Source of the DNA: Sulfolobales archaeon
GTDB lineage: Archaea > Thermoproteota > Thermoprotei_A > Sulfolobales > AG1
Direction of reading: 5' to 3'
Assembly (NCBI GenBank): GCA_038897115.1
Contig: JAWAXC010000002.1
Location: 1 to 64,000, forward strand
Length of the DNA stretch: 64,000 nt
In this document: positions 1 through 64,000 of the stretch, piece by piece
Position numbering within the stretch: position 1 is the stretch's first letter
How the letters are laid out: each line of letters opens with the position of its first letter
The notes under the pieces: generated by a model
The model's input: only the letters and a program-made list of their open reading frames with translations
Databases searched by the model: none
Told to the model about the DNA's origin: nothing
Program-made: the position numbers and the translations under genes

Positions 1-1
1 G

Positions 2-397
2 CCTGAGAAGAAGACAGGTATAGCTAGATCTGTGCTTCCTAAGCAGATATCGCTGAGAGATTATGTGAGGAACTCATCAAACCTAGCAAAACTCATATAC
101 GGCATAGTCTTAGGAGACCCAAGGCTCGCTGGTGAGGGGATGGAGGATTATGTAGTGGAAGCTGCAAGGACGTCAGCAGGGTTGATCCCATTATATGCCG
201 ATGTTAAGAAAAGAGCTAAGGAGCTCGGAGCCTACGGTGTTGCAGTAAGTGGTGCTGGCCCCAGCATCCTCATACTAGCTAGAAGAGAGATTCATGATAG
301 AATAGGTGAGGAGATATCAAAGCTATACGCTGAAAAGGGGTACAGGGTATCCATAGTAGGTGCTGAACCAGCCCCACAGGCACATGTGATTAGCTAG
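2..397 (+). CDS. thrB: Homoserine kinase, C-terminal part (cut by window edge)
   Basis: The reading frame is open to the left edge, so only the last ~131 residues of a ~300-residue GHMP kinase are present. The glycine-rich motif SGAGPSILIL and the preceding region PKQISLRDYV...NSSNLAKL match the C-terminal half of homoserine kinase, which phosphorylates L-homoserine ahead of threonine synthase. A threonine synthase gene lies far away at 54.2-55.4 kb, so the pathway genes are not clustered here. Another GHMP kinase is possible, but the motif context fits ThrB best. The start is outside the window. Confidence 0.82.
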   Translation, partial: PEKKTGIARSVLPKQISLRDYVRNSSNLAKLIYGIVLGDPRLAGEGMEDYVVEAARTSAGLIPLYADVKKRAKELGAYGVAVSGAGPSILILARREIHDRIGEEISKLYAEKGYRVSIVGAEPAPQAHVIS

Positions 398-548
398 CGG
401 TTCAAGCGGATCCGCTTCAACAGCTGAATATGGCTAGCTCCATATTTAAAATATCATCTAAGAGCTAGCTTCCAACCGATAATCGTATTTAGCTATTGAA
501 TAGATTGATATATTACCGAGGAGATATATTATTAGATGGTTTTTTGAG
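398..548. promoter_or_regulatory. Intergenic spacer with two hairpins
   Basis: Just after the thrB stop is a perfect 14-bp palindrome (AAGCGGATCCGCTT, 404-417). It is followed by a 7-bp stem AATATGG/CCATATT with a 6-base loop (427-446). They could be transcript 3'-end structures of thrB or operator-like sites for the exporter operon that follows. An AT-rich stretch (480-535) probably carries that operon's promoter; no TATA box stands out. Function is inferred only from symmetry and position. Confidence 0.4.
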
Positions 549-1499
549 ATGGAGCCGGCGGTGAGGATCATAGATCTGGTGAAGAGATTCGGTAACACAA
601 TCGCTGTCAATGGTATTAGCTTAACAATAGAAGAGGGGGAGATCTTCGGTCTTTTAGGACCCAACGGATCTGGTAAGAGCACGACATTACTTATAATAGC
701 AACTGTGTATAAGCCCACATCGGGAGACGTAATAGTATTTGGGAAGAGCGTTGTTAGGCAGGGAGACGAGGTGAGGAGATATGTTGGGATAGCTTTTCAG
801 GAGCCCAAGGCTCTCTGGGTTGACAAGCCCTACGAGCTTCTTCTCTGGCATGCAATGGTTGTTGGATATAGCATGGGCGATGCTAGGAGGGTTGTTAGAG
901 ATGTTATGGAGGATCTAGGTATTTGGGAGTATAGGAATAAAGCCTTTGCAGAGCTCAGCGGTGGAAATAAGAAGAAGGTTGAGCTGGCTAAGATATTTAT
1001 ACAGAGGCCAAGGCTGGCGATATTCGATGAGCCGACTGCTCAGCTAGATGTTATAACTAAGCACGCTGTTTGGAGGATGATAGAGGATCTCAGGAGAAGC
1101 GGTTCAACGATAATAGTTGCAACCAATGAGATGGCCGAGGCTGAGAGGTTAAGCGATAGAATAGGGATTATATATAGAGGCTCTCTCAAGGCCCTAGGAA
1201 CGCCGAGCGAGCTCAAAGACGGCATTCCTGGAGGAGATATAATAGAAGCTGTGGTAGATGGCTATGTAAGACAGGATCTCCTCGAGATGATCAAAAGCGA
1301 TGTTGAAGCAACAAGGATAGATCTGAAGGATGCTGTTATAAGGATCTATTTGAATAAGGGTGAGGAGAAGATAGCAAAGATCGTAGATCTATTTACGAGG
1401 AAGGGTATAAGGATTAGGCAGATAAGCTTGAAGGAGCCTACATTGGATGATGTCTTCTTCTACTATACTGGGGCAAAGCTCGTAGGTGATGAAAACTGA
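549..1499 (+). CDS. ABC-2 type exporter, ATP-binding subunit
   Basis: This 316-residue DrrA/CcmA-like ATPase would power export by the two membrane proteins that follow. Visible motifs are Walker A GPNGSGKS (37-44), Q-loop Gln84, signature LSGGN (136-140) and Walker B LAIFDE (156-161). The last ~100 residues form the C-terminal extension usual for ABC-2 ATPases. The position normally held by the H-loop histidine is Asn193 (ATNEMAEAE), which is uncommon and could lower ATPase activity. It is the first gene of a three-gene operon. The exported substrate cannot be read from the sequence. Confidence 0.92.
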   Translation: MEPAVRIIDLVKRFGNTIAVNGISLTIEEGEIFGLLGPNGSGKSTTLLIIATVYKPTSGDVIVFGKSVVRQGDEVRRYVGIAFQEPKALWVDKPYELLLWHAMVVGYSMGDARRVVRDVMEDLGIWEYRNKAFAELSGGNKKKVELAKIFIQRPRLAIFDEPTAQLDVITKHAVWRMIEDLRRSGSTIIVATNEMAEAERLSDRIGIIYRGSLKALGTPSELKDGIPGGDIIEAVVDGYVRQDLLEMIKSDVEATRIDLKDAVIRIYLNKGEEKIAKIVDLFTRKGIRIRQISLKEPTLDDVFFYYTGAKLVGDEN

Positions 1500-1525
1500 G
1501 GGAGGATCTTAGGGCGCTTCTGCTA

Positions 1526-2299
1526 ATGATAATATGGGATGTTAGGAAGGTGGCTAGATACAAGGTATTCCTTTTAATGAGGTTCGCATGGTTCGTGGTT
1601 CAGGTATCTGTTTTCGCGGTTCTCATATCATATTTAGTAGCTATAAGGCCCTCCACAGCCTCCGGCATTTCGTATTACGAATATTATTTATTCGGAGCCT
1701 ATACAGCCCTGCTTTTCTCGATCTCCATGTTCAGAGGCTATGAAATAGCTGAGGAGTTTGAGGAGGGGATTATAGAGTATCAACTCTCGCTGCCTGTTAG
1801 AAGGAGGATACTGGCTATAGGAAGAACCATTGGTGGGGGGATAGCTTCCTTCATATATACACTTCCAATGATGCTATTCATACTAATCATGCTCAGGATA
1901 TCGAACCCACTTTTAATAGCAATAGCCATGATCTCAGCTCTAGCCTTCTCGATAGGTATTGTGGGGCTAGCTATAAACATAGTCTTTGGGCTGAAATCTG
2001 GGGATAAAACGGATATTCTCTTCGGGGTTGTAGATGCTCTCTTGGTAAGGCTCAGCACTATATTCTATCCACTCCCATTTCTATCCACAATACCAGCGTA
2101 TTTCTACGCAGCATTGGTTAACCCTCTCTCAAGCCTGGCAGATTTCCTAAGAGCTCTATTCCTCTTTGAAGATCTAAAGGCATTTCTATATCTAAGCCAG
2201 GAGCAGATGATCTCATATATAGCAGGTCTTGCTATAGGTCTTTCTGTTCTGGCGATGCTCTTCATAGAGAGAAAGGCTGAGGGGGGTGGGTGGAGATGA
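1526..2299 (+). CDS. ABC-2 type exporter, permease 1
   Basis: This 257-residue integral membrane protein has about six hydrophobic segments and the ABC-2 permease layout. The cytoplasmic stretch FRGYEIAEEFEEGIIEYQLS precedes SLPVRRRILAIGRTIGGGI, the conserved coupling region also seen in the next gene. It should pair with the second permease and the upstream ATPase as a heterodimeric exporter. ATG at 1526 is the only usual start near the beginning of the open frame and lacks a strong Shine-Dalgarno. It begins 26 bases after the ATPase stop. Confidence 0.85.
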   Translation: MIIWDVRKVARYKVFLLMRFAWFVVQVSVFAVLISYLVAIRPSTASGISYYEYYLFGAYTALLFSISMFRGYEIAEEFEEGIIEYQLSLPVRRRILAIGRTIGGGIASFIYTLPMMLFILIMLRISNPLLIAIAMISALAFSIGIVGLAINIVFGLKSGDKTDILFGVVDALLVRLSTIFYPLPFLSTIPAYFYAALVNPLSSLADFLRALFLFEDLKAFLYLSQEQMISYIAGLAIGLSVLAMLFIERKAEGGGWR

Positions 2300-3084
2300 G
2301 GATCGCTAGCATGGGCTATGCTAGAGGGCTGTATATAGTTATGAAGAGAGATCTAGATAGGTTTTGGAAGTATAAGTGGTGGCTTGCAGGGCTTATAACA
2401 ATGAATCTAACGGATCTCTTTATCTTCGCCCTAATATTTAATAACATAGTAAATAGGGCTTATATCAACAACTACCTCCTATTCCTAGCACCGGGGGTAA
2501 CAGCTATAGCTACCTTCGCCTCAGCATTCTCTATAGGCAGGGAGGTTGGTGTTGAGGTTAGGAGGGGCTATACACAATATCTCCTAAGCCTCCCCCTAAC
2601 CAGGATGCAGCTCTCTATGGGCAGAATATTGGGGGGAGCTGTTAGAGGACTCATCTATCAAATACCATTCATACTCCTCCTAATAATACTCCATGGAAAG
2701 CTGCCAACCCCCGCCGAAGCTGGGGTAATTGTCATCACATCAGTGATGCTCACAATATCCATGTCAAGCCTATCCATAGTGATCTCCACAGCGGTTAGGA
2801 GCTTCGATCTTCAGGCTACTATGAGGAGCTTTACATACTTTGTGTTATTCTTCTTCTCAAACGTATTCTATCCAGATGCTTTGATATCAAGGTATTTTCC
2901 ACATATCCTCTACACAATGATCTCGAACAACCCGGTTTCAATAGCAACAAGCATATATAGAGGCATCTTCACATATAACGCATCAATAGAGGATCCATTA
3001 ATCCTATTGCTAAAGCTGGCATCATGGTGTATAGTCTTCCTCATAATGGGGAGTATATTTTACCTCAGAAACCTCACACACTGA
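2296..3084 (+). CDS. ABC-2 type exporter, permease 2
   Basis: This second ABC-2 permease is about 262 residues with ~six membrane segments. It contains the coupling region GREVGVEVRRGYTQYLLSLP, parallel to that of the first permease. The ATG at 2296 overlaps the previous TGA stop (ATGA) and follows GGTGGG at close range, so translation is probably coupled; a GTG at 2290 is an alternative start. Together with the two upstream genes it forms a complete exporter with two different membrane subunits. Confidence 0.86.
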   Translation: MRIASMGYARGLYIVMKRDLDRFWKYKWWLAGLITMNLTDLFIFALIFNNIVNRAYINNYLLFLAPGVTAIATFASAFSIGREVGVEVRRGYTQYLLSLPLTRMQLSMGRILGGAVRGLIYQIPFILLLIILHGKLPTPAEAGVIVITSVMLTISMSSLSIVISTAVRSFDLQATMRSFTYFVLFFFSNVFYPDALISRYFPHILYTMISNNPVSIATSIYRGIFTYNASIEDPLILLLKLASWCIVFLIMGSIFYLRNLTH

Positions 3085-3155
3085 CCTCATATAGAAGGGC
3101 GAGGCTTTCAGCTGCGACACTTCCCCCTCTATAGTTTCGGATATGCTTCGATAGC

Positions 3156-3914
3156 TTGGTTTTCAGGGCATCTATTTTAGTTTCCATGTTACTCTATATA
3201 AGGATAATATTGGTCGTTCATGATGAGATGCTAAGAGCACTTGTGGAGGGGATATACTATATATTTATGAGCATAAGATCCAATCCATATATATTTGTAT
3301 TTATAGTATCTTTTATCGGGAACTCTATCCCATATGCTGCCGTGCCCTATTATCTACTTCTGATATATTATTCCCATAGATATCGCGATCCCTTATCCCT
3401 CGTGTTTATCGCTATTGCCTCCGGCGTTGGATCTACTCTTGGGAAGATGGTGATCTATCTAATAGGTAGGGGGATTTCAAGGATAATATCAGAGGAGAGT
3501 AGGAAGAATGTAGAGGCCTTCGGCATTCTTATGAAGAGATGGGGGTTCTTATTTGTTTTATTGGCGACCTCAACACCTCTTCCTGATGATGTGATATTAA
3601 TACCTATGGCATTCACAGGATATAGCATATACCTCTACTTCCTAGCCACCCTCCTGGGAAAAACCCTAGCATCTCTCATAATAGTTTTCTTTGGTAGAGG
3701 CTTCTCAGCGGCTGTTGAGGATGTGGGTCTTCCACAGTATCTACAGATCCCGCTTCTCCTTGGAATATCTATAGTGTTTATGATAATCATAATGAAGATA
3801 GATTGGATTGGAGTTGTTAGGGAGTACCAGGCAGGCGGGTTAAGAGGCGCTATTACAAAGATCTCTCAAGATCTAAGAGGGCCTTGGCTTCCCAAGTTGA
3901 AGGGTAAAAAATAG
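3156..3914 (+). CDS. VTT/DedA-like membrane protein
   Basis: This is a membrane protein of up to 252 residues with several hydrophobic helices. The core GVGSTLGKMVIYLIGRGIS and the later acidic-proline stretch TSTPLPDDVILIPMAF resemble the VTT (SNARE-associated/DedA) domain, a family linked to lipid scrambling or membrane homeostasis. The start is uncertain: TTG at 3156 gives the longest form, and ATG codons at 3186 and 3228 are alternatives. It may be transcribed with the exporter upstream, but a 71-base gap separates them. The family call rests on the glycine-rich core and topology. Confidence 0.65.
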   Translation: MVFRASILVSMLLYIRIILVVHDEMLRALVEGIYYIFMSIRSNPYIFVFIVSFIGNSIPYAAVPYYLLLIYYSHRYRDPLSLVFIAIASGVGSTLGKMVIYLIGRGISRIISEESRKNVEAFGILMKRWGFLFVLLATSTPLPDDVILIPMAFTGYSIYLYFLATLLGKTLASLIIVFFGRGFSAAVEDVGLPQYLQIPLLLGISIVFMIIIMKIDWIGVVREYQAGGLRGAITKISQDLRGPWLPKLKGKK

Positions 3915-3923
3915 TTTGAATAT

Positions 3924-4178
3924 CTATCTACGTTTTATCCTAACTATATATCTATTATTCTCCTTCTTCGACTCCAAAACATCATATCCCAGCTCATCGC
4001 CTAGATTAGCCAGTGAGTACCATGTCTCAGGGTCGCTTGTAAGTACCACAGCTTCTTCCCCCTGTCCGAGGCTTTCTAGAACCTTTCTTCTGATCTCTCC
4101 AAGTCTTGATGTGCTGCATAAGACGCTGAGATCACCTATATCTATTATCCTAGCCCGCCCCTCCCCCATAGGGATCAC
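3924..4178 (-). CDS. TusA-like small sulfurtransferase-fold protein
   Basis: This 84-residue protein has the strand-Cys-helix-strand-helix-strand order of TusA. A single cysteine sits at the position of the catalytic CPxP motif, but the sequence there is VLCSTSRL, so both prolines are missing. Its start overlaps the stop of the upstream rhodanese by 4 bases, implying translational coupling. A role as a persulfide acceptor for that rhodanese is inferred from this pairing; the missing prolines make the family call tentative. Confidence 0.6.
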   Translation of the reverse strand: MIPMGEGRARIIDIGDLSVLCSTSRLGEIRRKVLESLGQGEEAVVLTSDPETWYSLANLGDELGYDVLESKKENNRYIVRIKRR

Positions 4179-5011
4179 TTCTCTATTGGAGCACCTACCA
4201 TATTACCCCACTCGCTCCACGAGCCATCATATAGCCTTACCTTTGGATATCCGAGGAGCTCCTTAAGCACGAAGAATGTGTGTGCGGCTCTCTCACCTAT
4301 TCTACAATATACTATAACCTCCTTGTCTCTCGTAACCCCCTTGCTCTCATATAGCGCTCTAAGCTCTTCAACACTCTTAAAGGTTCCATCCTCTCTCACA
4401 GCTTGGGCCCATGGTATGTTCACTGCACCGGGTATATGGCCTCCCCTCTGGGCTGCCTCGTTTGGATACTCAGGCGGTGCTGTGATCTCTCCCCTATATT
4501 CTGCGGGGCTTCTAACATCAACAAGCACTATATTGGGGTTTCTTAGGTTCTTAAGCACATCTAGGAATGAGGCTCTTATAGTTAGATCCACCTTTGTAAC
4601 TTTATAGCTTGTTGGCTTGGGCTGGGGAACCTCCTTCGTTAATGGTTTTCCTAGTTCTATCCACTTCTTCCTACCTCCATTTAGGATCTTCACTTTATCA
4701 TGCCCATATATTTTGAATACCCAGTATGCAAATGCTGCGAACCAGTTGTTATAGTCCCCATATAGCACCACGAGATCGTCATTTGAGATGCCTAGCCTAG
4801 ACATTAGCGATTCAAAGCCTTCCTTATCTATAATATCTCTCTCTGGATACTTATTCAGATCCCTTTTCCAATCTATTAAAAGAGCTCCCGGTATGTGGCC
4901 TATGTTATATGCTGATGCAGGATCGTAGTCTACCTCAATTACTTTGACCTTATCTAAGTTCCTTTCAAGCCAATCAGGCTCTACAATTGGAGACTCATGT
5001 ATGCTTGACAT
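4175..5011 (-). CDS. Two-domain rhodanese (thiosulfate or mercaptopyruvate sulfurtransferase)
   Basis: This 278-residue protein has two rhodanese domains. The catalytic cysteine is Cys236 in VIVYCRIGERA, in the C-terminal domain. The matching site of the N-terminal domain reads VLYGDYNNW, so that domain is non-catalytic, as is normal for the family. Conserved GHIPGA motifs are seen in both halves (38-43 and 191-196). The enzyme transfers sulfane sulfur from thiosulfate or 3-mercaptopyruvate to an acceptor. The coupled TusA-like gene downstream is a natural acceptor candidate. Confidence 0.93.
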   Translation of the reverse strand: MSSIHESPIVEPDWLERNLDKVKVIEVDYDPASAYNIGHIPGALLIDWKRDLNKYPERDIIDKEGFESLMSRLGISNDDLVVLYGDYNNWFAAFAYWVFKIYGHDKVKILNGGRKKWIELGKPLTKEVPQPKPTSYKVTKVDLTIRASFLDVLKNLRNPNIVLVDVRSPAEYRGEITAPPEYPNEAAQRGGHIPGAVNIPWAQAVREDGTFKSVEELRALYESKGVTRDKEVIVYCRIGERAAHTFFVLKELLGYPKVRLYDGSWSEWGNMVGAPIEK

Positions 5012-5130
5012 TTTCTAATATCACCAGATATTATTTACTAGAAGGTTAATAAATACATATTCTCAGTAATTTTATTTATTCGAAAATAAAATGATCTTTG
5101 CTTCACTGAGATCTACCAAGAATCTTTAGC

Positions 5131-5164
5131 TTATAAGTCCTAGAAACACTATATCATATGATAT
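5131..5164 (+). promoter_or_regulatory. rps12 promoter with palindrome
   Basis: A TATA element TTATAAG lies at 5131-5137, about 31-37 bases before the rps12 ATG, so the leader should be very short. Between them is a perfect 14-bp palindrome, ATATCATATGATAT (5151-5164), overlapping the expected transcription start. It could be an operator or a 5'-end hairpin. Sequence symmetry is the only evidence. Confidence 0.55.
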
Positions 5165-5167
5165 AAA

Positions 5168-5611
5168 ATGCCTGGTAAGAAGGCACCTTCAGGGCTATAC
5201 GCTGCTAGAAAGCTGGAAAGAAAGAGGCTTAAGTTTAGATGGAGTCAGAGGGACTTCAGAGTTAGAATGCTAAGACTTAAAGAGAAATACGATCCTCTTG
5301 AGGGGGCTCCAATGGCTAGGGGTATAGTACTTGAAAAGGTTGGTATCGAATCCAGACAGCCTAATTCAGCCCTGAGGAAATGTGTTAGGGTGCAGTTGGT
5401 TAAAAACGGTAAGGTTGTAACAGCATTCGTTCCAAAGGATGGGGGTATCACGTTTATAGATGAGCATGACGAGGTAATTATAGCTGGGATCGGTGGCACC
5501 AGGGGTAAATCCATGGGAGATCTTCCAGGTGTTAAGTATAAAGTTATAATGGTTAATGGGGTTTCCTTAGACGCCCTTTTAAAGGGTAAAAAGCAGAAGC
5601 CCACAAGATAA
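5168..5611 (+). CDS. rps12: 30S ribosomal protein S12
   Basis: This is a full-length archaeal uS12 of 147 residues, part of the decoding centre of the small subunit. The conserved decoding motif [14 protein letters not shown] is present, as are the basic N-terminus [16 protein letters not shown] and the later GDLPGVKYK stretch. In many archaea rps12 is followed by rps7 and EF1A. Here it stands alone and convergent to the next gene, so the usual operon is broken up. Confidence 0.97.
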
Positions 5612-5651
5612 GCTGTGGCCGGAAAACCAATTGATCTAGTCACTAACTGTG

Positions 5652-5690
5652 GAACCCTTATTATGGTGATTATGCTCTAAAATAAGGGGT
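5652..5690. terminator. Stem-loop between convergent genes
   Basis: AACCCTTATT and AATAAGGGGTT form a ~10-bp stem with one bulge around an 18-base loop, in the gap between rps12 and the convergent BFN-domain gene. T-rich runs follow at 5727-5732. It may mark the 3' end of rps12 transcripts. Confidence 0.35.
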
Positions 5691-5769
5691 TGATCTATAT
5701 TTGCTTCCCCCGATTTATAGCTTTTTTACTATGCACTAGAAAAGTGGTAACAATATGTCTATTTAACAG

Positions 5770-6225
5770 CTAAACATCTTCCTCCAAGCTTTTCTCATTT
5801 GCCTCCTGCCTGTCCACTAGATCTTTGGAAACATATATAGGGCTTCCTATTAAATATGCTAGAAATATTGCGTGGCTAGGTATCATTCTCTTTACAAATG
5901 TGAATCCAGATCCCTTTATATATACCTTAGCTGTATAGAGATGCGTCTCTTCACTTACCTCGTCAACAACAACCTTCTCTATCCTATTCCTCAAGACCTC
6001 CAGCTCACTGAATATTGTGAGAAGTTCGAAAAGCGTCTCTCTATTATTCTCTATCCCATGCCCCTTTAACTTATTCATAGCAAGTACAATCTCTATCGGA
6101 ACTAGATAGAGGTTGAAGAGCCTGCCATCCTCTAGAGTGCATTGAAGAACCGTATATGGGTTGAAGCCCTCAGCATAGCTTACATATGCATCTACATCAA
6201 CCACCTTTAATAGCTCATCCGTCAA
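5770..6225 (-). CDS. BFN-domain (DUF151) family protein
   Basis: This 151-residue protein ends in a segment RMIPSHAIFLAYLIGSPIYV that matches the hallmark of the bifunctional-nuclease (DUF151) domain, normally R-P-S-D-A-I-A-L-A...G-A-P-I-Y-V. The aspartate after the serine is histidine here. Plant and bacterial relatives have been reported with nuclease activity, but the archaeal role is not established, so no reaction is assigned. The gene is monocistronic and convergent with rps12. Confidence 0.7.
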   Translation of the reverse strand: MTDELLKVVDVDAYVSYAEGFNPYTVLQCTLEDGRLFNLYLVPIEIVLAMNKLKGHGIENNRETLFELLTIFSELEVLRNRIEKVVVDEVSEETHLYTAKVYIKGSGFTFVKRMIPSHAIFLAYLIGSPIYVSKDLVDRQEANEKSLEEDV

Positions 6226-6522
6226 TGGGGCACCTCTATAGATGATGCCGTGGGGAGGTTAATAAGGTAGATGGTGCGTTAATATAATGCCTATACCGAG
6301 GAGCGACTCTCTTTAGAATTTTATCTTATAGCTATATAGCTGTCTTTTTAAAATTAAGGGTAAGCTGGGTGGGCTAGAAGTGCTTTAATGGTATCTGTAT
6401 AGTGGCCCTTGTGATGCCCAGTAATTATGGATCAAAAAGTATTTAGGAATAGGTACTATTAATTTTTGATCTTATATTTATTTTTGGCTAAGAGCTACTG
6501 TTGTCAATTGTAATTGCGAATT
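6226..6522. other. Intergenic region with a possible structured RNA segment
   Basis: About 300 bases without a gene. The left part holds the promoter of the BFN gene. A GC-richer patch around 6361-6421 shows paired blocks CTGGG (6365)/CCCAG (6417) and GGGC (6371)/GCCC (6405), which could fold as an imperfect hairpin. No box C/D, H/ACA or tRNA signature is convincing. Nothing firmer is seen. Confidence 0.25.
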
Positions 6523-6783
6523 CTAGCTCTTCTCCAGCCTCTTACCTTCTACAACTACCATTGTAAGTGTTGATTTGACCTTAGGCAGCTTCCTAATACT
6601 TGTTGTGACGATTGTTTTAAGAGACTCTATATCGGGAGCTCTTATCTTTGCTACTACATCATATACTCCATAGACTACATATGCTTCTTCAACCCCCTCG
6701 ACCTCCATTAAGGCTTTTAAAACATCGCTTTCTCCACCAACTTCTGTGTTTATAAGCACAAATGCCTCTGCCATCTTTAACAC
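6523..6783 (-). CDS. Stand-alone RAM (Lrp/AsnC ligand-binding) domain protein
   Basis: This 86-residue protein corresponds to the effector-binding domain of Lrp/AsnC regulators without any DNA-binding helix-turn-helix. It shows the alternating strand-helix layout AFVLINTEVGGE...VEEAYVVYGVYDVVAKI...SIRKLPKVKSTLTMVVV. Such archaeal SraM/LrpX-like proteins assemble into oligomers and bind amino acids. It is separated from hflX by ~60 bases and may be the upstream gene of that unit. The ligand is unknown. Confidence 0.88.
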   Translation of the reverse strand: MLKMAEAFVLINTEVGGESDVLKALMEVEGVEEAYVVYGVYDVVAKIRAPDIESLKTIVTTSIRKLPKVKSTLTMVVVEGKRLEKS

Positions 6784-6841
6784 CTCTACCTAATATTTAT
6801 ACAGCCTTATATACCTATATTTCAGATCTTAGATGGTATAT

Positions 6842-7984
6842 TCATTGGTAAAACCTAGAGGGAGCATTTATATTATTTATACCGATTGTGGTGCATACTA
6901 CCATCAATAGCTCCTCTATGTTGATTGCCTTTGATGCTGAGATCCAGGAGAATTTATGGGGTTTGAAGCCTCTGGATTCCATAGCTCCTCTAACTAGATC
7001 CTCGATCTCTTTCCTTCTATCTATCCCTTCTAATAGATCTATTTTGTTGAAGGCTATAACCATGGGCTTATCAACAACACCGATCTTTTCTAGAAGATCT
7101 AGCGCTGTATCTACCTTTTCCAGCATCTCCTCAGGCGGATCTAAAGCATCTATAACGAAGATAAGCGAATCTGCATATCTAATCTCAGAGATCACGGCAT
7201 GGAATACCTCTATAAGCTCGCTAGGCATTTTCCTTATAAATCCTATTGTATCTGTGAATATGATCCTTCCACATGGTGTATCTCCACCCCCGCTCTTAGG
7301 TGAAAGGGTTTTGAAGGGCATGGGCCCTGTGGGCTTTCTATCCCCAGTTAGCCTGTTATAAAGGGTTGTCTTGCCCGCGCATGTGTAGCCTATTATAGCT
7401 ACATGTGGATATCCCTTCTTAGTCCTTGAGAGGACGAGCCTCTCCCTCCTAGCCTTTATAGCTGCGAGCTCCCTAGAGATCCTAACCTCTTTCATCCTCA
7501 AAGCCCTTAAAAGGCTCTCATACCCATAAGCACCTGGCCCCATAAAGCCTACTTGCTCACCCAGCTTTGTCATTCTAATGTACTCCTTAACAACCGGGAT
7601 CATATGCTTTGAGTGGGAGAGCTCTATCTGGAGCTTAGCCTCCTTAGTACCAGCGTGGATCTCGAAGATCTTTAAGAGGAGGAGCACTAAATCCCAAACA
7701 TCACATCCAAGATCCTTTGATAAGTTATAGAACTGCCAGGGCTTTAGCTTATCATAAACCACTATTAGATCTGGTTTCTCTCCATTTGAAATCATCTTCT
7801 TAACAATCTCCTCCTGAATATAGTATCTATGATTAGGCCTTCTAACAAACAGAGGCTCTACACTATCTATACCCAGTGTTTTCACAAGTGATACAGCTTC
7901 ATCTAGGTATTTACGCTCGTCTCTCCTTATAGCTAGAATAACCTTTCTATATCTACCCGCATCCAGGCTCTGCATCCACCACAT
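6842..7984 (-). CDS. hflX: HflX-type GTPase
   Basis: This 380-residue protein has an N-terminal HflX domain (~1-130), a coiled linker, and a G domain with G1 GYTCAGKTT (199-207), G3 DTIG (245-248) and G4 NKID. G1 differs from the usual GYTNAGKST by a cysteine and a threonine. HflX binds ribosomes and splits stalled or stress-arrested 70S particles; crenarchaeal HflX also hydrolyses GTP. The domain order is that of crenarchaeal HflX and the length is typical. The RAM-domain gene follows downstream. Confidence 0.95.
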   Translation of the reverse strand: MWWMQSLDAGRYRKVILAIRRDERKYLDEAVSLVKTLGIDSVEPLFVRRPNHRYYIQEEIVKKMISNGEKPDLIVVYDKLKPWQFYNLSKDLGCDVWDLVLLLLKIFEIHAGTKEAKLQIELSHSKHMIPVVKEYIRMTKLGEQVGFMGPGAYGYESLLRALRMKEVRISRELAAIKARRERLVLSRTKKGYPHVAIIGYTCAGKTTLYNRLTGDRKPTGPMPFKTLSPKSGGGDTPCGRIIFTDTIGFIRKMPSELIEVFHAVISEIRYADSLIFVIDALDPPEEMLEKVDTALDLLEKIGVVDKPMVIAFNKIDLLEGIDRRKEIEDLVRGAMESRGFKPHKFSWISASKAINIEELLMVVCTTIGINNINAPSRFYQ

Positions 7985-8087
7985 TAAATATACATTAAGC
8001 CCTATTTAACGATACCAGATTGTGGTTAGAGAGGATGGTTAAAAAGAAATATGGGGATAGCTCATGCATAGAGTTGGGCTAGTCTTA

Positions 8088-9680
8088 TCATCTCTTAGGC
8101 TCTTTAACTATGGTTCTAGCCTGTTCTCTAAAGTAGTTTAGGAGATAGTAGGGGCCACCAACACCTCTTCCAGTAGCTCCGCTAGCTTTCCACCCAACGA
8201 ATGTCTGTGCACCTGGCCAAGCACCTGTTGTAGAGCCTCCCCTTCTATTAGCATATGTAACGCCGAACTCTATCTTTCTGAAGAATAGCTCATATTCGCT
8301 CTCATCCTCAGTGAAGATCCCTGCTGTTAGCCCATATTCTGTGTTGTTAGCCTTCTCAATAGCCTCCTCCAAGGTATCGAATTCAGAGACTAAGAGTATT
8401 GGTAGGAAGAGCTCTTGCTTCCAGAGATAGTGATCCTCAGGAACACCGATGATTACAGTTGGCTCTACATAGAATCCCCTCGCATAGAACCCCTCTTCGA
8501 GAACCCTTCCCCCAACTAGGATTTTGCCACCTGCTTTTACGGCATCCTCTATATATTTTCTGTAGTTCTCAACAGCCCTTCTATTTATCACAGGGCCTAG
8601 GAAAACCTCTCTCCTCCTAGGATCTCCCACCACTACCTTCTTAACCCTTTCAACTAGTTTCGCTATGAACTCATCCCTTATCCTTCTATCTACATATAGC
8701 CTTGATGTTGCACTACACTTCTGCCCCCCATATCCGAATGCAGCCCTCACAGTACCTTCAACAGCTTTATCGAGATCTGCTTTAGCAGTAACTATAGTTG
8801 GGTTCTTACTCCCCATCTCAAGCACTATTGGCTTTGGATATGGCTGCTCCGAGGTGAATCTCCTATATAGCCTCATACCAACATCTCTAGAACCTGTGAA
8901 TGCTATTCCAGCAACTAGTCTATGGGATACAAATACATCCTCGAACTCCTCACCAGGGCCTGTAACTAGGTTAAGCACTCCTGGTGGGATTCCACCATCC
9001 ATATATATTTTATATAGTAATGTAGCTGTTAGAGGTGCCTCACTAGTAGGCTTCCAAACAACTGTGTTGCCTGTGAGGAGGGCTCCCAGCATCATTCCAT
9101 TTGCAAGCATTAATGGGAAGTTAAAGGGCGATATAACTACCCACACGCCATAGGGTCTAGCAACGCTCCAGGTCTCCTCTCCAGGCGCTCCAGGCATCAT
9201 CTTCTTTATATATCCATTCTCCCTCTCCATTAGATCGGTATAGTATCTTATCGCATCTATAGCCTCGTGAACCTCGGCTAGGGCTTCGAGCCTGTTTTTA
9301 CCAACCTCATATGTTATTGCTGCTGCAAGCTCGAATCTCCTGGCCTCAATTATATCAGCTATCTTCCTAAAGATTCTCACCCTATCTCTCCAATTACTCT
9401 CTCCCCACTCCTTGAAGGCTTCATAAGCTGCCTTTAGAGCCTCAACAGCGTGATCCCTAGAACCCCTCTGGAACCTCCCAATAAGGATACTAGTATCTAT
9501 TGGGCTCCTCTTCTCAAACTCCTTATCACTATAGACCTCCTTACCAGCTATATACATCGAATATCTCTTACCCAGAAGCTCCTTCTCAACGGTGGAGAGG
9601 GTCTCCTCATACTTAGGATGTATCGATTCATCTGCTAAGAGGGTTACATATGTTATTTTATGGCTACTCAAACCATCCAC
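8088..9680 (-). CDS. Aldehyde dehydrogenase, 1-pyrroline-5-carboxylate dehydrogenase-like
   Basis: This 530-residue NAD(P)-dependent aldehyde dehydrogenase has catalytic Cys322 in GYGGQKCSAT, general-base Glu288 in VLEMGSKN and Asn187 in SPFNFP. The long N-terminal arm before the Rossmann domain and its length resemble RocA-type glutamate-semialdehyde dehydrogenases of proline breakdown. It is transcribed alone and divergently from the glucan phosphorylase. Substrate assignment is by overall resemblance only; another semialdehyde is possible. Confidence 0.85.
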   Translation of the reverse strand: MDGLSSHKITYVTLLADESIHPKYEETLSTVEKELLGKRYSMYIAGKEVYSDKEFEKRSPIDTSILIGRFQRGSRDHAVEALKAAYEAFKEWGESNWRDRVRIFRKIADIIEARRFELAAAITYEVGKNRLEALAEVHEAIDAIRYYTDLMERENGYIKKMMPGAPGEETWSVARPYGVWVVISPFNFPLMLANGMMLGALLTGNTVVWKPTSEAPLTATLLYKIYMDGGIPPGVLNLVTGPGEEFEDVFVSHRLVAGIAFTGSRDVGMRLYRRFTSEQPYPKPIVLEMGSKNPTIVTAKADLDKAVEGTVRAAFGYGGQKCSATSRLYVDRRIRDEFIAKLVERVKKVVVGDPRRREVFLGPVINRRAVENYRKYIEDAVKAGGKILVGGRVLEEGFYARGFYVEPTVIIGVPEDHYLWKQELFLPILLVSEFDTLEEAIEKANNTEYGLTAGIFTEDESEYELFFRKIEFGVTYANRRGGSTTGAWPGAQTFVGWKASGATGRGVGGPYYLLNYFREQARTIVKEPKR

Positions 9681-9805
9681 CAGAGTTTCTATTGCTAGAA
9701 GAGATATATCTTTAAAGAGGAAAACACTCTATTCAGATCCCATGTTGATGGGGGATTCTATTTTTAAGGCTTATAGGGTGGATTAGATACTCTATAGAGG
9801 TTAAA

Positions 9806-11362
9806 ATGGCTATTTTAAGCATCACCATGGAGATCGCTTTAGAAGAAGTTCCAATATATGCAGGCGGTCTAGGCGTTCTAGAGGGGGATAAGTTCTACGC
9901 AATGGCTAGGAAGGGGCTAGAGTACTATGTGATTACATTATTTCATAGGAATGGCTATGTTGAATATGAATATAGAGATGGCTCTTTCATCGAGAAGGAT
10001 CAAGAGCCTGTGATATCCCAGATCGAGGGTAAGCTTAAAAAGGAGAAAGAGCTGGCAGTTACCACAAAACTATATGGAGAGATAAGGGTCGAACCACTTG
10101 TCTATGAGATGGGGAAGGCTAAGGCGATCTATTTAAAGCCTGTGTATCCTGATAATATAGCATATATAGCTAGAAGGCTATATATAGAGGATTCGCCGGA
10201 GCAGGCTATAACTAAATATATAGTCCTCGCTAGATCCTCCGCCCAATATATAAGGGAGAGGATAGGTGTTGATAAAATAGAGTATATAGATCTTCAGGAG
10301 AGCAATGCCTCCCTAGCCGCTCTAGCTTTAAAAGAGATTAGAGATCGGGTGAGGCTTGTGATCCATACCCCAGGGCCTTGGGGCCATCCTATGATCCCCG
10401 GTGAGATTGTTGGAAAGGAGTTTGAAGTAGATGTTGGGAGCGGGCTTAAGAGGCTAACAGATATAGTTCTAGACCATGTTGAGAGAGGATATGCTGTATC
10501 TAGAAAACATCTCGAGACACTCTCAAGAATCTTTCCCCAGCACTATTGGAAGCTGAGCTATGTTAGAAACGGTGTTGATCTTGATAGGTGGAGCCATAAG
10601 GAGATAAAATCACTGGCATCCAAGGGTTTAAGGAATATAGGGTTATATGAGTTTAAAAGGGCCAGAGATAGTGCTAGGGAGGATCTAATATCTCTTTTAA
10701 GATCTAAGAAGCCTGGGGTCAGAGTTGGAAGAGCTATAGTAGCCTGGGCTAGAAGGATTACTAGGTATAAGAGACCCTATCTTGTTGAGAGGCTTATAGG
10801 GGAACTGGGTAGGGAGTTAGATGTAACATTCGTCCTAGCTGGCAAGGCTCATCCACGGGATGGAGATGGTAGGGAGATGATGATGCGATTTAGAAAGCTT
10901 CATGAGGAGATGGATAACGTTGTATATATATATGATTATGGCTTAGAAGAGGCAAGAACAATACTAAGCGGTGCAGATCTACTGCTATTCACACCATTTC
11001 CAGGGTGGGAGGCCTGTGGTACGAGCTATATGAAGGCTGGGATCAACGGAGTCCCAACTCTATCCTCAAGGGATGGTGGTGTGCTAGAAACAATAATAGA
11101 TAGATACAATGGATGGTTATTCGGCTTGGAGGTTACACAGTTTATAAATATATATGAAGATACCGCAAGCGTATCTAAAATAGATGAAGAGGACTATAGA
11201 GATCTTAGGAAAAAGCTTATAGAGATCCTGAGCATTATAGAGAAGGATTTAGATATATATTTAGAAATATCTCTTAATGCTTTAAAAAGCTTCAGAATAT
11301 CCTCAGACATATATAGAGCTCTAGAGGAATATGGCTATATTAGGGGAGCCCGGGCTTCATAG
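9806..11362 (+). CDS. Alpha-glucan (glycogen) phosphorylase, GT35 type
   Basis: This 518-residue enzyme shows the phosphorylase N-terminal signature MEIALEEVPIYAGGLGVL, an RRITRYKRP motif (317-324), and WEACGTSYMKAGINGVP with Lys410 at the pyridoxal-phosphate lysine position. It should release glucose 1-phosphate from glycogen or maltodextrin. It is much shorter than the ~840-residue eukaryotic enzymes, as is normal for the archaeal short forms. It stands alone between a divergent dehydrogenase and the csl4 operon. Confidence 0.85.
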   Translation: MAILSITMEIALEEVPIYAGGLGVLEGDKFYAMARKGLEYYVITLFHRNGYVEYEYRDGSFIEKDQEPVISQIEGKLKKEKELAVTTKLYGEIRVEPLVYEMGKAKAIYLKPVYPDNIAYIARRLYIEDSPEQAITKYIVLARSSAQYIRERIGVDKIEYIDLQESNASLAALALKEIRDRVRLVIHTPGPWGHPMIPGEIVGKEFEVDVGSGLKRLTDIVLDHVERGYAVSRKHLETLSRIFPQHYWKLSYVRNGVDLDRWSHKEIKSLASKGLRNIGLYEFKRARDSAREDLISLLRSKKPGVRVGRAIVAWARRITRYKRPYLVERLIGELGRELDVTFVLAGKAHPRDGDGREMMMRFRKLHEEMDNVVYIYDYGLEEARTILSGADLLLFTPFPGWEACGTSYMKAGINGVPTLSSRDGGVLETIIDRYNGWLFGLEVTQFINIYEDTASVSKIDEEDYRDLRKKLIEILSIIEKDLDIYLEISLNALKSFRISSDIYRALEEYGYIRGARAS

Positions 11363-11673
11363 AGCATAAGTTTTTCAAATATCTATCCTTAGTTTCATAG
11401 AGATCCAATAATTTAGGATTACAGCTGCAAGCCTTGCCCTTTAGGGTAGGGATGAGACCGGCTATATCCTCCTCTTTTATATATCTGGCTTAGTATAGAG
11501 TTTGTATTATGGATCTCCAATCAGATCTTTTTAACATCTATCACAACATTGTTTGGTTCATTTATCTTTAATGTGAGAAATAATTCGATATTTAAAGGCG
11601 ATGGATATGTATTAGATGCTCACTATTTAATAATCTAGTATCTCATTAATTCATATGAGGAGGTGAAGAAGCT
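11363..11673. other. Intergenic region before csl4
   Basis: Apart from the hairpin at 11421-11457 (listed separately), this 311-base gap is AT-rich and non-coding. A TATA-like stretch near 11588-11600 may drive csl4, which has a strong ribosome site AGGAGGTGA (11657-11665) nine bases before its ATG. Nothing else is recognised. Confidence 0.4.
11421..11457 (+). repeat. Hairpin family copy A (TnpB-element-like end)
   Basis: It begins ACAGCTGCAAG and continues with an 8-bp stem CCTTGCCC/GGGTAGGG (two G-U pairs) closing the loop TTTA. It aligns with the terminal hairpins at 40490, 30968, 42192 and 60110. It is a solo copy in the spacer downstream of the glucan phosphorylase. It looks like a relic or short non-autonomous form of an IS200/IS605-type element end; no tnpB is adjacent. 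Confidence 0.55.
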
Positions 11674-12228
11674 ATGGCAAGTGAGCAATGGGTTCTCCCA
11701 GGAACTATGTTAGGCGTTATTGAAGAATATTTTCCTGGGAGTAATGTGTATGAGCTTAATGGAAAGCTATATTCAAGCGTTATTGGCTCTCCAAAGCTTG
11801 ATATGGTTAGAAGGGTTGTGTGGGTGGAACCTAGAAGCAAGATCCAGATGCCAACACCTGGCTCGATGGTATATGCGTATGTAATAAGTGTTAGAGATGA
11901 ATCCTCTCTTCTAAGGATCATCGCTTCAGATCTTAGGAAACCATATAAGCAGGGGTATGCGGGCATCCTACATATATCTCAGGCTAGGCAGGATCCTAGT
12001 GAGAGGAGTCTTCTAGATATAATAAGAATCGGAGATCTAGTATATGCTAAGGTTTTATCGAGGAATAATCCATATATCTTATCTTTGAGAGCCCCAAAAG
12101 CAGGGGTTGTTCTTACAATGTGCCCGAAATGTGCTAGCTATATGAGACCAAAGGGTGGGAAGCTAGTATGCCCAAGATGCGGGTTTGAGGATAGCAGGAG
12201 GATCTCACCACTCTATATAACGATATAG
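11674..12228 (+). CDS. csl4: Exosome complex subunit Csl4
   Basis: This 184-residue cap protein of the archaeal RNA exosome has an N-terminal domain beginning VLPGTMLGVIEEYFPGSNVY, a central S1 RNA-binding domain, and a C-terminal zinc ribbon CPKC...CPRCG (~148-167). It recruits RNA and DnaG to the Rrp41/42 nuclease ring. A strong Shine-Dalgarno supports the start. It is followed by one base and then the TIM-barrel gene, so these two and secY are probably co-transcribed. Confidence 0.95.
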   Translation: MASEQWVLPGTMLGVIEEYFPGSNVYELNGKLYSSVIGSPKLDMVRRVVWVEPRSKIQMPTPGSMVYAYVISVRDESSLLRIIASDLRKPYKQGYAGILHISQARQDPSERSLLDIIRIGDLVYAKVLSRNNPYILSLRAPKAGVVLTMCPKCASYMRPKGGKLVCPRCGFEDSRRISPLYITI

Positions 12229-12229
12229 G

Positions 12230-13087
12230 ATGCCTAGTATGCCCAGGCTGGGTTTTTCTGTTTGGAGAGAGGATGCTAAGAGGATCTCGGAGCTGGTTTC
12301 TAAACTCATAGAAGCTGGCTATGATCATGTTGAAGTGAGTATCGAAAGCCCAATGGATCTAGAGGATCCTGGGTTATCTCTCATAATAAACACTATCAGG
12401 GGTGCAGGTCTCAGCATAGGCTTCCATGCCCCGTGGAAGGAAATATATATAGCATCTCCTGTGGAGGAGATAAGATCTGCTGCCGTTGATGTCATAGCTA
12501 AGGTTTTAAGGACTATCCTTAGATTCGAGCCTGAATATTTTGTCCTACACGGCTCTAGCGAGCAGAATATCTGCTCCAAAAACGAAGATCTATGTCTAGC
12601 TCAGTTAGGGAAATCCATGGAATCCCTTTTAAAGATATATGGGAACATATATATAGAGACGATTCAAGGTATATGTTGTGGGAAGATCTCGCAGATCTTA
12701 AAGCTTATGGAAATATATAGAGAGCTTAGAGCCTGTCTAGACCTAGCACATATAGCTGTGGAAAACATGGTTAAGGGTAAGAATAAATGGCCATCAAGGA
12801 TAGCTGATGCTCTAAACGAGATCCCAGAATCCGTGGGCAAAAGATCACCATTGATCCATTTACATGGCCTGAAGGGCGGAGATAAGAGGGTGAGGACGCA
12901 CTATGACTTCTCCTACACGCCTCTAGGGGCTGAGGATATTGCTAGGGCTGCTAGGTTATGGGGTGTTAAATATATAGTTTTCGAGGTATTCTATAGATCA
13001 GCAGGCGATCCTATAGAACCATCAGATCTATATGAAGAGATTAAAAAAATGCGAGGATGGCTCTCACTACTAGGAGGCTCAACTTAA
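12230..13087 (+). CDS. TIM-barrel protein, AP-endonuclease-2/sugar-isomerase superfamily
   Basis: This 285-residue protein has the strand-helix repeats and metal-ligand pattern of the endonuclease IV/xylose-isomerase-like superfamily: FHAPWKE, FVLHGSSE, Glu in IETIQG, CLDLAHI, LIHLHG and Glu in VFEVFY. Members act as DNA apurinic endonucleases or as isomerases and epimerases; which applies here cannot be read. It follows csl4 almost directly and its end overlaps the longest possible secY frame. Confidence 0.7.
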   Translation: MPSMPRLGFSVWREDAKRISELVSKLIEAGYDHVEVSIESPMDLEDPGLSLIINTIRGAGLSIGFHAPWKEIYIASPVEEIRSAAVDVIAKVLRTILRFEPEYFVLHGSSEQNICSKNEDLCLAQLGKSMESLLKIYGNIYIETIQGICCGKISQILKLMEIYRELRACLDLAHIAVENMVKGKNKWPSRIADALNEIPESVGKRSPLIHLHGLKGGDKRVRTHYDFSYTPLGAEDIARAARLWGVKYIVFEVFYRSAGDPIEPSDLYEEIKKMRGWLSLLGGST

Positions 13088-13119
13088 AAGTCTCCAAAGA
13101 CATTGTAGGTGGGAAGGAG

Positions 13120-14535
13120 TTGGGCGTTCTAGATGCGTTAGCATCTATAGGGGAGTACATACCTGGTGTGCCTAAGCCTGCTGTGAAGCCTAGCCTGGGA
13201 ATCAGATTTCTATATACCTTCCTAGCTGTTGCTATATACGTATTAATGGCGTCCACCCCTATCTATGGGATCCAGCATACTGCTGGCGCTGCAGCAGCCC
13301 TCCCAACAATCGTGCAGATTGTATTCGCATCTTCCCAAGGCACCCTTGCCCAGCTTGGTATAGGGCCTATAGTTACTGCTGGCCTTATAATGCAGATCCT
13401 TGTTGGATCTAAACTCATAGATCTAGATCTCTCAAAACCTGAGGGGAGGAGAACATTCACCCTAGCCCAGAAATCCCTCTCACTAATAATAGCCGGTGTA
13501 GAGGCTGGAGGCTTCGTGATAGTCGGATCTAACTTCTGGGAGCTCACAGGGCCTAACCCCGTGTTTGATGTTGCCGCGAGCCCCCTGATAAGATTCGTTG
13601 TATGGCTGCAGCTCGTAAGTGCAACGCTTATAGTGATTCTCTTGGATGAGATGCTTCAGAAGGGCTGGGGGATAGGGAGTGGGATATCTCTCTTCATACT
13701 AACTGGAACCGCTGGCGTTATAGTTAATGATCTCTTCTCGCCCTTCCCAGTATCAACAGGCTCTCAGGAGCCTCTTGGCTTTATACCATATATAACATAT
13801 AGCTTGATGGGTGGAAGCCTAACCATCGAGAATCTATTTGTTAGATATAACCCAAATCTGGGGTATCTACCCGCTCTTATGGGGCTTCTATCCTTTATAA
13901 TAATGGCGGTTGTTCTGATCTATCTACAGAGGATGAAGGTATATATCCCAGTAACTACTCAGAGGCTGAGGGGGCTCAAGACAAGGGTGCCTCTACAGTT
14001 CCTCTACGTAACCAACATGCCAGTGCTCCTTGTCTCGATACTATTCTCGGATCTCCTGATCTTCAGGGCGATATTAGGTGGAACAGGTGCTAGCAGTATC
14101 TTGGATCAGGTGCTTCTCTACCTAACACCTCCCCGGGGATATCTAGAGCTGATAGCTAACCCAACCAGGGTAGCGGTTTACACCGTGATCTTCACCTTGC
14201 TAGCCCTCGCATTTGCCTTTATGTGGGTCGAGGTAGCTGGTCTCAACCCATCTGGGCAGGCTGAGAAGATAATACAGTCGGGGCTAGAGATTCCAGGGCT
14301 TAGAAGGAATCCCAAGGTGCTAGAGATCCTCCTTGGAAGATATATCTACCCACTAACCCTTCTAAGCACGCTAATAGTTGTTGCTCTAGTTATAATCGCT
14401 GATCTAACACTAGCATATGGCTCTGGTGTTGGGATACTGCTATCGATAGGTATAGTTGAGCAGTATTACCTATTGATAGTAAGAGAGAGAGCTATCGAGG
14501 CGTATCCAGCGCTTAAGAAGATACTTGGAGAATAA
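13120..14535 (+). CDS. secY: Protein translocase subunit SecY
   Basis: This is the channel-forming subunit of the Sec translocon with ten membrane segments. The plug region after helix 1 (TPIYGIQH...) and the cytosolic loop TTQRLRGLKTRVPLQF are clear. The frame could start at ATG 13057, overlapping the previous gene by 31 bases. I prefer TTG 13120: it follows AGGTGGG (13107-13113) at 6 bases and gives the family-typical N-terminus GVLDALASIGEYIPGVPKP, ~471 residues. secY usually sits in the spc ribosomal operon; here it follows exosome and TIM-barrel genes. Confidence 0.95.
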   Translation: MGVLDALASIGEYIPGVPKPAVKPSLGIRFLYTFLAVAIYVLMASTPIYGIQHTAGAAAALPTIVQIVFASSQGTLAQLGIGPIVTAGLIMQILVGSKLIDLDLSKPEGRRTFTLAQKSLSLIIAGVEAGGFVIVGSNFWELTGPNPVFDVAASPLIRFVVWLQLVSATLIVILLDEMLQKGWGIGSGISLFILTGTAGVIVNDLFSPFPVSTGSQEPLGFIPYITYSLMGGSLTIENLFVRYNPNLGYLPALMGLLSFIIMAVVLIYLQRMKVYIPVTTQRLRGLKTRVPLQFLYVTNMPVLLVSILFSDLLIFRAILGGTGASSILDQVLLYLTPPRGYLELIANPTRVAVYTVIFTLLALAFAFMWVEVAGLNPSGQAEKIIQSGLEIPGLRRNPKVLEILLGRYIYPLTLLSTLIVVALVIIADLTLAYGSGVGILLSIGIVEQYYLLIVRERAIEAYPALKKILGE

Positions 14536-14543
14536 TTCAAGAA

Positions 14544-14573
14544 CTTTTTAACCTCCACACATATGATCATATG
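14544..14573 (+). promoter_or_regulatory. Promoter and candidate operator of the DtxR-type gene
   Basis: A TATA-like CTTTTTAA (14544-14551) is followed by a perfect 14-bp palindrome CATATGATCATATG (14560-14573). The palindrome ends nine bases before the TTG start and covers the expected transcription start. This is the position where a dimeric DtxR/MntR repressor would block its own transcription. Autoregulation is inferred. Confidence 0.55.
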
Positions 14574-14581
14574 GATGTGTT

Positions 14582-15049
14582 TTGGAGAAAACAGCATATG
14601 ATCAGCTTTACAATGTGATTAGAAGAGGTCATAATAGGAAGGATAGAAAAAGCTCAGCGGTTGAGGAGTACCTCGAGACGATCCACGAGCTTGAGAAGAT
14701 AATGGGATGGGTCAGAATAAAGGATCTATCGAAGATATTGAATGTGAAACCAAGCAGCGTTACCAAAACAATAAAAAAGCTACACTCAGAAGGCCTAGTT
14801 ATATATGAAAGATACAGAGGTGTTAGACTTAGCGCATCAGGCATCGAAGCTGTGCACAAGCTTGGAAGAAAACACAAGATCCTAGCGGAGCTCTTAAAAG
14901 AAGCAGGCTTAGAAGAGATCGAGGCCCAGGCGGAGGCTGAAAGGCTAGAGCATATCATACCGGATAACCTCATAGAGCGTCTAGAAAGACTTCTCAAGAA
15001 ATATAGAGAAATAATGAGCATATGTAGAGAAAACCGTGTACAAGGATAA
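14582..15049 (+). CDS. DtxR/MntR family metal-dependent transcriptional regulator
   Basis: This 155-residue regulator has an N-terminal winged helix (SSAVEEYLETIHELEKIMGW, RIKDLSKILNVKPSSVTKTI) and the dimerization and metal-binding domain typical of MntR/IdeR (RKHKILAELLKEAGLEEIEA, EAERLEHIIPDNLIERLERL). Glu and His residues of the second part match the metal-site region. It would sense Mn2+ or Fe2+ and repress uptake genes. There is no SH3-like third domain, so it is MntR-sized. It starts at TTG; a palindrome upstream suggests autoregulation. Confidence 0.9.
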   Translation: MEKTAYDQLYNVIRRGHNRKDRKSSAVEEYLETIHELEKIMGWVRIKDLSKILNVKPSSVTKTIKKLHSEGLVIYERYRGVRLSASGIEAVHKLGRKHKILAELLKEAGLEEIEAQAEAERLEHIIPDNLIERLERLLKKYREIMSICRENRVQG

Positions 15050-15144
15050 AGCTGGTTATAAGGTATATTTCAATATCATGCAAGTAGTGAAAGAGAAAGA
15101 TCCATGTAAATCCCCTTTTCTATTAAAATCATAATACACTATCT

Positions 15145-16014
15145 CTATAAACTCCTATGTTGCTCGGCTCTACTTTTAATTCTCCTACTTAGATCTCTAG
15201 CCATATCCTCAACCCTTATATATCTGCCCAGCCCTGTTCTAACCCCTACTACAGTTACTTGAAGCGGCATGTATCCATTCTCCTCTAGGAAGCCTATATC
15301 ACCTAGTATCTCTTCTACGTCTCCATCTCTCACTATAGATCCATGTTTCATAACAACTACTCTATCAGCTACCTCACCTATCAATTGTAGATCATGTGCT
15401 ATTAGAATTATTGAGTGGCCCTCCATTACTAGCTTTCTAAGTATTTGGAGCATCTGAAGAGATCTTCTATAATCTATTCCTGCAAAGGGCTCATCCAAGA
15501 TAATTACGTCTGGCTTGAGAGCCAGCACTGTTGCTATTGCTAGTCTGTGCCTCTCGCCAAAGCTTAGAATATGTGGAGAGAGTGTTAGCGGTTTCCTAAG
15601 ATCTACTGCCTTTAAGGCATATTCGATTCTTTCATCAATCTCCTCCTTACTATAGCCTAGCTTTTTAAGTCCAGATGCTATTTCATCATATATTGTTGCT
15701 GCAAATATCTGTGAATCTGGGTTTTGGAAGACATATCCGACATGCCTAGCTATCTTTGATGTAGGAGTTCTCCTAGTATCCATTCCAAGGACTTTTACAA
15801 AGCCTCTATGGGGCTTTAGAAGGCCGTTTAAATGCTTCGCAAGTGTTGTTTTTCCAGCCCCGCTTTCTCCTATTAATCCTATAAACTCTCCTCTCGATAT
15901 ATTTAGGCTAACGTCTTTTAGAGCCCACTCACTTCCTTGGCTATATCTATACCACAGGTTTTTAGCTTCTATTAGTATATCCAAGATGATCACCAAGGAT
16001 TCTCTTAATAGCAT
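15145..16014 (-). CDS. ecfA2: ECF transporter ATPase EcfA2
   Basis: This 289-residue ABC ATPase is the last gene of the ECF operon. It has Walker A GESGAGKT, a Q-loop in YVFQNPDSQIFAATIYDEI (characteristic of ECF ATPases), the signature LSFGERHRLAIA and Walker B VIILDEPF. It overlaps the upstream ecfA by 53 bases, indicating tight coupling. It should form a heterodimer with that ATPase to energize vitamin or metabolite uptake through EcfT and the S component. Confidence 0.93.
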   Translation of the reverse strand: MLLRESLVIILDILIEAKNLWYRYSQGSEWALKDVSLNISRGEFIGLIGESGAGKTTLAKHLNGLLKPHRGFVKVLGMDTRRTPTSKIARHVGYVFQNPDSQIFAATIYDEIASGLKKLGYSKEEIDERIEYALKAVDLRKPLTLSPHILSFGERHRLAIATVLALKPDVIILDEPFAGIDYRRSLQMLQILRKLVMEGHSIILIAHDLQLIGEVADRVVVMKHGSIVRDGDVEEILGDIGFLEENGYMPLQVTVVGVRTGLGRYIRVEDMARDLSRRIKSRAEQHRSL

Positions 16015-16843
16015 CTATACCTTCACTAACGGTTACGGGGATTCTGTGGATCTCTAAGCCCTCCTCGGCTAGTCTATAGAAGACCTCGCTAATCATGGGA
16101 GGTCTAATACCTGTCCTTCTCACGAGATCAGGATCTCCGAAGACTTCTCTAGGATCTCCGAACGCTTCTATTCTACCATTATTCATTATAGCAATCTTAT
16201 CAGCAACCTCAACAGCCCATTCTATTCTATGCTCGACAACGATCACCGTGATCCTTGCTTCCCTCTTAAGCCTCTCTATTAGGCCTAAGACTCTAGCAGT
16301 GCCTATGTGATCCAGCATTGATGTTGGCTCATCGAGGATCAGGATTCTGGGCTTTAGAGCAAGTACAGATGCTATGGCAAGGATCTGTTTTTCACCAGCT
16401 GATAGAGATCTTGGAGATTGTCTAGCCTTCCCCTCTAATCCAACATATCTGATCACATCCCAAGCCCTCGCAAGGATCTCTTCCCTCGGAAGACCTAGAT
16501 TCTCTAGACCCATAATTACCTCCTCGAGCACTGTGGGCATTAGAAGCTGGGAATCTGGGTTTTGAAAGACGAAGCCAACATTTCTCACAATATCCTCAGG
16601 ACGTAAGTTCAGGATTTCTCTCCCAAGCACCCTTACAGATCCCTTTATCTCTCCTTTAATCATATTTGGTATAATTCCTGCTAATATATAGAGGAGCGTT
16701 GATTTACCACATCCAGAAGGCCCCATTATCGCTACAAATTCACCCTCTCTGATATTGATGTTTACACCTCTCAAGACCCAATCCTCTGAGAGTGGGTATC
16801 TGAACCATAGATCCTCAATCTCTATTGCATAGCCCAAAGCCAT
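15962..16843 (-). CDS. ecfA1: ECF transporter ATPase EcfA1
   Basis: This 293-residue ECF ATPase has Walker A GPSGCGKST, the ECF Q-loop FVFQNPDSQLLMPTVLEEVI, the signature LSAGEKQILAIA and Walker B ILILDEPTS. It lies 8 bases downstream of ecfT and overlaps ecfA2. The two ATPases are different enough to be a dedicated heterodimer rather than one duplicated gene. Confidence 0.93.
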   Translation of the reverse strand: MALGYAIEIEDLWFRYPLSEDWVLRGVNINIREGEFVAIMGPSGCGKSTLLYILAGIIPNMIKGEIKGSVRVLGREILNLRPEDIVRNVGFVFQNPDSQLLMPTVLEEVIMGLENLGLPREEILARAWDVIRYVGLEGKARQSPRSLSAGEKQILAIASVLALKPRILILDEPTSMLDHIGTARVLGLIERLKREARITVIVVEHRIEWAVEVADKIAIMNNGRIEAFGDPREVFGDPDLVRRTGIRPPMISEVFYRLAEEGLEIHRIPVTVSEGIDAIKRILGDHLGYTNRS

Positions 16844-16850
16844 AGCCTCC

Positions 16851-17678
16851 CTATAGGGGTTTTGGGATAAGGCTATATAGTGAGAAGCCCATTAACCTAT
16901 AAACGGCTATAGAGGTATATATTGCTATAATCAATATAGATGCTAATGTATCTTTTCTACCCCATTGGAGGGGAAAGGCATAGCTTCTAACCCTCGAATA
17001 TCCAAAGCCCCTTACCATTAGAGTTATGCTTAGCTCCCATGCAAGGCTCATTATCCTTATGATCAGGGGTATGAAGACAGGGATCATGTTGGAAACCCTT
17101 TTAACCGGGTTCTTAGAATCCACCTCTATCCCTCTAGCTTTCTGCACATCCATTATATTTCTGATCTCCGTAACAGCTAGTGTAAGCATTCTAAGTGATA
17201 GGAGGAACATAAAGCCAGCTTTATATGGTAGCCCCAGCTTTGTAGATACCTGGATAAGATCGTATGGCTTAACTGTTGAGAGAAAGATTGTCATGGCGAT
17301 TACTGGATTCACTATTAAGAAGAACTTCCCAGTCCCAACGAGGAGCCCCACATCTGTTATCCTTATACCAGCGAGGGGGAATGTAAAGAGGTACTCCCCA
17401 GTATTCTGGTAATAGCTTGCCCATACCAGAATGGCAACTAGGAAGAATATAGAGCTATAGAGGAAAGTTAATAAAAACCTTATCAAAGGAAGTCTAGCGA
17501 GGATCATTCCTATAAGCAATGAGATAAAGATCAAGGAAGATACAGAGCCATCGAATTGGCATATTATCGAGGATATTAGCACCATAGCGAACCACAAGAT
17601 CTTAACCCTAGGATCTAGAGAGTGGATCAGGCTTTTCCTATCTACATATAGCCCTAACTCGCTCATCGCCTTCCACAC
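16851..17678 (-). CDS. ecfT: ECF transporter transmembrane subunit EcfT
   Basis: This 275-residue membrane protein couples the two ATPases to the substrate-binding subunit. It contains the characteristic coupling-helix motifs KARGIEVD and MVRGFGYS (the two A/V-R-G motifs that contact the ATPases), with LDPRVKILWF near the N-terminus. It overlaps the amidohydrolase stop by 16 bases, so the deaminase is embedded in the transporter operon. Confidence 0.92.
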   Translation of the reverse strand: MWKAMSELGLYVDRKSLIHSLDPRVKILWFAMVLISSIICQFDGSVSSLIFISLLIGMILARLPLIRFLLTFLYSSIFFLVAILVWASYYQNTGEYLFTFPLAGIRITDVGLLVGTGKFFLIVNPVIAMTIFLSTVKPYDLIQVSTKLGLPYKAGFMFLLSLRMLTLAVTEIRNIMDVQKARGIEVDSKNPVKRVSNMIPVFIPLIIRIMSLAWELSITLMVRGFGYSRVRSYAFPLQWGRKDTLASILIIAIYTSIAVYRLMGFSLYSLIPKPL

Positions 17679-18973
17679 CTATCTATAATATCTCTCCTAG
17701 CCTTTTCCATCTCAATATATGCCCTCTCCAGATCTATAGTGAGGAGCTTTCCATTCGAAACCACATGTCTTCCATTTACAAAAACGTCTCTAACAGAGAA
17801 AAGCCCGAAATCATATACTAAGTTGTGAGACGCTTCCACATGATCTTCGATGCTGATGGGGATAATGGGTTCTAGAACCACTAGATCTGCCTTAAAGCCC
17901 TTTCTAATGATACCAATATCATCCCAACCAAGTGCTCTAGCTCCGTTAACAATAGCCTGCCTCAACAGATCTTGGGAAGAGAGTCTATAGGGGATTGAAT
18001 ACAGAGATCCCTGTGCAGCTATCGCAACCTTTATTTCGAAAAGTATGTTCATCCATCCAGCTGTTGCTGGGCCATCAGTTCCCATGGTGATCCCGACCCC
18101 CCTTTCAATCATCTCAGCCACCCTGGCAATCCCAGATCCCCAGCTCATAATAGTGAAGGGGCAATATGATATATAGGGTTTATATTTAGATAGGATCTCG
18201 AGATCTGAGTTGCTAACATATACAGCATGAGCTAGAAGGGGGTGTGTATCTAAAACACCTAGGATCTCTAGTGCTTTAGCAGGTGTTGTTCCATAGATTT
18301 TCCTAACGATATCCACTTCATCCTTAGATTCTGCAAAGTGCATATGTATCCCGACACCCCTCTCCTTAGAGGCCTCCGAAGCTTTTCTAATAGAATCGCT
18401 AGATACAGAGTATAGCGCGTGAATCCCTATCATACCTTTCACAATTCCTTCACTCTTGCTAAGCCTGGATGCAAATGATATAGACTCCTCAATGGTATGT
18501 CTAGGAGGCCCCTCAAATAGCTCTATAACTCCAAGGGAGAGAGAAGCTCTTATCCCAGCTTCTCTGCAGGCTTCTACCACTTCGTCTTCATAGAAATACA
18601 TATCGCCGAACAGTGTTATCCCATTTAGAAGCATCTCTGCTATCCCCATCATAGCTCCTGCACGTACGTGATAGGGTTTTAAACATGATTCGAGGCTCCA
18701 GATTTCCTTGAGCCATGCTATGCCAGTATGCTTTATCGATATCCCCTTAAAAATATACATTGGTATATGGTTGTGTGTATTGACTAGCCCGGGTATAACA
18801 AGGCTTCTACTAGATCCAAAAACATATTCTAACCCATATTCCAACCCCTTTTCATAGCTAGTAACATCTATAATCACACCTTTCTTATCATCAAAAACAA
18901 CGATCCCATTTTTTATAAAAGGTCTCTCTAGATCTAGCGTGAGTATTCTACCCCTAACCCCAATCAAAGCCAT
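17663..18973 (-). CDS. Amidohydrolase, MTA/SAH or nucleobase deaminase-like
   Basis: This 436-residue metal-dependent hydrolase of the TrzN/MtaD/GuaD group retains all expected metal ligands: VNTHNH (HxH), IHMHFAES, LLAHAVY and MGTDGP. An N-terminal composite beta domain carries the start of the barrel. Likely reactions are deamination of a purine base, adenosine derivative or similar heterocycle. It lies between the S component and EcfT of the ECF transporter and overlaps ecfT, so it probably acts on the imported compound. The actual substrate is unknown. Confidence 0.85.
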   Translation of the reverse strand: MALIGVRGRILTLDLERPFIKNGIVVFDDKKGVIIDVTSYEKGLEYGLEYVFGSSRSLVIPGLVNTHNHIPMYIFKGISIKHTGIAWLKEIWSLESCLKPYHVRAGAMMGIAEMLLNGITLFGDMYFYEDEVVEACREAGIRASLSLGVIELFEGPPRHTIEESISFASRLSKSEGIVKGMIGIHALYSVSSDSIRKASEASKERGVGIHMHFAESKDEVDIVRKIYGTTPAKALEILGVLDTHPLLAHAVYVSNSDLEILSKYKPYISYCPFTIMSWGSGIARVAEMIERGVGITMGTDGPATAGWMNILFEIKVAIAAQGSLYSIPYRLSSQDLLRQAIVNGARALGWDDIGIIRKGFKADLVVLEPIIPISIEDHVEASHNLVYDFGLFSVRDVFVNGRHVVSNGKLLTIDLERAYIEMEKARRDIIDRCGRR

Positions 18974-18991
18974 GTAAGATCCCTTAAATTA

Positions 18992-19840
18992 TTATCTCTT
19001 TATAACCACCCTATCTCTCCAGTAAAGCCCCCTCATCTTGATCGGCTGGTAGAGTATGTAGCCAAGTATAGGAGTTATTGTTAGTGTTACGATGCAGTTG
19101 TTAAATATAACCCATGGAGCGAACCACCCCCATATCAAGGGTCTTGGAAGCCCTATCACAGGTTCTAACAGATCTAACCACCAAGATATATAGAGGGATA
19201 CCCATATAGAGCTTATAACGCCTCCCCATATGTAATATTCTATAAGGCTTCTAGGAGTTCTGAAGGAATGATCCCTCATGAATTTATAGGGAACCCATGC
19301 TATTATGAAATTGCCTATAAAACCACCTATGCTTCCTATGCTTAGATATCCTGTAAGGGCATCTGCTATGAAGTTCCCAATTGCAACACCCAGAGCCCCT
19401 GGGACGCCAAAGAGTATGCCGAAGAGAGGTGCCAAGGCATTTCCAGGTCTAACCCATGTGAATCCAGGTATAATCGGTATTCCCCCTGTAGCTGCTAGAG
19501 CCCCTCCATAGAGTGCTGCACAGAGCGCCGTTATAGATACATCGACAGCATCCCATCTGAGCTCCTGTCTAACTATTCTAAAGCCTGAGATAGTCCTACC
19601 ACTGATTTCTAAGAAAAATACTATGGTTCCGATGATCCATAATACTCCTCCCACAGCGAACCAGAAGTCCCTTCCAAGGACTATAAAGGGCTGGGTTATA
19701 AGCCATTTACTAGCTGCATCAGGAGAGATCCCCTTGCTAACTATATCATATGCTATGAATATGAACAGGGCTATGAATAGAATAGCTATAACTATACTTA
19801 TAGACCATAGAGATGCTCCAGGCCTACTCACCACGATCAC
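18992..19840 (-). CDS. ECF transporter S component (substrate-binding membrane subunit)
   Basis: This 282-residue membrane protein has an extra N-terminal part of ~80 residues with two hydrophobic helices. The S-component core follows, with repeated small-residue helices: ALCAALYGGALAATGGI, FTWVRPGNALAPLFGILFGV, GALGVAIGNFIADALTG and GSIGGFIGNFIIAWVP. The family usually has ~180-200 residues, so the N-terminal extension is notable. It determines what the ECF complex imports. It overlaps the upstream small membrane gene by 4 bases. Confidence 0.82.
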   Translation of the reverse strand: MIVVSRPGASLWSISIVIAILFIALFIFIAYDIVSKGISPDAASKWLITQPFIVLGRDFWFAVGGVLWIIGTIVFFLEISGRTISGFRIVRQELRWDAVDVSITALCAALYGGALAATGGIPIIPGFTWVRPGNALAPLFGILFGVPGALGVAIGNFIADALTGYLSIGSIGGFIGNFIIAWVPYKFMRDHSFRTPRSLIEYYIWGGVISSIWVSLYISWWLDLLEPVIGLPRPLIWGWFAPWVIFNNCIVTLTITPILGYILYQPIKMRGLYWRDRVVIKR

Positions 19841-20127
19841 CTCCTTGTTCTTCTAAAAACATATAGCAAGATCCCCACGCCAGCCAGGAATATTAGGAAT
19901 CCAAGTGCGGTAGTTATAGCAGGAGCGATAGTGCCCTGGGCAAGGCCTCCTGTTGATGAGTAGAAGCCACTATATTTATATATAGTATATAGAGCCATTG
20001 CTAGCAGCCATAGCCCTCCTACAGAGATAGCTGCTAACCACCCCTTAACCCGTGTAAATGCCATTACCACTCCTGCTATCAGAACAACTAGGCCTATCAA
20101 TATTAAGAGTATCTCGTACTGGTTCAC
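19837..20127 (-). CDS. Small membrane protein, first gene of ECF operon
   Basis: This 96-residue protein has about three hydrophobic segments (LLILIGLVVLIAGVVMAF, LAAISVGGLWLLAMAL, ALGFLIFLAGVGILLYVF) and a basic tail RRTRR. It is not a family I recognise. It starts at GTG and its end overlaps the S-component start, so it is probably a subunit or folding partner of that transporter. An AT-rich TATA-like stretch lies ~30-45 bases upstream (20140-20160), marking the operon promoter. Confidence 0.7.
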   Translation of the reverse strand: MNQYEILLILIGLVVLIAGVVMAFTRVKGWLAAISVGGLWLLAMALYTIYKYSGFYSSTGGLAQGTIAPAITTALGFLIFLAGVGILLYVFRRTRR

Positions 20128-20339
20128 CTAGAATATCCCCGAATCACTATATATATTTACAAATTTATATGTTTTTGATCTACTGATCTCAATGGGTTAA
20201 CCTATCTATATTCACATAAGGATTTAAAAACAGGTGTTAATGTTTGTTAGTGGTTCATAGATGATCTTATCTCTTAATATTAGTTGAATATTATTCCATG
20301 ATCCTTGGTGGAAATGGATCATCTCTTTCCAAGCACTAT

Positions 20340-20681
20340 TTAGCAGATCTTGGAGCCAGGGTTTGGCTCTCCATCTATTGTTAATATAAATGGTCTTTCG
20401 TCTTTTCCACAACCCGCTGCTAGGATCATACCCTCACTTATATATCCTCTTATAGCCTTTGGCTTTAGATTTGCTACTACAACAACCCTTTTCCCCACTA
20501 GCTTATCTGGCTCATACCACTTTCCAATCCCTGCTATGATCTGTCTCTCGCCCATCGGGCCTAGATCTACTATGAGTCTTAGAAGGCCTGTACCCTCTAT
20601 CCTTGAGGCATTTTTAACTACACCCACCCTAAGATCTATTTTTGAGAACTCATCTATCGAGATCTCTTGCATATGGTTCAC
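20340..20681 (-). CDS. tRNA-binding domain protein (MetRS beta-chain/CsaA-like)
   Basis: This 113-residue OB-fold protein has the EMAPII/Trbp111 signature: SKIDLRVGVVKNASRIEGT, GERQIIAGIGKWY, VVVVANLKPKAIRGYISEGM and a C-terminal GEPNPGSKI. It matches the free-standing beta subunit of archaeal methionyl-tRNA synthetase, which increases tRNA affinity; CsaA-type chaperones share the fold. It follows the UPF0173 hydrolase by 8 bases in the same operon. Confidence 0.9.
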   Translation of the reverse strand: MNHMQEISIDEFSKIDLRVGVVKNASRIEGTGLLRLIVDLGPMGERQIIAGIGKWYEPDKLVGKRVVVVANLKPKAIRGYISEGMILAAGCGKDERPFILTIDGEPNPGSKIC

Positions 20682-20689
20682 TCTCTATG

Positions 20690-21367
20690 TTATATAGTTA
20701 TTGTCTCTCCAGGCCTCATGATCCTTACCTCTGTTTTGAGACCTTTCTTACGTATTAGCTCTGCGAATTCGTTTGGATCTGCTTTAATTAGTGGGAATGT
20801 ATTGTAGTGCATAGGTATAACGATCTCGACTCCTAGGAGCTCTACAGCCTTCACAGCCTCTCTAACCCCCATGGTGAAGTGCCCTCCAATTGGTAGCATA
20901 GCTATTCTGGGGCTGTAGAGCTCCCTTATAAGGGCCATATCGCTGAACACGCCTGTATCTCCTGCGTGGTAGATGCTATCCTCGCTACTCTTGATAACAA
21001 CCCCGGTTGGAGATCCTTTTGAAGAGCTATGCATAGCTGGTGTGAGATATACTGTGATCCCCTCAAGGGATATTGGGCCGCCGATGTTTGCGCCAATAGC
21101 CCTTTCCCTAGCACCTGCTTCAGAGGCTATGTGCTCTGCAAGCTCGAAGATAGCAACGAGCTTTGTATTCACACTCCTCCTCAAGAGCTTAACAGCGTCC
21201 CCCACATGATCTCCATGGTCATGTGTCACTATTATATAGTCAGGGTCTGGAACCTTATCAACGCTTATAGGTGATAGAGGATTCGAGATCCAAGGATCTA
21301 TCAAGATCTTCTTCCCAGACATTTCAACTAGGAAAGCTGCATGTCCATACCAGGTTATCCTAGCCAT
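20690..21367 (-). CDS. UPF0173 metal-dependent hydrolase (metallo-beta-lactamase fold)
   Basis: This 225-residue protein shows the metal-binding motif THDHGDHVGD, the N-terminal WYGHAAFLVE...ILIDPWISNP and later histidines in HYNTFPL, as in UPF0173 hydrolases. The physiological substrate of this family is unknown. It is the first gene of a two-gene unit with the tRNA-binding protein. Confidence 0.9.
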   Translation of the reverse strand: MARITWYGHAAFLVEMSGKKILIDPWISNPLSPISVDKVPDPDYIIVTHDHGDHVGDAVKLLRRSVNTKLVAIFELAEHIASEAGARERAIGANIGGPISLEGITVYLTPAMHSSSKGSPTGVVIKSSEDSIYHAGDTGVFSDMALIRELYSPRIAMLPIGGHFTMGVREAVKAVELLGVEIVIPMHYNTFPLIKADPNEFAELIRKKGLKTEVRIMRPGETITI

Positions 21368-21483
21368 CTAGAGCCACCACCATAAATACCATAAGCAATA
21401 TAAAAATAACCCCTTATATTTCAAGCATCTCTCCAACTTCTAAAGCCGTTAAATATTGCTATAGGCTCTTACTAAATGGGCCT

Positions 21484-23130
21484 ATGGCTGTGATAGCGGA
21501 TCCGCTAACATCTCTACTGATCATAATATCCCTCTCTGGAGCCATGGCTATGATCCTTAGGAGAGCTGGTTTTAGCACTATAGTCGGATATATCCTTGGA
21601 GGGATCCTGGGATCCCTGATCGGGGCCCCCGTAGAGGTTTCCCCATTAATAGCTCAGCTAGGACTGATCCTACTTGGTTTCGAGATCGGTGCTGAGATTG
21701 GTGGGAAAAAAGCCTTGGGATCCTTTAGACAGGCCTTTATTATAGAGATAATATCTATGTCCCTAATATATATATTGACCGGCTTGATCTCAGCGTTCCT
21801 CAGGCTAGGGGTTATAGGTCATATACTCCTCTTCCTAATAGCTATTAATACATCGACGGGCATATTATACAAGGTTATCCATGGAAGGGCTAGCGAGGAT
21901 GTAAGATCCCTCCTCCTAGCATCATCGGTAATAGAGGATACAGTTGCAATATCCGGTATAGCCATACTCATGGCTGCTAGAAACATATCCAGCCCTATAG
22001 ACACCATAATATCGATAGGAAAGGTTGGGCTTCTAGCGGTCATAGCTTTTGCCATAGGAATATATGCCTTTAGAATGCTAGGCAAAAGGCTCAGCGATCT
22101 CGAGATGCTACCCATCATAGCGATCTCAGCTGCGCTAGCATACTACGTAGCCTTTGGAATGATCGGGGTTAGCCAGTTGCTGGGCACATTCATAGCAGGC
22201 TTTGCGCTTGCGAGAGCAGTGGATCTCGGAAGAGCCATAACCCAGCTGGAAGGCCTCAGAGAGCTAGGTCTTCTTCTATACTTCTCCTCATTAGGCGGGG
22301 TGATCTCACAACTGGGGGGCGGAGAGCTCTTAATACCAGCTCTCATAGCTCTAGTAATGGTAGTTGTTATTATAAAGTTTATCGCATTTTCAACAGCCCT
22401 CTGGGTATTGGGGCTTGAGGCTCGTGAATCTATTAGGGCTGCGCTGTACATGACATCCATCAGCGAGCTAGGGATCATAATATCCTCCCAGGCCTATGAG
22501 GCTAACCTTATAGGCTCAACATATGTCCTGCTATCAATATACGTTGTTCTGATATCAGCGATCATATCTTCAACAGCTGTGAGGTTTGAAGATATAGTTG
22601 TTAAAGGGATATATTATCTAATCCCCCATAAGATAGAAGAGATCGCCAGGCAATATCTATCTAGAGTGAAATATGTTTTAGCTATAAGGGCACGTGGGTT
22701 AATGGTTTTCCTATATGGATTTATATTCATGGTGTTCACAGCGGTTGCCATAGATATAGCTATAAGTCTTCTGAGATATCTCCCAGAGCTTCTGCTCCAA
22801 TATGGTCTAATATTATCTGTGCTAATCAGCACCGCTTTCATCTTCTCAATACCGTATTTCACATGGAGATCTTATAAGAGCAAATTAGAGGAGGATCCGC
22901 CTGCTAGAGTATATGTAGAAAAAATAATTGGGATAAATATGTCGTTGCTCTTAGTAATGCTCGGCATATTTCTAGAAGCCTATATTATTAACAAGATAGT
23001 CTCGGAGTACCAAGTGGATATAGGGGGCATTCAGGGGCATACAATATTTATAGTAATTTCTATACTTATAATACTATATATATTGAGAAGTATATATTAT
23101 TCTATTTCGAGGATATATATGAGAGGTTAG
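21484..23130 (+). CDS. CPA2-type cation/proton antiporter
   Basis: This 548-residue membrane protein has ~12-14 hydrophobic helices in the Kef/NapA-like arrangement. The core ASSVIEDTVAISGIAILMA carries the acidic ion-binding residues of CPA2 antiporters, and GTFIAGFALARAVDLG is a second conserved helix. The C-terminal ~150 residues add further membrane segments and there is no TrkA-N domain. It likely exchanges Na+ or K+ for H+. It is monocistronic, divergent from the UPF0173 gene. Confidence 0.87.
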   Translation: MAVIADPLTSLLIIISLSGAMAMILRRAGFSTIVGYILGGILGSLIGAPVEVSPLIAQLGLILLGFEIGAEIGGKKALGSFRQAFIIEIISMSLIYILTGLISAFLRLGVIGHILLFLIAINTSTGILYKVIHGRASEDVRSLLLASSVIEDTVAISGIAILMAARNISSPIDTIISIGKVGLLAVIAFAIGIYAFRMLGKRLSDLEMLPIIAISAALAYYVAFGMIGVSQLLGTFIAGFALARAVDLGRAITQLEGLRELGLLLYFSSLGGVISQLGGGELLIPALIALVMVVVIIKFIAFSTALWVLGLEARESIRAALYMTSISELGIIISSQAYEANLIGSTYVLLSIYVVLISAIISSTAVRFEDIVVKGIYYLIPHKIEEIARQYLSRVKYVLAIRARGLMVFLYGFIFMVFTAVAIDIAISLLRYLPELLLQYGLILSVLISTAFIFSIPYFTWRSYKSKLEEDPPARVYVEKIIGINMSLLLVMLGIFLEAYIINKIVSEYQVDIGGIQGHTIFIVISILIILYILRSIYYSISRIYMRG

Positions 23131-23248
23131 ATATCAAAGATAATAACGGGATCATGATGACATAAAACCCATTACCATAGGATCTTCTAAGTACTTTTCA
23201 TGCTTAAACATGTATTCATGAACTTTTTTAGAGTTAAATATAAATATT

Positions 23249-25312
23249 ATGTGGTATACATATTTGAATGGGTTTGGTGAGAGCGTGGGTGGAGAGGTAA
23301 GGATCCTTGGGGAGGCTCTTCCATTTGAGGAAAAGATAGAGATGCCTAATTGGCTTAGCAGGCATACGAAGATAGAGAGTTATTGGGAGATGCATAGGAA
23401 ATCTCTACAGGATTATGAGGGTTTCTGGGCATCTATTGCTAAGGAGCTAGATTGGTTCACACCTTTTGAGAAAGTTGTTGAGAAGGGCGACTACCCCTAT
23501 GTCTATAGATGGTTCCCAGGTGGGAGGATAAACATATCCTATCTAGCTCTTGATAGGCATGTGGCTGGGTGGAGGAAGAATAAGGTTGCATATATATGGG
23601 AGGGCGAGCCTGTTGATGCTAGCGGGAATCCCAAGGAGGTTAGGAAGCTCACATACTATGATCTCTGGAGGGAGGTGAATAGGGTAGCATATATACTTTC
23701 AAAGAACTTTGGGCTTAGGAAGGGGGATAGGATAGCTATATATCTCCCAATGATCCCTGAGCTCCCGATATTCATGCTAGCAGCAGCCAGGCTCGGAGTT
23801 ATATTCACGGTTGTCTTCGCAGGCTTCACAGCGGAGAATCTAGCGATAAGGGCTAGAGATCTTGGTGCAACTCTGCTTGTAACAGCCGATGGCTTCTATA
23901 GAAGGGGTAGGGTTATAAGGCTGAAGGATATAGCTGATAAGGCTATAGAATCTGTGCCCAGCATTAGGAATGTTATTGTTGTGAGGAGACTCGGCCTCGA
24001 CATTAACATGGTCGATGGTAGGGATTTCTGGCTTGACGAGCTATTGAGAGGGGTTCCAGCTAATGTTTATATAGAGCCTGCAAGGCTTGAAAGCGATCAC
24101 CCGCTATATGTTCTATATACCTCTGGCACCACGGGGAAGCCCAAGGGGATTATACACGATCACGGTGGCTACTCCGTGCTTCTCCATGCAACTATGAGGT
24201 GGGTCTTCGATGTGAGGGATGATGATATATATTTCTGCACAGCAGATATAGGCTGGGTTACAGGTCATAGCTACATAGTATTTGGCCCATTGATAGAGGG
24301 GCTCACAACTGTGTTCTACGAGGGAGCCCCCGACTATCCAGCTCCAGATAGGTGGTGGTCTATAGTGGAGAGATACGGCGTATCAATACTCTATACAACA
24401 CCAACAGCTGTTAGGATGCTCATGAGATATGGTGATGAATATGTGAGGAGACACGATAGATCCACTCTAAGGCTTATCCACAGCGTTGGAGAACCTATAA
24501 ACCCATCTGCATGGAGATGGCTCTACGAGGTTGTGTGTGAGAAGAGATGCCCAGTAGGATCTACCTGGTGGATGACAGAGACAGGGGGGATATTGATTAG
24601 CATAGCGCCAGGCCTATCCCTAGTCCCTATAAAGCCTGGAACCAACGGACCACCCCTACCAGGTGTTGATGCAGATGTTGTAGATGAGAATGGAAACCCC
24701 GTGGAACCTGGTAGGAAGGGCTTTCTAGTTATTAAAAGACCATTCCCAGGCATGCCGGCACCTCCAACAGGTATGTGGGGCGATCCAGATGGATATAGGA
24801 GAATATACTTCGAGAGAATACCTGGCAAGGGATACTTCTTCACAGGAGACTATGCTGTGAGGGATAACGATGGATATATATGGGTTATCGGGAGAGCTGA
24901 TGAGGTGCTCAAGGTAGCTGGGCATAGGATAGGTACATACGAGCTAGAATCAGTATTGGTATCCCACAAAGCGGTTGCAGAGGCAGCCGTTGTGGGTGTT
25001 CCAGATCCTGTTAAGGGTGAGGTGCCAATAGCATATGTAGTTCTGAAGGAGGGCTACCAGCCTAGTAAGGAGCTTGCGGAGGAGTTGAGGGAGTGGGTTA
25101 GAAATAACTACGGCCCTATAGCGGTTCCAAACAACATATTCTTCGTCACCAAGCTCCCCAAGACGAGAAGCGGTAAGATTATGAGAAGACTTGTTAAAGC
25201 CGTAGCCATAGGAGCACCGTTAGGGGATATAACTACTTTAGAGGATGAGGCAGCAGTTGAGGAGGTTAAAAAAGCATATGAGGAGTTCATAAAATCACTT
25301 GGAAAGGGCTAG
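23249..25312 (+). CDS. acs: Acetyl-CoA synthetase, AMP-forming
   Basis: This 687-residue acyl-adenylate enzyme has the P-loop YTSGTTGKPKG, the acetyl-CoA-synthetase hallmark DIGWVTGHSYIVFGPL, WWMTETGG, the hinge region FTGDYAVRD, and the catalytic lysine motif KTRSGKIMRR. It makes acetyl-CoA from acetate, ATP and CoA; a propionyl or 3-hydroxypropionyl specificity cannot be excluded. Upstream, TTCATG/CATGAA arms (23197-23222) flank an ACATGT core, a possible control site. The gene ends tail-to-tail with a rhodanese gene, sharing bases of the stop codons. Confidence 0.92.
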   Translation: MWYTYLNGFGESVGGEVRILGEALPFEEKIEMPNWLSRHTKIESYWEMHRKSLQDYEGFWASIAKELDWFTPFEKVVEKGDYPYVYRWFPGGRINISYLALDRHVAGWRKNKVAYIWEGEPVDASGNPKEVRKLTYYDLWREVNRVAYILSKNFGLRKGDRIAIYLPMIPELPIFMLAAARLGVIFTVVFAGFTAENLAIRARDLGATLLVTADGFYRRGRVIRLKDIADKAIESVPSIRNVIVVRRLGLDINMVDGRDFWLDELLRGVPANVYIEPARLESDHPLYVLYTSGTTGKPKGIIHDHGGYSVLLHATMRWVFDVRDDDIYFCTADIGWVTGHSYIVFGPLIEGLTTVFYEGAPDYPAPDRWWSIVERYGVSILYTTPTAVRMLMRYGDEYVRRHDRSTLRLIHSVGEPINPSAWRWLYEVVCEKRCPVGSTWWMTETGGILISIAPGLSLVPIKPGTNGPPLPGVDADVVDENGNPVEPGRKGFLVIKRPFPGMPAPPTGMWGDPDGYRRIYFERIPGKGYFFTGDYAVRDNDGYIWVIGRADEVLKVAGHRIGTYELESVLVSHKAVAEAAVVGVPDPVKGEVPIAYVVLKEGYQPSKELAEELREWVRNNYGPIAVPNNIFFVTKLPKTRSGKIMRRLVKAVAIGAPLGDITTLEDEAAVEEVKKAYEEFIKSLGKG

Positions 25313-25641
25313 GCAGATGATTCTGTGGGGAGACCAGCTGTCTTCCACTCTAGCAGCCCACCAACAAATCTATAGACATTAGTTCTCCCAAGCTCTGCGA
25401 GTTTTCTAGCAGCTACGAGAGATGCTGTGCATGAATAGTTTGTACAATACACTATAACAGGTTTATCAGCAGGTATCTCGGATAACCTCTTCTCAATCTC
25501 ACTAGCAGGTATATTTATAGCGCCCTTTATATGCTCCTTCGCATAGCTCTTCGGCTCCCTAACATCTATTATTAGCCCGCCATGCTTTAGGAGCTCCAGA
25601 ACCTTTTTATAGTCAACCTCCTCGAACTTCCCCTGCATCAT
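25309..25641 (-). CDS. Single-domain rhodanese
   Basis: This 110-residue rhodanese (GlpE/PspE type) has the active cysteine in VIVYCTNYSCTAS and the structural motif HIKGAINIPASE. It probably shuttles sulfane sulfur. The loop after the cysteine is of the 6-residue type. It is one of four rhodanese domains with intact cysteines or partners encoded in the window. It converges with acs with overlapping stops. Confidence 0.92.
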   Translation of the reverse strand: MMQGKFEEVDYKKVLELLKHGGLIIDVREPKSYAKEHIKGAINIPASEIEKRLSEIPADKPVIVYCTNYSCTASLVAARKLAELGRTNVYRFVGGLLEWKTAGLPTESSA

Positions 25642-25744
25642 CTCACCCTCGTAAATAAGCTTAGATGCTTATAAGCATATATGGTAAATGACAAGTCAAT
25701 AGATCTTTAAAACTGAGATATATAAGGTCTAGGGAAGTCTCTGG

Positions 25745-26341
25745 TTAATCAATACTTATAGGTAGTGCTATCCTTAACGACTTATCAGAGCTTATATCCT
25801 GAATCCCTATAGCTATATAGATATTCATAATCCCCATATCACCTGATAAAGATAACGTTATATTCAATGCATCGATAACCAGATTATCCCCTATATTTAC
25901 ATATTTTAGCAGAAGTGCTTCATCGAGGTATAGGATTTTCTCACCATCAAATAATCTCCACGGGATCACGATCATATATGTTGTCGTGTTATCTCTAACA
26001 TATGCAACACTATTCCTTATTATAACGAGAGATCCATTAACAGATGCTCTAGAGATCGATATATTGAGATTCTTTAAATCTAAACTGATATTTCTGCCTA
26101 TATATTTTAGCAATGAGTTTATATAGCCCGATATGTTTCCAAAATTCTGGATAGAAGATGAAGCGTTGACCCTCCAATAGCTCTGTGAACCTTCAGAAAT
26201 ACTTTGTGGATAGGAGCTTCTGCTCCCCATCGAATAGCTATTTACGATCTCAGGATTGGTTTTACCTATGAATGCAGCTATAACAATCATAGATCCTCCG
26301 AGCATAGCTATTAATAGAAGAGCTACAGCTCTTAACCTCAT
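25745..26341 (-). CDS. Hypothetical secreted or membrane-anchored protein
   Basis: Not recognised. The 198-residue protein starts MRLRAVALLLIAMLGGSMI, a signal peptide or membrane anchor, followed by a serine/asparagine-rich stretch with many N-x-S/T sites and then beta-strand-like sequence to the end. It is probably exposed outside the cell and may be glycosylated. It is monocistronic. Confidence 0.65.
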   Translation of the reverse strand: MRLRAVALLLIAMLGGSMIVIAAFIGKTNPEIVNSYSMGSRSSYPQSISEGSQSYWRVNASSSIQNFGNISGYINSLLKYIGRNISLDLKNLNISISRASVNGSLVIIRNSVAYVRDNTTTYMIVIPWRLFDGEKILYLDEALLLKYVNIGDNLVIDALNITLSLSGDMGIMNIYIAIGIQDISSDKSLRIALPISID

Positions 26342-26595
26342 ATAGACCCAAAAACAATTTATCTACATAAATTAATAAGCTAGCTTTTCCCCTCTTACAA
26401 TGCTTCTAATTTTCCGATTATACTATTCTCTATCGCCGATGTCAGCTCTATAGAGCAACGGCTCCTTTTTTAGCCCTCTTTAACCTTATCATATAATCAG
26501 TATTTCATCCTAATCAAAAGTTCAGCCCCTGGCAAAATGGGTCGGCCTCTAATGAAGGTTTTATCTATAGCTGCGAAAATATTATAGGGGTAGCA

Positions 26596-26916
26596 TTGGC
26601 GGTAGCATCGATAGAAAGGGTTATAAGGGTGGGGGGTAAGAAATGGGATACATATGTAAATCTATCTATGAATAATAAAAATTATGTAATATATATACCA
26701 ATGCTGCCTAAAAAACCTACTAGCGTTTCTGTAGAGGTTAGAGAACAGGATAAGAAGGTATTTATAAGGCTTACAAGCAGTGATGGGGGGATATGTACTT
26801 GTGAATTAGATCTCCATACTCTGGATATCTCTAAATGCTATAATATCTCTTGCACCCCAGGCGCTACATGGGTGGCTGACCAAGAGATCCTTAGATCCCA
26901 CATAAGATCTAGCTAG
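26596..26916 (+). CDS. Hypothetical small protein
   Basis: Not recognised. The 106-residue protein starts at TTG. Four cysteines in the C-terminal half (ICTCELD and KCYNISC) could bind metal or form disulfides. The N-terminal half looks like beta strands (RVIRVGGKKWDTYVNLS, YVIYIPMLPKKPTSVSVEV). It is alone between two minus-strand units. Coding is supported by codon use similar to neighbours. Confidence 0.55.
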   Translation: MAVASIERVIRVGGKKWDTYVNLSMNNKNYVIYIPMLPKKPTSVSVEVREQDKKVFIRLTSSDGGICTCELDLHTLDISKCYNISCTPGATWVADQEILRSHIRSS

Positions 26917-26956
26917 CTATATAGATTCAGCTATTCAAAAGTATAGCTAACTATAT

Positions 26957-27709
26957 TCAAGGTGTCAGGGCTTTCACTATTTCCACTATCTTCCTAGCCT
27001 TCTCCGGATCCCTCTCTAGAATTGTTCCCAATACTATTGCATCAGCACCCGCCTTAAGGATCTCTACCGCTGTCTCTGGCTCTCTAATACCCCCGCCGAC
27101 TATTATATATAAACCTGTGGATCTCCTAACAGCCCTCACCACCTCCGGGCTCACTGGTTTAGGAGCTCCTGAGCCCCCTTCTAAATATATATATCTCATC
27201 CCCAGAAGCTCTGCTGCCATAGCATATGCAGATGCTATATCTGGCACCTCCTCAGGGATCGGTCTTGCCCACCCTATATGCCCAACAGCTGTATTGCTTC
27301 CCATGAGTATATATGCTGTTGGCAATACCTCTAATCCATATCTCTTGACTATCGGAGCACCTATCACCTGAGCCCCTATTATATAATATGGATCTGCGCT
27401 GTTTAAGAGGGACATGAATAAGATGGCGTCAGCAGCCGGGGATATCCCATTCACATTGCCTGGGAAGAGTATTATTGGAAGCCCAGCCTCTCTAAGTATA
27501 GACACAGCTCTGCTAACCTCGATCTCAGATACCCCTAGGCTCCCCCCAACAAGTATAGCATCTACACCCCACCCCTTGATGATCCTAGGTATCTCCTCAA
27601 TGCTATTTTTTACATGCTTAGCAGGATCTGGATCTACTAATATGAATACCGCCTTCTCACCCCTCCTAGCCTTCGATCTTAGATATTCCTCCACCTTACC
27701 CCTCCACAT
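26957..27709 (-). CDS. Geranylgeranylglyceryl phosphate synthase
   Basis: This 250-residue TIM-barrel prenyltransferase makes the first ether bond of archaeal lipids from sn-glycerol 1-phosphate and GGPP. Key segments are FILVDPDPAKH, ILVGGSLGVS, ILFPGNVNGIS, YIYLEGGSGAPKPV and GGGIREPETA...GADAIVLGT, all part of the GGGPS phosphate- and prenyl-binding sites. It lies 40 bases downstream of the Elf1-like gene, probably the same transcript. Confidence 0.96.
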   Translation of the reverse strand: MWRGKVEEYLRSKARRGEKAVFILVDPDPAKHVKNSIEEIPRIIKGWGVDAILVGGSLGVSEIEVSRAVSILREAGLPIILFPGNVNGISPAADAILFMSLLNSADPYYIIGAQVIGAPIVKRYGLEVLPTAYILMGSNTAVGHIGWARPIPEEVPDIASAYAMAAELLGMRYIYLEGGSGAPKPVSPEVVRAVRRSTGLYIIVGGGIREPETAVEILKAGADAIVLGTILERDPEKARKIVEIVKALTP

Positions 27710-27749
27710 AGCCTTGACACCTATTGTATATCCGGGCTATTCCACCTTG

Positions 27750-28067
27750 CTACCCAGCTTCCTCACCTTCGCTCTCTACCCCTTCCCCCTCCTCAAACCA
27801 TACCTCAGCGGTTCCCGAGAAATACTCATCTATAAATCTACCATATACATCTACAGGCTGTGCAAGCATTGGGACATCTCTAACAATAGATCTTAGCCTG
27901 CATTTTGGATTAGAGCATGCTATATAGGCGATCCTCTTATTATCCTTCTCCTCGATTTTAACCGATATAGATATAGATCCGCATTCAGGGCACTGAAAGG
28001 TCTTTGGAGGCTTTCTCTTAGTCCAGTGAATAGTTCTTAATGTCCTTCTCTTCTTCCTCCTCCCCAC
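27750..28067 (-). CDS. Elf1-like transcription elongation factor
   Basis: This 105-residue zinc protein begins MGRRKKRRT, the hallmark basic tail of Elf1, followed by a four-cysteine ribbon CPECG...CSNPKC (~25-56) and DVYGRFIDEYF. The last ~18 residues are very acidic (EEGEGVESEGEEAG). Elf1 binds RNA polymerase during elongation. It is the first gene of a unit with GGGP synthase. Confidence 0.88.
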   Translation of the reverse strand: MGRRKKRRTLRTIHWTKRKPPKTFQCPECGSISISVKIEEKDNKRIAYIACSNPKCRLRSIVRDVPMLAQPVDVYGRFIDEYFSGTAEVWFEEGEGVESEGEEAG

Positions 28068-28220
28068 CGGCTACACCTAAATCTCTATATCTCTGAGATT
28101 ATTATATATCAATAAAAATCAATGATCTAGGAAGCATAATCACCTTCCTCATACATCGTGGAAAGGGGCTTTTAGTTATGAATTTAATTCTGGGAAGTAT
28201 AATAGTGGTTAGGGCTGGTT

Positions 28221-28742
28221 ATGAAGAGAATCGGCCCTGGAGATAAAGCACCGGATCTAGTAAATGTTATAATAGAGATCCCGGCGTATTCCTCGGTTAA
28301 GTATGAGTATGATGAGGAGGCAGATGTTATAAAGGTTGATAGGGTTCTATATACATCTATGGTATATCCATTCAATTACGGCTTTATACCAGGCACTATG
28401 GAGGAGGATGGAGATCCTGTTGATGTTCTTGTTATCAGCGATCACTCATTCATACCAGGATCTGTTGTTGAAGCCCGTCCAATAGCCCTTTTGGAGATGG
28501 AGGATGAAGAGGGCGTCGATTCCAAGGTGGTTGCTGTTCCCAAGGATAAGGTTGAGCCCAGATATTCCAATATAAAGGATCTCAGTGATCTCCCTGAGAT
28601 AATTAGGAAGAAGATCGAGCATTTCTTTGAACATTATAAGGAGCTCGAGCCGGGTAAGTGGGTTAAGATTAGAGGTTGGAAGGGCGCTGAAGATGCTAAG
28701 AAGAAGATTGCTGAGGCTGTTAAAAGGGCTTCTAATAGATAG
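28221..28742 (+). CDS. ppa: Inorganic pyrophosphatase, family I
   Basis: This 173-residue soluble pyrophosphatase contains [21 protein letters not shown], including the DxDPxD metal-binding motif, and EKY-equivalent acidic residues early in the protein. It drives biosynthesis by hydrolysing PPi. It is followed after 16 bases by the Nre gene. Confidence 0.97.
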
Positions 28743-28758
28743 CTATAGGTGTTGATCC

Positions 28759-29994
28759 ATAGTAAAGGTTCCTCCCCAGCTCTGTATAAGGTGTAGGGGC
28801 TCTAAATACCTCTGTGGACTAGCATATTGCCCCATAGTTGTTGAGACAATTGCGAGTATAAGGGTAAAGCGGGCTGAGCGTGGAGAGCTAGATGGATCCT
28901 CACCGCCGAGTGTTTTCATAGGTAGGGAGGGCTATCCATTTGTAAGGGTATACCCAGCCTCTCCTCCTGTTAAGGGCGATACCTCTCACTATGAAGATCC
29001 TTCGAAATGGATCCATATGGATCTGGAGGAGTTCCTTACTATGAGACTATCACTTGTGAGAGGCTATAAAACATTTAGAGTATATGATGCTAATAATCCT
29101 ACCAGGGAGCTAGAGGAGATAGCGATTCTCTCTATGAGCCCAACACCATTAGATGTTGAGATGCTCTTTGAGCGGAGCCCCAGGGGAGATGTTATTCTAA
29201 GCGAGATCTCCCCTCCAATGGGCCCCTCAGCACCGCTTAAAAGGATAAGCATCACCTCCTCAAAGCCTTTGGAAAGGGTTGTTGAGAAGGTGTATAGTGA
29301 TAGAGATCTCAAAGCCAGCGAGGCAATAGCTATTCTATATAGAGGAGGTATAGATGTGCATAGGATCTCTAGGATCCTCAGTATAGGGGCTATTGGTAGG
29401 AAGAGGAGGCTAGTTCCTACTAGGTGGGCCATAACAGCTGTTGACAAGATAGTCTCTGACACATTATTGGAAAGGGTTAAAGAATATAAATTGTTAGATA
29501 GTGTTTTACTATTTAAGAGATCGGTTGATAAAAACCTCTTCATAGCTATTATGATACCACATACATGGGCATTCGAGTGGGGGGAGGCATGGTATCCAGG
29601 AACCACCTGGAATATGTGGGGATCCGAACCCTGGGTCGAGATCGACTACGAAGGCTACCATGGCAGGAAAGACTATCCAGGGATTGGTGGGTGCTACTAC
29701 GCATCAAGACTAGCAACGCTTGAAGCTCTGAGCCATATGAGGAGACAGGCTGCTGTTATAACGTGGAGAGAGATATATGAGGGGTTTAATCTACCTATTG
29801 GTGTTTGGTATGTTAGGGAGAATATGAGGGCCATGTATAGGTCTAAGCCGGAGGAATTCAGCGATTTAGGCGAAGCGTTAAAAAGGGTTGGGGAGATCAT
29901 GAGAACCCCTATAAAGAGGTTTCTAGCTAGATCAGGCGTCTATTCCCTACTCACCTCGAAGAAGATCACAAGCTATATTGGTGATAGAACTTGA
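28759..29994 (+). CDS. Nre family archaeal DNA-repair protein, apparent ATA start
   Basis: The reading frame of this ~411-residue protein extends well upstream of the first ATG (29017). The added part carries the family's N-terminal zinc motif CIRCRGSKYLCGLAYCP and the conserved SPPSVFIGREGYPFVRVYP and GDTSHYEDPSKW. An in-frame stop at 28753-28755 leaves no ATG, GTG or TTG before the zinc motif. ATA at 28759 is preceded by AGGTG (28747-28751) at 7 bases, a good ribosome site. Nre proteins work with PCNA and SSB in repair. A one-base sequencing error creating the frame problem is an alternative. Confidence 0.82.
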   Translation: MVKVPPQLCIRCRGSKYLCGLAYCPIVVETIASIRVKRAERGELDGSSPPSVFIGREGYPFVRVYPASPPVKGDTSHYEDPSKWIHMDLEEFLTMRLSLVRGYKTFRVYDANNPTRELEEIAILSMSPTPLDVEMLFERSPRGDVILSEISPPMGPSAPLKRISITSSKPLERVVEKVYSDRDLKASEAIAILYRGGIDVHRISRILSIGAIGRKRRLVPTRWAITAVDKIVSDTLLERVKEYKLLDSVLLFKRSVDKNLFIAIMIPHTWAFEWGEAWYPGTTWNMWGSEPWVEIDYEGYHGRKDYPGIGGCYYASRLATLEALSHMRRQAAVITWREIYEGFNLPIGVWYVRENMRAMYRSKPEEFSDLGEALKRVGEIMRTPIKRFLARSGVYSLLTSKKITSYIGDRT

Positions 29995-30923
29995 TACCCA
30001 AGAAGATCATCGAGATAAAGGTATCTAAAGCCCTGTATAGGTCAAAGCTCCCAGATCTAGATTATAGCATTAATCCATATCAAGGATGTACCTTTGGATG
30101 CATCTACTGCTATGCTAGAGACTTCACAGGGATAAGGGAGGCTGCGGATAACTGGGGCGAGGTGGTTGCTGTTAAGATAAACTTCGTTGAGGTGCTCAAG
30201 AAAGAGATTCTGAGGGGTGCTAAGAAAGGCGTTGTTGGTGTCTCCACAATAACGGATCCATATATGCCTATAGAAGCTAAGTACCAGCTTACAAGAGGAT
30301 CTTTAGAGCTTCTTTTAAAATATAGATTTAGGGTATCTATACAGACAAAGTCTCCCCTAGTCCTGAGGGATTATTATCTGTTGAGACACTTCAGAGAGAT
30401 CGTAGATGTTGGTATGACCATAACCACAATGGATCCCTCGCTAGCTAGGGTAATAGAGCCAGGAGCCCCCCACCCACTTGCGAGGGCCAGGGCTCTTGAG
30501 AAACTCTCTAAAGCCTGGATCTATACATGGATATTCCTTGGACCCATAATACCTAGCCTTAACGATAGTGAGGAGCATATAGAACCGGTTATAGAGGCTG
30601 CTAGAGCAAGCGATAGCTTGGTTGTATTCGACATGTTTAACATATATGATAGGGCTTGGAATATCATGAAGGAAAGGCTTGATAAAGGCGAGATCATGAA
30701 GATCTACAAGACCGTTAAATACGGCAGTGAGGGTTACTGGTCTAGGATAAGGAGAAAGGTATTCAAGATATGCTCTAAACACAGTGTCACATGTATTGAT
30801 TACCAGTGGTACGATCCATGGGATAAACGGAGCAACTGGGCCAACTGGAGGAAGGCTTGGTATAAGGATAAAAAGAGAAGATCTATAGAGTTTAACTTCT
30901 TAGATAACTGGACAACAGGTTAG
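29991..30923 (+). CDS. Radical SAM protein, SPL/Rv2578c-like
   Basis: This 310-residue radical SAM protein has the iron-sulfur motif GCTFGCIYCYARDF (CxxxCxxC) preceded by NPYQ, as in spore-photoproduct-lyase-like and Rv2578c-like families. The barrel continues with VVGVSTITDPYMPIE and SIQTKSPLVLRD. Substrate is unknown; the association with Nre hints at nucleic acids. It starts at TTG overlapping the Nre stop (TTGA), so the two are coupled. An alternative is a peptide- or RNA-modifying role. Confidence 0.88.
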   Translation: MIPKKIIEIKVSKALYRSKLPDLDYSINPYQGCTFGCIYCYARDFTGIREAADNWGEVVAVKINFVEVLKKEILRGAKKGVVGVSTITDPYMPIEAKYQLTRGSLELLLKYRFRVSIQTKSPLVLRDYYLLRHFREIVDVGMTITTMDPSLARVIEPGAPHPLARARALEKLSKAWIYTWIFLGPIIPSLNDSEEHIEPVIEAARASDSLVVFDMFNIYDRAWNIMKERLDKGEIMKIYKTVKYGSEGYWSRIRRKVFKICSKHSVTCIDYQWYDPWDKRSNWANWRKAWYKDKKRRSIEFNFLDNWTTG

Positions 30924-30967
30924 CTTAAACCCACCATAGAAATCTAAATCGCCTTTGAACAAGGCTT

Positions 30968-31001
30968 AACAACTAAAACCCCGACTCTTTAGAGTGGGGG
31001 G
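30968..31001 (+). repeat. Hairpin family copy B, left arm of a 115-bp palindromic element
   Basis: It starts AACAACTAAAACCCC and forms the stem CCCC-ACTC/GAGT-GGGG around loop TTTA with one bulged G. Compared with copy C the inner pairs change from GCCC/GGGC to ACTC/GAGT, preserving pairing. It faces copy G tail to tail. Confidence 0.55.
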
Positions 31002-31042
31002 AATCGAAATGTTATATAGGGTGGGGTTCTAGTTATTATGGA

Positions 31043-31082
31043 GACTCTGACCCCCTACTCTGAGAGACAGGGTTTTGGTTGT
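31043..31082 (-). repeat. Hairpin family copy G, right arm of the palindromic element
   Basis: Read on the minus strand it begins ACAACCAAAACCC and continues with the pair CTC/GAG, then GGGGGTCAGAG, matching the end GGAGGTCAG of copies C and D. With copy B it makes an imperfect inverted repeat spanning 30968-31082, between the radical SAM gene and gatE. It looks like a miniature mobile element without coding capacity. Confidence 0.5.
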
Positions 31083-31160
31083 AAAGCGGAAAACCTAGCT
31101 ATATAGGGATCTTTAGTATAAAGTGTTTGGCTATAATATTATCTAGGTGAAGGGGGCGAA

Positions 31161-33089
31161 ATGTATAGGCTTGACTATAGAGAGCTCGGCCTTGTAGTGG
31201 GTCTCGAAATACACCAGCAGTTGGATACAGAGTCTAAGCTCTTTTGCAGCTGCCCCACAAAAATAGTTGAAAATCTAGAGGGGGCTCCAGTTATTATTCG
31301 AAGGCTTAGGGCTAGTAGGAGCGAGTTAGGGGATATAGATCCTGCTGCTCTCTTTGAGTATCAAAGGGGAAGGCTATTTAAATATATAGCTCCCAGAGAG
31401 GCTACATGCCTTGTGGAGTTGGATGAAGAGCCTCCCCATATGATAAATAGAGAGGCTGTTGTGATAGCCCTAGCTATTGCGAAGGCTCTCCACGCCAGAC
31501 CAGTTGATGAGATCCATGTTATGAGGAAAATAGTTGTTGATGGATCTAATACAAGTGGGTTCCAGAGAACAGCTGTGATAGCCCTTGGAGGCTATATAGA
31601 GGATGAGGAGGGTTTGATCAGAATACAGAGCATAACCCTTGAAGAGGATTCCGCTAGAAAGATAGGGGAAGAAGATGGAAGCGTGATATACTCGCTAGAT
31701 AGGCTTGGAATACCACTTATCGAGATATCCACAGGACCCGATATACATAGCCCTGAGCAAGCTGAGAGGGTTGCATATAAGATAGGGCTTCTCCTAAGAC
31801 TTACTGGGAAGGTTAAAAGGGGTCTTGGGACGATCAGACAGGATCTCAACATATCTATAAAGGGAGGGGCTAAGATCGAGATTAAGGGTGTTCAGAGGCT
31901 CGAGCTCGTATCAAAGGTTGTTGAGTATGAGGCATATAGACAGTATAGATTGCTCCGGCTAAGAGATGAAATCCATAGAAGGGGGCTTAAGAAGGAGGAA
32001 ATCTCTAGAGAGGCTCTCGTAGATGCTACAGAGATCATGGGTAGATGTGAGAGCAGGCTGGTTAGATCCGCTATTCAGAGAGGAGCCTCAGCCTTGATCC
32101 TACCTCTAAAAGGGTTTAAAGGCCTCCTAGGATGGGATCTAGGTCCTGGAAGGAGATTTGGAACCGAACTTGCGGACTATGCAAGACAGTGGGGAGGTGT
32201 TAAGGGTCTTATACATAGTGATGAGCTACCAGGCTATGGGATCGATGAGGGGTTTTTAAACACTCTCTATGAATATTTAAAGCTAGATAGATCTAGAGAC
32301 GCGTTTATATTAATAGTAGATCAGAGGGAGAAGGCTTTAAAGGCATTTGAAGCAGTGATCAAAAGGATCTTAGAGGCTTTCGATGGAGTCCCGAGAGAGA
32401 CTAGGGCTGCTAACGAGGATGGCACCACATTCTATATGAGGCCCCAGCCAGGTGCTGCTAGAATGTATCCAGAAACAGATATACCCCCGCTCATAGTCAC
32501 AGACCAGCTTCTAACAGAGGCTGAGAAATATGTGCCAGAACCAGTTGAGGTTAAGATGAAGAGGTTTGTAGAGGATCACAAGCTTAGTAAGGAGCTAGCC
32601 GAACAGATCATTAGATCTAGATATTTACCCCTCTACGAAGATCTAGTAAAGAGATATGGAGAAGCTATCCAACCTTCCCTCATAGCCTCAACCCTTATAA
32701 ATACACTTAAATCCCTCAGATCTGAGTGTCCAAACATAGATATGATCTCAGAGGAGACTATTGAGGAAGCGATAAGCCTACTCGCCAAGGGAGCCTTCTC
32801 TAAAGAAGCTCTGCCAGATGTAATTAAATATGTATGTATGAAAAATGTACCGCCTTCAAAGGCTATAGAGGAGATGGGGATCAAAAAGATCGGGAGGGAA
32901 GAGTTGGAGAAATTGATCGAGGAAATGATAGTGAAATATAGAGATGAGATCCTGAGAAGAGGCGATAAGGCATATGGCTATATGATGGGAAGGATCATGG
33001 AAGTGGTGAGGGGAAAGGCGGACGGTAGAGAGGTATCCGAGATACTTAGAAAGAGGTTAGAGATGATTTTAAAAGATCTTAAAAAGTAA
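31161..33089 (+). CDS. gatE: Glutamyl-tRNA(Gln) amidotransferase subunit E
   Basis: This 642-residue protein is the archaea-specific GatE, which with GatD converts Glu-tRNA(Gln) to Gln-tRNA(Gln). Typical segments are LGLVVGLEIHQQLDTESKLF near the start, DGSNTSGFQRTAVIALGG, TIRQDLNISIKGGAKIEIKG, and the C-terminal GatB/YqeY-like tail. The AspRS-like insertion domain (~300-420) characteristic of GatE is present. GatD is not in the window. Length is typical (~630). Confidence 0.97.
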   Translation: MYRLDYRELGLVVGLEIHQQLDTESKLFCSCPTKIVENLEGAPVIIRRLRASRSELGDIDPAALFEYQRGRLFKYIAPREATCLVELDEEPPHMINREAVVIALAIAKALHARPVDEIHVMRKIVVDGSNTSGFQRTAVIALGGYIEDEEGLIRIQSITLEEDSARKIGEEDGSVIYSLDRLGIPLIEISTGPDIHSPEQAERVAYKIGLLLRLTGKVKRGLGTIRQDLNISIKGGAKIEIKGVQRLELVSKVVEYEAYRQYRLLRLRDEIHRRGLKKEEISREALVDATEIMGRCESRLVRSAIQRGASALILPLKGFKGLLGWDLGPGRRFGTELADYARQWGGVKGLIHSDELPGYGIDEGFLNTLYEYLKLDRSRDAFILIVDQREKALKAFEAVIKRILEAFDGVPRETRAANEDGTTFYMRPQPGAARMYPETDIPPLIVTDQLLTEAEKYVPEPVEVKMKRFVEDHKLSKELAEQIIRSRYLPLYEDLVKRYGEAIQPSLIASTLINTLKSLRSECPNIDMISEETIEEAISLLAKGAFSKEALPDVIKYVCMKNVPPSKAIEEMGIKKIGREELEKLIEEMIVKYRDEILRRGDKAYGYMMGRIMEVVRGKADGREVSEILRKRLEMILKDLKK

Positions 33090-33275
33090 TGAATATAGCG
33101 ATATTAGTAATCGAGAGATCGCTATAATCGGTTTTCATCTCTGACATACCTTGTTATATTATCCTTGGAAAATAGTGTCTTCCTTTAACCTCTTTCTGTT
33201 TCATTTCTAATGCTAGGAGATTTCAGCTATGACTGCTTAAAAGCATATTAAATATCTACACAGAGGAGAGGAGCT

Positions 33276-33818
33276 ATGGAAATCAGATATGATCTTCCAA
33301 AGTATTTAATAATTGTAATGCTAGTATCAACCATGGTATTTCTGGGATTTCAGGGCAGTGCTAGTGCTATCGGGAATACCGATGCTCAGGAGGGTTCTAC
33401 GAGCGCCACAAATACTACATTGAATATCCCTACCACGGCTTTAACTACTAATGAAACAGTTACCAACACTAGTGTTGTAGTTACTAATACAACTCCTACA
33501 CCAACCAACACATCTATAAATGCTACCGCAACCAATACCTCTACCCCTATAGGGGCTACAGCTGCTATCGGCGTAGAGAACGTTACAGCTAACATCACTA
33601 CGGTAACCGTTATATCATATATAACTCTTCCACCCGTTACCAGGCCTCCAAGTAATGTTGAGATAGCCAGATGGCTATCAGGTGGAGTTATAGCTGGCAT
33701 ACTTGTTGGGCTTTCAATTGGCTATGCCTTTTTCGCAAGAGGTGTTTCTATTAAAAGACAGCAGGTGAGTGGTAAAGGTGTTAGGACTGGTGAGAAGGCG
33801 GAAAAAAGAAGAAAATAG
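33276..33818 (+). CDS. Thr/Asn-rich surface protein with C-terminal anchor
   Basis: This 180-residue protein has an N-terminal signal or anchor helix (YLIIVMLVSTMVFLGFQG), a low-complexity stretch from ~35 to ~110 rich in N-T-T, N-T-S and N-I-T (many potential N-glycosylation sites), and a C-terminal membrane helix (GGVIAGILVGLSIGYAFF) followed by a basic tail. The architecture is that of a glycosylated stalk protein facing outside with a cytoplasmic tail. No family is recognised. Confidence 0.72.
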   Translation: MEIRYDLPKYLIIVMLVSTMVFLGFQGSASAIGNTDAQEGSTSATNTTLNIPTTALTTNETVTNTSVVVTNTTPTPTNTSINATATNTSTPIGATAAIGVENVTANITTVTVISYITLPPVTRPPSNVEIARWLSGGVIAGILVGLSIGYAFFARGVSIKRQQVSGKGVRTGEKAEKRRK

Positions 33819-33829
33819 AAAATAATGTA

Positions 33830-34213
33830 TTATTTACCCTTAGCTTTTAGCTCATTAGCTGTTTTCACTATTTCCTCATATAGCTGTTTAGCTTCCCCAG
33901 GATCTAGAACCGCTACGCTTGCAGCAGCAACGGCGATGCCAGCAGCTTCTCCAAGCCTCTTTTTACTAGGTACATAGATATACGGCACCTTCTTCTCTTC
34001 ACATAGATATGGAAGGTGTAGAACCACCTCAGGAGGCTGAACATCTTCCGCTATCACCACTAGTTTAGCTTGGTTTCTCTCAACAGCCTTGGTTGTTTCG
34101 TTTGTCCCCTTCTTTATCTTCCCTGTTTTCGCGGCCTTGCTCACAAGCTCATATACCTTCTCAGCTACCTCTGGTGGGACTGAGAATTTAACATGGATCT
34201 TCTCTGCGCTCAT
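33830..34213 (-). CDS. rpl7ae: Ribosomal protein L7Ae
   Basis: This ~127-residue protein binds kink-turns in 23S rRNA, box C/D and H/ACA RNPs and RNase P. The RNA-binding signature [19 protein letters not shown] and the later [17 protein letters not shown] are diagnostic. ATG at 34213 ([10 protein letters not shown]) gives the family length; in-frame starts at 34219 and 34234 would extend it by 2-7 basic residues. It is divergent from the isopentenyl phosphate kinase gene. Confidence 0.96.
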
Positions 34214-34276
34214 CCTCATCCTCTCTCGTCGCAATTAATAATTACTCTGAGACCTTATATTCTCCATAGGAGAGGG

Positions 34277-35062
34277 TTGCAGGAGGGCCCTTTGATCCTC
34301 AAGATTGGTGGCTCCATAGTAACGGATAAGAATAGACCTCTAACTATAGATATCAATGCTATTGAAGCAGTATGCTCTGACATAGAGAAGGCATATAGAG
34401 AGGGGGTTAAAAGATTGGTGATAATCCATGGAGGGGGTAGTTATGGACACTATATAGTTAGGAAGATTCTGGAGAGTAAGGGGCATATAGATGAAGATGG
34501 TTTTTCAGAGATTACCTGGTGGATGGGTGAGCTTAATAGAGAGCTGGTTAGCAGGTTGAGAAGAAGAGGGCTACCAGCTATATCTATAGCCACTCATGCT
34601 GTATTCTACGAAGATTCCCCAGGACTCTTTAACTATCTATTTGAACCTATACATATAATGGTTGAGAGGGGTTTAATACCTGTTCTATATGGGGATGCGA
34701 TAGTCTCTAGAGAGAAGGGATATGTGGTGCTCTCTGGAGACACGATCTCATGGCTTTTAGCATTGAGGCTAAATAGTAGGAAGGTTTTGTTCGCCACTAA
34801 TGTTGATGGCGTATTTGATAGAGATCCTTCCCAGCCTGGTGCTAGGCTCTTGAAGGAGTTCAGGGTTTCAAGGGATATGGCGAGTCTCGAAGGGAGCTCC
34901 TCGAGCTACGATGTTACAGGGGGTATGAGGAGGAAGATTTTAGAGGGTATAGAGGCTCTGAGGAGCGGTGTGAGAGCCTTGGTGTTTAACGGTAGGAAAA
35001 ATGGGTATATATATAAAGCTCTTATTGGATATGAGGACATTGGGACGGTGATTCTATATTGA
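34277..35062 (+). CDS. Isopentenyl phosphate kinase
   Basis: This ~261-residue amino-acid-kinase-fold enzyme phosphorylates isopentenyl phosphate to IPP in the archaeal mevalonate pathway. Motifs are LILKIGGSIVTDK, HGGGSYGHY (with the conserved catalytic histidine), NVDGVFDRDP and DVTGGMRRK. TTG 34277 or TTG 34292 fits the family N-terminus; a TATA-like CTTATATT at ~34253 would give a near leaderless transcript. The end overlaps the idi2 start by 4 bases. Confidence 0.95.
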   Translation: MQEGPLILKIGGSIVTDKNRPLTIDINAIEAVCSDIEKAYREGVKRLVIIHGGGSYGHYIVRKILESKGHIDEDGFSEITWWMGELNRELVSRLRRRGLPAISIATHAVFYEDSPGLFNYLFEPIHIMVERGLIPVLYGDAIVSREKGYVVLSGDTISWLLALRLNSRKVLFATNVDGVFDRDPSQPGARLLKEFRVSRDMASLEGSSSSYDVTGGMRRKILEGIEALRSGVRALVFNGRKNGYIYKALIGYEDIGTVILY

Positions 35063-36171
35063 GTACACCATCAAGAAAGCTCGAGCATATAGATATAGTT
35101 CTAACACACGACGTTGAGGGTCCCGGGACTACATGGCTCGAATATGTATATCTAATCCATAGGGCTATCCCTGAAATAAACTTTGAGGATGTCGAGCTAA
35201 GCATAGATTTTCTTGGTAAGAAGCTAAGAGCACCCATAGTTATAACGGGGATGACAGGTGGCCACAGAGATGTTACCCATATAAATAAATCTCTGGCTGA
35301 GGCTGCTGAGGAGTTTGGTATAGCGATGGGGGTGGGGTCTCAGAGGGCAGCTATAGAGGATCCCTCGAGAATCGAGTCGTTCTCAATAGTTAGAAAAGTT
35401 GCTCCCAGCACAGTTCTAATAGCCAATCTAGGCGCACCACAGCTTGTCAAAGGCTATGGGGTTAGCGAGGTTCGGAGGGCTATAGAGATGATAGATGCAG
35501 ATGCAATAGCAATACATCTAAACCCAGCCCAGGAGGTTATACAGCCGGAGGGAGAGCCCGTATATAGGGGTGTTCTTAAGAGTCTCGAGCATATAGCATC
35601 GGTTCTAGAGAGACCGGTAATAGTTAAGGAAACAGGGTGTGGATTGTCGATGGAGGTTATAGAGGATCTCAGAGGGATAGGGATCAAAATCGTAGATGTA
35701 TCTGGCTATGGAGGCACTAACTGGGTGCTTGTCGAGAAATATAGGGCAGAGAGAAGGGGTGAAGATCTTAAGGTATTAGTGGCTAACGATCTATCTATGT
35801 GGGGTATACCAACTGCAGCATCTATTATAGAGGCTAGATATGCTGCTCCAGACTTCACCATAATAGGTAGCGGGGGTATAAGATCTGCTTTAGATGCCGC
35901 CAAAGCCCTCGCCCTAGGCGCAGATCTAGTTGGAATAGCTAAGCCAGCCCTGGAGGCCTATTACTCTGGGAGGTTAAAGATATATCTTAAAAGCCTGATA
36001 CATGGTATAAAAGCAGTGCTATTCCTCACAGGATCTAGAAATATTGCTGAGCTTAGGCAAAAACCCCTTATAATAACCGGTGCATTGAGGGAGTGGATGA
36101 TCGAGAGAAGGATCGATAGGGAGGCGTTTGACATGGCTAGAAGAAGATCTACAGGTATCGGCATATTATAA
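35059..36171 (+). CDS. fni: Isopentenyl-diphosphate delta-isomerase, type 2 (FMN)
   Basis: This 370-residue enzyme interconverts IPP and DMAPP using reduced FMN. It shows ITGMTGGH, GVGSQRAA, IANLGAPQ, HLNPAQEVIQPEGE, VKETGCGLS and DVSGYGGTNW in the order of the type 2 family. It starts at TTG overlapping the kinase stop, so the two consecutive steps of isoprenoid synthesis are coupled in one operon. Confidence 0.97.
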   Translation: MSTPSRKLEHIDIVLTHDVEGPGTTWLEYVYLIHRAIPEINFEDVELSIDFLGKKLRAPIVITGMTGGHRDVTHINKSLAEAAEEFGIAMGVGSQRAAIEDPSRIESFSIVRKVAPSTVLIANLGAPQLVKGYGVSEVRRAIEMIDADAIAIHLNPAQEVIQPEGEPVYRGVLKSLEHIASVLERPVIVKETGCGLSMEVIEDLRGIGIKIVDVSGYGGTNWVLVEKYRAERRGEDLKVLVANDLSMWGIPTAASIIEARYAAPDFTIIGSGGIRSALDAAKALALGADLVGIAKPALEAYYSGRLKIYLKSLIHGIKAVLFLTGSRNIAELRQKPLIITGALREWMIERRIDREAFDMARRRSTGIGIL

Positions 36172-36208
36172 TAATTTCGAGAAACCCTCTTCTATTTTAT
36201 CCCCCCGG

Positions 36209-36244
36209 TATAACTATATTTGGTGGTATTCCATAGTATTTCAT
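36209..36244 (+). promoter_or_regulatory. Probable promoter of treT
   Basis: TATAACTATATT at 36209-36220 lies 25-36 bases before ATG 36245, the spacing expected for a leaderless or near-leaderless transcript. It supports placing the gene start at 36245 instead of farther upstream inside idi2. Confidence 0.5.
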
Positions 36245-37609
36245 ATGATCACTATTACCCAGACCCCTTTGGTTAGATTCAAGATAGGCATTGAGGAGAT
36301 AGTCAAAAGGCTCGGGTCTGTCCAGGGCCAAGTAGATCTCTCATTACTTAGAGAAGGTGAGGACTATATATTAAGCCCTGGCGGCGTCACCAGAATGGTC
36401 TACCCTTTTCTCCGCAGGCTTGTAGACATGGGTGGATCCCCATGGTGGGTCTCGCTTAATCCCAACGCTCCTCAAACTGTGGTTGCCAATGGGATAAAGA
36501 TCTACCATGTTTCGGTTCCAACAGAGAGGATAAAAGGGTATGGAAAGGCGAAGGAGGTTATATGGGGAACTCTTCATATGATCCATGAGAGTGTCTCCCA
36601 AGCCCAGGATCTAATGTGGATGGATGAATATATAGATTACATATACTATAATAGAAGGGTTGCCCAAGCAGTAGATATGCTTGATCGTGAGGAGGACTTC
36701 GATATAATATATATACATGACTTCCAACATATCCCGCTAGGGACTATGCTGACTACTATAAAGCCTAGAATCTTTAGATGGCATATTCCGCTGGAGAAGA
36801 GTCTGATACCGGATACGTGGATCCCCTCACTAGATCTCTATCTCAATAAATATAATACTATAATCGTAAGCAGCAAGAGATACTCAAAGAACCTGGTTGA
36901 GATGGGCTATAGAGGTAGAGTTGTTGAGATGTACCCATATATAGATCCTACACAGTATAAAATCCCCTCAAGGGATGAGGTGGAGAAGTTTGCATCTAGA
37001 TACGGTATTGCCCCTGATGATAAACTGATTCTCGTTGTCGCTAGGATGGATCCGATGAAGGGTCAGGATAGAGCTATTAAGGCTCTTAAGCTTGTGAAAA
37101 AGGAAATCCCAGAGGCGAAGCTTATGCTTGTTGGAAACGGCAGCTTCTCAAGCTCTAAGAACGGGATAGGGCTTAGCAAGGGGGAGAGATGGGCTGGATA
37201 TCTCTCTAGCCTAGCTAATGAGCTCGGCTTGGCGAATGATGTGATAATGACTGGGTATTTAGGTCAGAGGGATCTTGAGGCAGCATATTCCAGGGCAGAC
37301 GTTGTTCTTCTCCCATCCATTATAGAGGGGTTTGGGCTTGTGGTTGTTGAGGGCTGGCTATATAGGAAGCCAGCTATTGTGAGTTCCAATGCAGGTGTAG
37401 CAGATCTTGTGAGGGATGGTGAGAACGGCTTCATAGTAGATCCAAATAGTTTTGAGGATATCGCAGAGAAGATCAAGATTGTTTTAAAAGACGAGAGACT
37501 CGCAGAAGAGCTTGGAAGAAGGGGGTATGAGACTTCTAAGAGATGTTATATCGATACAGTATTTAAGGAGGAGATGGAGGTTATAGAGAGAACCATCGAG
37601 GGTAGGTAG
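36245..37609 (+). CDS. treT: Trehalose synthase TreT-like glycosyltransferase (GT4)
   Basis: This ~454-residue GT4 glycosyltransferase resembles TreT, which makes trehalose from ADP-glucose and glucose. Segments include the N-terminal VVWGTLHMIHESVSQAQDLMW-like region, YIHDFQHIPLG, FRWHIPL, VVARMDPMKGQDRAIKAL, and the C-terminal sugar-nucleotide motif PSIIEGFGLVVVEGWLYRKP (E-x7-E). A longer frame reaches back to 36128, but ATG 36245 avoids overlap with idi2. The MscS gene begins directly at the next base after the stop, suggesting a shared osmotic role. Confidence 0.85.
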   Translation: MITITQTPLVRFKIGIEEIVKRLGSVQGQVDLSLLREGEDYILSPGGVTRMVYPFLRRLVDMGGSPWWVSLNPNAPQTVVANGIKIYHVSVPTERIKGYGKAKEVIWGTLHMIHESVSQAQDLMWMDEYIDYIYYNRRVAQAVDMLDREEDFDIIYIHDFQHIPLGTMLTTIKPRIFRWHIPLEKSLIPDTWIPSLDLYLNKYNTIIVSSKRYSKNLVEMGYRGRVVEMYPYIDPTQYKIPSRDEVEKFASRYGIAPDDKLILVVARMDPMKGQDRAIKALKLVKKEIPEAKLMLVGNGSFSSSKNGIGLSKGERWAGYLSSLANELGLANDVIMTGYLGQRDLEAAYSRADVVLLPSIIEGFGLVVVEGWLYRKPAIVSSNAGVADLVRDGENGFIVDPNSFEDIAEKIKIVLKDERLAEELGRRGYETSKRCYIDTVFKEEMEVIERTIEGR

Positions 37610-38377
37610 ATGGTTCTGGAAGAACTTATACCTATTCTTCAAACAATATACCCTCTCTTCTACTTCATAGGAATCATCTTAGCAACATGGCTAGTAGTAA
37701 AAATCCTTGATAGTATTGTGAAGAGAGCATTCTCAATATTACCACACCTGGTTTTAACTAGGATTAGAAAGGGTATTTCAGCCTTCATATGGGCTGTGGG
37801 GATCCTTATCGCTATTGAGCAGCTGGGCCTTAGGGCAGAGATCCTCATAGCTATAATAGTTCTCCTAGGTATAGCAGCTATAATAGCTCTCAAAGATGTG
37901 CTGTCTAACATAGCGAGCAAGTACTTCTCAGATATATATGTTCCATATAAGGTGGGCGATAGAATAAGCATCGCCGGATATACAGGATCTGTGATAGAGA
38001 TCAACCCCCTAGTAACTGTTCTTCTGACAGATGATGGTAAGACTATATCGATACCTAACTCGTTCTTCGTATCCAATATAGTTGTTAACGAGACTAGGGA
38101 GGCGTGGAGAGAGATCATAATACCGATTCTTATCGAGAAGGGTCTCGATATAGCGGAGGTTGAGGCAGAGATTTTGAAGAGAGTTAACAAGCTTAGATCA
38201 AGATTAGATGATAGATTCCCACCAACAATTATAACTAGAAGAGCAGATGAAAATAACGTCGAGATCATACTTGTTGCGAGGATAAAGGATCCGATGGATA
38301 AAGATGCTATTACTAATGAGATAAATAGGAGGGTTTTAGAGGCTATAGAGTATATGAAAAGCAGGGGCAGGAAATAG
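37610..38377 (+). CDS. MscS-family mechanosensitive channel
   Basis: This 255-residue protein has three N-terminal membrane helices. The pore helix region LIAIIVLLGIAAIIALKDVL leads into SNIASKYFSDIYVPYKVGDRI, the MscS domain, followed by IEINPLVTVLLTDDGKTISIPNS. It opens under membrane tension to release solutes. Its ATG follows the TreT-like stop without a gap, coupling it to compatible-solute synthesis. Confidence 0.92.
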   Translation: MVLEELIPILQTIYPLFYFIGIILATWLVVKILDSIVKRAFSILPHLVLTRIRKGISAFIWAVGILIAIEQLGLRAEILIAIIVLLGIAAIIALKDVLSNIASKYFSDIYVPYKVGDRISIAGYTGSVIEINPLVTVLLTDDGKTISIPNSFFVSNIVVNETREAWREIIIPILIEKGLDIAEVEAEILKRVNKLRSRLDDRFPPTIITRRADENNVEIILVARIKDPMDKDAITNEINRRVLEAIEYMKSRGRK

Positions 38378-38529
38378 AAGCATTTCTAGAGCCGATCTTC
38401 AATCCATTCTTTAAATAGCGAGTATTGGTTTAGCCAAGGCTCAAGTCTGTTACTAAGAGCTCCAAGGATCAATAGCTATTCTAGGAAAAAATATATTTTA
38501 GCTGGTGGAGTATTATCTGAGGTCTTTGG

Positions 38530-39993
38530 GTGGCCTCTATGAGGAAGTTAGTTATCGGGGGTGAATGGATCGAAACCGGATCTTATCAAGATATTATATC
38601 ACCTGGTACAGGGGAAGTTGTTGATCGTGTATCCATAGCCTCGGATAGGGACACGGTTAGAAGGGCTATAGATATGGCATATGAGGCCTTCGAGAGGTTT
38701 TCAAAAGAACCTCTAATCAATAGGATAAGGATTTTGAAGAAAGCAGCGGATCTCATGGAATCCTCTAGGGAGGAGCTCGCCAAAACCCTCTCTATGGAGG
38801 CTGGAAAACCGATAAGGGATGCTAGAGTAGAGGTTTCTAGAGCTATAGCGCTTTTCAGAATAGCTGCTGAAGAGGCTAGAATGGTGTTAGAGGGCAAGGT
38901 CCATAGGGTCGACGCCTATGAATATCCGCCTGGCAATGAGAATAGAATAGTTATGGAGGTGAGAGAGCCCATAGGGGTTGTAGGGGCTATACTCCCATTC
39001 AACTTCCCAGTTAATAGCTTTGCACATAAGGTGGCTCCAAACATAGCTGTTGGCAATACTATAGTCGTTAAGCCTGCCTCTGCAACACCTCTCTCTGCTC
39101 TTGAGCTCGCCTCGATCCTCTATAGGGCGGGGCTTCCAAAGGGGGTTCTAAGCGTCTTGCCAGGGCCGGCATCTGTGGTTGGGGATGAGATTGTGAGTAA
39201 TAGAAAGGTGAGGGGCATAACCTTTACAGGATCTACAGCAACAGGCCTAGCTATAGCTTCGAAGGCTGTTACAACGGGGAAAAGGGTTATGATGGAGATG
39301 GGCGGTTCAGACCCTATAATAGTCTTGGAGGATGCTGATGTTGAGAGAGCTGCTCAGATTGCTGCTAGAGCTAGATATGAATATGCTGGTCAGAACTGCA
39401 ACGCTGGCAAGAGGATCATTGTTCACGAGAAGATCAAAGATAGATTTACAGAGCTATTTCTAGAAAATGTTAAGAGAATAAGGGTTGGAGATCCTCTTAG
39501 TGAGGAGACAGATATGGGGCCTGTTATCTCCGAGGATTCCTTAAGAAACCTTGAAAACATGATTAGAGATGCTGTTGAAAAGGGCGGGAAGCTCCTCTAT
39601 GGGGGTGAGAGGATGAGGTTAAAAGGCTTCTACCTCTACCCAACCGTTATATATGAACCGCCCATAGAATCGAGGGTTATGAGGGAAGAGGTGTTCGGAC
39701 CAGTAGCACCTATAGTTAGCTTTTCTAAGGAGGAAGAGGCTATAGAGCTAGCTAACATAACAGATTATGGTCTCCAAGCAGCAATATTTACGAAGGACAT
39801 AGCTAGAGCCCTTAGAATAGCTAGAGAGATAGAGGCTGGAGGTGTAATGATAAATGATAGCACAAGGCTTAGATGGGACGCGCTACCATTCGGAGGTGTT
39901 AAGCTAAGCGGGTTAGGAGGTAGAGAGGGTGTGAGGTCAACTATACTCAACCTAACAGAGATCAAGATCATCTCTATAAATATCTCTACATAA
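38530..39993 (+). CDS. NAD(P)-dependent aldehyde dehydrogenase (lactaldehyde/semialdehyde or GAPN-like)
   Basis: This 487-residue aldehyde dehydrogenase has Asn158 in PFNFP, general-base Glu256 in MMEMGGSDP and catalytic Cys290 in YAGQNCNAG. The C-terminal INDSTRLRWDALPFGGVKLSG resembles archaeal lactaldehyde dehydrogenase, while GGSDPIIVLEDADV resembles non-phosphorylating GAPDH of crenarchaea. Both assignments remain open. It is monocistronic and borders the mobile-element island. Confidence 0.88.
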   Translation: MASMRKLVIGGEWIETGSYQDIISPGTGEVVDRVSIASDRDTVRRAIDMAYEAFERFSKEPLINRIRILKKAADLMESSREELAKTLSMEAGKPIRDARVEVSRAIALFRIAAEEARMVLEGKVHRVDAYEYPPGNENRIVMEVREPIGVVGAILPFNFPVNSFAHKVAPNIAVGNTIVVKPASATPLSALELASILYRAGLPKGVLSVLPGPASVVGDEIVSNRKVRGITFTGSTATGLAIASKAVTTGKRVMMEMGGSDPIIVLEDADVERAAQIAARARYEYAGQNCNAGKRIIVHEKIKDRFTELFLENVKRIRVGDPLSEETDMGPVISEDSLRNLENMIRDAVEKGGKLLYGGERMRLKGFYLYPTVIYEPPIESRVMREEVFGPVAPIVSFSKEEEAIELANITDYGLQAAIFTKDIARALRIAREIEAGGVMINDSTRLRWDALPFGGVKLSGLGGREGVRSTILNLTEIKIISINIST

Positions 39994-39999
39994 CATCCA

Positions 40000-40173
40000 T
40001 TATAATATTTTCAGCAACCTGAGGCATGTTATGGATGTGCCTTTAGCATCTTCACCATCAACACCTAGACACCTCTCATTAAACTCTACATCTAGGTATG
40101 TGTAGAATTTTCTATATGGGAATGTCTCTAATCTATATTTTAGCCTCCTACCCCTCCCCCTACTCTTCTTCCT
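40000..40173 (-). pseudogene. Truncated TnpB (second type)
   Basis: A 57-codon frame read leftwards encodes SRGRGRRLKYRLETFPYRKF followed by TYLDVEFNERCLG and DAKGTSITC. This is the stretch of IS605-family TnpB between the arginine-rich helix and the start of the zinc ribbon, normally ...GTSxTCPxCG. The second zinc-ribbon half and the RuvC-III aspartate are missing and no start codon precedes it, so it is a remnant. It is a different TnpB lineage from the complete gene at 40.8-42.1 kb. It lies directly against the end of the aldehyde dehydrogenase. Confidence 0.6.
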
Positions 40174-40189
40174 TCACTCTTTAGGTCTA

Positions 40190-40489
40190 GGTGTCTCTAA
40201 CTAGAGTATGTCGACAACCGAGAACCCGCGCCTCCGGGGCGAACAGTTGGGCATGTATATTAATGCTTTTAAGCTTTGTTCAACATTTTCTTATTGGGTT
40301 TGAAGCCGATGAGATTAGCGAGGCTGATGAACACTATGCCCTTTATTACCTGGGGGAGCACAGCTCCCCGAAGGGTGGTAGAGAGCGAGACCCAGCCGTG
40401 ATGAGCCAAGCCGTGGCAGATATATATCTGCCACAGTTCAGGTGAACGGTTCTCAACCCTCCTCTGAATACCCCTCCTAATACATCTAT
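40190..40489 (+). ncRNA. Candidate structured RNA segment, GC-rich
   Basis: This ~300-base segment has no convincing gene but contains a 7-bp hairpin GGGGAGC-ACA-GCTCCCC and a perfect 22-base palindrome GTGGCAGATAT/ATATCTGCCAC, plus GC-rich blocks (CCCGCGCCTCCGGGGCG) in an AT-rich genome. It leads straight into terminal hairpin copy C. By analogy with the TnpB element it could be the omega-RNA scaffold of another TnpB family, or a relic of it. It lacks SRP and RNase P RNA hallmarks. Strand is assumed from copy C. Confidence 0.35.
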
Positions 40490-40530
40490 ACAACTGAAAG
40501 CCTCGCCCCTTTAGGGCGGGGAGGAGGTCA
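40490..40530 (+). repeat. Hairpin family copy C (element right-end type)
   Basis: ACAACTGAAAG is followed by stem CCTCGCCC/GGGCGGGG and the end GAGGAGGTCA. From 40501 to 40531 it is identical to copy D on the other strand, so C and D are inverted repeats facing each other across ~213 bases. It looks like the right end of an IS200/IS605-type element. Confidence 0.65.
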
Positions 40531-40713
40531 GAGTGTATAGAGGTTCTAAATAACCCTCATGATCCTGGAATGTTTTGAGTAGAAATGATATATCCGCCAT
40601 CCTCTCTAGCATTTCAATATCATATCTAACCTCTCTGAGAATCCTCTTAGCAACACCTATGATCTCCTTAAAACCCTCCTCTAGAAAACCCTCTTCCCTC
40701 TCCATAATCCCAT
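40531..40713 (-). pseudogene. N-terminal fragment of an Hsp20-like gene
   Basis: Read leftwards, ATG at 40713 gives MGLWRGKRVF and then a stop; the overlapping frame from ATG 40705 continues as LEEGFKEIIGVAKRI, LREVRYDIEMLERMADISF. Joined by one frameshift this looks like the helical N-terminus of archaeal small heat-shock proteins. It runs into terminal hairpin copy C, where homology ends. The alpha-crystallin part lies on the opposite strand at 42.2 kb. The assignment depends on that pairing and is moderate. Confidence 0.45.
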
Positions 40714-40743
40714 TATTATGTATATAGAGGTGCCATATATTCC

Positions 40744-40888
40744 TGACCTCCTCCCCGCCCTAAAGGGGCGAGGGTTCCCTTCAGGGCGGTTCATTGGTTT
40801 AGGGCTACATTCCCGGCTTTCGCCGGGTTTAGCCCTGGGCCGGGTCTCCGGCCAATTACCCCTATCCCGCATAGCGCGGGACTCGGGG
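40744..40888 (-). ncRNA. Candidate omega-RNA (reRNA) at the 3' end of tnpB
   Basis: The last ~100 bases of tnpB and the ~45 after it are unusually GC-rich and fold on the minus strand as successive hairpins: CCCGCGCTATGCGGG (40880-40866), GGCCGG-AGAC-CCGGCC (40853-40838), AGGGCTA/TAGCCCT (40836-40830 with 40807-40801) enclosing CCCGGC-GAAA-GCCGGG (40827-40812), a short CCCT/AGGG hairpin, then CCTCGCCC/GGGCGGGG ending GGAGGTCA at 40744. This is the layout of TnpB guide RNAs, with the guide expected to begin just past 40744. Transcription is not shown. Confidence 0.65.
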
Positions 40889-42065
40889 TTATGGCCTTCT
40901 TTTTAGCTAGTATGTTGAACGCCCCAACGAGGTCTGCGTTGAATATGATGTTATGTTTATAGCATTTGAATAGCCCCCTTGTTATTCTCTCATGATTCTC
41001 TATACTTCTGCATATTGGGCATGTCCTAGATGTATTTTTCTCATCAACATGCTCGATCTCTATCCCGTATTCCTCAGCAACCTCTCTCAATCTTCTCAAT
41101 AGATATCCATAGCTCCATATATGGACAATCTCGAAGTTAACCTTAGAACCCATACCAGGCTCCTGTACAGCATATTTTGGATGACCAACATATATCTTCT
41201 TAACACCTTCACTATATAGCCATTCTATTGTGTTCCTAACAGCCCAGTCTATATAGCTCTTGATCTGTCTTCTCCATTTTTTATACATCCTCCTAAGCCT
41301 CCTAGAAGATCTCAAACCATATCTATTCAAGGTGCTTTGATAGCTAGAGATCTTCTCCCTCCAGTAGAAGCTAATAGCCTTCAAAGGCCTCCCATTAACC
41401 AATAAAGCAGATCCATCATCAACATATATAGCCAATAGGTTGTTAACACCTATATCTATGCCGGCCTCCTTATCCCCAAGAGGCTTTAGAGGAATCCTAA
41501 AGCTACTACCCTTGACTACCTTCTTATCAACCTCGTAGGATATGTATATATACCATTTCTTATCATCAGCATCATAGTGTATCTCAGCCCTACCCTGCCT
41601 CCCAGAAATATGTATCCTGCCTGAGTATCTAACTCTCATAGATCCAATAGCTCCTAAGCCCTTAATAACTATATACTCACCATCAACCCTATACTGGTCG
41701 TTTCTAAGCACAGCCCACAGTGTTCTGATCTTCCCCTTCTTCCTATAACCAGGTGGGTTAACCCTTGTTATGAACGGTGGTAGCCTACCCTCCTTCTTAG
41801 CCTTCAAAGATGAGAAGAATGATCTCCAGGCCTCATCATTCTTGTTGAGGATCTGCTGTGTTGTTGCAGATCCGATTATCTTCTTATATCTCTCGTAGAA
41901 CTCCTTATACGTGCTCTTAAGATCTACTTTTTTGGTTTCGAAGAACTGTCTCCTCCTAGCATAGTTCACCTCGTTCCAGAGCTTTGAAGAGATATTACAG
42001 AGCGTCTTTAGCCTCTTCTCAGCCTCCTCATCCGGCAGTAGCCTTAGCATCACAGTTCTGATCAA
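40791..42065 (-). CDS. tnpB: TnpB, IS200/IS605-family RNA-guided nuclease
   Basis: This 424-residue TnpB has an N-terminal helical/WED region, RuvC-I Asp204 (GIDIGVNN), RuvC-III Asp378 (FNADLVGAFNIL) and a zinc finger with Cys349, Cys352 and Cys368 plus His371. At the usual RuvC-II position the sequence is IYVGHP (291-296), with no glutamate. Glu342 in HVDEKNTSRTC may serve instead, as reported for TnpB clades with a rearranged catalytic site. The start is TTG 42065 or ATG 42050. No TnpA is nearby. The C-terminal PGLNPAKAGN tail overlaps the omega-RNA. Confidence 0.9.
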   Translation of the reverse strand: MIRTVMLRLLPDEEAEKRLKTLCNISSKLWNEVNYARRRQFFETKKVDLKSTYKEFYERYKKIIGSATTQQILNKNDEAWRSFFSSLKAKKEGRLPPFITRVNPPGYRKKGKIRTLWAVLRNDQYRVDGEYIVIKGLGAIGSMRVRYSGRIHISGRQGRAEIHYDADDKKWYIYISYEVDKKVVKGSSFRIPLKPLGDKEAGIDIGVNNLLAIYVDDGSALLVNGRPLKAISFYWREKISSYQSTLNRYGLRSSRRLRRMYKKWRRQIKSYIDWAVRNTIEWLYSEGVKKIYVGHPKYAVQEPGMGSKVNFEIVHIWSYGYLLRRLREVAEEYGIEIEHVDEKNTSRTCPICRSIENHERITRGLFKCYKHNIIFNADLVGAFNILAKKKAITPSPALCGIGVIGRRPGPGLNPAKAGNVALNQ

Positions 42066-42191
42066 TGTATCACGCCCGGGGCCCTGGCGGGCATAGAGAT
42101 AGAGGGGATAGCTATATTTTAGCCGCTTGAGGTTGGCCCGCCAAGGCCACCGAAATACACTAGAGGACTCAATTTATAAGCTTATCGCCAT
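42066..42191 (-). mobile_element. Left-end region of the TnpB element
   Basis: This non-coding stretch upstream of tnpB contains GC-rich complementary blocks such as GCCCGCCAGGGCCCCGGGCG and TGGCCTTGGCGGGCC in an otherwise AT-rich context. It probably holds the element's left end and tnpB promoter. The exact boundary with the target-adjacent motif cannot be fixed, because a further right-end-type hairpin (copy E) adjoins it. Confidence 0.4.
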
Positions 42192-42222
42192 CCCCGCCTT
42201 AAAGGAACAAGGTTTTCAGTTG
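42192..42222 (-). repeat. Hairpin family copy E
   Basis: On the minus strand it reads ACAACTGAAAACCTTG, then TTCCTTTAAGGCGGGG, matching copy C with mostly transition differences that replace Watson-Crick pairs by G-U pairs. It sits between the TnpB left-end region and the Hsp20-like C-terminal fragment. It is likely an older element end. Confidence 0.5.
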
Positions 42223-42488
42223 TAAGCGCTATTGAAGGTGGGTATAGGTTCGTAATAGATGTTCCGTGTGCAGATAAAGATACTATTGAGGTGAGTAGTG
42301 TTAAGAAGACTATAGAGCTTAGGGTAAAGATATCTAGGGATAAGATTAAAGCTCTAAGTACTATGGGGGCTGACACACTTCCTATTAAGGGATATAGATT
42401 GAAGTATGATCTACCGTTTGAACCAGATCCAAATAAGATCCGGGTTAGAATGAGGGCAGGTTTCATAGAGCTTATAGTTATGAAATAG
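42213..42488 (+). pseudogene. C-terminal fragment of an Hsp20-like gene (alpha-crystallin domain)
   Basis: An open frame without any usual start runs from inside copy E to 42488. It encodes the alpha-crystallin domain: VSAIEGGYRFVIDVPCADKD, TIEVSSVKKTIELRVKIS, YRLKYDLPFEPDPNKIRV and a final AGFIELIVMK. The pattern of strands and the terminal A-G-F-I-E-L motif are those of small heat-shock proteins. An ATG at 42291 lies inside the domain and could not give a whole one. The N-terminal part appears to be the fragment at 40531-40713. Confidence 0.62.
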
Positions 42489-42498
42489 TTCTCAGATC

Positions 42499-43830
42499 CT
42501 ATGGGAAGAGCCTCTCGGGATCTCGTGGGAGCAATCTGGCTTCCCTTATATTCGGTAGCTTTAGTATTTGCATTACAACCCTCTCAAGGCCTATTCCAGC
42601 CCCACCATGTGGTGGGGCCCCGTATTTGAAGAACTCTAGGTAGAACCAGAAGTTCTCTGGATTTAGCCCCTTCTCCCTAGCCTGTTCCACCAGGATATGA
42701 TATCTATGCTCTCTCTGCCCCCCTGTAGCTACCTCCAATCCCCTGAATAGTAGGTCGAAGCTTAGAGTCCACTCCGGCTCCCCAGGTTTTCTCATAGCAT
42801 AGAACGGCCTTACCTTCCATGGATATTCTGTTACGAATATAAAGTCTGAAGAGTATTCTTTTCTAGCATATGTCCATAGCAGTTTCTCGGCCTCTGAATC
42901 TAGATCCTCTCCATATGGTATCCTCTTACCCATCCCCTCTAGCACTCTATATGCTTCTCTCATTGTTATCCTGGGGAACTCCTTCGGAATCAATATATCT
43001 GATGCTCCATAGCTCTCTATGATCTCCCTTGTCCTGCTATTCCTAAGAACACTTTCAACAACATATTTGAATGCTCCCTCAGCCACCTTTAACACGTCTT
43101 CAAGCCCCTCTATAAAGCCTACCTCATAGTCTATCGAGTGATACTCTGTTAGATGTCTCACCGTATGATGCTTCTCAGCCCTATATACAGGGCCTATCTC
43201 GAATACCTTCTCGAAACCAGCTATCACACCCATCTGCTTATAGAACTGGGGTGATTGGGCTAAGAAGGCCTGTCTATCGAAATATACTATGGGGAATACC
43301 TCCGCCCCGCCCTCAGTGGCTCCACCAACTATCTTTGGTGTGAAGATCTCTATGAAGCCATTTGATCTGAAGTACTCTCTAAACGCGTTGGCAACCTCAG
43401 CCTCTAATATGAATACCCCCATCACCTTGGGGTTTCTAACATCTAGCCATCTCCATCTCAGCCTTGTCGAGAGATCTGATTGGAGGGAACTCCCAACCTC
43501 TATCGGTGCTGGCTCAACCACCTTAGATATAACCTCTATCCTTTCGGCAGCTATCTCAGCACCGCCAGGGGCCTGGGGGTTTCTCCTGAGGATTCCAGTT
43601 ACACATATAACATCCTCTCTATCAAGCGTTGCTATTGTCTCTAAAACCTCTTGAGATGTCTCTCCAGCCTTTCCAACGATCTGTATAGAACCCTCTCTAT
43701 CCCTTAATATCACGAATTTAACCTTACCGAGATCCCTTATTCTATCAACCCAACCACAAATTCTATATTTATTTCCATCTACACCTACTCTGAGCAGATC
43801 CTTAGTATATAGCGTCTTCATACCCCCCAC
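42499..43830 (-). CDS. aspS: Aspartyl-tRNA synthetase (archaeal type)
   Basis: This 443-residue class II synthetase has an N-terminal OB-fold anticodon domain (ICGWVDRIRDLGKVKFVILR), motif 2 FEIGPVYRAEKHHTVRHLTE and motif 3 GGAGIGLERVVMQIL. It charges tRNA(Asp), and in archaea lacking AsnRS also tRNA(Asn). Whether it is non-discriminating cannot be settled from the sequence alone. The start at 43830 is followed by a second ATG at 43821. Confidence 0.97.
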   Translation of the reverse strand: MGGMKTLYTKDLLRVGVDGNKYRICGWVDRIRDLGKVKFVILRDREGSIQIVGKAGETSQEVLETIATLDREDVICVTGILRRNPQAPGGAEIAAERIEVISKVVEPAPIEVGSSLQSDLSTRLRWRWLDVRNPKVMGVFILEAEVANAFREYFRSNGFIEIFTPKIVGGATEGGAEVFPIVYFDRQAFLAQSPQFYKQMGVIAGFEKVFEIGPVYRAEKHHTVRHLTEYHSIDYEVGFIEGLEDVLKVAEGAFKYVVESVLRNSRTREIIESYGASDILIPKEFPRITMREAYRVLEGMGKRIPYGEDLDSEAEKLLWTYARKEYSSDFIFVTEYPWKVRPFYAMRKPGEPEWTLSFDLLFRGLEVATGGQREHRYHILVEQAREKGLNPENFWFYLEFFKYGAPPHGGAGIGLERVVMQILKLPNIREARLLPRDPERLFP

Positions 43831-43958
43831 CTATTGCTGCGTAATCACTATATGTATACGGTTTCAGAAGCTCTTAAGGACATGCTATTTGAGCCTCGCT
43901 TAAGGGCCCCAGGCTATATAAGGGGATATATAACCACCTCTCTATCTAGGTGGGGTAT

Positions 43959-44573
43959 ATGGGCATTCTAGGTGGAGGGCTATTCAGCTCCGGGATTAAG
44001 GGTCTTGATAGGAAGAGGCGTGAGAAGGCCGAATCGGTATTGATCATGCTGAGGAGCCTATTAACAAGAATCGATACATATATATCTAGGCTGGAGGAGA
44101 GGGAGAAACAGCTCTTCAATAAAGTAGTAGAGCTAACATCGATAGGAGATGACGCTAGAGCTAGAATAGTTGCTGGGGAGGTTAGTCAGATAAGATCCGT
44201 TCTTAGGCATATGACAGCCCTTAGATACATAATAGAGGGAATAGCCCTTAAAATAGAGAACTATCTAGCGATTGGGCAAGCGATAGAGTCGCTAGGATCA
44301 GCAGTAGCGGCCTTAAGAGAGATTAAAGGAGTTTTCAAAGGACTTATACCAACTATGGAATTAGAGGTACAGATGATAGAAAATGGTTTAAAGGAACTAA
44401 TAATGGAATCAGGGGAATATACAGCTCCATCTACATGGTATAGCCCTCAGGCAACTCAGGAGGCTAAAAAGGTGTTAGAGGAAGCATATACTATAGCGGA
44501 AAAGAGGCTTAGGGAAATATTCCCCCAAGTATCAAGAGAAGGCGAAAGATCTAGCGTAAATAAACAAACATAA
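43959..44573 (+). CDS. ESCRT-III (CdvB-family) protein
   Basis: This ~204-residue helical protein of the Snf7/CdvB family forms filaments for membrane scission in division or vesicle release. Helices are rich in charged repeats (KRREKAESVLIMLRSLLTRI, ISRLEEREKQLFNKVVELTS). It ends soon after helix 5 without the winged-helix CdvA-binding tail of CdvB proper, so it is a CdvB1/B2/B3-like paralog. ATG 43959 follows GGTGGGG closely; a GTG at 43950 is possible. CdvA and CdvC are not adjacent. Confidence 0.88.
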   Translation: MGILGGGLFSSGIKGLDRKRREKAESVLIMLRSLLTRIDTYISRLEEREKQLFNKVVELTSIGDDARARIVAGEVSQIRSVLRHMTALRYIIEGIALKIENYLAIGQAIESLGSAVAALREIKGVFKGLIPTMELEVQMIENGLKELIMESGEYTAPSTWYSPQATQEAKKVLEEAYTIAEKRLREIFPQVSREGERSSVNKQT

Positions 44574-44913
44574 TTAGAATATATTATCGATACAGAAGAA
44601 ACCCGGGTAGTGATGAGTAGCTGAGTCTTCATAAAGTTCATTGTGTCTTATATCTCTACTCGTCCTCACACCCTCTATATTCTCTCTGCACCACCTGCAG
44701 GAGCTTATCTCTCCTCTTGGGACGTGGGGTTTTTCTCAAACTGCTTCCTCCCCCATCGCATCGCTCATCAAGCTCATAGTGTTATCGCCTAGTTAAATAA
44801 CTAGCTATAAACATATGATCTTGGGCTATAAGGGAGGGCTTGATAAACGCACAGAAGCAACATATTTAAACTGTAAGAGGATTAGCTAGTCATAAAACCA
44901 ACGCATATAAATT
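44574..44913. other. Intergenic region between ESCRT-III gene and tRNA-Val
   Basis: 340 bases with no credible gene. A GTGATGA...CTGA pair occurs at 44611-44625, but the spacing is too short for a box C/D guide. The minus strand around 44690-44745 faintly resembles the hairpin family but lacks complementary arms. Otherwise nothing is seen. Confidence 0.3.
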
Positions 44914-44991
44914 TGGTGGGCCCGCGGGGATTTGAACCCCGGACCTCCGCCGCGTCAGGGCGGCGTCCTAACCGGGCTAGACGACGGGCCC
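44914..44991 (-). tRNA. tRNA-Val (anticodon GAC)
   Basis: The cloverleaf is complete on the minus strand: acceptor GGGCCCG/CGGGCCC, D arm GTCT...GGAC, anticodon arm CCGCC-CTGACGC-GGCGG with anticodon GAC, T arm CGGGG-TTCAAAT-CCCCG, discriminator A. The CCA end is encoded (44916-44914). There is no intron. GC-rich stems fit a hyperthermophile. Confidence 0.95.
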
Positions 44992-45111
44992 TCATAAAAT
45001 GAATAGCTAATTCTGGCTATAAGCGTTTACTCCTATTCTTAGTAGAGTATCAAACGTATTAGATTTAAACGATATATCCGATATATGTTTCAGAATTTTC
45101 GAGGAGGTATA

Positions 45112-46047
45112 ATGCCTATATATAGTATACATAGACTCTCCCATGTAGCTGTGAATGTCTCCAGTATTGAAAAGGCTCGAAGCTTCTATGTTGATATATT
45201 AGGGTTTGTAGAGGTTGAGAGAAGCGGGGGCAAGCTCTACTTAAAAGGGGTTGAGGAGGGCCAGCACCATAGCTTAGTTCTTAGAGAGGCAGGTCAGCCG
45301 GGTCTTAGCTATGTTGGGTTTAGGGTTGGCTCTCCAGATGATCTTGATAGGGCTAGGGAGTACTATATGTCTAGAGGGTGTAGGGTGTTTAAGTTTAAAG
45401 AAAAGGGTATTGGAGATGCTCTAATGGTTATAGATCAATTTGGTGTTCCGTTGGTGCTACACTATGATATAGAATATATTGGGGATCTAGGGCTTAAGTT
45501 CCATATGCACCGGGGCGCTCCACCTATAAGGCTTCACCACGTTAACCTCGGGCTAAAGCTAAAGGATCTTGAGGATGGGATTAAATACTATATAGAGGAT
45601 CTCGGCTTTATACTCACAGAATACTTCCTAGGACCCGATGGTTCTAAGCAATTAGCGTGGCTCTCTACTAGATATACACATAGCTCCCACGAGGTCGCCA
45701 TAGCTAAGGCTGAGCATGTGGCTTTCCACCATTTCGCATATTACGTATATGAGCCGAGGGATCTGGTTAAAATAGCAGATCTATTAGCAAGTCTCGGCAT
45801 GTGGGACTCAATCGAGAGAGGCCCCGGTAGGCATGGAGCTACAAGGGGTTTCTATCTATATCTAAGAGATCCTGATGGAAATAGGGTTGAGCTTTATCAG
45901 GGAGACTATGTTATATTAGATCCTGATAAGTGGAAGCCCATAGAGTGGAAGTATGAGCAGCTAAGATATAGATCTGATTTCTGGGGAAGACCAACACCGG
46001 AAAGATGGAGGGAAACAAAACCAGTAAGCCCGCCAATCGAGGAGTAA
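45112..46047 (+). CDS. Two-domain VOC protein, extradiol (catechol 2,3-) dioxygenase-like
   Basis: This ~311-residue protein has two vicinal-oxygen-chelate modules. Fe-ligand candidates are the histidine in LHHVNLG, the histidine in AFHHFAYYV and the glutamate in GNRVELYQGDY, matching type I extradiol dioxygenases such as homoprotocatechuate 2,3-dioxygenase. It would cleave a catechol ring; the natural substrate is open. ATG 45112 follows GAGGAGGT and is preferred to 45085. The TAA stop lies at the very edge of the hairpin element on the other strand. Confidence 0.85.
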   Translation: MPIYSIHRLSHVAVNVSSIEKARSFYVDILGFVEVERSGGKLYLKGVEEGQHHSLVLREAGQPGLSYVGFRVGSPDDLDRAREYYMSRGCRVFKFKEKGIGDALMVIDQFGVPLVLHYDIEYIGDLGLKFHMHRGAPPIRLHHVNLGLKLKDLEDGIKYYIEDLGFILTEYFLGPDGSKQLAWLSTRYTHSSHEVAIAKAEHVAFHHFAYYVYEPRDLVKIADLLASLGMWDSIERGPGRHGATRGFYLYLRDPDGNRVELYQGDYVILDPDKWKPIEWKYEQLRYRSDFWGRPTPERWRETKPVSPPIEE

Positions 46048-46147
46048 CCTCCTCTCCACCCTAGAGGGTGAGGGTTTCCTAGGGAGAAACGGGATTTGGA
46101 CTATATTCCAGTCTCTTGCCCGGTTTAGCCAATGCCTAGTCCTAGGC
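46046..46147 (-). ncRNA. Orphan omega-RNA-like element (hairpin copy F with scaffold)
   Basis: On the minus strand the order of hairpins equals that of the tnpB 3' end. GCCTA-GGAC-TAGGC (46147-46134) corresponds to GGCCGG-AGAC-CCGGCC. TGGCTA/TAGTCCA (46131-46126 with 46103-46097) encloses CCGG/CTGG, then GTTTC/GAAAC, and the terminal CACCC/GGGTG hairpin ends AGGAGGTTA. Stem sequences differ from the tnpB copy, yet most pairs are kept. No tnpB is present; a rhodanese gene ends at 46214. It may be a relic or an independently kept guide RNA. Confidence 0.55.
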
Positions 46148-46213
46148 GTGTTATCCCAAGATAGCTAGAGACACTAAATAATGGTTTGAATAGTTTGATA
46201 GGATTATTGAAAA

Positions 46214-47044
46214 TTAATAGTTAGCCGACGGCTCGCCTAGTTCTATTTCTAGCTCTTTTTTTGATGAATATTCATAGAAGGATTCTGGGTAGAGTTTTAC
46301 ATTCTCTAGACCTAGTATCTTGCTGAGAACCAACCATGCTATTGAGGCTCTCTCGCCTGTTGCACAGTAGGTGATTATCTTTTTTTCTCTGGCTTTTTCA
46401 ATGATAACCGCTATTCTTTCTAGAGCTGTTCTATCCCCATTAAGGATCTGTATGAATATGTTTGGATGGATCCACAGGGCTCTAGGGATCCTCCCCGGCC
46501 TTGGGGTGGTTTGGAGCGAGCCTATGTACTCCTCATATGTTCTTATATCTAGAAGTAGGGCTTCCTCCTTCCCCCCTACGATCTTTGCTATTTCATCTAA
46601 AGTAGATCTTATAAAATCCCTGATCCTTGGTCTATACTCCTTCGGCTGTGGCTTTACAACACCTTTTTCGAGAGGAAAGCCCCTGCTTTCCCACTCTTCC
46701 ATACCCCCTTTCAATAGGTAGATCTCCTCCTGCCCCATGTATTCTAGATACCAATATGTATAGCTGGCAAGCCCGATGCTCATTCTATCATATGCTATAA
46801 CTACCCTATCCTCTCTAGCTATGCCGTTTTTGCCGAGTATCCTTGCGATCTCTTGGGGATCCTTTGGCTTTGAAGGCATCCCCTTCTCATGTTCTGTGAA
46901 GTCCCAGAAGTATATCCAGAGCGCCTTGGGTATATGTGCTCTCGCATATTTGGAGAAAGGCCTTATATCAACTACAACCAGCGATCCTGAATCGATCCCT
47001 TTTAGAACGGCTTCAGCATCAATAAATATATCCTTTGGATCCAA
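46214..47044 (-). CDS. Two-domain rhodanese
   Basis: This 276-residue sulfurtransferase has the active cysteine in KIITYCATGERASIAW (C-terminal domain) and an inactive first domain (VVIAYDRMSIGLA). It is a paralog of the 4.2-5.0 kb protein but diverged. It directly follows the MetE-like gene by one base and is probably in one operon with that gene and osmC. Confidence 0.92.
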   Translation of the reverse strand: MDPKDIFIDAEAVLKGIDSGSLVVVDIRPFSKYARAHIPKALWIYFWDFTEHEKGMPSKPKDPQEIARILGKNGIAREDRVVIAYDRMSIGLASYTYWYLEYMGQEEIYLLKGGMEEWESRGFPLEKGVVKPQPKEYRPRIRDFIRSTLDEIAKIVGGKEEALLLDIRTYEEYIGSLQTTPRPGRIPRALWIHPNIFIQILNGDRTALERIAVIIEKAREKKIITYCATGERASIAWLVLSKILGLENVKLYPESFYEYSSKKELEIELGEPSANY

Positions 47045-48223
47045 CTACTTTTCACCATATAGCCTTCGAAGCTCCTCAGCAGCGATTCTCATAGACCTGA
47101 GCTTCTTAAAAGCTGTCCTCGGAGTATTCACGGGAGCCTCTGCAAATGTCCCGAATCCACAGTCTGGGTTGAGATATATCTTCCTAGCATCCATGAACCT
47201 AAGTATCTTGTTAACCTTCGATATAATCTCCTGGGGGCTCTCAACCTCATCTGTTCTCGGATTAACAACCCCGTAGCCCAGCTCCTTATCCCCTATATAG
47301 TCTCTCAGAGCCTCTACATCCCCTGCTCTCGGTGTTGCGAATTCAAGCACTAGCTGGTCAACCTTTGTCTCAGCTAGATATGGCATTAGAGGCACATAAT
47401 CTCCTTTTAAGAGAGCCTCTTCCCTTCTGCTCCAGTTACCTCTGCAAATATGGATCCCTGTCTTTATACCGCTTATCCCCTTTACAGCCTCGTTTATTAA
47501 TTCTACGGCGAACTCCAGCTCTTCTCTAGGATTTCTCCTGCTGAATAGGGCTGCACACATAAAGGTCTGCTGAGACTGGTCAGCTCCATATACCACCTCG
47601 GTTAACACAGGCTCGTCTAGCTGGACGAAGAAGACGCCGAGATCTCTTAGAGCTATGATCTCATCCCTCAAGATCTTAGCATATTCGAAGCCCAGATCCT
47701 CTCTAGATTGATAATATTTGTCACTTATCCCAGGAACCCAGCTAGATCTTGTGAGGAGATAAGGCCCTGGTAGGGGAACCTTTATAAGCTTTGTGGTATG
47801 CTCTCTCAGGAACGATGCTTCATCCCTGGCAATCCCTCTCGGGCCAACCCTCAGCCTAGAGGTTACAACCGGGTTTCTAATGGAGTATGTGGGGACATCA
47901 AGGCTTCTGAGGAGCGACTCAAACCTAGATTTATCTGGCACGAGATCTACTATCTCCGCAACAGTCTTTAACTCTACCCCATAGACCTTATCAGCGATGA
48001 AGGAGTAGAAGTTATCCCTCCTCTGCTCCCCATCACTAAGGATATCAACTCCAGCGTCTTCTTGATATTTAACTGCTAGAAGCACAGCTTCATCTGCGAT
48101 TACATCAAACTCCTCTTGGGATATAGCTCCCTCCCTCCTCTTTCTAAGGGCCTCGAGAAGCCATCTAGGCCTGGGCCAGCTACCAACAACTGTGACTGGG
48201 AAGAGTCTGGGGATGCTCATCAT
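47045..48223 (-). CDS. MetE-like (cobalamin-independent methionine synthase family) protein
   Basis: This 392-residue protein is the zinc-binding C-terminal half of MetE as a stand-alone protein. Zinc ligands are in GIHICRGN and NPDCGFGT, with FPVTVVGSWPRP at the start and VQLDEPVLTE in the middle. Archaeal members transfer methyl groups to homocysteine from a corrinoid or other donor; some relatives transfer to coenzyme M. It neighbours a rhodanese and OsmC, so a thiol-linked role is plausible. Confidence 0.88.
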   Translation of the reverse strand: MMSIPRLFPVTVVGSWPRPRWLLEALRKRREGAISQEEFDVIADEAVLLAVKYQEDAGVDILSDGEQRRDNFYSFIADKVYGVELKTVAEIVDLVPDKSRFESLLRSLDVPTYSIRNPVVTSRLRVGPRGIARDEASFLREHTTKLIKVPLPGPYLLTRSSWVPGISDKYYQSREDLGFEYAKILRDEIIALRDLGVFFVQLDEPVLTEVVYGADQSQQTFMCAALFSRRNPREELEFAVELINEAVKGISGIKTGIHICRGNWSRREEALLKGDYVPLMPYLAETKVDQLVLEFATPRAGDVEALRDYIGDKELGYGVVNPRTDEVESPQEIISKVNKILRFMDARKIYLNPDCGFGTFAEAPVNTPRTAFKKLRSMRIAAEELRRLYGEK

Positions 48224-48226
48224 ATT

Positions 48227-48757
48227 TCACCTCACAATCTTAACCTCAGGTATTATTTCTACTTGTCTTGCTAGTGTGTTTCCTACTGGTGATGTTCTTA
48301 CTGTTTCTTCCCATATTTCTTTTATTGTTTTTTCGTCTGCTTCTGCGTCTATATAGGCTTTTGCTATTATTCTTCTATATCCTGGGTGTCCTTGGTTTGA
48401 TAGTCCTAGGAATACTAGTATGTTGTCTATCTCACCCTCGAGGGCTATCTCTAGATTTCTAATCCTAACACCCCTCTTAGTAGCATTAAGAACAAAACCA
48501 GTAGCATAACAAGCACCGAGAGCTGAGAGAACATATTCAACAGCGTTGGGACTTGTATCGGGGCCTCCTAATTCTGAGGGCTCAGATATTAAGAAGCTAT
48601 GGTTTCTAACATATGATCTGAAGTTAAAGCCTTGGCCAAGCCATCTAACTCTAGCCGTCCATCTATTGATCTTTGACACAAGATCTGGGTTCTTCTCAGC
48701 CTCCCTCAGAAGCTCTCTCAACCTATCCACATCGATCCCATTTATGATCTCTCCCAT
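48227..48757 (-). CDS. OsmC-family protein
   Basis: This 176-residue peroxiredoxin-like fold protein has the peroxidatic cysteine in LSALGACYATGF; the second site reads TSPVGNTL with valine, so the second cysteine is absent. OsmC/YhfA-type proteins reduce hydroperoxides or bind thiols. The 58 or so codons from about 48425 to 48250 end almost only in A or C, unlike the first part of the same gene and its neighbours. It is the first gene of a unit with the MetE-like and rhodanese genes. Confidence 0.9.
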   Translation of the reverse strand: MGEIINGIDVDRLRELLREAEKNPDLVSKINRWTARVRWLGQGFNFRSYVRNHSFLISEPSELGGPDTSPNAVEYVLSALGACYATGFVLNATKRGVRIRNLEIALEGEIDNILVFLGLSNQGHPGYRRIIAKAYIDAEADEKTIKEIWEETVRTSPVGNTLARQVEIIPEVKIVR

Positions 48758-48925
48758 TTTATCGCCTCAGATAATACATTATTACAAGGCTAATAAATAA
48801 TCAAATAGAGATTATTTAGAGTTGTATAATTATAGATCTCAGTTTAATTTGATATAATATAAAATGATAATCCCCGATTATCTTATATTCTTCCAAGCAG
48901 AAAAATCTAATAGAGTGTTCTAGCC

Positions 48926-49204
48926 ATGCATGGCATGGAGATAGATCTTGAGAAGATTAGTGATGGAGTTTACAGGCTGGATGCTAGGGGCTATATGTGT
49001 CCATATCCACAGATATTTACATTAAAGGCTATAGATAAGATTGAGGATGGATCTATACTTGAGGTGCTCATAGACAATCCACTCAGCTGTGAAAATGTCC
49101 CTGCAGTTGCTAGGAAGAATGGGCATGAGGTTCTCTCGATAGAGAAAATTGGTGAGGGGGAGTATAGGATCTCTATTAGGAAGAGGGGTGGGAGGGTAGG
49201 TTGA
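48926..49204 (+). CDS. TusA-family sulfur carrier 1
   Basis: This 92-residue TusA/SirA protein has the catalytic motif GYMCPYP (CPxP) that carries persulfide sulfur. It is the first gene of a four-gene unit in which each gene overlaps the next; its stop overlaps the SelD-like start. Heading the operon divergently from osmC suggests it donates or receives sulfur in the same pathway. Confidence 0.92.
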   Translation: MHGMEIDLEKISDGVYRLDARGYMCPYPQIFTLKAIDKIEDGSILEVLIDNPLSCENVPAVARKNGHEVLSIEKIGEGEYRISIRKRGGRVG

Positions 49205-50640
49205 GCTATGAAGATCTCTTCAGGGAATTCTCTAAGAGGATTGAGGAGTATAGAGCTCTAGGTGTAAACCCATTCTCACTAGCAACTGGATGCGCAGTTA
49301 AGGTAGATCTCTTAACAGTTCTATATCCAGCTATAAGGAGTATCAAAGGTGAGCTTGAGAGGCTTGGGATGAGTATAGCGCCGAGGAGAGATGCAGATAT
49401 ATTCCAGGGATCTATAGATGGGTTCACAGTATCAAGGGAGATCTATAGGAACGAGGATGATGTGGATCAGGAGAGGCTTAGAAAACTATCGCCAGAAAGA
49501 GCTATAGTCTTGGCCCAGGTCTATCAGAGGATCGCTGATAACCCCGATTCCCTTGCAAAGGTGGTTAAGGCCATATATTCAAGGGTAGCACAGGCATCGC
49601 CGGGTATAGTGATTGGGAAGGGGCACTCAATAGTAACTGCAGATCCTAAGGCGCAATTTATGATCTTCGATTATATAAAAGTAAGAGATAGTAATAAAGA
49701 TAGGCTTGTTGTTGGCAATAACGATACCATCCAGATAATCGATCCTGCAGAGGATCCTGGGAGTATGAGGCAGACAGCTGTTGCCCTTGGAAACTCCCTA
49801 AACGATCTATATACCCTCGGGGCATGGAGAAATACGATAGTAATCCCTGTGATAGATTCTCCCTCTAAGGATCTGAGGAGGAGAATCGAGGATAATGTTA
49901 ATAGATATGCGGAGGCATTGGGAGCGAGGGTGGTTAGAGCTCCTCAGCCAGATGCAGGATCTCTTCTTATGGGGGCAACAGTATTTGCTGAGACAGATAG
50001 AAAGCCCCCGTTCTTCTATGACGAGGTCTCACCTGGAATGGAGATCCTAGTTACAAGGCCTATAGGGGAGCTAGCCTCTATAAATGTGTATATGATGTGC
50101 ATGCTAGATAGAGAGATAGCGGAGGAGCTGAAGAGACAATACGGGATAGGTGTTGATAGGCTTCTAGAGATTAAGGAGGGGATAATAGATAAAATGGCTA
50201 GGCCCAATATAGAGGTTGCAAAGGCTATTGAGAAGAGACTACCCCATCTAGAAGAGGAGTTCGACCCAGAGAGACACATAGCTGTTACAACAGATGTTAC
50301 AGGCCCTGGGATCTATGTTATAAAGGAGCTCGCAGAGCTCTCAAGAGCATCTATAAGGATCGATAGGATCCCGCTCCTCTCCCCAGAGCTAAGCGAGTTT
50401 GCAACAAAGAACTATATAATACCAAATGCAACCTCAGGAACAAATGGTGCAACAGTAATTATAGCGGGTAAGAGGGTTATAGACGATATAGAGGCAGAGC
50501 TGAGAGAGAGGGGTGAGGAGCCTATACGAATAGGAAGGGTGATCTCAAAAGGCGAGGCTAGGGTTCTAGCACCATCAACGATCAGGAAATATATTTCTGC
50601 AAAAGCATATCTAAAGGAGTTCGAGCTCTATGAAGCGTAG
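49201..50640 (+). CDS. SelD-like ATP-dependent synthetase (AIR-synthase superfamily)
   Basis: This 479-residue protein belongs to the selenophosphate synthetase/AIR synthase superfamily. Near the N-terminus, ATGCAVKVDL places Cys31 and Lys34 with the same three-residue spacing as the catalytic Cys17/Lys20 of E. coli SelD. VALGNSLNDLYTLGA matches the SelD dimer-interface motif. It is longer than SelD (~350). No selenoprotein gene is seen here. Being locked between two TusA genes and an acylphosphatase, it may make thiophosphate or another activated sulfur compound rather than selenophosphate; that is inference. It starts at TTG. Confidence 0.8.
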   Translation: MSYEDLFREFSKRIEEYRALGVNPFSLATGCAVKVDLLTVLYPAIRSIKGELERLGMSIAPRRDADIFQGSIDGFTVSREIYRNEDDVDQERLRKLSPERAIVLAQVYQRIADNPDSLAKVVKAIYSRVAQASPGIVIGKGHSIVTADPKAQFMIFDYIKVRDSNKDRLVVGNNDTIQIIDPAEDPGSMRQTAVALGNSLNDLYTLGAWRNTIVIPVIDSPSKDLRRRIEDNVNRYAEALGARVVRAPQPDAGSLLMGATVFAETDRKPPFFYDEVSPGMEILVTRPIGELASINVYMMCMLDREIAEELKRQYGIGVDRLLEIKEGIIDKMARPNIEVAKAIEKRLPHLEEEFDPERHIAVTTDVTGPGIYVIKELAELSRASIRIDRIPLLSPELSEFATKNYIIPNATSGTNGATVIIAGKRVIDDIEAELRERGEEPIRIGRVISKGEARVLAPSTIRKYISAKAYLKEFELYEA

Positions 50641-50926
50641 AGCAGTGATCAAAGTATATGGAGAGGTACAGGGAGTAGGATATAGGAGTTGGACGCTTAG
50701 AAGAGCAAAGAAGCTAGGATTAACGGGGTTTGTGAGGAACGAGCCAGATGGAAGTGTATTAATAGTAGCTGAGGGAGAGGAGGAGGATATAAAAAAGCTG
50801 ATCGATGAGTGTAGGAGAGGCCCACCACTAGCTAGAGTTGAGAAGGTGGAGATAGAGTGGCAGGAATATAGGGGAGACTATAGGGATTTTGAAATAGAGT
50901 ATAGAGAGTATGAGCTTCCAAGGTGA
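50630..50926 (+). CDS. Acylphosphatase
   Basis: This 98-residue protein has the phosphate-binding loop GEVQGVGYR and the catalytic asparagine in GFVRN, so it should be active on acyl phosphates. It overlaps the SelD-like gene by 11 bases and the second TusA by 4. In this setting it might hydrolyse a phosphorylated intermediate of the unit. Confidence 0.95.
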   Translation: MKRRAVIKVYGEVQGVGYRSWTLRRAKKLGLTGFVRNEPDGSVLIVAEGEEEDIKKLIDECRRGPPLARVEKVEIEWQEYRGDYRDFEIEYREYELPR

Positions 50927-51174
50927 TATCCATGGATACGGAGAAAGAGGTTATACTAGATACGAGGGGCCAGCTATGCCCCAAACCCTTTATAGAACTT
51001 GTTAAAGTATTTATGAAGCTAGGGGGAGTTGGGGTTGTCAAGGTATATACCGATGACGAAACATGTACAAGCGTGATCCCTAAACATGCTGAAGAAGTAG
51101 GATTCCAGGTTATCTCCATAGAAAGAAAAGAGGGCTACGTAGTTATTACTGTTAAAATGGAAGGCGGGATCTAG
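50923..51174 (+). CDS. TusA-family sulfur carrier 2
   Basis: This 83-residue TusA has the motif QLCPKP and ends the four-gene unit. It differs from TusA 1, so the two may have distinct partners. TTG/ATG choices near the start do not change the core. A third, CPxP-less TusA-like protein lies at 3.9 kb. Confidence 0.92.
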   Translation: MISMDTEKEVILDTRGQLCPKPFIELVKVFMKLGGVGVVKVYTDDETCTSVIPKHAEEVGFQVISIERKEGYVVITVKMEGGI

Positions 51175-51246
51175 GCTCTAAGTAGGATTTAAGATCTATT
51201 ATCCTCGACACTGGCTGTTTCTAAGAAGATTAGATGTGTCTTCTAG

Positions 51247-51627
51247 CTAGCCTAGCCCCATTCTTTTCTTCCACTGCTCGACTATATCATATCCATATAT
51301 CTCTATAAACATCCTTCTACCCTCTTCAGTCATCTTAGTTGGATTCCATGGGGGGTCATAGACCACGTCCACATATATCTCTTTAGCTTCTGGTAACGCG
51401 CTAACAAGGTTCTCATAGACAAAATATGGGAGTTCTGTAGAAACAGGGCATCCAATCGCTGTGAGGGTCATTGTAACTGTTACTATGCCCTCATCGTCGA
51501 CCTTTATATCGTATATAAGCCCTAGATCATATATGTTTATCGGTATCTCAGGATCATAGATCTTTTTCAGGGTTTCAATAGCCTTTTCAATGATTCTCTT
51601 CTTATCATCTTCACTTAGCTTAGGCAT
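51247..51627 (-). CDS. SufT/MIP18-family (DUF59) iron-sulfur assembly protein
   Basis: This 126-residue protein shows the family core IYDPEIPINIYDLGLIYDI, MTLTAIGCPVS and VDVVYDPPWNPTKMTEEGR, including the conserved cysteine. MIP18 proteins help mature Fe-S enzymes. It converges with the TusA/SelD-like unit, in line with a sulfur-related neighbourhood. Confidence 0.95.
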   Translation of the reverse strand: MPKLSEDDKKRIIEKAIETLKKIYDPEIPINIYDLGLIYDIKVDDEGIVTVTMTLTAIGCPVSTELPYFVYENLVSALPEAKEIYVDVVYDPPWNPTKMTEEGRRMFIEIYGYDIVEQWKKRMGLG

Positions 51628-51669
51628 GGGCCCACCTATTTTTTAGACACTAGGGGGTTTATATCTTTC

Positions 51670-52476
51670 TTATGTGCATAAACATGTATCCCAGATCCTC
51701 CCTCCAAGGTTTCTCAGCTCTTCCACAAGCTTTTCACATGTACTCTCACACTCCCTCTTAGCCTCTTCATATCTAGGTGATGATGCCATTATATATATAT
51801 CTAGGATAGGTGTTCCAAGCTCCATACCCTTTGGCTGGCTCTTCACATAGATCCTGGGGTTCTCCTTTACAAGTCTATTTATAATTCTCGCAGCACTAGA
51901 CTCCATAACACCTTTTACAGTCACAGTTTTCTCAGAGATCCTCATATCACTCATACTCCTTAACGTAGGCTCAACACTCTGCTCCCACATAGCCTGCATC
52001 TCGCTTGGAACACCTGGGAGGGCTATAAAGATAGTATTATCCTTCCTAACCATTATCCCTGGGGCTGTGCCTATTGGATTATATATTGGTGTAGCGCTTC
52101 TAGGCATCATTGCCATCTTAATCCTCTCCTGGGTTAGCTCTAGCCCCCTTGAGGCATATTTCTCCCTTACCATCCTCAGAGCATCCTCATTGATCACATA
52201 TTCTTCTCCTAAATATCTTGAGAGAGCCTCAGAGGTTATATCATCATATGTTGGTCCTAAGCCTCCTGTAGATACTATTAACGTTGATGAGAATCTTTTA
52301 TGCGCTATCTCAAAGATCTCTATTATCAGATCCATTCTATCAGGCACAGATGCTGATAATACAACATCGAAGCCTAGTAGAGTGAGTCTTCTACCCAGGT
52401 ATTGGGAGTTAGTATTTAGAATCCTTCCCTGCACAACCTCATTCCCAATAGTGAGTATAGATGCTCTCAACATCAT
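51670..52476 (-). CDS. CinA/MoaB-type molybdopterin-binding domain protein
   Basis: This 268-residue protein has the MoCF-binding domain (ILTIGNEVVQGRILNTNSQY, VSTGGLGPTYDDIT, FIALPGVPSEM) with a C-terminal extension, as in archaeal CinA-like nucleotide-pyrophosphatase relatives. Possible roles are ADP-ribose or NAD-related salvage, or cofactor handling. It is 18 bases downstream of glyA. Confidence 0.9.
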   Translation of the reverse strand: MMLRASILTIGNEVVQGRILNTNSQYLGRRLTLLGFDVVLSASVPDRMDLIIEIFEIAHKRFSSTLIVSTGGLGPTYDDITSEALSRYLGEEYVINEDALRMVREKYASRGLELTQERIKMAMMPRSATPIYNPIGTAPGIMVRKDNTIFIALPGVPSEMQAMWEQSVEPTLRSMSDMRISEKTVTVKGVMESSAARIINRLVKENPRIYVKSQPKGMELGTPILDIYIMASSPRYEEAKRECESTCEKLVEELRNLGGRIWDTCLCT

Positions 52477-52493
52477 AGGAAGTCCAACCTCGA

Positions 52494-53801
52494 CTAGACC
52501 TTAGAGAGGAATGGTATTCTATATGGGCTCGGCATTGATGATAGATCTATGTCGAAGGTATATTGGATTGTGGTGAAGTTCATTCTGAAATCTATAACCT
52601 TTTTCCTAACATCCTCAGGATCTCTACCATCTATAAGGATCATTCTAAAGAATCTAGCTATCTCCCTGAAATCCCCCTCCCTCATTCCATATCTAGTCAT
52701 CTCCTGCACACCTGTCCTAATACCGCTGGGGTCTTTAACAGCTTCTGGGGGGTCATATGGCAGTAGATTCTTGTTCACAATTATGTTAGCCTTCTCAAGA
52801 AGTGTCGCAGCCTTAGCCCCCCCGCCATATGATCTTACATCTATAACAACCTGGTGGGATCTTGTATAACCTAGATGCTCACCCAAAACCTTAAAGCCCT
52901 CGGCCGCTAGGGCTTCTGCAAAGGCCCTTGCGTTTCTCACTATCTGATCTGCGTAGCTCTCCCCAAAGTAGATCATCTCTATGGCGGTTACAGCCGTTGC
53001 TGGGAGTCTGTGGAGATGATGGTTGCTCACAAACCATGGAAAAATGGTTCTGGCTATTGATTTATAGAGGTTCTCGTTGTTAGTTAGGATTACCCCTCCC
53101 TGGGGTCCTGGGAAGGTCTTATGTGTTGAAGCTGTAACTATATCTGCACCAGCTGCAAAAGGATCTCTCCACCTCTTACCAGCAATTAGCCCGAGGACAT
53201 GGGCAGCGTCATATACCACCACAGCGTTTACCGAGTGAGCTGCCTCTGATATCTCCTTTATAGGGTGTGGGAAGAGATATAGGCTTCCACCCATAACCAC
53301 GAAGGCTGGTTTAACCTCCTCAATAACCTTTCTAGCTTTATCAACATCTATATTTAGGTTTTCCATGTCAAACGGCATCTCTATATGCTCAATCCCCAAC
53401 GCCCCCAGGGTCCCAAACTTGGTATGGCTTACATGAGCCCCAGCCTGGACAGGGGCTACAACTGCTTTAGAGCCTGGAGGTGCTAGAGCTCTGAAGGTAG
53501 CTGCATTAGCTATAGTACCGCTAATAGGCCTAGGCTCTACATATTTAACCCCGAATAGCCTTGACATGAGATCCATTACCAGCTCCTCAACCTCATCAAC
53601 ATATATAAGCCCTTGATAGAGCCTTCTCCTAGGCCTGCCCTCGGCATATCTATGCATCATATCACACATATACACAGCCTCTGCCAGAGGGCTCATTACA
53701 TTCTCGCTAGGAATTAGATTGAGCGAGCTCCTCCTCCAAGTATTATGCTCTATAGTTAAGCTTATTACCTTGCTCAGCTCGCTAGGGATCTGTGAGCCCA
53801 T
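52494..53801 (-). CDS. glyA: Serine hydroxymethyltransferase
   Basis: This ~435-residue PLP enzyme interconverts serine and glycine with a pterin carrier. The PLP lysine is in [27 protein letters not shown] and [11 protein letters not shown] are further signatures. ATG 53801 ([12 protein letters not shown]) suits the family; a start at 53846 would add a hydrophobic leader without support. In crenarchaea the one-carbon carrier is probably a modified pterin. Confidence 0.96.
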
Positions 53802-53846
53802 ATGGTACACCAAAATAAAATTCAGTAAAGATATATATAGCATCAT

Positions 53847-54224
53847 TTGAAACCATCAGCCGGCCTATGGCTTTTAAACCTCATAGCCACCTCTAATAGT
53901 CATAAGTAGTGGGTAGCGTAGATGAGAAACCCGGCCTATAGAGATCAAAACAGCTAAAACAATAAGCATAGAAGACCAAGTCGCATTTTACATTGTTCGC
54001 CGGAACTAATCAGGATCTCCTATTAGAGATAGTAGCATCCATCCAGATGGGTTATAACCGGTGCTTCGCCCTTTTAAAGCATATAGATGCCTATCCTCCG
54101 GTATCATTTAATTACTTCTGAGAGTCAAATCCAGATATTTATAACCTCTTTAGCTATCTGAGAGGCTTTTAGTTATAAATAATTTATTAATATTAGGTTC
54201 CAGCTATAATTGGGATCTAAAATG
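53847..54224. other. Intergenic region between glyA and thrC
   Basis: About 380 bases. The glyA promoter must lie at the left (minus strand). Inverted blocks ACCGG (54057-54061) and CCGGT (54098-54102) enclose GCTT/AAAGC, and AGCC...GGCT occurs at 53858-53872. None amounts to a known RNA. No gene or element end is recognised. Confidence 0.3.
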
Positions 54225-55361
54225 TTATTTAGTATAGGCGAGTTCAATGAGTCTCTGTGGCATCTTAAGCCCCGATCCTGTGAGAATAGCCATTGGGCTG
54301 TTAAAATTATTACCGCTCTGTATAGCCTTTATAATGCCCGCTATAGAGGTGGCTGATGTTGGCTCAACTATAAGGCCTCTAGCTAGTAGTAGTTTTAGGG
54401 AATGTTTTATCTCGTTATTGCTTACAACAACTACATCTCCCGATGTCTCTTTAATAGCATCGATCATCTGTTTAAGTCTGGGGGGTTTATCAAGGGATAT
54501 CCCATCTGCTAGGTTCTCATCTTCAAGAGGCATTTCTTCCCCTTTTAGGGCTCTGTAAAGGGGGTGGAAACTCGTTGTCTGGACAGCTATAAGCTTAGGG
54601 ATCTTCTTCCTATATCCATATCTCACAAGCTCTTTAAACCCCCTATACAGTCCTAGGAGAAGCGTTCCACTAGATGTGGGGATGAATATTGCGTCTGGCA
54701 GCTCATCTACCTGATAGTGGATCTCATATGCAATTGTCTTCATAGCCTCAACGAAGTGAGGTAGCCATGTGTGAGGAAGATATGCACCGCCTTTTTCAAC
54801 AGCGATCCTAGGTGCTAGATCTGCAGCGTGGCCTCTAGTCTCAGCTAATATAATTTCAGCTCCACATAGACTTAGGAGATCAAGTTTACCCCTGGGAGCC
54901 GTTTTTGGAGCAACTATCACGGCTCTCAATCCATAGGCTCTGGAATAGCATGAAGTAGCTATACCCGCATTCCCCGAGGAATCCTCTACAATTATCTTAG
55001 CCCCCTTAGAAAGGGCCATCGAGACGGCGAGTGCAGAGCCCCTATCCTTAAAACTCCCAGTTGGGTTCTGATACTCAGCCTTAACCATGATATCTAGGTT
55101 CTCAAGCCCGATAGCTATAACCCTAGTCATTCCTTCTCCAAGCGTAGCTCTATATTTATAGCTTGGGAGCTGTTTCGAGAAACACCATATACCACTTCTA
55201 CATTTAAGAATCTCTCTAGGTTCTGGAAGAATGTCTTCAATGCTATATTCAAGCTCTAGTGGCGAGCCGCATCGGGGACATGAATATATGTTTAGCTTTT
55301 CCTCACCTCTCCAGCCACAGGATCTGCATATAAGGAATATCTGATCCGACGCCTCTCCCAA
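54225..55361 (-). CDS. thrC: Threonine synthase
   Basis: This 378-residue PLP enzyme converts O-phosphohomoserine to threonine. It has an N-terminal four-cysteine ribbon CRSCG...CPRCG (12-34), the PLP lysine motif NPTGSFKDRG, the phosphate loop SSGNAGIA and the serine/glycine motif TSSGTLLLG. The substrate would come from homoserine kinase, whose end is at the window start. A cysteate or threonine-deaminase-like role is less likely. Confidence 0.92.
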   Translation of the reverse strand: MGEASDQIFLICRSCGWRGEEKLNIYSCPRCGSPLELEYSIEDILPEPREILKCRSGIWCFSKQLPSYKYRATLGEGMTRVIAIGLENLDIMVKAEYQNPTGSFKDRGSALAVSMALSKGAKIIVEDSSGNAGIATSCYSRAYGLRAVIVAPKTAPRGKLDLLSLCGAEIILAETRGHAADLAPRIAVEKGGAYLPHTWLPHFVEAMKTIAYEIHYQVDELPDAIFIPTSSGTLLLGLYRGFKELVRYGYRKKIPKLIAVQTTSFHPLYRALKGEEMPLEDENLADGISLDKPPRLKQMIDAIKETSGDVVVVSNNEIKHSLKLLLARGLIVEPTSATSIAGIIKAIQSGNNFNSPMAILTGSGLKMPQRLIELAYTK

Positions 55362-55384
55362 GGCTCAACACCTTCAAATACCTT

Positions 55385-55888
55385 TTATATTTTTATATCA
55401 AGCTCTCTTGATCTGCCCGAAGGATCCTCTATTATCAATGTAAACCTTTCTTCGCCCCTCATAGCCCTTTTCATCCACTCAACCACCTCACGGCATCTCT
55501 CAGGATTCTCTGTCTCATCACACAAAGGCTCTAGATGATCTACGTATTTTTCTAGAAGCCCATCAACAGTTGTTATTTCATCTACGGCTGCAGATCTAGG
55601 GGTGCTTACAAGGCCTATCTCAGGGATATATATTGTAGCATCTTTTGACTTTAAAAACTTCCTCGATAGATCATTAGGGCTGTTAACCTCGATTATAACC
55701 ATTTTCTCCTCACCAACATTCTCTGGTATCTCCTCAAAATATTTATAGCCCGGCTCAGGACATATGATAGCTATAGAGATCTGATCCCCAGCAATCGGAT
55801 CTCTTCTCCGCATAACCCTCATTATACCTCCAGCCCCGCACTGAGGATCATCTATTGGGATCTCTAATAAGATCTCTGTGGATGACAA
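55385..55888 (-). CDS. ZPR1-like protein lacking the zinc finger
   Basis: This 167-residue protein matches the second part of a ZPR1 module: LSRKFLKSKDATIYIPEIGL, then EITTVDGLLEKYVDHL and a final RFTLIIEDPSGRSRE. The preceding region aligns in length with the ZPR1 zinc finger, but its CxxC pairs are gone; only single cysteines remain (DPQCGAG, IICPEPG). ZPR1 binds EF-1A in eukaryotes; the archaeal role is unknown. It follows thrC's upstream side by 23 bases and is probably co-transcribed. Confidence 0.65.
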   Translation of the reverse strand: MSSTEILLEIPIDDPQCGAGGIMRVMRRRDPIAGDQISIAIICPEPGYKYFEEIPENVGEEKMVIIEVNSPNDLSRKFLKSKDATIYIPEIGLVSTPRSAAVDEITTVDGLLEKYVDHLEPLCDETENPERCREVVEWMKRAMRGEERFTLIIEDPSGRSRELDIKI

Positions 55889-55950
55889 TAGCAGCTCCCA
55901 AATATATCGTTAAATACATTGAATATATCTGATGGTTCTTATAGCTATGG

Positions 55951-56664
55951 TTAATAGGAGTATTGTGTATAACTTCTTAAACCATTTATTATTTCCTCAA
56001 CGCTTTCAGCTGTAGATAGTATGAGGGGTATTCCCTCAGCCTCTGCTAGATATATTGCTAGAGGATCCACTCTTTTTGTTCCATGAAGAACTACCGAAGC
56101 AGGCTTTATCGGAGCAACCCTCACAGCGATCATCGGTGATCTTCCGGTGGTGACTTTTGTGAATATTAGCGCTCTCTCCGACGTCATCCCCATTATCTGC
56201 CAGAATTCATTGCCTGAGAGGCTTGAGATCGCTTTTATCGAGTCTATTATTGTATAGCCGTAGAGCTCTCTATGTTTATATGTTGCATTCAACAATATAC
56301 CCTTCACCCTCGTTACAAGCGTATCTATCCCCATGGGAACCTCGAACTCCCTCGCATCGAGGACGGCTTCTATATTAAGGCTGAAAGATCTAGCGAGGTT
56401 TTTTACAGTTTGATAGCCCCTCATAGCATCAAACCTGATTAGGCTCTCAACATATCTTCTAATAAACTTAGCACCAGGGCTTCTCCTACCCTTTTCATAG
56501 TCGCTTATAACGCTCTGAGATACTCCCATCAGCTTCGCTATGTCGCCCTTAGATGCGCCAAAGATCTCTCTCCACTTCCTAAGCCCCATAGAAATGTCGT
56601 TACTCCACACAATATCCCCAGCTATTCTTCTCGCCACGTCATCTATAACGTGTTGGGATACCAT
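55951..56664 (-). CDS. HTH (XRE-type) archaeal transcriptional regulator
   Basis: This 237-residue protein has a helix-turn-helix in GASKGDIAKLMGVSQSVISD followed by YEKGRRSPG (~36-65), and a ~150-residue C-terminal domain of the archaeal putative regulator family (MJ/Sso-type). The C-terminal half may sense a ligand or interact with itself. It is alone and divergent from malate dehydrogenase, which it might regulate. Confidence 0.88.
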   Translation of the reverse strand: MVSQHVIDDVARRIAGDIVWSNDISMGLRKWREIFGASKGDIAKLMGVSQSVISDYEKGRRSPGAKFIRRYVESLIRFDAMRGYQTVKNLARSFSLNIEAVLDAREFEVPMGIDTLVTRVKGILLNATYKHRELYGYTIIDSIKAISSLSGNEFWQIMGMTSERALIFTKVTTGRSPMIAVRVAPIKPASVVLHGTKRVDPLAIYLAEAEGIPLILSTAESVEEIINGLRSYTQYSY

Positions 56665-56821
56665 GTCCTCCCAGGTATCTATATATGAGTTATTAATAAA
56701 TTATTCAACTGAGGGATCCAGCGTTTTCAGAATGGAGAGGATGTTAGAGGGTGATATTCTCTTGAAAATAATTCACTAGATTTATACCTGTTTAGTCTAC
56801 CTATATCTGGGGGTAATAGGT

Positions 56822-57757
56822 TTGATTGCAATAATAGGTGCTGGCAGGGTTGGCACTGCTGCAGCTATGTACATATCTATGATGGAGATCGATGATATAG
56901 TATTAATAGATGTGATCAAGGGAAGGCCTCAGGGGGAAGCTCTAGATCTAGCCCATGCCCTCTCTATATTAGGGAAAAGCGTATCTGTTTATGGATCTAA
57001 TGATTATAGGGATATAAGCGGTGCTGATCTAGTGCTTATAACAGCGGGATTCCCTAGAGGCCCGGGTATGACAAGGGAGGAGTTGGTGGCTAAGAATGCT
57101 GAGGTTGTTATCGAAATAGCTAAGAATATATTAGAGTATGCGCCAAATGCTGTAAATATAATAACGACTAATCCTTTAGACTCTATGGTCTATCTTCTCT
57201 ATAAAGTATCTGGCCTTCCTAGAGAGAGGGTTATAGGCTTTAGCGGGGTGCTAGATGCTGGGAGGATGAGATACTATATATCTAAGAAGCTCTCGATATC
57301 ACCTGCATCTATCGAGGCTATAGTTATTGGGCAACACGGGGAAAAGATGCTTCCCCTACCAAGGCTTTCAACTGTCATGGGTAAACCTCTGAGTGAGATG
57401 CTGAGCAGGCAGGACATAGAGGAGATCACTAGGGAGACCATACAAGCTGGGGCAAAGATCATAGAGCTTAGAGGATATAGCTCTAGCTATGGACCTGGAG
57501 CGGGTCTAGCAATAATGGCTGAGGCTATTAAGAAGGATCAGAACAAGGTATTCCTCGCAAGCGCCTGCTTAGAGGGAGAATATGGGTATAGAGATGTATG
57601 TGTAAGCGTCCCAGTAATACTAGGTAGAGGTGGTATTAAAAAGATATTAGAACTCCCACTCACAGATGAAGAGAGGAAGATGCTCGATGAAAGTGTAAAT
57701 GCTATTAAAGCTAATATTGAACAGATACCACCTAAATATCTCCAGAGGATTAAGTAG
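56822..57757 (+). CDS. mdh: Malate dehydrogenase (LDH-like family)
   Basis: This 311-residue enzyme has the Rossmann motif IGAGRVGTAAA, the substrate loop ITAGFPRGPGMTREEL with the arginine that selects malate/oxaloacetate over pyruvate, and the catalytic histidine in VIGQHGEKM. It starts at TTG. It is monocistronic. Confidence 0.94.
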   Translation: MIAIIGAGRVGTAAAMYISMMEIDDIVLIDVIKGRPQGEALDLAHALSILGKSVSVYGSNDYRDISGADLVLITAGFPRGPGMTREELVAKNAEVVIEIAKNILEYAPNAVNIITTNPLDSMVYLLYKVSGLPRERVIGFSGVLDAGRMRYYISKKLSISPASIEAIVIGQHGEKMLPLPRLSTVMGKPLSEMLSRQDIEEITRETIQAGAKIIELRGYSSSYGPGAGLAIMAEAIKKDQNKVFLASACLEGEYGYRDVCVSVPVILGRGGIKKILELPLTDEERKMLDESVNAIKANIEQIPPKYLQRIK

Positions 57758-57899
57758 GCTTTTAAATATATTTTTATCAGATATTCGTGGGAAAATAATA
57801 ATATATGAATAATTGTTTACATAATCTAAATTATATTAATTATATTATCAATATTAGCATTATTACATATTTATAGCGGATATGTTTATATATAAGCAT
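57758..57899. other. Very AT-rich convergent spacer
   Basis: About 140 bases of nearly pure A/T between the convergent mdh and aIF5B genes. There are T-runs suitable for transcript ends in both directions. No repeats typical of a crenarchaeal origin (ORB) are visible. Confidence 0.3.
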
Positions 57900-59744
57900 T
57901 TATTTAGAAGATCTTCTGCTTAACATTTGCTGTAGCTTAAGATATGCTGAGGCAGCGAACATCTTATTTATCTTCCTCTTAATCTCTACGATCTCCTTTA
58001 AGGTTAGCAATTCATCATCGCTAAGATCTTGTGAGAATCTATTTACAAGCTCTTCCACATGGTTCTCCGGTATATCTGTATATATTATGTCTCCCTCTTC
58101 CACATGTCTTCCTATAAGTATATCTCCCCTAATGGATATTGCTACTGACATACCCGTTCTCGCTATCTGGATCGGTTTTCCTGTGTCTTGGATCTGCATT
58201 ATATGTCCCAAGCTCCTTCCATCGTATCTCATGAGGGGATATCCGGGCTTTATAACCCCTCCCAGCACCTCCACCCCAACAATTGCTGGATCGCTTCTTC
58301 TAAATATATATCCAGGTATTATCCTTATCTTACCAGGCCTAACAAGTTTATCGAGCTCTCTCTCCCTCTCCCTCTTCTTCTCCTCATCAACCCATTTCAT
58401 ATAGTCCTCAACGAGTCTATATATAATGTTTCCCGAGAAGATCTTAACTCCTTGGGCCCTTATAATCTCCTCGGCATCTGGGTTAATACCAACGTTGAAT
58501 AGAAGCGCTACGCCTAAGTATCTATCTTCTTTAGCTACTATTGAAGCCTCTATAGCCTCTCTCTTTGTTAAGGGCCCTACATCGGCAATCCTTATTTTAA
58601 CACCCCTCCTCTTAAGCATTGATGTTAGAGCCTCAAGGGTGCCCAGAGTATCGGCTTTAACAACAACACCTATTGTCTCCTGAGAGAATATCCTCACAGA
58701 TCCCAGCTCCTCCACCACCCTCGACGCTAGCTTGCTAGCCTCTTCCTCATTGGTAGCAACTAAGATAGGGGATCCCGCTATTGCTTTTTCAAGGTTTGGA
58801 GCAGCTATCTTAACACCTGCAGCAGCATATACCTCCTCAACCGGTGTGAATCTATCTGTTGGAGCCCTCATCTCATCCAGGGGCTTTGGTAGTAGGAGAG
58901 CCCTAACCTTAGTTATTATAGGTCCTTCGAAGCCTCCTAGAACAATTATATCGCCTCTTCTTATAATCCCATCATATATTATTGAATCTATGGTCACACC
59001 TAGGCCAGGCTCCTCTTTAACCTCAAGCACCACACCTCTTGCAGGGCCCTCAGCATATCTTAGCCTCTCCTCGAGGAATTGCTGTGCGATCCCTGCTAAT
59101 ACTGCTAGAAGCTCTGGGATCCCCTCTCCCGTCTTTGCCGATACAGGGACTATCGGAACCACCTTTCTGAAGTCCCTTACCCTATCGAATCTCTCCGCAT
59201 CTATGCCAAGCCCTGCTAGGCTGCCGACAATGGTGTATATTGCTCTATCAAGCGTGTCAAGCGCTTTTCTATCTTGTTTTCTAGAGTTCTCCATGAAGCT
59301 GGAGTTCTCCTCAGACCTCCACCCAGGGATCTTATCGATCTTGTTAGCAGCAATTATAAAGGGTACATTCCTCTCCTTCAATATCTCAACGCTCTCTACG
59401 GTCTGGGGCTTAACACCGTCTGTCACATCTATCACAAGAACAGCTAGATCCGCTATAGATCCACCTCTACGTCTTAGATTGGCAAACGCCTCATGACCAG
59501 GGGTATCTATAAAGAGAAGCCCAGGTATCCTAAGTCTAAACCTTATAAACTTTTTAAGAGGCTCTGCAATAAAGTCTATAACATGGGTTGGCACGAAGCT
59601 CGCCCCCACATGCTGTGTCATCTCTCCAGGCTCCTTCTTAGTTACAGCTGTACCTCTGATCTTATCTAGCAAAGTAGTCTTCCCATGATCTACGTGGCCT
59701 AATACAACAACTATAGGTGACCTCAGCTTCTTAGCCTCCACCAT
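57900..59744 (-). CDS. infB: Translation initiation factor aIF5B (IF2)
   Basis: This 614-residue GTPase promotes subunit joining and initiator tRNA placement. G1 is GHVDHGKTT, G3 is DTPGHEAF and G4 is NKIDKIPGW; domains II-IV follow to a helical C-terminus. The length matches archaeal aIF5B (~600), so no intein interrupts it. It is monocistronic. Confidence 0.97.
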   Translation of the reverse strand: MVEAKKLRSPIVVVLGHVDHGKTTLLDKIRGTAVTKKEPGEMTQHVGASFVPTHVIDFIAEPLKKFIRFRLRIPGLLFIDTPGHEAFANLRRRGGSIADLAVLVIDVTDGVKPQTVESVEILKERNVPFIIAANKIDKIPGWRSEENSSFMENSRKQDRKALDTLDRAIYTIVGSLAGLGIDAERFDRVRDFRKVVPIVPVSAKTGEGIPELLAVLAGIAQQFLEERLRYAEGPARGVVLEVKEEPGLGVTIDSIIYDGIIRRGDIIVLGGFEGPIITKVRALLLPKPLDEMRAPTDRFTPVEEVYAAAGVKIAAPNLEKAIAGSPILVATNEEEASKLASRVVEELGSVRIFSQETIGVVVKADTLGTLEALTSMLKRRGVKIRIADVGPLTKREAIEASIVAKEDRYLGVALLFNVGINPDAEEIIRAQGVKIFSGNIIYRLVEDYMKWVDEEKKRERERELDKLVRPGKIRIIPGYIFRRSDPAIVGVEVLGGVIKPGYPLMRYDGRSLGHIMQIQDTGKPIQIARTGMSVAISIRGDILIGRHVEEGDIIYTDIPENHVEELVNRFSQDLSDDELLTLKEIVEIKRKINKMFAASAYLKLQQMLSRRSSK

Positions 59745-60202
59745 TGTCTAGCCCTCCTCATCTACCTTATATATCACTACCTAGCTAATGGGGATTCTGG
59801 TTTTGCTAATCTCGTTTTTCCATTAAACATTCCATCTCTAGTTTCACAGATGCCTGCTCCATGATCCTTTCAGGAACCTTTACTTCGAAGATATGTTATA
59901 TTACTCTCTAAGGAGATCATCTACTAGCCTCTTTTCTAGAAGAGCTGTTCCTCTTATTATGCTGATGAGATCTTTATCTTCTCCTAATTCTATCTATTTC
60001 ATTCACAAGCTATAGGAATCTATATATGTGCCTAACCAGTTTCTACAAGATCCTCCATGGATTCAACATAAATTGTTTAACATATAATTGCTAAAGCATG
60101 TGTAATATTACAATAGAAAGCCCTACCTCATGGGATGGGGATATTCTATTCTAGCTTGGAAAAATAATTAAAGCATCTATAGTTAGAGATAATAGGGGTA
60201 TT
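59745..60202. other. Intergenic region with decayed coding traces
   Basis: 458 bases between divergent genes. On the minus strand ~59995-59910 reads LGEDKDLISIIRGTALLEKR, and ~59895-59810 reads VKVPERIMEQASVKLEME; both resemble small ribbon-helix-helix antitoxin proteins but lack starts and are in an odd order. They may be debris of a toxin-antitoxin pair. Hairpin copy H sits at 60110-60142. The aIF5B promoter is at the left. Confidence 0.25.
60110..60142 (+). repeat. Hairpin family copy H
   Basis: ACAATAGAAAGCCC is followed by TACCTCATGGGATGGGG, giving a CCC-T-A/T-G-GGG type imperfect stem. The leader and spacing match copies A and C, although the TTTA loop is lost. It lies ~60 bases before the aminopeptidase start. 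A decayed element end is likely. Confidence 0.4.
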
Positions 60203-62698
60203 TTGAAGGGTCTCTCGCTAAAGGTGGGTAGGGATTTTGTGTTTCCAGGCTATGAACCGAGATATGCTCGAGAATATTGGTTCTTGATCCGCCATGCAGA
60301 TATCTATATAAAAACCGATGTGTATTCGAGAAGCTTTAGCGGTAGGGTTGTCCATAAGGTAGAGCTTCTAGATGAGAGGGGCTATCTAGAGCTAGACGCA
60401 GTTGATCTAGCTATAAAGGAGGTATATCTAGATGGCTCTCCAGCTGAATACACATATGATGGATCCAAGCTCTATGTGGAGATCCCGAGAAGCTGTCTTA
60501 AAAAGCAGTTTAGCGTTGAGATAGTATATAGTGCTAAACCTGTAAAGGGGCTTCACTTCGTAATTCCGAGGAGCGGGAATGATTATCCGCAGGTTTGGAG
60601 TCAGGGGGAGGCCGAGGATACTAGATATTGGATCCCAATATATGATTACCCCAATATGAGGTTGACATGGACATTAGTGGCAGAGGTTCCCGAGGTATTT
60701 ACTGTTATAAGCAATGGGGATCTAGTGTCTGTGGATGATGCTGGTAACGGCTATAGGAGGTGGAAATATAGAATGGATTATCCAATGCCTCCATATCTAA
60801 TAGCGCTAGCAATAGGGGTTTTTGATGAGATGGAAGATAGCGTTGACGGTATAAGGCTTAGATATCTAGTCCCAAGGGGTTTAAAGGCAATCGCTATGAA
60901 CACATTTTCTAAGACGCCAGATATGATTAGATTCTTCAGTGAGTATCTAGGCTATAGATATCCGTATAACTCCTATACCCAAGTATGTCTGAAAGAGTTT
61001 ATAGTAGGGGGTATGGAGAATGTAACAGCCACATTCCTTACAGAGTGGACGCTTCACGATGATATAGCCCACAAGGAATTCTCCTCAGATCCCCTCGTAG
61101 CCCATGAGCTGGCCCACCAATGGTTTGGAGATCTTGTCACCTGCAAGGATTGGAGCAATATCTGGCTTAACGAGAGCTTTGCAACCTATCTAGAGGCTCT
61201 ATACACTAGGAAGGATAAGGGGGAGGAGGAATTTATATACGAGCTATATGGGAATTTAAAATCATATCTGGAGGAGTATAAGAGATACTCAAGACCTATA
61301 GTTATGAGGATATATAAAGATCCTGATGAGCTGTTTGACTCACACTCATATCCTAAGGGCGCATTGGTGCTTCACACCCTTAAAAACATAGTTGGGGAGG
61401 AGAGATTTAGGCTCGCGTTGAAGACATATCTAGAAAGGTATAGGTTTAAGAACGCGGATACAGAGGATCTTAGGAAGGTGTTTGAGGAGATCAGTGGAAG
61501 GGATCTTGAGTGGTTCTTCGATCAATATGTATATAGCTCTGGCCACCCAGTTGTGAAGGTGAAGAGCACATATGACTATAAGGAAAGGGTGCTTAGAATC
61601 TCGCTGAAGCAGGAGCAGGGACAGGATAGCCTCGAGGTATATAGAATACCGGTGAGACTCTTGATCAGATACCGAGGAGGGGTTATTGAGAAGACAGTGC
61701 TCATGGATAGTAGGGAGAAGACAGTATTTATAGATCTTGAAGAGCCTCCCCTCTATGTATGTCCTAACCCTGATTTCGATGTATTCGCTGTCTTCGATGT
61801 CGAGGATGATGTAGAGATCCTTGGGAACATGATCGGAGATCCACATGTATATTGTAGATTATTAGCTGTTGAGGCTCTCTCCAAAAAATCTGGGTCGAGG
61901 GTTGTTGAGATCCTATCAGAGGCTATTGAGAAAGAGAGGTTTTGGGGTGTTCAGGCCGAGATTGCAAGGGCACTAGGTAGGGTCGGAGGTGAATATGCTA
62001 AGAAGGCTCTTCTCTCAGCACTCAAGAAGATCAGTAATCCCAGGGCTAAAAGGGCTGTGGTAGAGGCTTTAGGAAGCTTCATAGGCGATGAAGAGGTTGC
62101 GAAAGCCTTGCTAGAGGTTCTTAGCAATCCATCTGAAACCTATTATGTTAGGGCTTCAGCAGCATCCTCTCTAGGAAAGACAAGGGTTAGATGGGCCTAT
62201 GCCGAGCTGATCAAATACCTCGATACCCCTAGCCATGTGGAGATCATAACTAGAGGGGTTATACAAGGGTTAGCAAACCTTGGTGGTGAAGATAGCCTAA
62301 AGATTATAATGAGGTATTTGGAGCAGGATAGGCACACAATGGTGAGAGTTGCGGCTGCAAATGCTCTAGGGAAGTTCCCTGGAAGGAGGGAGGTTATTGA
62401 GAAGCTGATAGAGATAGTGAGGAGAGATCCTAGCCATAGGGTGAGGATAGCAGCTATATCAGCTATGGAGGAACTCAAGTACCCAGACTTTATAGAGGTT
62501 CTTATTGAGGTTGCGGAGAAAGATCCCATAGGCTTTGTTAGAAGAAGGGCTAGAGAGGCTTCTAAGCGGATCAAGGATCATATGGAGAAGGGTGTTGAGT
62601 ACAAGCATCTAAGGGAGGAGCTTGAGAAGCTGAGGGAGGAGAGTAGAAGGATCATAGAGAAGATCGAGAGGTTCGAGGCAAAGGGTATCGGTGGTTAG
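60203..62698 (+). CDS. M1-family aminopeptidase with C-terminal HEAT repeats
   Basis: This 831-residue metallo-aminopeptidase has GGMENVTATF, the zinc motif HELAHQWFGDLV (HExxH) and the downstream glutamate in WLNESFATY. From ~560 to ~780 there are ~31-residue HEAT/PBS-lyase-type repeats (for example VRVAAANALGKFPGRREVIE, VRIAAISAMEELKYPDFIEV), ending in a coiled-coil. It trims peptides released by the proteasome in tricorn-factor fashion; the repeats may hold substrate or a partner. It starts at TTG and is two bases from the next gene. Confidence 0.93.
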   Translation: MKGLSLKVGRDFVFPGYEPRYAREYWFLIRHADIYIKTDVYSRSFSGRVVHKVELLDERGYLELDAVDLAIKEVYLDGSPAEYTYDGSKLYVEIPRSCLKKQFSVEIVYSAKPVKGLHFVIPRSGNDYPQVWSQGEAEDTRYWIPIYDYPNMRLTWTLVAEVPEVFTVISNGDLVSVDDAGNGYRRWKYRMDYPMPPYLIALAIGVFDEMEDSVDGIRLRYLVPRGLKAIAMNTFSKTPDMIRFFSEYLGYRYPYNSYTQVCLKEFIVGGMENVTATFLTEWTLHDDIAHKEFSSDPLVAHELAHQWFGDLVTCKDWSNIWLNESFATYLEALYTRKDKGEEEFIYELYGNLKSYLEEYKRYSRPIVMRIYKDPDELFDSHSYPKGALVLHTLKNIVGEERFRLALKTYLERYRFKNADTEDLRKVFEEISGRDLEWFFDQYVYSSGHPVVKVKSTYDYKERVLRISLKQEQGQDSLEVYRIPVRLLIRYRGGVIEKTVLMDSREKTVFIDLEEPPLYVCPNPDFDVFAVFDVEDDVEILGNMIGDPHVYCRLLAVEALSKKSGSRVVEILSEAIEKERFWGVQAEIARALGRVGGEYAKKALLSALKKISNPRAKRAVVEALGSFIGDEEVAKALLEVLSNPSETYYVRASAASSLGKTRVRWAYAELIKYLDTPSHVEIITRGVIQGLANLGGEDSLKIIMRYLEQDRHTMVRVAAANALGKFPGRREVIEKLIEIVRRDPSHRVRIAAISAMEELKYPDFIEVLIEVAEKDPIGFVRRRAREASKRIKDHMEKGVEYKHLREELEKLREESRRIIEKIERFEAKGIGG

Positions 62699-62700
62699 CT

Positions 62701-63945
62701 ATGCAGCTGGTGATCTTAGCTGGTGGAAAGGGTGAGAGGCTTAAGCCGATAACAGATACTAGGCCAAAGCCCATGGTAATAGTTGCTGGGAAGACGCTGA
62801 TTCAGAGGCTTTTTGAGGCAGGATATCACAGCGGTATTAGGAAGTTCATAGTGGTAACAGGCTATATGGGTGATCTTCTCTCAAAACACGTTAAAGATCT
62901 AGCATCTAGCCTAGGGGTTGATGTAGAGATAGCTAGGCAGAAAGAGGAGAGGGGCAGCGGTGATGCACTCGCAACAGCCTCCAGCTATATCACCGAAGAT
63001 AGTGTAGTAGTATACGGCGATCTCTTCGTAGAGGATAGAGTTATAAAGATGGTTGTAAACTCCCAAACCCCCCTCATAGTTGGTGTTAACCATAGTGAGC
63101 CTTGGAACTATGGCGTTATACTAGAGAGATCGGGGGAGGCTGTTAAAATTATGGAGAAGCCCTCTCCAGCGGAGGTCAAGGGAGGGGCGCTGATCAATGC
63201 GGGTATCTATAGAATCTCCCCAGATATGGTGAGATATCTAGATAAGATCCAGGTGTCGCCTAGGGGTGAGATAGAGCTAACAGATCTAGTAGAGATTCTA
63301 TATAACATGGGTAGAGGGTTTAAGGTTATCAGCATTAGTGAGGAGGAGTGGATTGATATTGGGAGGCCATGGGATGTGCTTGAGGCTAATAGAAGGGCTA
63401 TAGAGAAGATCAGCGGTAGAGCTATATATGGGGAAGTAGAGGAGGGGGCGATAATTAAGGGCCCTGTATATATAGCTAGAGGAGCTAGGGTTAAGGGGCA
63501 TACATATATAGAGGGCCCTGTATATATAGATGAAGATGCCGAGATAGGGCCTGGAGCATATCTAAGGCCCTATACATATATAGGGAAGGGCTCTAGGATA
63601 GGCTTCTCGGTAGAGATTAAGGCGAGTGTGATATTTGAGGGCGCCAAGATCTCCCATCTAAGCTATGTTGGCGATTCCGTGGTCTGTGAGAATGTTAACT
63701 TCGGCGCTGGAACCATAATAGCTAATCTGAGGTTTGATGAACAACCAGTCAAAGTATGGGTTAAGGGGGAGAGGATCAATACTGGAAGGGTTAAGCTTGG
63801 CGCCTTTATAGGAGGCTATGTGAAAACAGGTGTTAACTCATCGATCCTACCTGGTGTAAAGGTTGGAGCATATGCGATTATATACCCAGGTGTTGTTGTT
63901 TCAAAGGATGTTGAATATGGGGGTGTTGTTAAATCCTCTATATAG
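62701..63945 (+). CDS. Bifunctional sugar-1-phosphate nucleotidyltransferase/acetyltransferase (GlmU-like)
   Basis: This 414-residue protein has an N-terminal nucleotidyltransferase domain (LAGGKGERLKPITDTRPKPM; NAGIYRIS) and, from ~240, a left-handed beta-helix of hexapeptide repeats (GAIIKGPVYIARGARVKGHT and on) as in Sulfolobus ST0452. It probably makes UDP-GlcNAc or dTDP/UDP-glucose and acetylates an amino-sugar phosphate. It is coupled to the aminopeptidase by a two-base gap. Confidence 0.92.
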   Translation: MQLVILAGGKGERLKPITDTRPKPMVIVAGKTLIQRLFEAGYHSGIRKFIVVTGYMGDLLSKHVKDLASSLGVDVEIARQKEERGSGDALATASSYITEDSVVVYGDLFVEDRVIKMVVNSQTPLIVGVNHSEPWNYGVILERSGEAVKIMEKPSPAEVKGGALINAGIYRISPDMVRYLDKIQVSPRGEIELTDLVEILYNMGRGFKVISISEEEWIDIGRPWDVLEANRRAIEKISGRAIYGEVEEGAIIKGPVYIARGARVKGHTYIEGPVYIDEDAEIGPGAYLRPYTYIGKGSRIGFSVEIKASVIFEGAKISHLSYVGDSVVCENVNFGAGTIIANLRFDEQPVKVWVKGERINTGRVKLGAFIGGYVKTGVNSSILPGVKVGAYAIIYPGVVVSKDVEYGGVVKSSI

Positions 63946-63951
63946 AGGAGC

Positions 63952-64000
63952 TTAGCCCTCTTTCTTTTCTTCCTCGAGCTCCTTAATAACCTCCCTTATC
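63952..64000 (-). CDS. C-terminal end of an unidentified gene (cut by window edge)
   Basis: A minus-strand frame open to the right edge ends IREVIKELEEEKKEG and then TAA. The charged helical tail and convergent placement behind the nucleotidyltransferase suggest a real gene, but too little is present to identify it. Confidence 0.5.
   Translation of the reverse strand, partial: IREVIKELEEEKKEG

Follow-up and report, generated by a model that had tools for sequence, protein, structure and literature searches.

Does a TnpB omega-RNA-like sequence that stands without a tnpB gene still serve as a guide RNA, or is it the worn end of a transposon? The question is raised by the minus strand at positions 46047-46192 of the window, the whole 64,000-nucleotide stretch of Sulfolobales archaeon DNA analysed here. 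An earlier note on this DNA had reported that 46046-46160 repeats the hairpin order of a tnpB 3′ end at 40744-40888, and had proposed either a transposon stump or a guide RNA kept in trans for a resident TnpB.

Homology of the locus to tnpB 3′ ends

The tnpB element used for comparison lies on the minus strand of the window. Its tnpB gene (40791-42065) matches NCBIfam NF040570 guided_TnpB with 154.5 bits, as well as Pfam OrfB_IS605 and Cas12f1-like_TNB. The left end (LE) region, at 42191-42224, has a TTAC flank followed by AACTGAAAACC, and an intact omega-RNA and right end (RE) occupy 40746-40902. In the second RuvC motif of the TnpB protein no catalytic Glu is evident, VGHPKYA being found where Cas12f has MEDL; the RuvC alignment is weak, and either the Glu is relocated or the protein may be nuclease-dead.

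When aligned with 40744-40888, the interval 46046-46160 matched end to end over its whole length. The homology is real and the hairpins can be recognised in the reported order, but the interval had been drawn too short, as homology reaches ~30 bases further 5′ and takes in what is left of the first hairpin. A covariance model of tnpB 3′ ends was built from eight tnpB-linked copies (model R1), with the locus excluded from training. It recovered 46047-46192 on the minus strand with 60.8 bits (E 3.7e-16); the omega-RNA and RE of the comparison copy, itself used for training, scored 147.5 bits. The assignment of 46047-46192 as a decayed omega-RNA and RE of an IS605/IS1341-type element is based on this model, on a sequence-only model and on alignment. 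BLAST of the locus against the host genome (2.44 Mb in 188 contigs, 96% complete) gave about ten further copies, most of them near full length, with a top identity of 78%. Identity to intact copies is ~70% across the length of the locus, a point that counts against a reading of it as a decayed stump.

No tnpB was found at the locus by similarity search and, as had been recognised earlier, there is no room for one before the rhodanese-like gene ending at 46214 (46214-47044, minus strand), a same-strand neighbour upstream of the remnant and outside the element. An LE was looked for upstream of the remnant and was absent, and the LE region of the comparison element has no counterpart here. The locus thus shows what characterises an IS605/IS1341 terminal remnant, namely one end homologous to a resident element and loss of the core. 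Downstream, an HpaD-like extradiol dioxygenase gene (45085-46047, plus strand) converges with the remnant. No Y1 TnpA (PF01797) was found in the 96% complete assembly, despite the many tnpB and tnpB-less elements.

In a genome of the same genus (G001), the gene downstream of the rhodanese ortholog (70% identity) is a different one, and the orthologous site yielded no copy of the locus. G001 matches the locus at a single place, within a full tnpB element elsewhere in that genome.

Apparent compensatory changes and base drift

The case for preserved base pairing had been built on two stems, in which GGCCGG/CCGGCC was said to have become GCCTA/TAGGC, and AGGGCTA/TAGCCCT to have become TGGCTA/TAGTCCA. 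Among 11 tnpB-linked copies, the second hairpin has the form CGCCTAAGACC(A/G)GGCG in eight and GGCCGG in three, including the window copy. GCCTA/TAGGC is the majority form of the family, inherited by the locus, and was rejected as a compensatory change. TAGTCCA is a single C to T change from the family's usual TAGCCCA. Neither is therefore a pair-preserving change made at the locus. The stems seemed compensated because only two copies had been compared, one of them the window tnpB copy with the minority GGCCGG form; a two-copy comparison can make plain repeat-family alleles look like compensated stems.

Relative to copy C13, the locus has 25 changes from G/C to A/T and 7 from A/T to G/C, in a window with a GC content of 43%. 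The locus is drifting toward background base composition. Changes from C13 are equally frequent in paired (22/78) and unpaired (18/61) columns.

Pairing and structure at the locus

It had also been claimed that pairing is mostly kept. At 46047-46192, 30 of the 42 consensus pairs remain; the second hairpin is intact, and a 5-base deletion together with mismatches has disrupted hairpin 1. The locus retains 30 of 39 usable pairs, compared with 29.4 ± 2.0 in a neutral simulation (P = 0.49). This test rests on a stand-in ancestor and, with one sequence, is not powerful: significance would have required at least about 33 of the 39 pairs. When four stand-in ancestors were given random substitutions matched in number and kind, a mean of 29.3-30.3 of 39 pairs was kept (P 0.47-0.66).

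The locus scored 60.8 bits with structure and 57.2 bits with sequence only, a structure gain of 3.6 bits. The gain was 34.5, 30.2, 23.2 and 23.1 bits for the tnpB-less copies C83, C30, C42 and C163, all outside the training set, and 29.9 bits for the window tnpB copy, which is within it. Folding gave z-scores of -0.51 for 46046-46160 and -0.22 for the extended locus 46047-46192, in both cases no better than shuffles. The z-scores of C83, C30 and C163 were -8.5, -6.6 and -4.3 respectively, and that of the window tnpB copy was -7.6. With a broken first hairpin, a fold z-score near zero and pair retention equal to that of the neutral simulation, the claim of mostly kept pairing could not be upheld.

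These results also bear on the possibility that the sequence was exapted as a 3′ untranslated or transcription-end element. Such a role would suit its position between two convergent genes, to one of which, the dioxygenase gene, it supplies the stop codon. It would not be expected of a sequence that folds no better than shuffles, and a terminator-like scan, which used a bacterial consensus and is weak evidence for an archaeon, found nothing inside the remnant. We consider exaptation of this kind extremely unlikely.

TTAC at the right end

The RE cleavage tetranucleotide of the locus, at 46044-46047 (minus strand), is mutated, with TTAC replacing the family's TCAG. On the plus strand the same bases overlap the dioxygenase gene and supply its TAA stop. 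TCAG strongly predominates among the right ends of elements in this genome and its relatives. Left ends, of which 51 were compared across this genome and relatives, are flanked by TTAC, with 44-47 of 51 in agreement at each position. IS608 has TTAC on the left and TCAA on the right, and the element ends here resemble those of IS608. As read from the left flanks, the target and TAM of the family would be TTAC.

The guide of an omega-RNA starts just after the right end. As the RE of the locus is TTAC, a working guide would therefore adjoin a TAM at its own copy. Such an arrangement would direct TnpB to the locus itself, and argues against a live guide. The proposal of a guide RNA kept in trans supposes that a resident, intact TnpB binds a transcript of the locus and uses the 3′ flank as its guide. 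Several long open tnpB copies are indeed present in the genome, and every hairpin of the locus is still recognisable, in order, with the second intact. The homology to a tnpB 3′ end that a functional TnpB omega-RNA should have is also present. However, the conserved secondary structure that it should likewise have is lacking (structure gain 3.6 bits, neutral pairing, hairpin 1 broken, z -0.22), a TTAC corresponding to the TAM predicted from left flanks stands at the RE where none should follow it, and the site has no copy in G001. A guide kept in trans is thus very unlikely, and probably no working guide RNA is made from 46047-46192.

The locus is very probably the right-end stump of an IS605/IS1341-type tnpB element, in the course of decay. 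We favour this reading, the first of the two originally proposed, because homology is found without LE or tnpB, pairing is neutral with little gain from structure, bases have drifted from GC to AT, TCAG has become TTAC, and G001 has no copy. A tnpB element would have inserted at the 3′ end of the dioxygenase gene, and a later deletion would have removed the left end and tnpB; the remaining right end would then have decayed through ordinary mutation. Most likely the remnant now does nothing beyond giving the dioxygenase gene its stop codon. This locus shows how a worn transposon end can be told apart from a guide RNA by a covariance test.

A sister family carrying the host CRISPR repeat

The locus itself is ordinary; the unexpected result is a sister family of elements that bear a CRISPR repeat. 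Besides the 11 tnpB-linked copies, the genome contains dozens more full-span matches to the covariance model at E ≤ 1, although the weakest may have arisen by chance. Many of the tnpB-less matches are ~260-nt elements in which an LE (TTAC followed by AACTGAAAGCC...) and a specific 5′ block precede the omega-RNA core, with an end after it. About 20 of these hold one copy each of the host CRISPR repeat, matching 22-24 of 24 nt. In them, TGATCTACTATAGAATTGAAAG stands in place of the omega-RNA's 3′ half, which comprises the outer stem and the RE palindrome; in most, the RE tip GGGAGGAGGTCAG or a sequence close to it comes next, the repeat sitting after the inner omega-RNA stem and just before that tip. 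Examples are C69:5058-5328 (L135:1480-1750), C39:1396-1650, C48:6174-6428, C7:29867-30106 and C102:705-948.

The RE tip GGGAGGAGGTCAG is missing after the repeat at C4:26556, C8:36242, C20:10788, C28:1450, C37:13566, C82:341 and C85:3526; the C8 and C37 copies have partial GAATTGAAAG duplications in its place. At C18:22875 (L168), a lone CRISPR repeat stands a short distance before an RE-like end (TTTAGGGTGGGTAGGAGGTCA), and the element core is absent.

Host arrays on contigs C9 and C45 use the repeat GATGATCTACTATAGAATTGAAAG, whose core is matched exactly 79 times on C9 and 62 times on C45. Type I-A cas genes (Cas7/Csa2, Cas5a, Cas3′ and Cas8a2) lie next to the C45 array, and a weak Cas6-like match (23.9 bits, below its cut-off) was found elsewhere in the genome. 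Conservation in 22-base windows of the element peaks at the repeat (0.97, with non-overlapping windows reaching 0.88 at most). Mismatches number 6/418 in the repeat and 501/4009 in the rest of the element (Fisher 7e-16, a value that overstates independence because element copies share ancestry). There is about an even chance that the repeat of these elements is nearly invariant because it engages the host CRISPR machinery, whether by offering a Cbp1-type binding site, by serving as a substrate for Cas6 or by acting as a decoy RNA; exchange with CRISPR arrays could also account for its constancy. Products of crRNA-like processing, cut within the repeat, would start with AUUGAAAG and then GGGAGGAGGUCAG, and a transposon that bears and preserves a host repeat would tie IS605-type elements to CRISPR machinery in a new way.

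The junction of CRISPR repeat and RE defines a family present in one of 214 genomes of the order, the host genome. A junction match in one of the 213 others (G064) lies inside an ordinary CRISPR array and was rejected as chance. Searches for the junction gave no matches in viral_contigs and none in genome_contigs, a collection that may not include this genome. Elements L187, L191, L193 and L212, from other genomes of the order, run from LE to RE with an omega-RNA core, no tnpB, a normal RE and no CRISPR repeat. It is therefore the CRISPR fusion, and not the absence of tnpB, that sets this genome apart. Among open-licence papers, none was found to describe an IS605-type element with a CRISPR repeat of its host.

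Comparison with known systems

Across the window, no curated RNA family scored above its gathering score except one tRNA. Below that level, the window tnpB copy matched RF02656 sot0042 (47.9 bits) and RF00062 HgcC (31.1 bits), and the locus matched HgcC only, weakly (18.9 bits, E 0.52). The sot RNAs have been described as haloarchaeal omega-RNAs (PMC12558985), and the window tnpB 3′ end resembles the omega-RNAs of archaea. The locus shares with archaeal TnpB omega-RNAs such as sot0042 the hairpin order and the 3′ RE, but is without tnpB and has decayed pairing.

Terminal-only IS605-type remnants of Haloquadratum are a known kind that arises by core deletion (PMC3119063). The locus is like these elements and PATEs in having IS605-type sequence at its end and no transposase gene. 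It is not a complete PATE because the LE is absent; of the two near-terminal palindromes it has only the RE, together with the omega-RNA. Elsewhere in the window, at 40489-40531 (plus strand), a 43-base LE hairpin runs directly into the RE tip (TACAACTGAAAGCCTCGCCCCTTTAGGGCGGGGAGGAGGTCAG), an arrangement that recalls the 52-bp terminal-only elements of Haloquadratum (PMC3119063).

For the sister elements, two precedents can be compared. CRISPR-repeat-like Cbp1 sites occur in ISC1229 transposons of Sulfolobales (PMC10883916), which resemble the sister elements in that the repeat-like sequence is found toward the 3′ end of the transposon. ISC1229, however, belongs to the IS110 family and has a 21-bp motif, whereas the sister elements are IS605-type, tnpB-less and hold 22-24 of the 24 nt of the host repeat. 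Solitary repeat units, described in phages and plasmids, act as RNA anti-CRISPRs (PMC10651486) and likewise place a single repeat outside arrays on a mobile element; the sister elements differ in being about 20 chromosomal transposon copies.
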